NCBI GenBank assembly: GCA_014058105.1
Contig: JACGCM010001659.1
Span: 5,515,001-5,579,000, forward strand
Source of the DNA: Kingdonia uniflora
Taxonomy: Eukaryota; Streptophyta; Magnoliopsida; Ranunculales; Circaeasteraceae
DNA length: 64,000 nt
Direction of reading: 5' to 3'
A model generated the notes under the pieces. It was not told the DNA's origin. It did not search any database and saw nothing but the letters and a program-made list of their open reading frames with translations. A program made the translations under genes and the position numbers. Shown in pieces: positions 1 through 64,000 of this stretch; positions within the stretch are counted from its first letter, which is position 1, and the number at the start of each line of letters is the position of its first letter.

Positions 1-720
1 TGGTGGACCATGGTTCTATGATTCAAGAGTTACTTTGGTTTTGCCCCAGGAAGATAGATGAAAAACAACGGAAAATTTACGATGAAGTCTGTGTGATCAC
101 TTGGTATAAGCTAGAAGTGTTAGGGGAAGGTGTGGACTTCCTAAGACGTGTAGTTTAGAGGAAGGATATTCCGTCAAAAATAGTATTCTCTATCAGGGGG
201 TGGCTTGGGATGAACAACAACTAGAGATGAACTTATAAGGAGAGGGATAGAAGTTGACCCAATGGTTTACTTTGTGGTTTAGAGGACGAGTCCATTAACG
301 ATTTATTCTTACAATGCCCGATTTTGATGGAGATTTGGAATCGCTTTCTTAACCTTTTTGGTGTCTCATGCGTTTTAGATCGAGGTTTTATAACATCTCT
401 GAAAACGTGGTCCTGTAAACCATTTAGAAGGAAGATTGGTAAGTTTTGTAGGATCTCAATCTATATGTGATTGGATGGGTTTTGGGGATGAAAAAATGAA
501 CAATATGCACTTCGAAAGGAAGACTAAGACCATGGGGGAGATTATGAAGGCTTGAAGATCTTGTGATGCACGGGAAGGAATTACTTATAGTGGATCCGAC
601 TTGATGAATCGTGTCTTCCATTTTGCATGTTATTTTTTCTCTGCCTTCGGGTTGTGTACTCTTTCCCCTTCGTAAAGTTTGTCTTGAGATAATCAATAAA
701 ATATTTTTAACTTCTCAAAT
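1..720 (+). mobile_element. LINE (L1-type) 3' relic with zf-RVT region
   Basis: Degenerate 3' end of a plant L1-type retrotransposon. Reading across frames on the plus strand gives, in order, a GKFTMKSV-like stretch near 70, IPSKIVFSIRGWLGMNNN and ELIRRGIEVDPM near 175-265, and EDESINDLFLQCPILMEIWNRF near 280-350. This is the usual order of the zinc-binding domain that ends plant LINE ORF2 proteins. Several stops and frameshifts show it is dead. AT-rich sequence with an AATAAA-like signal follows near 690-760. It lies antisense in the gyrase A intron that continues left of the window. The family call is firm; the 3' boundary is approximate. Confidence 0.65.
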
Positions 721-1654
721 AAAAAGTCAATCCTCTAAAATAACAATAATTTTTATTATTATTTTATTTACAAAAGCAAGCTGGGGTTTAGCCCACTTTG
801 TTAGAGTTAATATGTTGTTATGCTGCAATCCCACAAACAGAGCTCTGACTTTAATAGCAAGAATGGAAATGTTCTTCATGCTTATGGTAGGCAAGCATCA
901 CAAGATCTTCAAATCTCAGCCCCTCCCCCTCTGGAGGACGATGATCATCGTCGCACATATGTCAAAGATGATGATACATCTTGCAATATATCTATTTTGT
1001 TTCCAATTTTCTGATACATCTTGAAATTAATTTGTTGTTCCATTAAGAGAGGATACGTAACAGTTAACATGGGGTTTTCTTCCGTAAAACTTGTATACCG
1101 ACTTTTTGAATCTTCACACCCCTTTTCAAGTTGCAGTAGTATGGGGCCTTAAGATTGCCTCTAAAAACGAGTTTAGACTTGAAATGACATCTTTCCTTTC
1201 ATGGGTGAATCTAGTTGGGTTTGCATGCGCCATTTGACACCCTACTAGTTTTGTATCCCCAACTGACCCTTATTTTTCAATAATAGCACTTATCATACCC
1301 ATTGTCAAAGTTTGTGTGTGCCCAAGATAGTTATGAGTCACTAGAATATTATAACCAGTTCAGGTCAAATCCGACACACTCTACTGATCTTTGTGCAAGT
1401 TCATACTAGTTTTTTTCACAAAATAATTCATTTACAATTTCTCATTCTCATATGATGCTATCAATTATGCGGTTGATAATTGATCCTTGGCCTAATATGT
1501 GATTATAGTAATGGATGTCAAACAACCACTTAGCAAAACTTGGATAGACGTAGAAAAAGAACTGAGAAAGAACCTAGATGAAGTCTTCTTGCAAAAGTAG
1601 GGCATAATTAGATAATGGAAAATATAGGGATTAGATAGAGATAAGGATGTTTAC
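721..1654. other. Non-coding intron sequence, nothing recognised
   Basis: AT-rich sequence between the LINE relic and the last gyrase A exon in the window. I looked for the next expected gyrase exon, around the KQAEAILD.NLRRLT region, on the minus strand and did not find it. The gene therefore continues off the left edge through a further intron. Short ORFs here have no recognisable motif. Confidence 0.5.
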
Positions 1655-20880
<19,226 letters not shown>

Positions 20881-20952
20881 TTGATTTCTTTTTGGTATTC
20901 CCGCATGTACACAAACATGCTCTAAAAGGATACCACATGTGCGATCTAATGC

Positions 20953-21303
20953 ATGTGTAGTGTGAAATGTTACACGCTTTGTTCACTTAACGTAGATGAT
21001 GTTCAGTGGCCAAAATACGAAGACGCGGTGGACTTTTATGTCGAGATTACAGGGTCGGTGAATAACAATCATCAGGAATTATATTCGATAGAACCCAAGT
21101 ACAGATTTCTATACATTGAATCAAATATGGTTGACGGTAGAGTTGTAAATCACGTAGGTTACGAGGTTTATGCACCCAAAAGTATAGTGTTGGCAACAAA
21201 TTTGGGTATGAGCCCAACACAACGTTACTACCTATATTGTAAACAGGTTCAGGCAGGCTTTGGACAGACTAGTCTAACCCAAAGGATTTACAACCTTAAT
21301 TGA
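20953..21303 (+). CDS. Hypothetical ORF, 116 codons
   Basis: Plus-strand ORF 250 bp upstream of, and divergent from, gyrase A. It begins MCSVKCYTLCSLNVDDV and contains YEDAVDFYVEITGSVNNN and YRFLYIESNMVDGRVVNHVG. Composition is protein-like, with mixed charged and hydrophobic residues and few low-complexity runs, but I do not recognise a family. It could be a relic exon of a host gene or a transposon. No transmembrane segment or signal peptide is evident. Confidence 0.3.
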   Translation: MCSVKCYTLCSLNVDDVQWPKYEDAVDFYVEITGSVNNNHQELYSIEPKYRFLYIESNMVDGRVVNHVGYEVYAPKSIVLATNLGMSPTQRYYLYCKQVQAGFGQTSLTQRIYNLN

Positions 21304-23885
21304 TGTTAATAAGCTTAAATTGGGCTTGATATGTAACTATGTGCATAAGTCAATGAGGACCTCAGATAGAATGGCATTGAACCATCGTATCATAATTATA
21401 GTATCTTCATAAATGTCATGCTCCTAGGACTTGCCAAGGAGTATGGAAGAAAAGGTCTCAAGCCCCAGATAGTTCAGCAATATCTTGTCATATGGGATGA
21501 AGATCAGAATTCTTAACTGATCTTCCAATAATTGCAATATTTGACAATGAGTCACTCTGCAAAAGTCGCTCTTACAATATAACCCACATAAAAATAAAGA
21601 GGTGCAGATAAATGTTATGCGCTTCTTTTAATTTTAGAAAAATGCGCATAACTTTCATGCGCACTTTTCCAAAACTTAAATAATCTCCAAACTTTTTAGG
21701 TTAGTCCAAAACTTATCTGACTATATCCAAAACGCTAGCATGAGGCACTGCTAGAGAACATAATTTTAGAGAGACAATTGTCGCCATGAAGGCATTTTTA
21801 TTAAATAAACTCTTTATGACTCATAAGTCATATCCGTCTCTTTTTTTCTTAAAAGACAATCCACTTTCTGATATACATGGTAAAATAGTAGATCGAATAT
21901 GCTTTCAGATTTCTCAATCTTAGCAATCTCAATATATATGCAAAATATAAAAACTAACTATGATTATTACACCCATAAAAAGTCGCTAAAATAATCCCAA
22001 ACTCATAAATCAAACTACAACGTACTTACACCAAAATCAAACTAATAGAAAAAGGTTTTATGGTTCTAGGAATTGTTCTCATGTAAAATAAAAACAAACT
22101 ATGTGTTAGTGTTGATGGTAATGATTTGATTTTCTTCATCCACCGCGTTGAGTTCCTGTGACTCCACCAATATTTTTAGTTGTTCCCAAATTTTTAGCTC
22201 CCTCATTTTTAGTTCCAAACCACTCAAAACTGACTTTGCAATATCTGAAGTTCCATGGACTTTTAATAACCTTGGAACTGCTAGGAATCTGCGGCAAATC
22301 AAACTCGGAAGCACAAGAGATAATAAACAAGAACTTAAAGATCATTAACTTTAACCTTAAATAGGTCCACCCCCGGCTATAGGCGTGAGAGATCGCCTAG
22401 GGCCCCCAAATTTTTGCCCAAAATAGGGGCCCCAAAATTTGCTAGTAGTCGATACAAAAAGGCCTTTTTTTTGTAATTATATATGAAAGCTCAATGGTTG
22501 GAGTGTCTAGACTAGATCTAAAGGTTAAAGATTCAATTCCTATATTTGTTACATCAAAAAAAAAATTAAAAAAATTTGCTTTGAAAATGCCTTAGAAAAA
22601 AAATTCCCGAATGGCCCATTTTTAAACCTCGCCTTGAGCCTTACAAACCTCAGGGGCGATCATGACCCTAGAAAGTTCAAACCACAAAGCAATAAGGCAT
22701 ACACGATTTCAATGGAGGTGAAAACCCAAAATGATCAACACCCGATAAACACGACAAAATCTTTTATCAATCTCCCAAAGGGTTATATTGAGTTACAAAG
22801 ATCTCTCAACCTTATCCACTAATTGCTTTCACCAAGAAAACCTAAGAAATCCCAAGAGAAAACCATATAATTTCACTAATTGCTTTCACCAATAGCTCTC
22901 AATTTCTTCTTATCTACCTTTCTTAGATCTCACTAATTGAAGCTTCTTCAAGTGTAACATAAGTCTTAACAAAACCCAAGTTTCGTAATAGACTTTCCAT
23001 GAGTTTAATCAAGCAAATATGCATCACGATACACATTCAACGACAAAAAAATACTCTATTGTCGATCTTTGTCCAAATAGGATAGGTTCGAACCAGAGAG
23101 ACATAATGAAGTCTGACTATTTATGTTCCCACATGCTAAGTTCCTGTTTGAACAAGAACAAAAGAAAAAACTTATTTTTCCTTCCCTTTTTGTGTCGTGA
23201 ACCAAGTATTATGTATATATGCATTCACAAAAGGCATATAGATATCATCAAACATAGATTTATCGATATAGGAATAAACAACATTACCTCCAAAATGCAA
23301 CTTGCTTGTGGACTTACGACATTCTAAAATTTGAATAACCATCCCATTATTATCTAAATCTATTGGCTTTGGCATATCCCTATCAACTCAAATGTTTAAT
23401 GTATTTTTTGTTTTGAAAGGCAATCCAGTTTTAATGTTTAGTGGTTGTTTGTCAACATTGAGAAAGTAGAAAAGTAACGTTTAGGAAAAGTAATTAATGG
23501 AAGTAAAAAGATAAAAATAGTGTTTAGCATTGTACTTTTCCATCCAAAAGCTAGTAAATTAATTTAGGTTGCAAGAGCCTAAACAACATAAGATTATACA
23601 TATAAAACCCAATAATCTGAAACAATTTCAATACAAAATTAACCAGTAATCAATGGAAGAAAGAGAATGAGATAGAGAGAGAGAAAGAAAGATAAATATA
23701 TATATATATAGACACACGCCCCCTTAAGACACGGTCCATACACTTAAGAGGATGTTTCCATTTGGCTTGATTATTGGTTGAAATAAAAGAGGTGGTTGTT
23801 CAACTTAATAAGGCGGATTTTAATTTCCACCTAACAAAGGTGAAGTGGCAAGGTTTGAAAACTAAACCATATTTGGTCATTAATT
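21304..23885. other. Intergenic, transposon debris
   Basis: No supported gene. Near 22385-22440 the words AGGGCCCCCAAATTTTTG and GGGGCCCCAAAATTTG resemble terminal sequence of hAT-type elements, and a 71-codon minus ORF (22314-22099) lies beside it. A short AT run lies at 23697-23711. Short ORFs at 23019-23327 and 23172-23375 are opposite-strand shadows without motif. Confidence 0.35.
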
Positions 23886-26880
23886 TGTCACGCCCCAAAT
23901 TCCAATAATTAGTAAACCAAACCAATTACTAAAATTCGAGGACGTACAGGTCCCTACAAATAACCAAGCCAAAATAAAGTTAGGCTCAATAATCTATTGG
24001 TGCACAATACAGAGTAATAAATAATAAAAACAACAGCGGAAGGAAAGTATAACGATAACTATACTAAAATTACTACAAACCTCAATAGGATAGAAACAAC
24101 AATCTCTTGAATAAAAGCTCTCACAAGTACATCCAAACCGTGATCCAAAATAATAACAGAGAATCAAGCCTTCAGCTTTAGTTCTTCAACATGATCGCCC
24201 TAACCACAACCGCTACATCTCTAGATGTGAAATGTTTATACTGCGAGTGTGAGCAAACCACGGCTCACAAATTTTCCAAAATAGCTAAACAATTATACCG
24301 GCTAAGGAGAAGATAATAGTATTAGTAAGATATACAAATTCGTTAATGATAAAATGATATATGGTAATGATGTTAAATATGTCTAATCGAGATGTAAAAC
24401 AAACCAAATTTAATAATCATATTAAGCAAAAAAGTCAGATGCAAAGGAATACTAAGATTACACTTCGAGTTAATGAGAGGCGCTAAGAAGAATCATCCTA
24501 TGATTTGGTTGGTCAACAGCTAGCGTATGACTTAGATATTTAAAGAGATCATTATTAGATACAAGGGGTTCGATTTTTGTCAAACTCAACCAAGTTAAGG
24601 ATATTTCTCTTGATCAGAGTGTTTCGGGCATTTTAACCCAAAGATCCTAGTTGTCCTTACTTTATTTTAATTCCAAGGAATTTCAACCTCACGGAGGATA
24701 AGATGAGTACCAAAGGAGAATTGCCTTATACCATCCCACACTCCAGGATGAGTACCATAGGTATGATAGTAACTTGCCCAAACTCACCTACTATTTTAAC
24801 CCGAGCTAGGAATCCTAGTAACCTATCGGGGGTTAGCCGATCTAAAGTTGGTTTATGTATCCGACCTCATTATCGAATATATCAACTTAAGGAGTCTCTA
24901 GGATTTTCCTAATGCAGACATGATTACTATAAATTGCTTGAGTACAATAGTAGTCAACGCAGGCTAGTGCACATGGGATAACCTATAAGTAGTCAACAAT
25001 CTCCAATAATAGAGATTACAATCTCAACTCTTTAACGGCTATGCACTTAAGTCTCCAAAATAGATGAACAAGAATTCCACTAGGTTCCAACATCAATAGT
25101 GGCAGTACAGACATCGAATAACAACTTAACGCTTAAGGACAAAGCCACGAGAATGCTCAAACGAGGATGATTTCCTAAAACTAATAACAAAATAAAAAGA
25201 AGCTTAACAGAGTAGCTCTATAAGCTCGGTGAATCATTAGGACATTAAGTGTCACGACACGAGGAGTCAATAATCCTAAAGAAAACTATCAGATGTTAGA
25301 CACCAACAATCAACTTTATACTCAGGATAAATTGTCGGTTTACAACAAACAACTAAATAATCCAAGATTAATAGTGTTCATAGTTCTCGTTCCTTGCTCA
25401 TCAAAAGAATAACGAAACATAAGCAAAACTCGATAACGGAATCCAACGTTCCCGTATCAATTACCGAATTCACGACAGTGCTCAAGGACAAAGCTACGAG
25501 AACACAGAGTACACCTAGAATAATTTTAAGACTAATCAAGATAATAAACTCCAAGTGGACAAGCTCAAAACCAAAGACCATCTCTTACGAAAGCTATACC
25601 GTCCAAGCGACTTGATATGGAACCAAGAACTATATATTAGGATCTTACTATGTTATTAGTATCTAATGGAAAAGCCACGAGGATAACATAGATAAACCCG
25701 ACTAGATAGTGTCTAACCCCGTTATCATATGTCTAGGAAAGTAAACTAACAAAGTCGCTATATCTATAAGGTGATAACTATAATCTCTAAACTTTATTCT
25801 AATAACAGTGGTTAAACCGCATCTTGTTCGTATATCTATATATACTAACTACCAAACCTAACTACTCGTGTCAAGGAACAGGTTGGGTACCTTAATAAAT
25901 AACCAACAATTTCATACTCATATATTAACGACGCAAAGTCATCGTATCTACAATAACCAAGGATATGATGATCTATAACTTATAAGGTTCTATCTAGTAG
26001 CTAAATCACAATTTGCCCATAAGTTTTACTAACTTATCAAACCCTTAAATACTCATGTAAATGTTGGATTACACGAATAAACCGTTCAGGTGCCCTTAGT
26101 CATTAACCATGTACTAACCTTAATCAATGTATAAATATAATAAACCATGTATTGTTATAACTTACAAATCAGAATATATGATTCAGTTATTCAAGGAGGA
26201 AAAACTCACCTGATGCAATGCTCATGATGAATCAATCCAAGCAAATAACTCAACGCTCCAACAATGGTATATCACGGACTGAACTACCCGATCAAGAACA
26301 ACTTACAAGCAACTCTTCAGGGTTATAGCAAGTCTAGTTGTACCATACTAACCTGAATATAACTACACTGAACCAAAGTACTAATTATAAGGTTTTCCAC
26401 TAAACTACTAACCAAGCAAGTACTCCAATCTATTATAAGGAAGTAGCTTATTTTTAATGTCCAAGCAAAAGAAAACAACAATTGATCTTGATCTTCAAAG
26501 CAAGCATGACAAGCTAGCTGTAGTTCTTAATGGAGGAAGGGTTTGATGATTATTAAAAGGTTCATACAGCCTAGAGTTTTCAAATACAAAGGAGGGAAAA
26601 CAGATGGAATAAAAAAAATAGTTTGGTCTAAAATTATAGCCGGTTCATGAGGGGAGGTGTGGGTGTTAAAGGCAGCTCCTCTCTCTTCTTCTCTAATCCT
26701 TAAATAACCAAGAACTAGAAGATAAGTTCCTGCATTTAGATGTATAGCAAGAGGTGATGAAAATAGATTTACAGACTTCTAAACCCAACTGCAACATCTG
26801 TATAAACCTCTCTCTAAACCCAACTTGATCTCCCTAAATCCTAAGGTATTGAACCAACATTAAAGGGTGAAATACTTACC
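23886..26880 (+). repeat. TGTCACGCC repeat, copy A (LTR-like)
   Basis: Starts TGTCACGCCCCAAATTCC. It shares long stretches in inverse orientation with the repeat ending at 46820: the GAGTGTGGGATGGTAT block, TGAGGTT(A/G)AAATTC(T/C)TTGGAAT, AACACTCTGATCAAG, and GTGAGCC(A/G)TGG followed by GCTCAC. A third relative starts at 61851. TG start, about 3-kb length and lack of ORFs suggest a long solo LTR or LARD-type element. The right border is estimated and no TSD is confirmed. Confidence 0.55.
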
Positions 26881-27079
26881 CAACAAGCATGACAAATAAG
26901 GTAGAAAGAACAATAGTATACCTGAAATTGTCGATTGGAGGTGGTGGGTTGATCTGTACCTTTCTCTACTTTCTCCAATTCAAACTAATCACGAAGACCA
27001 CCACTACAACAACAACAACCATAACTCTTCTCTCAACAGCAGCAGCTCTTCTCCCTTTATTTACTTTCTGATCCAGGAG

Positions 27080-27470
27080 GATCTAGGCAAGTCTTATTGT
27101 AACTAGGAACTTGTAACCCTTATAAAAGGGGCAAGACTAGGCAAGTCCTATTGGGACTAGGAACTTGTAACCTTATAAAATGGGCAAGGTTATGCAAGTC
27201 CTATTGGGACTAGAAACTTGTAACCAAGTCCTATAGTAACTAGGAACTTGTAACCCTATAAAAGGGGTAAGGCTAAGCATTATCAGAGGGGGGAGATCCA
27301 TAGAAATTCTAAGAGAGAGACTTAGGGTTTGAGAGGAATTTGATTGTAATTAATTTCGATTAAGCAATTGAATCTCTAAAGAGATTTCTCCCCATTAATT
27401 GTGTGTTCTTCGTACTATTTCTTATATTTAGGGTTTTTCTATTCGTATTGTGGATTACTTTCAATCTGCA
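27080..27470 (+). repeat. LTR-like block with fourfold tandem repeat and TATA box
   Basis: CAAGTCCTATTGGGACTAGG followed by AACTTGTAACC recurs about four times (27089-27250), each unit holding the small hairpin AGTCC-TATTG-GGACT. It is followed by CCCTATAAAAGGGG and a CT/GA-rich leader (GAGAGAGACTTAGGG). This layout resembles the promoter and R-U5 part of a copia-type LTR. No internal domain was found beside it, so it may be a solo LTR. Borders are unclear. Confidence 0.45.
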
Positions 27471-27477
27471 ATGGTTC

Positions 27478-27506
27478 TTCTTCTCTCTCTCTCTCTCTTC
27501 TTCTTC
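27478..27506. repeat. CT microsatellite
   Basis: TTCTTCTCTCTCTCTCTCTC-type run. Confidence 0.85.
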
Positions 27507-27678
27507 AAACAATAGCTCTCTCTATAATGGTTCCCAAACCCTAAGCAAGGATTATATACTATAATGGCAATGTAACTAAGATAACCCTCTCATGTGTGAG
27601 AAAATGACATGGCATAAGCGATAAGAAAAGGAAAAAATATAAACTAACTACCTTCTAGAATACATGATTAAGCTTTGG

Positions 27679-27706
27679 ATATATATATATATATATATAT
27701 ATATAT
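27679..27706. repeat. (AT)14 microsatellite
   Basis: Uninterrupted AT repeat of 28 nt. Confidence 0.95.
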
Positions 27707-28239
27707 GACCGACCTCCATTATCGTTCTCCAGCAAAACCCTTAAAACCATGACATCGCCACAAACCCCAAGCTTTCTTCACAATAGTGATTTCATTTTCC
27801 CTTTTTAAGAGCTCGGGGTTGAGTCCGAGAGGTCATTCCTCGATTTCGTGCTATATCCAAGGTTTTCATTGCAACTTCAAAATCAACAACTTTAAAAGAT
27901 GCTGTAGTAAGTTATAGTTTTATTTATGCAAGCTTTGAATGTATTTTGGTTTTTTAATTTATGGATCTGAATGACGAAGTTTTGGAATCAGGTGTTTCAA
28001 AACTCTGTATAACATATGGAAGAAAGTAACAAAATAGTTTCGGTAGACTTTATATCGAAACAATTTTGTTTCAAAAATTCATTTTAAAACTTTGGAATTT
28101 TGAAATAGTATTTCGTAACCATTAAATGTGACCACATTTTCAATCTTATTACTTTTAGTTGTATTCCAGATTGCATGACTTGGTTTGAGAGTATTTTTCA
28201 AACGTTTAACCCCTACATTACATCTTGTAAAAGAAGAAA

Positions 28240-28908
28240 TCTAGCAAGCTATACATGGTGAGGATCAACTTGTCGACCCACAAATTTTGGGTAGTTTGAA
28301 GGAGGAACTGGATTATGTAAAATATGAGTTTGCGAGATACAAAAAGGAGAAGGAGATTGAGCTCAGGGAACTGTGCATGGCTGCCTGGAAGCTAGCGAAA
28401 AAGGTCCGTACCCGTTACTAGTATTTTAAAATTCTTTAAACAATTAATTTATTAGATGTATAAGGATTGGTCAGAAGGAGGAGTGTCAGTCCTGAAACTC
28501 AAAATCTCATCAATGGTTACCGAGGGAGATGTTGTTCCCACAGAAATGGAATCATTATTCTCTCTACAAATACATGTGAACTTTAGTACTGATAATGGTT
28601 TTTCTTGTTTAAACCATTAACTGCTACCTTTTTGTTTTGGAATCCAACTAATTAGTTTTGATTTTTAGAAATGAAACTAACTGACTTTCGAACTACATGT
28701 ATCGAAACTAAAAAAAATTTGTTTTCATTTTTCAAAACTTGAACAGGTTGAGATTGAGGATGTGGACGATGACATATGGTAGCAAGCACTCTCATGTCAT
28801 TATCACGAACCAATTATGTGGCGCATGAGGCGATCTAATTATAATGATTACAATAGTTTTGACGATTATGAATCAGACAATTTGTATGATAACTCTCGAT
28901 ATGACTAA
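28240..28908 (+). pseudogene. Possible two-exon gene fragment, coiled coil then acidic tail
   Basis: A plus-strand stretch near 28250-28400 reads HGEDQLVDPQILGSLKEELD and YKKEKEIELRELCMAAWKLA, charged and heptad-like. After an apparent intron, 28747-28908 reads VEIEDVDDDIW, a stop, then an Asn/Asp/Tyr-rich end (NYNDYNSFDDYESDNLYD) and stop. I do not recognise the family. It could be a captured host fragment or a relic transposon ORF. Confidence 0.3.
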
Positions 28909-29817
28909 GGATGTTAGGCTCTTTAATTGTAATAATATCTTTGAACTATTATAGAATTCTCCAACTTGGCTATGAATAAATTTGTTTGGTTGTGCATACC
29001 TATCTTATTTTAATTATGTCCTTTTCTTTTATTACATTCAACCATATATTCATATTAAAATATACTATCACCACTTTGATTGAGTTTCGATTCACTTTGA
29101 ACGAAACTATGTTGTTTCTCTTTGGTATATTAAAACTAATTGACTTTCAAAACTTCCCTTCCGAAACTGGATAACTTTTTTTTGGGCTTCAAGCATTAGA
29201 TTTACTATGGAAATTGCAGTTTCCTCAATTATTATTGTTTCGATATATTTTTTCTGAAAGTAGACAATTTCGACATATGTTTTCCGAAAATGTTTGTTTT
29301 GAATATCAATTTTCACTTCGTTAACATTCATTGACATGCAGTATAAAATTGGAATAATAGGGTCCATGATCAAGTTTAATAGATTAAGGCCAATATAAAT
29401 ACATCCCAAATGACATACACATAAAAATACATGACACATAAAATAAAGAGTAAATTTGACTTTACCCCCCAAGTTAGGAGAGCTCTTTGTGACAATCCCC
29501 CACTTTAACCAAAAGCTTACTTTACCCCCTAAAACTTGAATTTCCGGTGGTCAAATCGTGTTGACCCTTCATTTGACCGGCCAAAAAACTAAAAAACTTG
29601 TTTTACCCTTATTGTTTAATGAGTTAGCATCCACCTAGGCAGTTACGTAAGACCAAAGTAGAAGAGAATAGAGAGTTAGCTTATTTCCACGATCTTTTAA
29701 CTTCTTCTATTAGGGTTTCTGAGAGGAAACTCATCTTCCCTGTTTCCTCTGATCTTGCGCTCGAATCTTAATCTATCAAAATGATGAGGAAAAAGGGGAA
29801 GCGAAAAATAGAGTAAT

Positions 29818-29849
29818 CTCTCTATCTCTCTCTCTCTCTCTCTCTCAGG
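29818..29849. repeat. TC microsatellite in MULE leader
   Basis: TCTCTATCTCTCTCTCTCTC-type run before the MULE coding part. Confidence 0.85.
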
Positions 29850-30046
29850 TTGGGATTTCTTTAAGAAGAATTAGGAAAAAAATATAGTAAGTTATGGGGC
29901 TCATTATTTTGTTTGAGTAATATGGCTTTTACGATGCTTGATTGGTTTACATCGCACATATATACTTATGATCAACTAGTCGCTACCTTAATATATTTGT
30001 ATATCATTCTACCTTAATACTTCTATATCATTCTATGTTTGACAGG

Positions 30047-33000
30047 GATTGGCTAGCAGTTAAAGACGTTTTTATTCATTTTGATGGGAGATGGGTCGCT
30101 AGGGCAATTGATGATGATTTTACATTAGAATACTATTAAGGTGGAACATATGATATCCTTATGAGTGTAGATGGCAACAATTTGTATTACTTTAACCTAC
30201 TCAAATCTATAACAGAGCTAATGAATGATACACTTGGGAGGGCAGCAACTCCTCCTGAGAGTCAAATTGAACTTGTTTGTTTGTGCAATGGCAAGCAAGT
30301 GATTCTTAATGTAGATGTACTCAAGCAAATGTAGATAGCCAGTGATAACTATAGCGACCATAGTATTCATATATATGTTATAATAAGTGGTACCTTTGAT
30401 ATGCCAGCTTTAGGCTTGCCAAACATCCAAGCAAATGCAGTAAAGGGTGTGCAAAGAACACCAACTAAAACCAAGGTTATCAAAAAAAATAATGAATCTT
30501 TGGCATAAAATCCAAAGAGGTTGAGATCTACTTATTTTCCTGAGGAAGACTTAGATGAATTGCCTAACTATTTTGAGAGTGATACAGAGGAAGATAGTGA
30601 TTTTGATGCTGAAGGGGTTGACGCTGATGATACAAAGGAAGAGGGTGATTTTGATACTTATGGGGTGGGTGGTGGGGATACTAGGGTTGGAGATGAGATT
30701 GTAGAAAAAAATGTTGATAACTTGGTGGATGATCAACTTGATCCAGATAATCTAAAAGCCGAGGAAGGATACCATAACACTCATTCATCGCAGGATGGGG
30801 ACGACATACCAAATGAAAATGATCTGAGGAGATGTGATGATTTTGGAGACTTTGTGGGTGAAACGGATAATATATTCAAAGAAGAAGAAGAAAATATTTT
30901 TAAGAACACTCTTGTTGAGGTTTACGAAGAATTGAAGGTTGGGATGGAGTGGCACACAGTGTATGAAGCTAGAAAGCATCTTAGAAGGTTTGCCATTGTC
31001 AACAGGTTTAGTTTTAAGCAAGTTAAGAATAAGGGATACAGGCTACGGTATAAGTGCATTGAAAAAGTGTGCAAGTGGTTGATATATGTTAGAAGGCAGA
31101 ATGATGGACATACCATGAGGTTAATGAATGGTGTATTTGTGCACAACTGTAGGAGGAAACCTGGTACCAAAAATAGACTTGCAAATGCACTTTGGGTTGC
31201 TAATGAGATTGAGGAAACAGTTAGAGACATGAAAACATTTTCCCCACAAGATGCAATAACTATAATTAGTAGGAGATATGGTATAGATCTCTCATACTTC
31301 ACAGCTTGGAATGTCAAAACCATATGCATGGAGATAATTGTTGGTTCTTTTGACGAAGGCTACACATTGATGCCTGAGTTGTGTAGGCAAATCCTTATCT
31401 CGAACCCTGGTAACATTGCAAAGTGTAGTACGGATGATGGCACGAAGATCTGGACAGGAACTTGTATAACATACAAGGCATCTTTGGATGGGTTTGTCAA
31501 AGGTTGTAGACCAATCATAGGTTTAGATGGATGTTTTTTGAAGGGAAGTATGGGTGGCAGTGCCTCTCAATTATTGGTCTAGATGGAAATAATGGTTTAT
31601 TCCCTATTGCTATATACTTATGTAGGAATGAGTGCCTTGCTACATGGAAGACATTTATGGGGTTATTGGCTCCTTATCTTACGTTGCACCCGAGCAAACT
31701 TACCTTCATATCTGACAGGCAGAAGGGGCTGGTTGATGTTGTTGCTCAGGTATAATATATATTTAAAACTCTTATATGTTTAAGCTTTTTAATACATATA
31801 CAATCGTTTTCTTTATTTTAACTCCCTTGCTTTTTGTTCAGGTCTTCCATCATCATAACCATAGGTTTTGTTTCAGGCATTTTTATAAAAATTTCAAGAA
31901 GAATTTTAGAGGAGCATACTTAGAAAGGTTGTCTTGGGGGGCTGCAAAAGCTTATGTGCAAGAAGAAAAAGAGAAGTTTCTTGATAAGCTTGATAAAGAT
32001 CATCCTGGGGCAAGGCAATGGTTGAGAAGGAACCATATGAAACTTGGTGCAGGTCCCATTTTGATTTTACTGCAAAGTGCGAACATGTTACTAACAATTT
32101 TAGTGAATCGTTTAACAACTGGATTATAAAAGTGAGAGACATATCAATCCACAAGTCAATTGAGAATCTAAATTTAATGATGGTGAAGTTAACTTATGAG
32201 CAAAGGTTAAAAGACAAGAAATGGGATCAAGATAATATAGTACCTAGGGCTCAGGTACATATTGCAAAGCTTGAGAAGGAGGCCAAAAATTATAACAGTC
32301 AAGGGTCCACTGACAATAATTGGGTTGCTATTAACCCGTCTGGTCAGAGGTGGACATTAGAAGCAACAATGTTCTTGCAATGAATGGCAAGTTTCAGGAC
32401 TACCATGTGTTCATGCAGTTCGTGTGTTAAGTCCATATAAAGACTTGGAATGGGTGAAGTAAGTTTATTTAAAATATTATTCATATTTATATATTTGTAT
32501 ATTATTCATACTGATGTTTGATACCAACTTAATGTTAGATATGCTCAAATGTGTTTTGTCTTGAAGTTATTGCAGTCCATATCATAGGGTAGCTAATTAT
32601 GTAGTAGTATATGAAGGTCCTGTTTTACCTATAACTGATTCATCATTGTGGGGGAAAGTTAGTACATTCTCTTACCTATCTAATATAACCAATTATCTTT
32701 TTCCTCTTACCAATTTAATGTATAACATAGCTCTCATTAACTCATTATAATCAAGTTATTTTGCTTTGTGAGCAGCCTTTACGTCAAGTCGAACCACCAC
32801 CACTTGTAAGGGGAACTGGGAGGCCTAGGAAAGTAAGGAAAAAAGATGCAGATGAGGGTTCAGAAAAGAATCAGAAAAGATGTGGTAAATGTGGACTTTA
32901 TGGCCATAACAAAAAGACTTGTAAAGGTCAACCTGCCCTAAAACAACCAATGAAAGAGATGCAAATTTATAAGGTGGACACTGGGTGTAGCAGAGAAAAA

Positions 33001-33357
33001 AATCGAAGGGAAATGGGGCTTGACACACCAATCAGAGGAGAGAACCAAGGAGGTAGACCGAGAGGAAATAGACCAAGGGCCAATTTATTTGGTGCTAAAA
33101 GTGAAGTTTTCAATGAGTCAACAAGCCGACCAAGGGCCAATTTGTTTGGCAGAGGTAAAGGACGTTCTCAAGCATCACCACCACCAATATTCTTCGGTTC
33201 TCAGACCAATGCATCTAGTCAACCATCGCCAAGGTCATTCATCACACAACCAGTTGTACTTCCATCGATGCCAAGTAAGCCTGCCAAAGGTAAGACTGTA
33301 ACCGATAATCCATACAAGAAAGTTTTCAAGCCAGTGAGGCCAAATTGGAGACCTTAG
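30047..33357 (+). pseudogene. MULE transposase (mudrA-like), broken
   Basis: N-terminal part (30047-30520) reads FIHFDGRWVARAIDDDF and HIYVIISGTF but has stops. The next ORF (30521-31582) has a long Asp/Glu-rich linker, the MuDR DNA-binding region (VGMEWHTVYEARKHLRRFAI) and the first catalytic Asp in IIGLDGCFLKG. A frameshift near 31550 is followed by GLDGNNGLFPIA and FISDRQKGLVDV, the second Asp. An intron (about 31750-31841) splits VVAQ/VFHHHNHRFCFRHF. A second frameshift lies near 32020. The SWIM zinc finger CSCNEWQVSGLPCVHAVRV (32372-32430) and the final zinc knuckle CGKCGLYGHNKKTC survive. The protein ends at RPNWRP. Confidence 0.88.
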
Positions 33358-33360
33358 TTT

Positions 33361-34160
33361 AGATTAGGTTGTTATATTTCAAAGGATACTTATATGGCTA
33401 TCTTTCATTTTTGTTGCTCGGGGATTTTTTTTAATGAATCATAGTATTTGGTGATCAATTACCTATGAATTTCGATTATTTGTGAAACTTTAAATTTTGT
33501 TGAATTTAGTTATATCAGAAGTGATTTCAATTTCAGCCTTTAGTTGTTAGCTATGTACAAATCTGTGTTTTTATGTTGTTTAAGTATTTTGTAGGGCTAT
33601 CAAAATGAAAAAAGAAAGATGTTTTTGTGATGTTTAAGGATTTCTTTGTGTTGTTTACACCTGATTTTGTGTTATTCGGGGTTCTTTTAGTGATGTTTTG
33701 ATATTGTTTGGCGTTGTTTTGTATGCTGATACAGTTTATAAGAAATTTTCTATAACCAGTTTATGAACAATAAGGGCAGCTCATACATAAAAGATCTGTG
33801 GACTACAAACAGTTTTTTCAGTCTGCAGCAGCATATGGAAAGCAAGAAACAAGTGGAAATTTGAAGAAATATAGACTGCAGTCACTGCACCACAAGTTAT
33901 TAAGCACAACATAATAATTGACATATTAGATTCTTCTTAAATGTCAGAAATTTGTATGAACAATGGCATACATGATATGAAGATTATAAAAGAAGTGAAT
34001 GTGCATTGCAAGGAAATAAAAAAGAAGCAATTCAAGAGTGGCATGTAAATATTTCATTACTATATATTCTAAATTATAGGAAAGAAGAATTAAAAAATCT
34101 ATAAGTTTAAGAATTGTAACCACTCAATTAACAATTCAATATCTAAGTTTTTCTTTCATT
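33361..34160. other. No gene seen
   Basis: AT-rich 3' flank of the MULE. Only short chance ORFs. Confidence 0.4.
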
Positions 34161-34231
34161 GGATCCAAGTGGATTTGAACCACCAACCTCTCAAAAATTG
34201 AGCGCTCTAACCCTTTTGAGCTATTAGATCC
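34161..34231 (-). pseudogene. tRNA-like relic
   Basis: The minus strand reads GGATCTA at the 5' end and TTGGATCC at the 3' end, forming a 7-bp acceptor stem with one G-T pair. The D-arm AGCTC...GAGC and a T-arm GTGG-TTCAAAT-CCAC are present. The anticodon arm (CTCAATTTTTGAG) has a short loop, so no valid anticodon can be assigned. It resembles an organelle-type tRNA or a tRNA-derived SINE head that has lost bases. Confidence 0.5.
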
Positions 34232-35266
34232 ATCATCAAACACAAACAAACAATTACAGCAATCAAATACCATGCACAACTATACAGTCTCAGACTCTCA
34301 GCAACAAATCTATTTTTCCTCGTCCTTTTATTTGCAAAGTATGACGGTTTAGGGTGAGTCCGCACAAGCACTAGTATTGAACTATTTTCTAAAAATAAGT
34401 AAATTTGGAGAACCTTGTCTTATTTGTAATAGGGTTTATCATACCGGTTTAGAATCATCAGTTGGATAAATTGACCTGCAAATTCATTGCTCCGATAAAT
34501 TGGCCTGCAAATTTATTTTTAAGCTAGGTTTTACTTACAAGGTAAAACGCGAGCAGAACTGCAATGTTTATCTATGTAGACTGCTAATAGCAGAGTTTTA
34601 CTTATAAGTCCCTCCAATGTTTATCACTTCGTGCAAAGTATCCTTTGATATGCACATGGTTAAACTAATTTTCTTGGGTACTGAGCTAGTTCATCTATAG
34701 ATTGCTTCATCATTTTTCATAGCTATAGGACATTTAATCATGAAACCAGGACGTAAAAACATTCAAAAATACAGGCAAAACGGAGACTTTAAGAATTGTA
34801 TAAATGTGATTAACTGACCTGAAATGAGTTTGCTATTGCTTTCAGTTAGCTTTACTTAAATGAACGAACTTGAGAGCTCCAGATCTCCTCAAACCCCGTA
34901 ATAAGTAACTTTGTAAGCAACCACTAAGTAGCATAAGCAACCACTAATAAGACCAATATACTCGTCTTAGTCAGCCTGCAAGCAAGCTCACCACAAAGCC
35001 AAAGCTCTAAAAAGACACTCCACCATACTACACAATAAATAGCCAGGAAGCAAATGCAAATCCCCACTGCAAACAACAACAAAAGACTAACCCAAACCAA
35101 GAGAGCACACTACACCCTCAAGCTACTAGCAGCACCTTATGCAAAACAGACTCTCCAGAATCCCTCTAAATTCCTAGCGTCAAGGACAAACCAAAAATCT
35201 TCATGAGCAATTTTCTTCAAGTTTTCAGTAAGAGCATCAGGCTGGATCTCCATGTATTATGATGTA
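34232..35266. other. No gene seen; may include LINE 3' tail
   Basis: The sequence downstream of the minus-strand LINE relic. Two near copies of ATAAATTG(A/G)CCTGCAAATT lie near 34475 and 34497. No coding feature supported. Confidence 0.35.
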
Positions 35267-35910
35267 TCAGGGTGCGTGTAAGTCTGCAAGGCCATCAGCT
35301 AGCCTATTAGTCTCTCTAAAATCATGTTTAATCTCATAAAACTCCATATCTCCAATCATTTTGTGAATTCTGCTAACTGTATAGTTTATCTCCCAAGGAG
35401 GTTGTTTCTTGGTTTTAATCAAGTCAACAGTTGTTTGTGAATTACATGACATGCATACTCAGTCTTTTCCATCCATGCTCATTTGCCATCCTAAGCCCCA
35501 TTTCAACTGTTTTTATTTCATGAATGAAGGCAGACTTAGCTCTTGTCTTGCCAGCTACCACACCAATGACAGTACCATCCTCCACACTGCTCCCCCACAA
35601 CCATCAGTGCAAGATCCATCTATGTTAATCTTAATAATATTGGGGGCAGGTGGCTTCCACTTGCAGGGAATAGGCCTCTTAATCGTGTACTCAGCTCTAA
35701 GATTCCAGTTAAGACATAGTGTTTCCATTGTGTTGATTATCAGCTAGTCTGCGCACTTCCGTGTCCATCTTAAGATAAATCTTTTCTTTAATCCTATAAA
35801 TGATAGAGTTTCATTACTGGCCTTATCTTTGACAATTCTCTGATTTCTTTCCTTCCAAGTGTGGTAGTAAAAAGCATTGAAGGCCAATCTCTTTATCACA
35901 GTACAAGCAT
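35267..35910 (-). mobile_element. LINE 3' relic: zf-RVT tail and RNase H domain
   Basis: The minus strand near 35890-35750 reads AFNAFYYHTWKERNQRIVKD, the end of the LINE zinc-binding region. It is followed near 35660-35580 by KWKPPAPNIIKINIDGSC (the RNase H first-Asp block) and at 35452-35267 by SQTTVDLIKTKKQPPWEIN and MEFYEIKHDFRETNRLADGL (the RNase H C-terminal block). Plant L1 elements of this type carry a C-terminal RNase H. Truncated at its 5' end, where it joins the PPR relic. Confidence 0.75.
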
Positions 35911-37039
35911 CTGCCCCAAGAAGTGAGAGCTGCACCAAGCTTTCAAGCACATCTTCTCTTTTCTCTTTTATAAGCAACTGTTGTAACTTTCCAAATATCA
36001 ATCCCGATGGTCATATCCCTTTTTCTATCATTTTTTGCAAAAATATACAGGCGTTGCTAACTCCCCCTTCTCGCACAACCCATTGATGAGAACATAAAAA
36101 GTGTGCATGCTAGGAACAAATTGCATATACTTCCACACCCTCATAACCATCTCCAACTTATCATTTTCACAAAACATCTTTATCATCACGGTATATGTGT
36201 CTGTGTCGGGTTCACAAACCTTGATCATCCGACGAAATACCCTATAAGCCTCATCAGTCTCTCCACGGCTTATCAAACTGTTCACTATGAATGAAAGAAG
36301 TCGGCTTACAACCATGACAATCCATCTCCCCAATAACTTCGAGTGCTTCGTCGACCCTCCCTGCTTTGCATAAAACATCAACCATAATCCCATAAGTTAC
36401 AATGTTGGGATTGCAACCATTATCAGCTATCATTCTGAAAATCTCCCTTGCCTTAGGAAGATTTGAAGATTTTCCCCATCCCTCCAACAATATACTATAA
36501 GTTTTCGAATCCGGCGAAAACTTGTCTTTCATCTTATCAAAGATCTCTTGTGCTTTCCAAATATTCTTCGACTTACAACATGTACTTAACAACCTATTAA
36601 ACGCCGCTAAATTAGGTGGAACTCCATAACTATCCATAACATTGAACGTATAAATCGCCTCATCCACCTTCTACGCTCTCGCATACTTCCTAATCATCAC
36701 ACAAAACGTCTCGATATTCAAAACCCCTTTACTACACATACTATTAACAACATCCCACATAATCTTATACTGTCTTATCTTAGTCAAAGATTCAATCATA
36801 GTGTGGTAAGTTATAACAGTGTGATCATAGTTCTTTTTTTTACCTGCCCACTCAAAAAACCGATACGCTTGTATCCCAGCATTCAAAAACCTCTTTAGAA
36901 CATCTTCCCCTAAGCCTGCCGATACCCTTATACCACTTTCATTCAAACTAGTCTCAAGACCTGCTTTTGGGCAAGGCGTCATAATCTTACATATTCGTTT
37001 CTTCGAATCACAAATATATATCCGTGGCTCCGATAACAA
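35911..37039 (-). pseudogene. Pentatricopeptide repeat (PPR) protein, broken
   Basis: PPR proteins bind organelle RNA. From 37039 the minus strand gives a leader, then repeats such as VITYHTMIESLTKIRQYKIM, NLAAFNRLLSTCCKSKNIWK, DSKTYSILLEGWGKSSNLPK, NIVTYGIMVDVLCKAGRVDE and DTYTVMIKMFCENDKLEMVM, ending with HTFYVLINGLCEKGELATPV. That is at least eight P-type repeats. A stop follows KYARA (36671), a frameshift lies near 36285, and another stop lies after MIEKGI. The last typical block, GKLQQLLIKEKREDVLESL, runs straight into LINE sequence at about 35910. Not functional as read, unless this is an assembly error. Confidence 0.85.
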
Positions 37040-37111
37040 TCACGACTATAAGGAACAGTTAGCCACCTCAATCATTTGTCGTAGCAATTAATGAAGGTAT
37101 GCTGCTTTCCC

Positions 37112-37206
37112 CACTACAAATTCCGTGGCAAAAACATACTTTCACCACTACAAAATCTGTGGCAAAAACATGTTTTCCCCACTACAAAATCTGTGGCAAA
37201 AACATA
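37112..37206. repeat. Triplicated CACTA terminus, 34-bp period
   Basis: CACTACAAAATCTGTGGCAAAAAC-like units start at 37112, 37146 and 37180, each beginning with the CACTA end sequence. This gives three possible left ends in a row. Confidence 0.85.
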
Positions 37207-37939
37207 TAATAAATAATAATAAAAAAATTAAAAAATATACAGAAAATGAGATAAATTATAAACATGTTTTTACCGACAATTCACAGCGTCATACACGAAA
37301 TAAATAAATAAAATATTTTATTTCAAAATACTATAATAGCAACATCTATTATTTGTTATTACACTTACAAGTTCAGATATTATACAAATCCTATAAATAT
37401 TTTGGTAACAAATCCCTGAGTAAATATTACACAAAATACTCTAAAATCAATATCTGAGTAAATGTCTCCCCCATTGCCAAGTTCCATAATATCAAATATA
37501 AAACTCACCAAATCCATCACTGAATCAGGACTTCCAATGAATGAAGTTATCTTCGACCTGAGTAAATTGCAATTAACAAAAGCTTTAGAATGAAAAAAGA
37601 AGAAAAAAATATGATACGAAGTTATTTATCCACATATATGTAAAAAAAAACCTACATTATAGATAACTGGAGATGGAGCCGCAAGTCTAAACTAAGAAAC
37701 TAAGAAACATGATTATAAGCATCAAAAGCTTGTTACGTCTATGCGAAAGTAACTAACACTATCCCATGTTTACTAAAAAGAAAACTAACAAGATCTAATA
37801 AACATGAGAAACAGATTCCGCTAATCCTAAAGTGAGTCTCAAGTCCTAAAATTATAAAATTTAATAGAAATGAAAACTAGCTTTCAATGAAACTATAATG
37901 TGGTTCATGGATTTCTGAAAGACTAGGTAGACTACATAC

Positions 37940-38669
37940 CTTATGTTGATGCTTTAATGGAAATGCAGTTGGATACTTTGATTGAAGCTTTAGTGGAAAT
38001 GTAGTTGCATACTTTGATTTAACCATTGAAATTCCTTTCATGGAGAACATTGGTGCACTTATAACACCTTGTGAGACTACCTACAAAAAGATGATCACAA
38101 AAATTTAAAGTTAATTCCATCAAGAAACATATTTTGAAAGATAAAAGAACAAACAAATACCTAAAATTACCTTACGAGAATCTTTGGGTCCAGTCCAACC
38201 TTCTCACTTAGAAGTAATCCTTCAGAAAAAGAGGCCATCATGCTACATTTTTTGAGAAACAACCAAGGATCAAAAAGTTGAATTGTACTGATACACCAAA
38301 ACATCGGCAATTATATCTGCCAATTCAAGTTATTGAAATAGCCGTGTATTTTTGTATAACGGGCGATATTTTGGACACGCCAAACAAAATGAAGCTTTAA
38401 TCCAATCTATGAATTCATTCACTAAAAGAGAATTTACTTAGTACCTTCCCATAATCATGTTGACCACGAGTTTCATCGCAGTGCCATTTCCAACATCCCC
38501 AAGGTAAAACCTTGACTGCAAAATAAATATTTAAAGAACAATCAGAGCTAGACTGGAGAATCGATGAATTCATTTTTATCTGCAGAAAGGTGTGAGAGAC
38601 AGCATAAAGCGTATACCTTCCCCATGATGTCTAAGAAAGGAGAAACCATATCATATAAAGCCTTGTCCC
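37940..38669 (-). pseudogene. Captured glyoxylate/succinic semialdehyde reductase exons (GLYR2-like)
   Basis: Four minus-strand exons. 38669-38617: GDKALYDMVSPFLDIMGK. 38515-38445: SRFYLGDVGNGTAMKLVVNM and IMG. 38242-38176: SMMASFSEGLLLSEKVGLDP and KIL. 38080-37940: VVSQGVISAPMFSMKG, then FPLKHQHK. These match the C-terminal half of the plant beta-hydroxyacid-dehydrogenase-type glyoxylate reductase, including the catalytic-Lys segment GNGxxMKLVVNM. Splice sites are kept and no stops are seen. Two residues seem missing at the last junction. A 36-bp tandem duplication (SKYATTFPLKLQ / SKYPTAFPLKHQ) lies in the last exon. The N-terminal NADP-binding half and the final exon are absent. Confidence 0.85.
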
Positions 38670-39299
38670 CTATAAAATTATTAGAGCAATAGATTCAGTT
38701 TGCTTGTTCTGGATTGCACTCTTTGATGGAAAATACAATTTTCAACAATAGACTACATTTGAGATGTCATTTCCTCGGCGAAAACTACATATTTAATATC
38801 ATTTTACATCAAAAACTTTTCTGTGAAAAACTACACTTACAACGTTAATACTTAAACGATTTCAAATGACCCTAGGCGATACTATGCTATGCAGCGGTTT
38901 TGAACTACTTCCCAACCAAACATCAGTGTCCATTCTATAATCATATATCAAGTGATAGATAGATAAGTTACTCTTATAAAATAAAAGATAAATGATGTTC
39001 ACTAGTGTGCACATCACATGCGGAGAGGCTAAATACAAAGAAATAAAGTTAACGAGCATAACCAAGCAAGGGAAAATTAATAAAAAAAGATTATGAAAAA
39101 TGTATCACCAACAAATATAATCCTTACCTTAATTTAGTACATTCAAGACTTTGGTGATTGTGCAGCCTCCGATGCCAAGAGCTATCACTGTCAGAATCTG
39201 TCCAATACGTTGGAACAATATGCGTATGAGTAAAAGCAATATTAATATAAGCCATTAATTATTCATCAAATTGTAAAGAATATAAACATAAATCAATTT

Positions 39300-39435
39300 A
39301 GTTAGAGCATATGATAGTACCACTTGAAGAGGATCCAAAACCACTGCTAGAGCTACTAGAACTACTTGATCTACTTGCGTTATCCCCTTGCCTTTCTCCT
39401 TGAAGGAGTGAAGAAGATGACATGTTTCTCCCAGT
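39300..39435 (-). other. Ser-rich coding-like segment in the CACTA element
   Basis: The minus strand reads SSSSLLQGERQGDNASRSSS, a long Ser run, then GFGSSSS. It lies between the metaxin and reductase fragments in the same orientation. A second stretch at 39195-39127, bounded by ACAG and GTAAGG, reads DSDSDSSWHRRLHNHQ. Together they may be a third captured fragment. I cannot name its source, and the Ser run could be low-complexity sequence. Confidence 0.35.
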
Positions 39436-40409
39436 TGTAACCAGTAGAACACAGAATTCAAGTATGTATACAAGATGACAAACCATAGGGGAGCATTTTT
39501 TTCAAATAACCTTACATTACCATTAGTCATTCCTAGAGAAGATGTATACAAGATGCTTCAAGAAGAATAGTTCTGAGAATGACCCCCACAATGCACAAGA
39601 TATAAAAGCAACCTTAGACTATTATTATTAGTATCTCAAGTGCTGAAACCACTCTATGTGTACTGTACCAAAAGAAACCACAAATTAAATAAAAGCAAAA
39701 CCAACTGTGTGTGTGAGAGAAAGAGACAAAGGTTCACACTCTTTATGCTTCCAAACTGCCTAAAGTTGAGTACTTGCATGTGTAAATAAATGCATTTGGA
39801 GATAGAACTTCTACAAGAAAATGCATTTACTTCCAAGTAAAGCAAGAGTTCCTTGGTGGGGTTGTCTTGCCTAGTTGAGCTTTACACATTGTGAGCTTGC
39901 TCTCTCCCTGCTCTACAAATTTTGTTGTTCTACCACTACATATAAACATCATCTGACACAGCAAGGGTACTACTGCATAAAAGAATTGAAACTTATGCCT
40001 GGGCAACAAAATAAGAAGAATGCAAATGAAGACATCAAAATATGCAAACATGGAAGTTGTGTGCAAATTCAATCATATATACACTTATCTTTCATCTGAA
40101 AACAAAGACAGATAACCCTTTTGGATTTTTTTTATAACATAAACTGTTGCAATAGAGTAATGGGGCATGTTTATGGTTGCATTAGGCTAGTTTTAGGCAA
40201 AACTAAAACTTGGCTACCTTTGATTTTTTGAGTAACAAGTAATCGGTGTTTCATAATTATATTGTTTCAAATGTTAATAGGGTTTTAATATTTCTATAAT
40301 CCAATCTTTCTCTCATTGATTTCTCATGAAAAAAAATACACAAAGCTAATTTTAGGATCAAATTATGCAAATAATTGTAAAAGGAAGTAATGGATGTGAT
40401 TGAAATTAC

Positions 40410-40569
40410 CAGAATCAGGATGAACTAGATTGAAACGCAAATTAAAATCAACATTTGCAAATCGAAGATAGAGATACACAGGCAAACACGAAGAACAAGT
40501 TGTTGGAAGACCAAAACACCCTTTCCTTGCTACAAGAACAAACCCTTCTTTCACCTCCTCCTCCTCCAT
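40410..40569 (-). pseudogene. Captured metaxin exon 1
   Basis: Minus strand from an ATG at 40569: MEEEEVKEGF, then LVARKGCFGLPTTCSSCLP, then YLYLRFANVDFNLRF and HPDS, ending at a GTAATT donor in phase 1. This is the N-terminal thioredoxin-like/GST part of plant metaxin, an outer mitochondrial membrane import factor. It ends where metaxin exon 1 is expected to end. No later metaxin exon is found to the left. The ORF also continues upstream (40677-40570, LRSPVVEEISQHDALMYI), of unknown origin. Confidence 0.75.
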
Positions 40570-40913
40570 CTCGTCAACTACAGATGAGGATAATGATGCC
40601 CTAATGTGAGTGACGATATACATTAGGGCATCATGTTGAGAAATCTCTTCAACTACAGGAGATCTGAGCACTGGCATTTGGGGTTTGAGAGGATCTCTCT
40701 GGAGTATTCTTAATTTTTTGGGGGAGAGCTGAGGAGATGATGATCGAGAGAGAGCTAAGGAATGAGTTGAGAGAATAATTTAGGTTTTATGTACTGTTTT
40801 TGCAACTGTTTTAGCTCAATAGCCACGGTAAAAGTTGTGGCTTGTCTGTCACTGATAAAATAGTGGCAAAAACTAAAAGCCATCAGTAGCAACTGCCCAT
40901 TTTTCTTGTAGTG

Positions 40914-43184
40914 TACATTTGTAATAATGTTCATAGTTTCCAAATTTTTAGGTTCTCCTATTCTAGGTGTAACAGAACTAGATGAGGAACCCCCATTATC
41001 TCTAGATATGAAAGAAAACTTGTCTTCATAAAAATTTGCGTCAACAGATTCAATAATAGTTTTGTTTTGCAAATCAAAAAATCTATACGCTTTACTGTTA
41101 ATTGCATAACCAAAGAAAACACATTTATAAGCACGACTAGCAAGCTTCGACCTTTTAGGATCAAGTATCTTGACATATGTTAAACATCCCCAAACTCTAA
41201 AGTATGAGACATTCGGCTTTCTGCCATTCCATAATTCTAAAGGTGTAGCCAAGGTCTTTGAGTTAAGAACTTTGTTTAACACATAACAAACAATTAATAA
41301 TATTTCTCCCTACCAATGGGAAGCAGCACCAGAACTTAGCATAATAACAACTACTAGTTATGTATAAGTACGGTTCTTACGTTCAACCTTACCGTTCATC
41401 TCAGGTGAATAAGGAGTTGTGGTCTCGTGAATAATACTTGTGGACTATTACAGCTCGTGGAATTCCCCTAAGTTATATTTAGCTTATCTGTCATTCCGAA
41501 AGCATTTTATTTTCTTTCCGAATTGAGTCTCAATTTCAGCAAGGAAAATCTTAAATATCTTTAGAGCTTCGCTCTTGTGAGCCATAAGATATACATAAGT
41601 GTAATTATAATGCTCATCAATAAAAGTTATAAAATAACATTTCCCATTTCTTGTCAAAATCCCATCTAATTCACAAATGTCTGAGTGTATAAGGTCCAAG
41701 GTTCCAGATTCTCTTAGTACAGATTTGTGAGGGGTCTTAGTGATCTTTGCTTGAGAGCAATATTCACATTTCTCAAAACTGTTCAAAGGGAATTTTGGAA
41801 TCAAACTCAGGTTACACATACTTTTAATGAGCTTCTTGTTAATATGACAAAGCCTACTATGCCAAACATTAAAAGTACACACAGAGTAAGAAGAAGATTT
41901 TTTATTAATCATATCAATATTAAGCTTAAATATAGAATCACACTCATAGCCTTTACCCACAAATTCCCCATTCTTGGTGATCGTATAAACGTCACCTCCA
42001 ATATTTTACGCAAACCCAGCCTTATTCAGGAGAAAAACAGATACAAGATTCTTCCTCATTTGAGGGGTATGGAGCACATTCTTCAAAATGAGAGTCCTCC
42101 CAGAGGTAAACTTTAGCTCGATGTTTCAAGTTCCAACAACCTCTGTGGTATGGGTGTCTCCCAGTAACACATTCTTGCCCTTAGCTTAAACATAAGTTTT
42201 ATACAACTCTTTATCAAAATAGATGGCAGCACCAGAGTCCATCCATCATCCTTCTGAGCCACTAACCATATTAACCTCAAATATTATAGCAACCAGAGGT
42301 TCTTTAGACACATTCCCAGTCAAATGAACCTTTGCAGGTTTTGGCATGTTACGGCAGTCCTGAGCCATGTGTCCTGGTCGACTACAGTTATAACAAATAA
42401 ACTGGACATATTCTTGTTTGTTCGTTTTCGAGGTAGGTACAGAGTTGTTCGAGCTAGGGTTTTTGTTTGGTTTGTAGGACTGGTTTTTCATACCCTTTTT
42501 CACCGGCTTCAGAGAAACATTGGTGACCTTGTTCTTGTTGTGATTAGTCACAAACAAAACTTCTTTATAAATGTATTATTTTCTAGCTTCTTCCTCGATG
42601 CAGAGGCGCACGATAAGGCTCTTCATAGAAAACTTTTTTGATTTATGTCGAAGGGTATTTTTAAACTCTTTCCAGGCCAGAGGTAATTTGTCTATGAGGA
42701 CAACGACCTAGAATTATTCATCTAATTTGGTACCCTCAGAAATAATCTCATGAGATATCTTTTGGAGTTCGTGAGACTGGGTTATGACAGACTTATCGTC
42801 ATGCATCTTAAAATTCAAGTAGCGGCTAACCGCGCACTTTTTTGACCCAGTCTCCACCGTATCATTCTTTTTCTAGAGAGCGTCCCAATTTTCCTTAGCG
42901 GATTTCAACACAGAGTAGAAATCATACAGGTCATCGCTAAGTCCATTCAGGATGAAATTCTTACAAAGAAAATCATTTGCAGTCCATTTCTTAAGGGCCT
43001 TTACAGATTCAGGGGATACGGGTTCGACTTCATTAAACTTAGTAGAGTTAGACAACTCAGCTACTTTCTTAGTGGTTAAATAAAAAGACATTTTTTGTTT
43101 TCACCGACGGAAGTTCTTACCTTCAAATTTGAAGGGTTTGCTGTTGTCGGTGAAGGCAGATCGGACATCACTATCTCTGTCCAT
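40914..43184 (-). pseudogene. Second Ty1-copia element, gag-protease-integrase, truncated
   Basis: Minus strand. Gag starts at 43184 (MDRDSDVRSAF), with MSFYLTTKKVAELSNSTKFN and a CCHC zinc knuckle CYNCSRPGHMAQDC near 42375. The protease keeps WMDSGAA. Then come WHSRLCHINKKLI, CEYCSQAKITKTPHKS, HSDICELDG and FRNDR (integrase), and the integrase C-terminal block LELWNGRKPNVSYFRVWGC. Coding sequence ends at 40914 against the CACTA end, so RT and RNase H are missing. Stops and frameshifts are present. Confidence 0.85.
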
Positions 43185-43209
43185 AACAGATACTAAAGCG
43201 TCTTAAAAT

Positions 43210-43950
43210 TGTTAGGGAAATTAATACTATTTTACCTCTACAGCAGTATTTGGGAGAAGGGATCCTTAAAATAATATCAAAAATAAAATGAACAGGAGGT
43301 ATTGAAATGATGATCCAAAAATGCTGAGTCAAGGACTAGGTTTCTATCTTTAAGACATTATGTCGTACTGCCCTTTGCAAACAGCTGATTGCTGCGTCGC
43401 CTCCAGGATAAAATAGCAGAGTAGGAACTTCTCTTGCAAGGAAGAAAGACATTCGTATGATTTGCACTTTCAATTAGTTTACTTGGATTCTAGACTCATG
43501 ATTATATTGAAGAGAAGAGAAGAACTATGTATTCGATGGATTGTAAAACTAAGGCATAATTTTTCTTTATAGAGCATGTTTGAAATGGTAACAAGAGTTA
43601 ATGGTGGGGCACATCATTAAAAACGTTTAAAACGGAAGTGAAACGCTTAAGACTTAATTACGAAATAGTTACGTTTGAGGAATTTAAAATAAAAAAGTTC
43701 AGTTTGAATAGACTCGGTTCGAATTTGGTCTTCTGGGAACTTCAGGTCGAAAATAGACTCAGTTTGAATTTGGTCTCCAAGGAACTCCAGGTCAAAAATA
43801 GACTCAGTTCGAATTTGGTCTCCTAGGAATTCCAGGTCAAAAATGGACTCAATTTGAAATGATCTAGATCGAGATCGAATGGACTCAGTCTGTATTGGCG
43901 AAGCTCGAATATAATTGGTTTTGACAAAATCAATTCTTTCATAAAGGCCC
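43210..43950 (-). repeat. Probable 5' LTR of the second copia element
   Basis: Starts TGTTAGGGAAAT 26 bp upstream of the gag ATG. There is no matching copy on the left because the element is truncated, so the right border is not fixed. It contains the tandem repeat at 43700-43850. No canonical primer site was recognised between gag and LTR. Confidence 0.45.
43700..43860. repeat. Tandem repeat, unit about 50 bp, threefold
   Basis: GACTCAGTTCGAATTTGGTC followed by TCCWAGGAACTCCAGGTCAAAAATA recurs three times with small changes. The repeat is translatable on the minus strand, but that is a by-product of the repeat. Confidence 0.85.
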
Positions 43951-44279
43951 AAGACTGATTTTTTAATTTTATTTTAATTTTATTTATTTATTATTTATTC
44001 ATCATGCATCCATTCATATCATTATTCTTCATCATGCATCTTTACTTTTTGCATCTGCATCTTATTCTCTTATCAGGGTTTTATTCCTTTATGTGTTTCT
44101 GTGGGTTCGGTGGTTGTTTGGCGGAGAAGGTGTATTGTGGTTCCGGGGAGCCCGTAGTTGGCTTGGAATTTTGTTATTGTTGTTGTGCTTGTGTGTGGTG
44201 CGATCCGGGAAAGATCCGTGGTCTTTTCCTGAGTTTTCATTAGTTTTACTTGGAAAGGAATTGTTTGAGTGTTCTGGGT

Positions 44280-44640
44280 ACTTTCTGTCCCATTCTATTC
44301 GAAGAGACCTTGCTTCTGTTCAAATACATCCTTACCTGTTTCATTCTGCTTGTGCATGATTCTTTCTGTTTGAATATATTTCCATCTGCTTCGTTTTATT
44401 TGAACAAATTCACTCTTGTTCGAATACATTCCTTCCTGTTTCTTTCTGTTCGAATAGATGTCTGTTTTATGGATTTTCACCAGTTCCAGTTCTATTCGAA
44501 CAACATTTTTTCTGTTGGAATAGAATCTTTTATGCTTTATTTTATTCAAACAATATCTTTTCTGTTCGAATAGACTTCTTCTTGTCTCTTTTTGTTCGAA
44601 TAGAAATGTATTCTATTCGAACAGAGGCGTGTTTGGCAGA
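44280..44640. repeat. Array of TTCGAATA-type motifs
   Basis: About eleven copies of (C)TGTTYGAATA / TATTCGAACA words, many containing the palindrome TTCGAA, spaced 20-45 bp with CTTTYTG spacers. One pair is inverted (TGTTCGAATAG...CTATTCGAACA near 44595-44627). A similar array lies at 48955-49115. Confidence 0.75.
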
Positions 44641-44699
44641 CCAGATTGGGTCTTTCTTCGCAATTCTTGGCTGTGGGATTGCCTCGAGTGGAGTGTGGG

Positions 44700-46820
44700 A
44701 TCTTAGGGTTTTAATTACCCATTTCCTTTTCATTTTCTCTCTCACTCATCACTCTCTCACTCATTCTCTAAATTGGAATCTTCTGCTCTCTCGCTCCTCG
44801 GTTACGATCAATTGTTAGGATTGACCTCGCCATTTCCTTGGTGAGTAGTTCCCCTATCTCCTTTCCTTGTATTTGAATTGATTGTGGCTGTGGTGGAATC
44901 CTATGATTTAGGGTTTGTGGTGTTGGGTTGATTGTATCTCTTCCAGGTGTTGGATTGTTGGCGTTGGTGTGATTGTTGTTGGTTATGGAGGTTGAGGTTG
45001 GATTAACCTATGGATTGGCAGATTTACGGGTTATCCTTTATCAGGCGAGTGTCCCTTCACTGTTAAATTCCAATACTAGTTAACCTGTGTTAGTTAGAGC
45101 ATGCATTTGGCATTGAGGTGTTTGTGATTGGTTTTAAACTATATTGTTTGGTCTGTCGTAGTTGTTAACTCAACATTGCTGTTTCCTATGGTTGGGCATG
45201 TAGGGCGTGTTTCCCTTTTGTCTTTTAGGAAGTTGTACATTTTAAGGCATTCTCATGGGTTGTCCTTGACTGTTGTGTTCTAGTCTTATAGAGACTGATG
45301 ATTGTCGGATGTTGTGACTGGTTAATTAGTCACTGTTTACATCTGTGTTAGGATTGTTGGCCATCCTCAGAGGCAGGTGGTTATCCTACGTGTGTGCTAG
45401 CCAGGTTGTGGCTGTTAGGTTAGGATTATTTGCCCTTCTCTCTGGTAGGGGTTATCCTATGTGTGTTGGCCGGGTTTGGTGGCTGTGGTGTTTTGATCCT
45501 TGGGATCCATTTTCTTCAATGGGTTTTGTATTCTTTTAACTTAACGGGGTCGGATACATAACAAAGCTCTACATCGGCTGACCCTCGATAGGACCTAGAA
45601 TTTCTACATCGGGTTAAAATAAGTAGGTGAAGTTATGGTTGGACACTATCATATCTATTACCCTTCGGGAGTGTGGGATGGTATGAAACAGTTTCCTTAG
45701 GTACCAGTCTTATCCTTCATGAGGTTAAAATTCTTTGGAATAAGTGAAATAAAGTTTGGACGTTGGCTCCGTGGGTTACAAATCCCGGAACACTCTGATC
45801 AAGTGATAAATCCTAAGCGTTGTCGAGCTTGTAAACTAATCGTACCCATTGTATCCAACTGAGATCTCGTTAAGGTTATTATGCATTAGCGGCTGATCAG
45901 CCCAATACTTTGAACTATAGGGTCTAGTTCTTGGTTTCATCATATCATAAAACATTCATATTAGGGCTTTAGTTTATCATATCATATCATCCATCATTTG
46001 GGATAATTATGGGATTATCCTAGACCATCATGTCGCATCTCATTAATAGCATATCATCATCATTACAACAAATTCTGCATATCTCTATTCCTCATATCTC
46101 CTATTCCTATTCCTCTTCCTATTCCTCTTGCACTTTATTTATGCACTTATATATTAACTGTCCTTTTAACATCTTATATCTCATTCATCTCTCCTTTTTC
46201 TCTGCACCCGTTATATTAGTATGTTGTTTAGCCTTGTTGGGCATTAGTGAGCCATGGTTTTGCTCACTCTCGCTTTGTTTCCCCCTTTAAGAGGTGGAGT
46301 AGTTGCAGAGTTGGCTGAGAGTCTCAGCTGTTGGTTTCTGTGTTACAGTTGTTGTTCCTGCTCCAGTTTTAGTATTTTCTTGCATGTTCTCAGCTTTTGA
46401 CGTTTTATAATATTCGAGACATTGTATTTACATTTTCAGTTGATGTATATATATCTTTGCTTCTGCTTTATTTCCTTTTACTCTGATGATATTGTTATAG
46501 TCAATGACTGAGCCTAAACTTGTCTACGGTGTTGCAGTTGCTGTTCCTGCTCCAGTTTTAGTATTTTCTTGTATGTTCTCATCTTTTGACGCTGTATAAT
46601 ATTCGAGACATTATATTTACATTTTCAGTTGATGTATATATATCATTGATTCTGCTTTATTTTCTTTTACTCTGATGATATTGCTATAGTCAGTGACTAA
46701 GCCTGAACTTGTCTATGGATCGGTCGCTTGTGGGGGCGAATCGGTTAGATTTCCCGACCTGCACATCCTGAATGATAGTAATTGATATAGCTACCGATTA
46801 TTGGATTTTAGGGCGTGACA
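44700..46820 (-). repeat. TGTCACGCC repeat, copy B (inverted)
   Basis: Ends on the plus strand with GGGCGTGACA at 46820, so on the minus strand it starts TGTCACGCCC. It shares blocks with copy A in reverse orientation: GGAGTGTGGGATGGTAT at 45668, GAACACTCTGATCAAGTGAT at 45788, GTGAGCCATGG with GCTCACTC near 46245. Near 46330-46440 and 46530-46640 two tandem copies of about 200 bp are seen (GTTGCTGTTCCTGCTCCAG...TTGATGTATATATATC). The left end may reach about 43950. Confidence 0.55.
46335..46700. repeat. Direct duplication of about 200 bp
   Basis: GTTGTTCCTGCTCCAGTTTT... to ...CTCTGATGATATTG occurs twice in a row with a few changes (starts near 46340 and 46540), inside copy B of the TGTCACGCC repeat. 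Confidence 0.8.
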
Positions 46821-48950
46821 CCCAAGCCCATGATCCAAACAAAGTTTTAAACCCATATTTTCAGCCTGCCCCCGCCCAACATATAGAATAAATGACCAAG
46901 GTTTTATCAAGGAAACAAACTACTCTTCCAAGCAATGTGAGACTAAAGAAATTACATAGAGGTTTTTGAAGATATAAAACTCAACACTTGGAAACTTAGT
47001 TGGTTCCGTCCGTGGGTAGCTTAAGTAGACATGCAAGTACAAAATATTCGCCAACTAAAGAAAATAATAAAATTAAAGTTAAAAGTAAGGGAGTTTTAAA
47101 TATAGAAAGTTACAAAATAGTATACTAATTAAGCTGATGCGATGAAACTAGATTTTCATTTCACACAAACACTTATCTGAATAATATCCATCGAGGGGGA
47201 GTAGTAGATAGAAAAATTTGTAGGTCTTGTTTTGTCTGGGGGGGGGGGGGGGGGGGGGGGGGTTGCTAGAAAATTTTGTAGGTTTTGTTTTGTCCACTGG
47301 TCTTGTGCCCTTGTATTAAAACAAAAAAGGGTTTTAAAAAGTTGATATAAATAGAAAATATTAATATAAAAAACTTATGTTGAATACAAATTGTCCTCAC
47401 TTGAATTCTTCTCCACCAATAGTAAATGTAGTACTATATATTTCCACTTTATCGACAATGCATAACAACAAAAGATCATGTATATGAGATTCACCTATTA
47501 TTAATCAAGACTGATCGCAGGAGGTTTTCTTTGTGCAAAAGATGGGTGCGAAAAGGCTTTCCTAACGTTAGCTGTATCCGTCAAAATTAGGCACACTCTG
47601 ACCAAATTAACCCTTAAAATTTACTTTTTTGCTAAAAAAAAACTTGAGGGTAAAACGATATTTTTTTTCATTTTTCAGATCTCTCCCCGATTTCTCTCTT
47701 CTTTCATTATTTGTATAGATTTATCGGATAAGATCCATTTAAGGTTTTTAGAATGAACTCGATATTCTCTCTCTCATACTTGATCTAAACTTAAGGTTTT
47801 TGATGGCTTATAAACCTTTATCGGAAACCTAAACTTTGATTTGCAAGTTCAATTTCTGATCGTGTTCAATAATTTATGCTTTGATTTTGTTTAATTGGGG
47901 ATTTTCATAGATTTGGAGGTTGTCTAAGAAGATGTTGAGATTGTTTCATAAGATTCAAAATGTGGGTTGTGGATATTCGAATGTTTAAACCTCAATGGTC
48001 AAGTGGTTGATTTTAGTTTAATTAATTCCATTATTGTTTTCTAATAAGATTTGAAAGGAGGGTTAGTGATACTTGGTTTTACTTGAATCACGGTATCCAC
48101 ATAATCACAACCCTCAATTTAAGTTAAAAGAAATTGGGGTTTGCGTCCGCTGAAAGTACTCCATCTTGAGTAGGAATTGAGTTCTTGTATTTAGTTACAA
48201 TTAATATCAAAGGTTTTGGTTTGTTATTTTAATTTGATTCTTTCTTGGTTAATGAGGATCTAGATGAGGACAAACAACTCAAAGGCAAAGGCAAGCGAAA
48301 TGCAATAAGTCCAAGAGCTCACATGTGAAGCAAAAGTCTTGAACATTAGTATCCATTGCTTGCTTATAACATCTTGGAGGATACATTTAATATCCATGGA
48401 TTCTTTTTTGTAAATCTTCTCTCTAACTCGTTCCCTTCCTGCTAGACTGAAATGTTTTGTTGTATACATACTATAATCGATGGCTCAATGTTTGGTGATG
48501 TTTTATAACCATAATTTGTTTATTTTTTCTTTTTTCGCAAGCTTCAGGTCTGAGTATCTAAGATTAGTTTATCTTAGATTAAAGTTTTGTACTTAGCAGA
48601 GATTTAATCGGACTTTATGGGATAAGTTAAACTTGGGTAAGTTTGTTTTGGGTGGGGTTTTATGGTATTTATTGTGGTGGTGGTATGACTACAAGATGCC
48701 TTTAAAAGCGAACCACAATCCTTTTGGCCCAATCTACGCCGAAATATGTAAAATGTTCATATTTGGTATCGGTTTAATTTTATGTCTAGAATAAGTGTCG
48801 GCACTATCTCATGGTTATTTATCGTCATAGAGTATACGTGAAACGACTATAGCTTGACTAACACTGAATATGTATGTTGGTTTTGTACCTCTTTACTAAA
48901 ATACTCTAGCCTATTAGTATTTTACAAAAGTTTAAAAGTATTTTGTTGTT
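46821..48950. other. Intergenic, no gene seen, holds poly-G tract
   Basis: AT-rich sequence without coding features apart from chance ORFs. It includes the 25-nt poly-G tract at 47238 and a leader-like CT-rich stretch near 47690-47720. Confidence 0.4.
47238..47262 (+). repeat. Poly-G tract, 25 nt
   Basis: Uninterrupted run of 25 G. It is flanked on both sides by near copies of TTTGTAGGTYTTGTTTTGTC (about 47216-47236 and 47274-47294), so it may have arisen inside a small duplication. Confidence 0.9.
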
Positions 48951-48954
48951 TTTG

Positions 48955-49115
48955 ATGTTTGAACAAACTTTTGTTTTGTTTAAATAGATTTTTGTTCTGT
49001 TCGAATAGACCTGGCTGAACTTTCTCTGTTCGAATAGACTTTAATTTATTTTGTTCGAAAAGACGTGGCATAATCCTCCCTGTTCGAATATGCTTTTGTT
49101 ATGCTCGAATAGAGT
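48955..49115. repeat. Second array of TTCGAATA-type motifs
   Basis: Contains TGTTCGAATAGACCTGG, CTGTTCGAATAGACTTT, TGTTCGAAAAGACGTGG, CTGTTCGAATATGC and GCTCGAATAGAG, the same motif as at 44280-44640. Confidence 0.75.
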
Positions 49116-50249
49116 ACGGGATTTTATATTTTTTAATAAAATGTTTATTTTCAATTTTTAATTTTATGTCTTCCAAAACTAATTTTTCTAGGGCTTGAGA
49201 TATTTGAGAGAAGCGAGAATTCAATGAAAGATTAAAAAAGAATTAAACCTTGAATTGAATCAATTATAGAATTTTCAATTTTTTTTTTAATTTGAAGAGC
49301 TTGAGGGATTTGAGCTTAAAGTGCTTTGATACGTAATCCGAAGCAAGGCGTTGCGAGAATGAAGGGTGTTGCGAGAACAGAGGATTAACTATGAGAATAG
49401 TGAGTAAAGATAGGTAACCACAGGACACGCTTATCAAGTTTGTAAGTGATTTAGATTTGTATAATTCTTTCTTCATAGTGGATTTTAGTTGTCGAGGATT
49501 TGACAATGACCAATGGGTTGCTACTACGAGAAAAGTTTCTCACGGGGTTAATATCACGTGTCTCTGTGCTTGTTGATTATTGCTTATTGCCACTAGATTA
49601 TATGATCAAATTGAATTAAGCTAGGGTTTCATTATTGGACAATTGATTTCAAGGATTATCGACCTAGCCTGTGTGACCTAATTATTCATAATTGATTAAT
49701 CTCAATGACTCTAACATTTCAATATGGAATTGAAAATAAAGGGGTATAGATCCTACTGGATTAATATGAATATCATTTTTAGGCTTTTAGAGGCACCATT
49801 TGTAGCATCATACTACTAGTGGCAATGATGTCCTTACTTCACCACTTTCAATATGGAGGTGTGAGGGTTTATGTGAAAGATATTGTTGTTAAGTTATAAT
49901 GAAAACATATAGTGTTGAAGATAAATTGACTATAATTTGTGGCGATCCACAAGGTTATTACTTCATTACAAACTGAAACGACCTCACTACAAGTGTCTTA
50001 TATCGAATAATCGAAACCTGAAAATATCAAATATATAGATATAAAAGTTTACCATTTCTCCATTATACTAAAAAGAAATATTATTGGTGTTATTTAAAAA
50101 AAATCTAGTTTCAATATATATATTTTTTACTTTATATGTAATAAAATAATATATGATGAAATCTTTATTGGGAGAGGATCTGTGGCCACCCTCCCTTATG
50201 ACACCCAATAAATCACCTCCTTAGACCCACACATCAAGATGAGATGAGT
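49116..50249. other. No gene seen
   Basis: AT-rich sequence with no supported ORF. It may belong to the 3' LTR side of the Tat element, but no LTR edge could be fixed. Confidence 0.3.
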
Positions 50250-51067
50250 GGTTGATTTCAAAATGGGGTAACCTGGTGACGTGGTTGTTACCAGGTCAAC
50301 CAGTTTTTACCAACTTGTTCTTTTTTTGGGTTTTCAACTCTCTTTCTCTCTCTCAACAATTATTTTTTACTTTTACTCTCTCTCTTTCTCCCCCTCAAGA
50401 CCAGAGTTTAAACCCTAACTACGAACCAAAGTTTCTTTAATTTTTCTCTTGCTTCTCCCTCTCCCCCCTCCCTCAAGAACCAGACAGTTCTTAGTATGCA
50501 GTGACTAAAATTGTGATCAATCTTCTGAAAATTTTAAAGTTCTTGATTTTGCTGTTCTAGTCGGAGGCACGACCTTCTCCTCTATCAATTTCAGGTTTTA
50601 TTTGGGTTTATATGATTTCACTCAAGAACAGAGTTTTTAGGGTTTCTATAATTCTACTCTTGCTTGAATTTTATACGATTTTGGGTGGTTGTTTTATTTG
50701 TGTTGGTAAAACCTATTCAAAGAATCCATACATTTACACGATTCTAAAGTAATTGTTCAGATTATTGTGTTTTGGGCGGGTGTTTTTCTGGTTTGAAATT
50801 TGGAACCATAAGTTCAGCTCTAACAAAAATTATATTCTCTGGTAGCAAATCTGTTTTAGTTATGTGCATGTTTGTTGAACTTGATGAAACTGATTAGTTA
50901 GTATGTATGCATTAGAATTTTGGCTATTTCGTTACTGCTGGATGTTGTTGTGGTTTTGCAAAATATATTTACAAAAAGAAATTGCAGTATTTGCCAAGTT
51001 ATAGTAGCTACTAACAGGCTATGCCCAGTTTATTAATCTTAGTATGTTATCGTAATGTTATAGGAAA
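50250..51067 (+). promoter_or_regulatory. CT-rich leader and first intron of the PMD gene
   Basis: 50330-50480 is rich in CTCTCTTTCTCTC and AAACCCTAACTACG words, typical of plant 5' UTRs. It is followed by about 0.5 kb of T-rich intron-like sequence ending before the ATG at 51068. Position suggests the promoter and leader of the plus-strand PMD gene. This is inference. Confidence 0.35.
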
Positions 51068-51246
51068 ATGGTGCATACGAAGTCTTTAAAAAGAGCCTTT
51101 GGTTCTTCTTTTGAAAATGAGGACAAAGCAGAGAAAAGTAGAATGAAGCTGTCTATATTGAAAAAAACTGTGGAAAAAAAAATTGTACATAAAAAGACTT
51201 AAGAGAAAATGGCAAGAAATCCGTTGCCTACAACCGAGACTAGAAG

Positions 51247-51580
51247 TGATAGTAACTATATTGCGGAAGCTATTAAACTAAATTCGAAATAAAACTCTCT
51301 CGTTTATTAATCTCTTTCAAGCTCTCCCTCTACAGATCACTCTTAAATCGCGCTAATTATATCTAGAAGGCCAAAGCCTTTTCTCACAAAAACTCACCAC
51401 CTCCTTAAACCCTAACTCCCCATCCCTATATAAAGGATGAGAATCCTTTATTCTCTCCACAAATCAAGTTCCAAACAATTATCCTACTAATTAAATAACT
51501 AAACATAAAATAAATCTAAATTATAGAAAGACTCTGCGACGTGGAGAACGACCGTTTGTAGACGACCCCACGACCTATCA
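51247..51580 (-). repeat. 3' LTR of the gag-only element
   Basis: 334 bp. Compared with the other LTR it has about 60 extra bp near its end (GACTCTGCGACGTGGAGAAC ...) and GGATGAGAATCCTTTATTCT in the middle. It ends CCCCACGACCTATCA, like the fragment at 18318. Confidence 0.9.
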
Positions 51581-51592
51581 ACTCTCCCCTGC
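51581..51592 (-). other. Polypurine tract of the gag-only element
   Basis: The minus strand reads GCAGGGGAGAGT directly before the 3' LTR. Confidence 0.75.
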
Positions 51593-51614
51593 TACGAAAA
51601 ATTTGACCACGAAT

Positions 51615-53988
51615 TTAGGGTGAATGATAGCCTTCCTCTGGTTCTGTCATCACAATCTTCACGTCATCCTCATCCCACGCTTGTTGTACCATGTCCGTCA
51701 TATGATCCCGAAACTTCTCTGTAGGCAGCGCAATGTGCTTTTTAGTATTAGGATACTCACGCCTCATGTGACCAGTCTTACCGCACCCAAAACACTGGAT
51801 TCCACTATTGTTCCCCATTGGACGTGCCCCTGCTATCGTAGTAGGCGTCGGAGTCGTGAAAACTAACGTCGTAGCTGGGATTAATGTCCTGAATTTATCC
51901 TCTGCACGTTTTGCTATTTCTACCGCCTCAGCTACTGAGTAAATGTTGACCATTGTCAACTCATCTTGTATCTTCTTAGTGAGCCCAGGTTTGAAGCTGC
52001 TAACCTTTTGTGCCTCTGTCTCCGCAGTAGCTACCCGAGAGGAAAATAAGTAAAATTCATTTGCATATTCGTCAGCATTTTTTAGTTTTTGTCTCAGTCC
52101 CTGCAAACGAGTAAAGCTGTCTTCCTCGTAAGAACGCGGAACAAAACGATTGACCAACTCTCTCCGCATTGAAGCCTAATCTGTAATGTACTCTTGACCC
52201 GAATTCTACCTCATTTTTTGAATATTGTCCCACCAGTTAAGCGCATACTCTGTTAGCTTTGTCTCTAGCAGCATTACTGATTTGGGGTCTCCGTATCGTT
52301 TGTACGTTAATATCTGATCAACTCGACTAAGCCATTCCATAAACCCGTCTGCATCAGCTTTCCCATCGAGCTCAGGTATATTTAGTTTAACATCTTGTCC
52401 AACGGTTCGTATAGCAGTAATGACAGCTGAAGCAATCTGGTCGCCCCGATTAGTATCCTGAGAACGTCGACCCCCAATACCCGAATCATTGTGAAACCCA
52501 TCACTGCGGATACTTGTCAGTGTTGATTTCGCGCCCATGCCCACGTCGTTCATGAACCGGTATATATCGATCTGTAAAACCCTGATTAATTTCTCCGTTG
52601 TCACCCCAATACCTGTGTTCTTCTCTATCCGTTCTCACAAACCCAAACCCAGATTGTCGTTGTTGATTCTGTGAGACAAACTCCCTCTATGGTACGAACC
52701 CGGTTACTGCCGTCGAAGTATTATGTAGAGTATGAGGAGAATTCGACTCGTAGCCTAGCGGTGCCGTTTGGGGTATATATCGCCCCTATTTTCTGTCAGC
52801 GGTGGCCTTAGTGCCGTTGTATTAAACGCTGCTGTTGGTTGCGTTGTCGTTGACGGTGCTGGAAAATCCCTATTACCTGATGCCACAATTGGTGTTGTTG
52901 TCGGCGCTGTCGTGGATACCGTTTCTATTATCGGTAGTGCTATCGCAGCTGTAAGTAGAGGTACCCTCATCATTGGGTCTATGGACAAGGACAGAGTTAT
53001 CGTCAGTAAGGTATTCACTGCCGTGGTCGACGACGTTGTAGAGGGACCCCTTTCTCCTTCTCCCCCGATCGCAGTCTCTCTTGGGTATGGTGAAGGGAGA
53101 TGTAATGATGATAGGTTTTCTTCATTTGGGTTTAAGTGAGTGGTGCTAGCCCGGCCCAGAAGTAAAGTTGGGTTTAAGTTAGGCAAATGGGATTGGGCTG
53201 CAGAATCTGAAGTCCCAACATGACCCACATGGGCTTGCCTTAAGTACCCCACACTTGTGCCTTGCGTGCCACTGAGCAGTGTGCCATGCCCGATGTCATC
53301 TGTGCCTGCCCCTGTACTTGCTCCTGTGCCCTGCATGTTAGTAAACAACGTGTCGTGCACACGAGGAAAATTGGCCTCCCCCTCTCTGCGATTCTGGCGA
53401 TTATAGCCTATCCCCTCGTGATCCAAAATGATCTGATCTGCCGGCCTTCCCTCCAATCGTCTAAGAATCATCGAGATTCCTTGGGTGGCGCCGGTGGTAA
53501 CGTCATTGGTTGTCGGTGTTTGGCGGTGATCTCTTACGCAATTTTCTTCGATCTCGACGAAGCTCTCGTTAATGCGGAAGTCAGCAAATTTGTCGACGCT
53601 TTCAACGTTGATTTCCAAGGAGGCAAAAGTATTGGATTGTCGAGTACCGCGTTGTTCGTTATCCGAATTTGAAATTTTAGGATAGATTTGGGGAAAAATT
53701 GTTTCTTTTTGTTGGGCTAGTTGGATTAATTCCTGTATTTCTGCTATAGCGCATAAACGCACCCATTGGTAGACCACGTCCTCTACCCCTTGTTACGTTT
53801 TCCACGTTGTCATGATCTCCCTCGCTTTGTTCTTTCTCAACACTAGGGTTATTTGTGGAGAGGGTAAGAATCACCGCCATCATAGCGTCCATCTTGTTTA
53901 CCATTAGAGTGTTAGCATCCTCGAGACTTGCTAGTCGTTCGCTTTGCGTTGGTTTCTTCGCGGCTTTCCTTCCTGAAGCTTTTTCCAT
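51615..53988 (-). pseudogene. Ty3/gypsy gag remnant
   Basis: Starts MEKASGRKAAKKPTQSERLA at 53988 with a short coiled coil. Then comes a long, low-complexity Thr/Pro/Ser linker (53777-52755) in another frame. The retrotransposon gag domain follows: KLNIPELDGKADADGFMEWL, TEYALNWWDNIQ, then VNRFVPRSYEEDSFTRLQGL and KIQDELTM. The zinc knuckle reads CFGCGKTGHMRREYP, where the last Cys is replaced by Tyr. At least three frame breaks. Family: Ty3/gypsy gag by the WW..I and RF/L.G..S.E.Y motifs. Confidence 0.85.
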
Positions 53989-54030
53989 TATAAATATCTT
54001 TGAAAAGAAAAAAAAATCCAAGAATCTTGT

Positions 54031-54045
54031 GGCTCTGAATACCAA
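54031..54045 (-). other. Primer binding site of the gag-only element
   Basis: The minus strand reads TTGGTATTCAGAGCC, two bases from the 5' LTR. It is close to the initiator-Met-tRNA type TGGTATCAGAGCC with one extra T. Confidence 0.75.
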
Positions 54046-54047
54046 TT

Positions 54048-54299
54048 TGATAGTAACTATATTGCGGAAGCTATTAAACTAAATTCTCTTGTTTATTAAT
54101 CTTTTTTAAGCTCTCTCTCTACAAATCACTCTTAAATCGCGTTAATTATATATAGAAGGCCAAAGCCTTTTCTCACAAAAACTCACCACCTCCTTAAACC
54201 CTAACTCCCCATCCCTATATAAAGCCTCAAATCAAGTTCCTAACAATTATCCTACTAATTAAATAACTAAACATAAAATAAACCCCACACAGCCTATCA
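54048..54299 (-). repeat. 5' LTR of the gag-only element
   Basis: 252 bp. Same start as the left LTR, shortened by internal deletions, ending ACACAGCCTATCA. Confidence 0.9.
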
Positions 54300-57285
54300 A
54301 GAAGAGAAGTAGAGGAGATACGAGTGGCAAAGGAAGTAGTTAAAACACAAACCACAAAACTTATTGAGAAGACTAAAATAATTAATTTGTCTAGAAGCGT
54401 TAAAGATTATGAGGATGCCGTTGATTTTGGGGCCCCATATACTGGGGCCAATAGTGTTGACGATCTCCTTGAGAAGCTTGACTCTCAAGGGTGTGGGCAA
54501 TCAGATAAAAGAGTCACTTCAGAGGATAATGAGTCTAGTAGAAAAGAAGATAATTCTGCCGAGGTAGAGGGAGCATCTTTTGAAGGAGAGGGGAAAATAG
54601 CAAGTGATGTTGGCAAGGAAGTTGGTGGGAAAGGGGATGTGGAGAAGAAGGGGGATGCTGATGATGTATCCGAAGAAGAGGGAGATGGAGAAGATTCTGC
54701 GGAAGAGGATGGTGATCAAGAGGAAGAGTTGGAGAGTCTAGAGAGGGAAGAAGATGAAGTAGGAGATGATGATAAAGTTGTAAGCGTAAACGATATACAA
54801 GATGAGGAGGTGGTGGATGATAACGAGGTTGCCTCTATGGCCGAGAGTGAACCAATGGATCCGGCATCCTTGCCCAACATTCCTGACGAGGGGACGTAGC
54901 TACAGCTCCTGACAAGGCTGTTCTACCTCTCCAAAATCTTGGCGAGGATGATGGTGGCAACACCAATGTTGGAGATGAACAAGTTGGAGATCCTTTGTAG
55001 AGACTAGAGGGCCGCTTCCGAACCCTCCTGCAGCGGTGGAGAGTGGTGCTTACCCTCTAGACCGGAGTGTGCTCCTCCATTAGAAGGAACATCATGCCAA
55101 ACACATTATCGACGGGCTAGTAAGTATCCTAGCTTTGTTGAATTACATTATTGAGGTTTTCCCCCCATATATATGAACAATTGTGTGTGACTTATGATTT
55201 TTTCATTTTCTGAAAGTATAGTTTGGAAATTTCATATTACATTACCAGTGTAACGGAATATGAATGTTTTCGTTATGACTGTTTATAATTCATGTTTTCC
55301 ATTACCATTATTTCAAAATATTATATTTCGTTACTAAAGTGGCTTACATTTTGTACAATCTTAAAAAAATTTAGCATGAGTTGAGTCCACTGAAATGTCA
55401 CCACCACCCAATCAAGTGAGATTTATGCCTAGAGAATAAAGATGTCAGATACCAGGTGATGACAGTGGGTTTGGGGCGTCTAGGTGAGATTGCATATGAT
55501 CACCACAAAGGATCGTTAATCATTACCTTTGTTGAGTGTTGGCATCGTGAGACCTGCAACTTTCATTTCAGTTGTGTGTGGGGGGGAGATGACTATCACA
55601 TTAGAGGATATGGTAAAGTTTGTTGGGCTGGCGGTGAAGGGCAAGTGTTTATAGGAGATTGGTAAGCCAGATTCTGCCATGAAGGTCTTTCGTGATCTGC
55701 TTGGTTTAACTGAAGAAGATTTCATTGTTGCTGAATCTAGCACGCAGGCTGCAACAATCAGAATTTCATGGCTCCAAGAGTTCTTTTGGAGAAAGTTAAG
55801 GAGGTAAAAAAAGAAGGACAAAAAAGGGAAGAGTAAGGTTGTCGAGGAAGAGGATCCTCTGCCAAAAAGGGGAAGGGCAAGAAGACAACCGTTATCCTAG
55901 AAGAGAAGTCACTGCCTGGTACATCAAAGGCTTATCTTTTCTATTTAGTGAGAAGTTTGCTTTTTCTGGAAAAGACCGAGGCCTACATATCTCCGTAATA
56001 CCTAGAGTTATTCAAGTCTTTGGAGAAAGCGGGAGAATATGCCTGGGGAACTGCTACTCTTGCATATCGCGAGATGAGCTCGATATGTTCATACGAAGGG
56101 AAACAACTTGTAGCGTTCACCACTCTTTTGGAGGTATCCGAATCTGAACCATTGTTTGTTATGTTATAAACCTTCCAAACATATCAAGACTAATTTTTAT
56201 TTTCCTGCCCTGATTAACAGTCATGGATTTATTCCCATTTCCCGAAATTACCTTATGTTCCAGAACCTGGCCCACGTGAAAGCCAAGAGTACTATACCTT
56301 GTGGAGATCAAAGAAAAATGTTAGGTTTAATGCTGAAATGCTTCAAGAGATTCGTTAAGCTCTCGATGACTACTCCATCGATGATGTAAGTAATGAAATC
56401 TTGAATCTATTTAATATTAATTGTGTATTTATATAACTATCTTATTATATTATCCAATCTACAGGTTATTTTTGATTTCTATGATAATAGCATAGAGGAG
56501 GATGCTGATGTCACTCTGGTATCTTTGTTTATTGGATTGCTGCGATGCCCCGACTGTGTTATCCCATACTTACCAGGCCGTTGCACTCGTCAGCTCGGGA
56601 GGGTCCAAGGTGTTCTGGAGAACCCACCTTTCACACCTGTAGTACTTCTAGGAATAAGTGTGAATAAACATTATAAGGTAACTTATGAATGGACCGACAA
56701 ATTCTCGAACGGGAAATGGGTAAAGAATATGTTGAAAAAAAGTGAAAAAGGTGCATGCATTAAGAAAGGCAGTCCAACCATGACTGAAGCTTGCCCTACC
56801 AGGTACAAGTTAATATCTATTCCTCGGATATACCCACCTAGGCAAAAATAGGTAGATGGAGAGATGCAAGGATGTGATGTCGGTCAGTCGAGTAAGGGTA
56901 CTGATTTGTAAAGGCTGAAAGACGACTTCTAACAATATAAACTTTAGAAAGAGAATGAAATTAGAGAGCTTAGAGATGTGGCTGCTAAATTGAAGGAGAA
57001 GGTGGGTTCTTTTTATGTTATTTTGTTTGTTCTCTTTTTCTTATTTTTTTAAACTGTTCAACATGAGTGGGTATACATGTATTTTTGAAAGCAAAGTAAC
57101 ATAACTATGTTGTTTTTGTTACTTACTAACAGAAATCTGAACTTCCGAAACCTCTGTGTCGACATTTATGTTTTTTGTTAATGGATTACTACATCAAATT
57201 TAAAGAATTTGACAACTAACATAATCTTATCTCTACACTATAGGAGAGGGAGTATGTTGCTGATCTCCAAAATTGTAGAAATGAG

Positions 57286-58235
57286 TTGGAGCGACTGAAG
57301 CAGATACTGGTGGAAAAAGAAAACAAGCTGAAAGTAGCTCGAGAGAATCTATCGGCCTTGGAGGTTGTAGTGGAACACTTGCATGTAGCCCTACCTGTGA
57401 AGGATATGAAGTTTCGGGAGATGCAACGAAGGTGTAATGATCATAATGAGAGAGTGGCTCGACTAAAGGTCGAACTGGCACAAGCCAACGCATGTGCCAA
57501 GAAAGCAGAAGCTGGAGAGCGTTCGAGGAGAGGGGGGAAGGATGTTCAAATTCCTCTAGTCCGAGGGGATGTAGTGAGTTTATCAGGACGAATTAGAGAG
57601 CTGTCAGGTGATGTAGCTCGAATACAGGGACATGTGCAGAGAGGTAATGCAAGCTTAAAAGAATGCCAATAGAAGTTGGATGCTGCTCTTATTAGGGAGA
57701 AAGTCCTGGAAGGGAAAATTCGGGAAAAGGAGATGCTGATGAAGAAGAAAGATGATTTATTAAAAGATATTTCGGCTAGGGAAGAGTTGAATGCAAAAAA
57801 TTAGGAGACTTCATGCTCAGATGGTGGACCTAGAGGTCAAAAACTTGGCTGAATTAGCTATATGTCAAAAAATTGGAAGAGAGTATAGCTTTTGATGCTC
57901 GGCTAGACTTGGAGCTGATCCATCAGAAGAAATTGTACGCTAATTTGGAGTCACGCCTCGAGAAGTTGAGATTAAAATTTGCAACGATGATCGTATCCAA
58001 TGCATCAAGTTCAGACCCATTAAAGCCGATTGTTGCATATTTTGTAGAAGAAGTAAAAAGACTTGAGTTAGAACGAGATACCTTGTTCAAAAGTCTGTCG
58101 GATAAGGGATGCGTTTGTGGAGTGAATATAGATTGGGAGAACTGTATGCCCTTTTTGGAAACCCATTTAGGCTCTCGACCTGCTGATCTGATAGAGCAGG
58201 GCAGAACTGCTGTAATCTGTGAATTGAGAGTTTAA
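57286..58235 (+). pseudogene. Coiled-coil C-terminal part of the PMD gene
   Basis: Two long ORF pieces. 57286-57672 (starting MERLKQILVEKENKLKVA) and 57873-58235 (starting MEESIAFDARLDLELIHQ) are rich in Leu, Glu, Lys and Arg with heptad spacing. The stretch between them (57673-57872) continues the coil with stops (REKVLEGKIREKEMLMKKKD). The protein ends VICELRV at 58235. Three separated coiled coils suggest an oligomerising tail. Confidence 0.65.
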
Positions 58236-58349
58236 CCTCTTGATGACGGGGAAACTGCTGTTGACACCTCATCAGCAGAAAAGAATCCATTGTAATATGA
58301 ATTTGACATGAAAAATAAATTGTATCTGTCGCAAACACATTGAAATAGA

Positions 58350-58860
58350 TGAAAGCTAGTATAACCTTTGCCTTATCTTGTGTCTGGTAGGGTCTTTGAT
58401 ATAAAACAAGTTTTTATACTTGCACCAATCGCTGAGGCGAGTTGAGGCAGTCGAATTAAGTGACTTTTGATTTAACTGAAAGAATGTTAAAGACATTAAA
58501 AAAGATGAAGGCTAGTATTATCTTTGCCTTATCTTATGCCTGTTAGAGTTATTGGTATTAAACAAGTTTATACATTTGTTTCAATCGTAGAGATTTAGTA
58601 GAGTTAGCCAAACTAAGTATTATCCTTGATTTAACTAGTATAATGTCCCAAACAAATTAAAAAAAATAAAGACTAATATTATCATTGCTTTATCTCTTGT
58701 TTGGTAGAGTTTTTGATGTGAAACAAGTTGCTGCATTTGTTCCAATCGCAGAGATTTAGTAGAGTCAGCCAAACCAAGTGTTATCCTTAATTTAATTTGT
58801 ATTAGATCGATGGAAAGCTATTATTATCTATGCTTTGATCTATATAATGTGGTTGAATCT
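58350..58860. repeat. Tandem repeat of about 155 bp in the Tat 3' spacer
   Basis: Four starts near 58352, 58508, 58670 and 58812 (last partial). Each has CTAGTATTATCTTTGCYTTATC, then GTTTGGTAGAGTTTTTGAT, AAACAAGTT and CCAATCGCAGAGATTTAGTA. Such repeats are typical between integrase and the 3' LTR in Tat-lineage elements. Confidence 0.85.
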
Positions 58861-59051
58861 ACGTAAGTAGAGAGATGTTGTGAAAAACTTGGAGGTTTCA
58901 ATCATAAGTTCATAATTTACATTGGATGGAGATGAATATCTCACTTTTGGAATTGAAAAACAAAAGAAAAAAAACTAGAGTAGTAAGACGCTTAACGATA
59001 GTACCGTTTCAGTCGCCTAGTGTTCTAAGGATTTGAAATGAGGATTTCCTC

Positions 59052-61850
59052 TTATGTCATAAGATGATATGATCCCAGGCCTGAGAGACATGTGATAATG
59101 AATGGACCCTCCCAGTTGTCGGTTAATTTTCTAGCGTGAGGCTCTTTGAGATGTTGAGGAATTTCTCTGAGGACGAGATCATTATTTTGGAATGTACGAT
59201 TTCGGACTCGGTTGTTGTATGATATGGCTAGCATATGATGATATCGACCTAGGTTAGCGATGGGGCATTCCCTGGTTTCGTCAATCATATTGAGGTTGTA
59301 AGCCAATTCAAACTCGTTTTCCTTGTCAGCCAACTCATGATCTCGAACTGGGTGATGATATTTGGAAGGAATGACAGCCATAGTGCCATAGGCAAGGAGG
59401 AATGGAGTACATCCTGTTGATACTCATAGAGTGGTAAGATATGCCCATAGGACATGAGGCAGTTTGTGAACCCAATTCCCTTTTTTTATGGGAGTGAAGC
59501 CTTTTTTTGAGTCCATCAACGATAGTTTTGTTGGTGATTTTGGCTTGGCCATTGCCTTGATGATAGTAGGGATTGGATGGTGAGTGGATGATATTGTGTT
59601 GGTTGAGGAATGCGACGATTTTTTCTCCAACAAATTGAGACCCATTATCGATGCAAATTAGGTAGGGGTACCTAAACTGTGTGATGATGTGCTCCCAGAT
59701 AAAAGAGATGACCTCTTCTTCTCTGGTTTGACATAGAGGAACTGTTTTTACCTATTTTGCAAAATAATTGATAGCTACGAGTAGGTGATGGCGGTTACCT
59801 AGAGAATTAGGGAATTTGCCGACGACATCAAGTTCCTATCTTTTGAATGGACAGAACACCTTGCTTGCATGAAGCTCGAGCGCAGGGGCGGGTATCATGT
59901 TTCCATGTCGTTGGCAGGTGTCATATCTACGTGAGTATTCTTCTGTTTGCTTGCGCATGATAGGCCAGAATACTACTTGTGTAATAGCTCTGTTTGCAAG
60001 TGATCGACCTGCGGCATTGGAGCCACAAGTCTCATCATGTAATTCGTGGAGCATTTCATCTGCTTTGGATTTGAAGAGGCATTTGAGATAAGGCCCTGTG
60101 AGGGAAAGACGGTATAGCGTACCATTCTTATTTGTGCAGTGCTTCGAGTTGTTGATCAACTATCGGCGCTCTTTTGGATCATCTAGAAGTGGTCTATTAC
60201 AGCTATTGTCGACGCCGAGGTAGGCTAAGAAAGGCTTTCACCAATCGTCGTCTCTCCTTTATCGCCTTCAGTGTTGATCGTGCATACCGAAATGTGATCA
60301 ATGGTGGGGGTTGAAATGATTTTGATATGGAGATATCGAGCTTTTGTACCAAAGACCCCAGTCAGATATACCAAGGAATCGGCGTGTCTGTTTTCACCCT
60401 GAGGAAGATAATCGAGAGTTGCTTTCGCGAACTTGCTCATCCTATCTGCAACGAGGGCTGCGTATTCTATCATCTTCCCATTCTTCTTATATTGCTCAGA
60501 GTAGTGGTGGACGATGAGTAGTGAATTTGTATAAACTGAGAGTTCGGAGACTTCGAGCTCAAGAGCAAGATCGAGTTCATGAATGAGAGTTTCGTATTCA
60601 ATAACATTATTTGAGGCCTCAAAATCCAAGCGGATTAATTTCTCAATTTTGTTATTGGAAGGGGTAATCAATATGATTTCGATTCCTGACCCTGTGGGTC
60701 CTGCTGATCCATCCGTGAGTAGTCCCACCCTTTCTTCATAATCCATTCAGCTCGCTTGTCAAATGGTTTGGTGGGTGGACTTTAGAGATTTTTTCTTCTG
60801 TAAGGTCAGGATTGTGCTATTCCCACTCGAGATCTTCCACTCGAAAATCTGCGAGAAAGTCGACAACGGCCTGACCCTTTTTAGAATGACGTTGCTTGAA
60901 CTTGATATTATGCTCTCCCAAACTGACGGATCACTGCTGCACTCTTCTTAATTTTTCTTTTTTAGACATAACTTCTCGAAGTGGGTAGTTCGTCATGACT
61001 TTGACTGAATGAGTTTAGAAGTAGTGCTTAAGTTTCTGTGAAGTGTAGAATAGAGTGAGAAGAAGTTTCTCAATTTTAGAGTACCTCGTCTCTACTGGAG
61101 TGAGAGTCTTGCTGATGTAGTAGACGGGCTTCTCGATTTTCCCTTCAAGGCGAATGAGAACCGAGCAGAGTGAAGTATCAGTAACTGCTATGTATATAAT
61201 CAGTTCCTCATTATCTACTGGGGTGCTCATTATGGGAGATCTCCCCAAGTAGGTTTTGAGGTCCTAAAAGGCTGCTTCGCATTCTGGTGTCCATATAACC
61301 TCTGTATTTGGCTGAACCTTTCCTTGTTTGGTACAACCGCGGAGTAATAAGAATAGCCAACGACAGCGTTCTGAAGATTTAGAAACAAAACGGTTAATAG
61401 CGGCAATCTTGCCGGTAAGTTTCTGAACTTCTTTTGTTGTTCTTGGAGAAGGCTTGTTGAGGAGAGCCCGAATCTAATATGGATCGGCATCAATCCCTTT
61501 CTTGCTGATGAGATGACCTAAAAATGAGCTAAAATGGACCCCAAATTGACATTTATCAAGATTGAGACGCATTCTGTAAGATAAAAGGATATTGAATATA
61601 GTGCTGAGATTTGAGATGTGATTGGCTGGCTGTACGCTCTTGCACAAGAGATCGTCGATGTAGACTTCAGCAACTTTCCCTAGATGTGCCTTGAATATAG
61701 TAGTCATCAACCTTTGATACATGGCACCTGCATTTTTGAGTCCAAAGAGCATGACTTTGTAGCAATAAAGACCTCTCTCAGTGATGAAAGTTGTCTTTTC
61801 TTGATCTTCTTCCAGGAGTGAAATCTGATTGTACCCCAAAGCAGCGTCTA
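59052..61850 (-). pseudogene. Ty3/gypsy (Tat lineage) pol: RT, RNase H, second RNase H, integrase
   Basis: Minus strand. RT (61850-61474): LGYNQISL, FGLKNAGAMYQRL and the catalytic YIDDLLCKS, then LNLDKCQFGV. The N-terminal RT half is missing because of the insertion at 61851. First RNase H (61248-61015): KPVYYISKTLTPVETRYSKI. Second, plant-type RNase H (60746-60225): LLTDGSAGPTGSG, NNVIEYETLIHELDLALEL and YLPQGENRHADSL. Integrase (60159-59052): zinc region LHDETCGSNAAGRSL and CQRHG, core LDVVGKFP and ICIDNGSQF, but NGQAKITNKT where the catalytic Glu is Lys. Several stops. The extra RNase H marks the Tat/Ogre/Retand group. Confidence 0.88.
60225..60746 (-). pseudogene. Additional (archaeal/plant-type) RNase H of the Tat element
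   Basis: Uninterrupted 173-codon ORF starting MDYEERVGLLTDGSAGPTGS. It has the first catalytic Asp in TDGSA, Glu in EYETLIHELDLA and a third acidic residue in YTNSLLIVHHYS (Asp replaced by Asn), then NRHADSL with the fourth. The Asp to Asn change may disable it. Diagnostic of Tat elements by its place between RNase H and integrase. Confidence 0.8.
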
Positions 61851-64000
61851 TGTCACGCCCTCAAAATTGGCTTCTTAATAAACTATTAAGGACGTGAATT
61901 CTGAGGTGTAACGTCCTAAAGATGAACCCCCAAAAGATGTACTACAATTTAAAAAAAATCGTAAATACATCTACAATACTAAGAAACTACGCAGTGGAAG
62001 AAAATCTAAAAGAGATAAAAATGATAAATAATACCACAAGGATAGCCAGAACTCTAAAAGATGCAAGTCCAGCTTGTTCCAACTACTAGTATCGCTACCA
62101 CAACAATTCACATGAAAAATTATATATGCTCAAGGCGTCAACAAACAATGCCCAACAAGTACAAATATCCAAGGTCATAAGACATGATAGACCAAGATAA
62201 ACACATAAAAATGACTTGAAGAATCCAACAGAATTATAGGAGAAGATCAACCAAGCTACGAGTCCTAAAGAAGGCGGTCTAAGTAAAACTAATATCCTAT
62301 AAATATATATAAATGATGTAATGCTTTGAGGAAATGAGGTTCAATTATTAATGTTATTTTTAAGCGTCGGCGCCAACCGGTATTATAAATAATTATAGAG
62401 TAGTATTAAGTGTGGGGGGATAACTAACAGACGATGTACACAAGGTCACTTTTAATTCAGTAGGACTACACTCTCGCACCCTTCTGTCCTCAACAGAAGC
62501 GTATCCCTTATTGGCGAGCCAGGGATTGGCGGATTCCTTTTTAGTGAGCCAGGAATTAGCGAGTAAATCACGGGATCAAGGTGGTCAAGGATTTTCAACC
62601 TACAGGTCTAAAACCTGATTCATTTTCACTTTTAGGGATCTATGCCCGCTGGGAGTATTCACAAAGAATAACAAAGTCGACATGTAACTGGGGAAGTAAT
62701 TTAGGGACTTACAACCCGGGAACACTGATAAACAGTTACCTCATATTTTGTTTAGGGACTCGAACCCAAGGACCCTGACAACATAGCCCTACTGTGTACA
62801 TGACTCTAAGTTATCCTATGCATGAATGAAAGGAAGAAGTTTGAATCCTATAAGAATCAAATGATATGTCTGCTCCTGCCTAATCAATATCTGGGACTAT
62901 ATCCAAAGACCTACCGCCCTTACAACCAGATGATCTATCTACCCTCATTTAATAACAAGTGGGGACTCTATCAAATGAAGTAAAGCTCTAACATCCAATG
63001 CTATCTGTCGTAACATGCCCAATAAGTGCGACTATATCAAAAAGAAACCCTAAGCGTCAAGGCGAATCTAAGTCGCGTACTACTGAATCATGGAAAATCC
63101 ATTATCTTAAATGGTTGTCATAAAAGACAAACCAAGGGATCATCTAAGTTCTAGAATAAAGGACTCGCCCAAATGTCCTAGTGATAAAGAACTCTCTTAC
63201 TCCACTCGCGCCTTAGAATACAAATCTTACAATGAGTACTATGTACAACACAAGGCCGCCTTGTCCAAAATGGACATAATCGATGTCTCGAGAATTCTTA
63301 TTATTACTAATGTAATATCTAGCAAGAAAACACCTAGATAACTACTTCTCTCATAGACCATATAAGGTACTTGTATGCTTCACAACCCATGTCATTTGTC
63401 ATATCATGCCATCAATATATATATGGAAAATCGCCTTAAACCAAACAAGTATCGATAAGCTATTTACTGAACTATAAAGTCTTAAGGTAAAGTTTAGTCC
63501 AAACACTCCATCCCATAAGTAAGATAATTAAATTATCGCCGTGCCTTAAATAATCAACATTATACTATAATCATCCCCAATACAACTCATCATTAACTGT
63601 TAGAAAATATGTCTACTGTATAACCATCTTTTGACTCTTACGACTCCATCAAACTAACCTTAGATAGGAATATTATCCAGACTATGATCCGCCTTCAATT
63701 ACTACTCCTTGGTATATGAATTGAGGAGAACAAGATGACTAAAGAGCCATAAAGAAAACAGCCTTATTCAGAATGTGAAGTAATACTACACTAAATCTAT
63801 GAAGAATATATGATGTTCTCTAAACCATGATAAACTCTTATAAACTTGTCCTTGGTGCATACTTATCGAAATGTAAAACCACTTCCCATTTAAAGAACTC
63901 AACAACATGCAACCAACCTGATCCAATACATAAGCTAAATCCAGCTACACATTTGATCTTTAACTATATACATGAAATACACTAGCTTATCAACACATAG
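61851..64000 (+). repeat. TGTCACGCC repeat, copy C, runs off the window
   Basis: Begins TGTCACGCCCTCAAAATTGG exactly where the Tat RT reading frame stops, so it was inserted into that element. The 5 bases before it are GTCTA. It shares the start and the phrases GGACTTACAACCCGGGAACACT and GCAGTGGAAG with copies A and B, but is more diverged. No ORF of note (65-76 codon ORFs are chance). The far end and TSD partner lie outside the window. Confidence 0.6.

What the first reader, a model, noticed from the sequence alone, without database searches (positions are those of the whole stretch)
51068..61850. Antisense PMD-coiled-coil gene downstream of a Tat-type pol
Seen: minus-strand RT-RNase H-second RNase H-integrase, then a tandem-repeat spacer, then a long intron-containing PMD gene on the opposite strand whose end (58235) faces the integrase end (59052). 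Known: some Tat/Ogre elements carry extra antisense ORFs between pol and the 3' LTR, and PMD proteins occur both as transposon passengers and as host silencing factors. Inference: this PMD gene is an antisense cargo ORF of the Tat element, perhaps acting against host silencing. The added acidic N-terminal region and three coiled coils may be a distinct architecture.
Basis: partly seen in the sequence, partly recalled or inferred. Interest (0 to 1): 0.8.

Follow-up and report, generated by a model that had tools for sequence, protein, structure and literature searches.

The report
Two unrelated transposons fused end-on
What looked like a new gene carried by a plant retrotransposon is most likely a chance junction of two decayed mobile elements, a DNA transposon bearing a plant-mobile-domain gene and a broken Tat retrotransposon, so it is ordinary genome debris.

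Summary
Window 50170-57261 belongs to a MULE DNA transposon family of the same genome (most likely Kingdonia uniflora). Sister copies carry acidic N-terminus + PMD on one strand and a MULE transposase (PF10551, 2.6e-19) on the other, with TIR-like ends in the two copies whose right end was reached. From 57259 rightwards the sequence is an abundant Tat retrotransposon (coiled-coil antisense ORF, tandem repeats, integrase, two RNase H domains, RT). The switch is sharp: MULE copies stop matching by 57261, Tat copies start at 57258-57263, 3 bp shared. Of 40 scored genome matches to a query across the junction only the window itself spans it. None of 9 PMD copies holds this Tat's coil; none of 11 Tat copies holds the PMD within the 1.5 kb fetched on that side. 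In one sister PMD copy a Tat relative sits as an LTR-bounded insertion with PMD-MULE sequence on both sides. The coiled-coil half is the Tat's own antisense ORF (Retand-like, a known kind), joined to the PMD exon in frame by chance. Both halves are broken. 51247-54299 is a separate gag-only LTR element.

The parts
50170..51246 (+). Left end and 5' part of the PMD-bearing MULE copy; terminus GGGAGAGGATC..., inverted matches at the right ends of two sister copies
   Evidence: Left edge at 50170/50171 shared with 3 of 9 upstream loci, L013, L025, L027; the others start further in. Inverted matches in L026 1059-1124 and L042 343-410
51247..54299 (-). Nested gag-only LTR element (LTRs 51247-about 51515 and 54048-54299, TG...CA), TSD AGAAG at 51242-51246 and 54300-54304
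   Evidence: LTR pair and TSD; Retrotrans_gag just at its cut-off (24.3 vs 24.1 bits); 3 other ORFs of it without a family; site uninterrupted in L011, L013, L025
54324..54899 (+). Acidic N-terminal ORF of the MULE PMD gene
   Evidence: tblastn matches in 8 of 9 upstream loci of PMD copies (not L017), 41-75% identity; no Pfam family
55589..56103 (+). PMD exon region, frameshifted and with stops
   Evidence: Two overlapping tblastn matches in different frames, 3 and 2 stops; sister exons are PF10536
56537..56848 (+). Later PMD exon, open in this copy
   Evidence: 70% identity to L018 piece; PF10536 only 12.8 bits
57259..57261 (.). Junction MULE / Tat with 3 bp (GCT) shared; in frame, EREYVA|DLQNCR
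57259..58235 (+). Truncated coiled-coil antisense ORF of the Tat element, broken at 57672
   Evidence: About 86-88% identical in 11 of 11 fetched Tat loci; contiguous with repeats and the integrase end in 10 of 11, L030 only to 58423
58333..58802 (.). About three ~157-161-bp tandem repeats of the Tat pol-3' region
59052..61850 (-). Tat pol fragment: integrase, second RNase H, RNase H, RT; unrelated, inverted-repeat-bounded sequence begins at 61851
   Evidence: continuity with the coil shown only as far as 59825 in Tat copies; the rest is assigned by unbroken pol order

Best explanation
A 5' half of a decayed MULE DNA transposon that carried its own PMD gene (acidic N-terminus + PMD, opposite in strand to the transposase) was joined by an illegitimate break-and-join event, sharing 3 bp, to an internal fragment of an abundant Tat (Retand-like) retrotransposon. 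The Tat fragment keeps part of its antisense coiled-coil ORF, its tandem repeats and the later part of pol. The MULE has lost its transposase half. The join happens to be in frame, so it reads as one PMD-coiled-coil gene. Shown: the two families, the sharp switch, the uniqueness of the junction among scored matches, the MULE identity of sister copies. Inferred: that a Tat insertion followed by a deletion produced the join, and that the Tat fragment lost its 3' LTR (this family's LTR was not identified).
For: PMD family: 9 copies fetched with about 10 kb on each side match parts of 50170-57261; 8 of 9 continue beyond the 57261 position with family sequence that the window lacks, L016 stops at 56496. 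That part encodes a MULE transposase on the other strand. Tat family: 5235 first-look candidates, 40 scored; 11 of 11 fetched loci match from 57258-57261 rightwards, 10 of 11 through the repeats into the integrase, and share their own coil sequence to the left (in L033 interrupted after 36 bp). Junction query: 1 of 40 scored places (the window itself) spans; 39 begin at 57258-57263. PMD in 0 of 13 Tat loci by protein and by DNA; coil in 0 of 9 PMD copies. C1583: a Tat relative with 86.5% identical LTRs inside a PMD-MULE copy, MULE matches resuming at L010 8990-8994 on both sides, PMD-region DNA on the far side at 83.8%. The lost MULE half and the Tat coil's own upstream part are not in the window or the next 7 kb.
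Against: Only 40 of 1604 junction candidates were scored, though a copy spanning both sides should outrank half-matches. The Tat loci were fetched with only 1.5 kb on the PMD side (two with 6.1 kb more). The junction is in frame (1 in 3 by chance). One assembly only, so an assembly error cannot be excluded. Tat-type relatives of the antisense domain, at 24-32% identity, lie within 10 kb of 4 of the 9 PMD copies (L012, L017, L020, L027): L012 is an LTR-bounded insertion, the other three were not resolved.
Confidence: 0.93

Rival explanations
1. The PMD gene is an antisense cargo ORF of the Tat element, as PMD ORFs are in many Ogre elements, perhaps countering host silencing.
For: PMD occurs in 57% of Ogre elements (PMC6317226, passages); orientation and position in the window fit; the junction is in frame.
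Against: 0 of 11 Tat copies carry the PMD in the stretch fetched; the junction is unique among 40 scored matches; the PMD unit has a MULE transposase and TIR-like ends; in C1583 PMD lies outside the LTRs of a Tat relative.
Confidence: 0.02
2. The junction is recent exon capture: a Tat lineage acquired PMD exons from the MULE and uses the fusion as a new antisense protein.
For: In-frame join of the two coding stretches.
Against: No second copy among 40 scored matches; PMD exon frameshifted with stops; coil ORF broken.
Confidence: 0.02
3. The junction is an assembly artefact joining two repeats.
For: Both sides are repeats; only one assembly is available.
Against: It lies within a 6.6-Mb contig; the neighbouring gag-only insertion has a clean duplication.
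Confidence: 0.05

Closest known systems
MULE DNA transposons carrying a plant mobile domain (Ikeda et al. 2017, PMC5418596, passages read)
   Same: MULE transposase and PMD in one repeat unit; TIR-like ends; multicopy
   Different: Described there as fusion proteins of PMD-C with the transposase in grasses and Amborella; here the PMD is a separate reading frame on the opposite strand, and falls outside the MAIN-like rows in two small trees
Retand-type Tat retrotransposons (Vicient 2025, PMC11963269, abstract and passages read; Neumann 2019, PMC6317226, passages read)
   Same: Second RNase H between RNase H and integrase, antisense ORF and tandem repeats between pol and the 3' end
   Different: Transposase_28 match of the antisense ORF is weak (16.8 bits, cut-off 26.2); here only an internal fragment, LTR not identified
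Gag-only LTR elements (TR-GAG type; name recalled, from no call)
   Same: LTRs, gag, no pol domain in the 4 ORFs scanned, 5-bp TSD
   Different: Not compared further

Membership tests
MULE (Mutator-like) transposon with PMD | MULE transposase domain in the same repeat unit | tested here: met
   PF10551 2.6e-19 (69.9 bits, cut-off 27.6) in L024 and 1.4e-7 (32.3 bits) in L010; just under the cut-off in L026. Met by sister copies; the window copy has lost this half
MULE (Mutator-like) transposon with PMD | Terminal inverted repeats | tested here: met
   About 67-69-column inverted matches (74-81% identity) between the window left end and the right ends of the 2 copies whose right end was reached; ends are complex and partly palindromic; the other 7 copies were not tested to the end
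MULE (Mutator-like) transposon with PMD | 8-11 bp target-site duplication (length recalled) | not tested
   Window copy lacks its right end; the C200 right end is fused head to head with another MULE end; C1897 was not examined for it
MULE (Mutator-like) transposon with PMD | PMD domain | tested here: met
   PF10536 2.3e-21 (L018), 3.4e-16 and 2.7e-13 (L010), all above cut-off; window's own pieces below it
Tat / Retand retrotransposon | Two RNase H domains, the second between RNase H and integrase | tested here: met
   Order on the minus strand RT, RT_RNaseH_2 (61018-61263), RVT_3 (60225-60746), integrase (59836-60159 and 59377-59751)
Tat / Retand retrotransposon | Antisense ORF with Transposase_28 between pol and 3' LTR | tested here: inconclusive
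   Antisense ORF present; PF04195 16.8 bits (L040) and 17.2 bits (P0003), below the cut-off 26.2; no match in L041 (2 pieces), in the other 6 of P0002-P0008, or in 7 pieces of more distant Tat relatives
Tat / Retand retrotransposon | Tandem repeats between pol and 3' LTR | tested here: met
   58333-58802, also in 10 of 11 Tat loci; the LTR itself was not found
PMD cargo of a Tat/Ogre element | LTRs bracket pol and PMD together in several copies | tested here: not met
   0 of 11 Tat copies with PMD in the stretch fetched; junction unique among 40 scored; LTRs of a Tat relative exclude PMD at C1583

The most novel reading that the evidence does not exclude
The MULE family itself may be a further, independent case of PMD carriage by DNA transposons: a stand-alone PMD gene with an acidic N-terminus, convergent with the transposase, in an early-diverging eudicot, with a PMD outside the MAIN-like clade to which the known MULE captures are said to belong.
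Probability: 0.35. Interest if true: 0.4.

Novelty: new member of a known kind. Interest (0 to 1): 0.18.

Why it matters
It removes a false lead (a PMD anti-silencing gene carried by this Tat element) and shows how two repeat families can fuse in frame and mimic a new gene, a trap for annotation. It also points to a PMD-carrying MULE family in Kingdonia that could be used to ask how often transposons took up this silencing-related domain.

Tried and rejected
PMD as cargo of this Tat: rejected. PMD as a unique host gene: rejected, since it is multicopy. The PMD unit as an LTR element: rejected, since a MULE transposase and inverted ends were found and no RT among the 88 segments scanned (one segment matched Ty3_capsid at 0.0026, which I take to be an insertion in the L022 copy). 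An ORF downstream of PMD (L010 5861-6355, L022 5837-6373) that I took from memory for an OTU-like protease: no Pfam or fitting PDB match, claim dropped. Transposase_28 in more distant Tat relatives: 0 of 7 pieces. A co-location control found no PMD place within 20 kb of 82 Tat places, nearest 30 kb; it is weak, because the 82 are a small part of more than 5000 candidates. A genome search with the pol part alone did not complete, so its assignment to the same Tat family beyond 59825 is by pol order.
Full report
What was checked. The window lies in a 1.0-Gb genome held as G000, most likely Kingdonia uniflora: a Kingdonia protein, P0001, lies on a contig of exactly the length of C1437, and P0083 on one of the length of C354. 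The reported features exist: RT, two RNase H-type domains and integrase domains on the minus strand, tandem repeats, and acidic, PMD-like and coiled-coil stretches on the plus strand.

The left half is a MULE. A search with 55000-56000 gave 43 matches including the window; the seven best other places have 78-86% identity. Nine copies were fetched with about 10 kb on each side. They match parts of window 50170-51246 and 54300-57261. In 8 of 9 the family continues past the position of 57261, for up to about 5 kb, with sequence that the window lacks; L016 stops at 56496. That stretch encodes, on the opposite strand, a MULE transposase: PF10551 at 2.6e-19 in L024 and 1.4e-7 in L010. The left edge at 50170/50171 is shared by 3 of 9 upstream loci (L013, L025, L027), and inverted matches to it lie at the right ends of the two copies whose right end was reached, C200 (L026) and C1897 (L042); by these positions I reckon those copies at about 10.8 and 12.3 kb. 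PMD is well supported in sister copies and decayed in the window: two frames with 3 and 2 stops. The acidic N-terminus belongs to the same family (8 of 9 upstream loci, not L017).

A third element is nested in it. 51247-54299 is an LTR element with TG...CA LTRs, a 5-bp duplication AGAAG and a gag match just at its cut-off; no pol domain was found in the 4 ORFs scanned. The site is uninterrupted in L011, L013 and L025.

The right half is a Tat retrotransposon. A search with 57265-58330 gave 5235 first-look candidates and 40 scored matches, 39 of them other places at 84-88% identity, nearly all over the full length. Eleven were cut out with 1.5 kb on either side: all match from 57258-57261 rightwards, 10 of 11 through coil and tandem repeats into the integrase, L030 only to 58423. 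To the left they share their own sequence, which continues the coiled-coil ORF; in L033 it is interrupted after 36 bp and then resumes. Two copies were followed 6.1 kb further (L040, L041). There the antisense gene holds a region with a weak Transposase_28 match (16.8 bits, cut-off 26.2). Retand elements typically have such antisense ORFs, and about half have tandem repeats there (PMC11963269, abstract and passages). L041, 6 of 7 related Kingdonia proteins and 7 pieces of distant Tat relatives gave no such match, so this membership stays open. The LTR of this Tat family was not identified, and pol beyond 59825 is assigned to it by unbroken domain order only; the search that would have tested it did not complete.

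The junction. MULE copies L010, L014 and L024 read ...GTTGCT or ...ATTGCT and then leave the window sequence; most Tat copies read ...GCTGATCTCC after a different left side; the window reads ...GTTGCTGATCTCC. Three bases are shared. A 400-base query across it gave 40 scored matches out of 1604 candidates: only the window spans; the other 39 start at 57258-57263. PMD or acidic sequence matches 0 of 13 Tat loci (11 copies) by protein or DNA, and the coil matches 0 of 9 PMD copies. A weak control agrees: among 117 PMD places and 16 of the PMD-MULE family, none lies within 20 kb of 82 listed Tat places. The lost MULE half and the coil's upstream Tat part are found neither in the window nor in the next 7 kb.

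A sister case shows how the two kinds meet. At C1583 a Tat relative with 86.5% identical LTRs (L043 2243-2918, L012 8299-8981) sits inside a PMD-MULE copy; MULE matches resume on the far side at the same L010 position (8990-8994), with near-identical 5-base flanks (CTAGG, ATAGG; the exact 3' LTR end is uncertain by a few bases). PMD-region DNA lies outside the LTRs on both sides, 56000-57253 of the window being matched at 83.8% on the far side. This relative is distant: its antisense domain is 27% identical and its pol 63-65% by DNA where it aligns. Three other PMD copies (L017, L020, L027) also have such distant domains within 10 kb; these were not resolved.

What is known. PMD ORFs are found in 57% of Ogre and Transposase_28 in 23% of Retand elements (PMC6317226, passages); PMD was the most frequent non-canonical domain in a survey of plant Gypsy elements (PMC9289625, passages). 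PMD-C genes were captured by MULEs in grasses and Amborella as transposase fusions (PMC5418596, passages). Here the MULE PMD is a separate reading frame opposite to the transposase and, in two small trees, is split from MAIN-like PMDs by a 100/100 branch. Those trees use partial sequences with under half of the columns filled, few references and a midpoint root; in the second, L049-L051 fall among the MULE copies with weak support. Searches (4 papers; 7; 10) listed no paper on such a MULE in Ranunculales by title or start of abstract, and one search (6) none on Kingdonia's transposons; these are narrow searches.

Verdict. Nested and truncated transposons. The proposed Tat cargo gene is not supported; the MULE family is a new member of a known kind.

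Noticed in passing
window 51247-54299: Gag-only LTR element with clean 5-bp TSD nested inside the MULE copy.
   Followed up: partly
G000 C1801, C568, C1897:1716057, C397:2816903, C492, C2294:398703, C1215, C1578 (three fetched: L046-L048): Eight places with similar PMD coverage (six 1-322, one 1-318, one 89-322) that may be a recently amplified family related to a MAIN-like gene (L044); 7 of 8 have 1-3 stops, C1578 none. Relatedness shown only for L046 and L047 by tree and seen for L048 by eye. Carrier unknown.
   Followed up: partly
window 61851-62053 and L009 7497-7705: Inverted 85% repeats bounding about 6.85 kb next to the cut RT; possibly another DNA transposon.
   Followed up: no
window 2019-2288 and 7460-7729: Direct repeats 94% identical, about 5.4 kb apart: possible LTR pair.
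   Followed up: no
L026 900-1200: Two MULE ends fused head to head, an imperfect palindrome of about 292 bp (78.6%).
   Followed up: partly
P0003 (GIB67_009438): Annotated Kingdonia protein that joins the Tat antisense domain to PPR repeats; probably a chimeric gene model.
   Followed up: no
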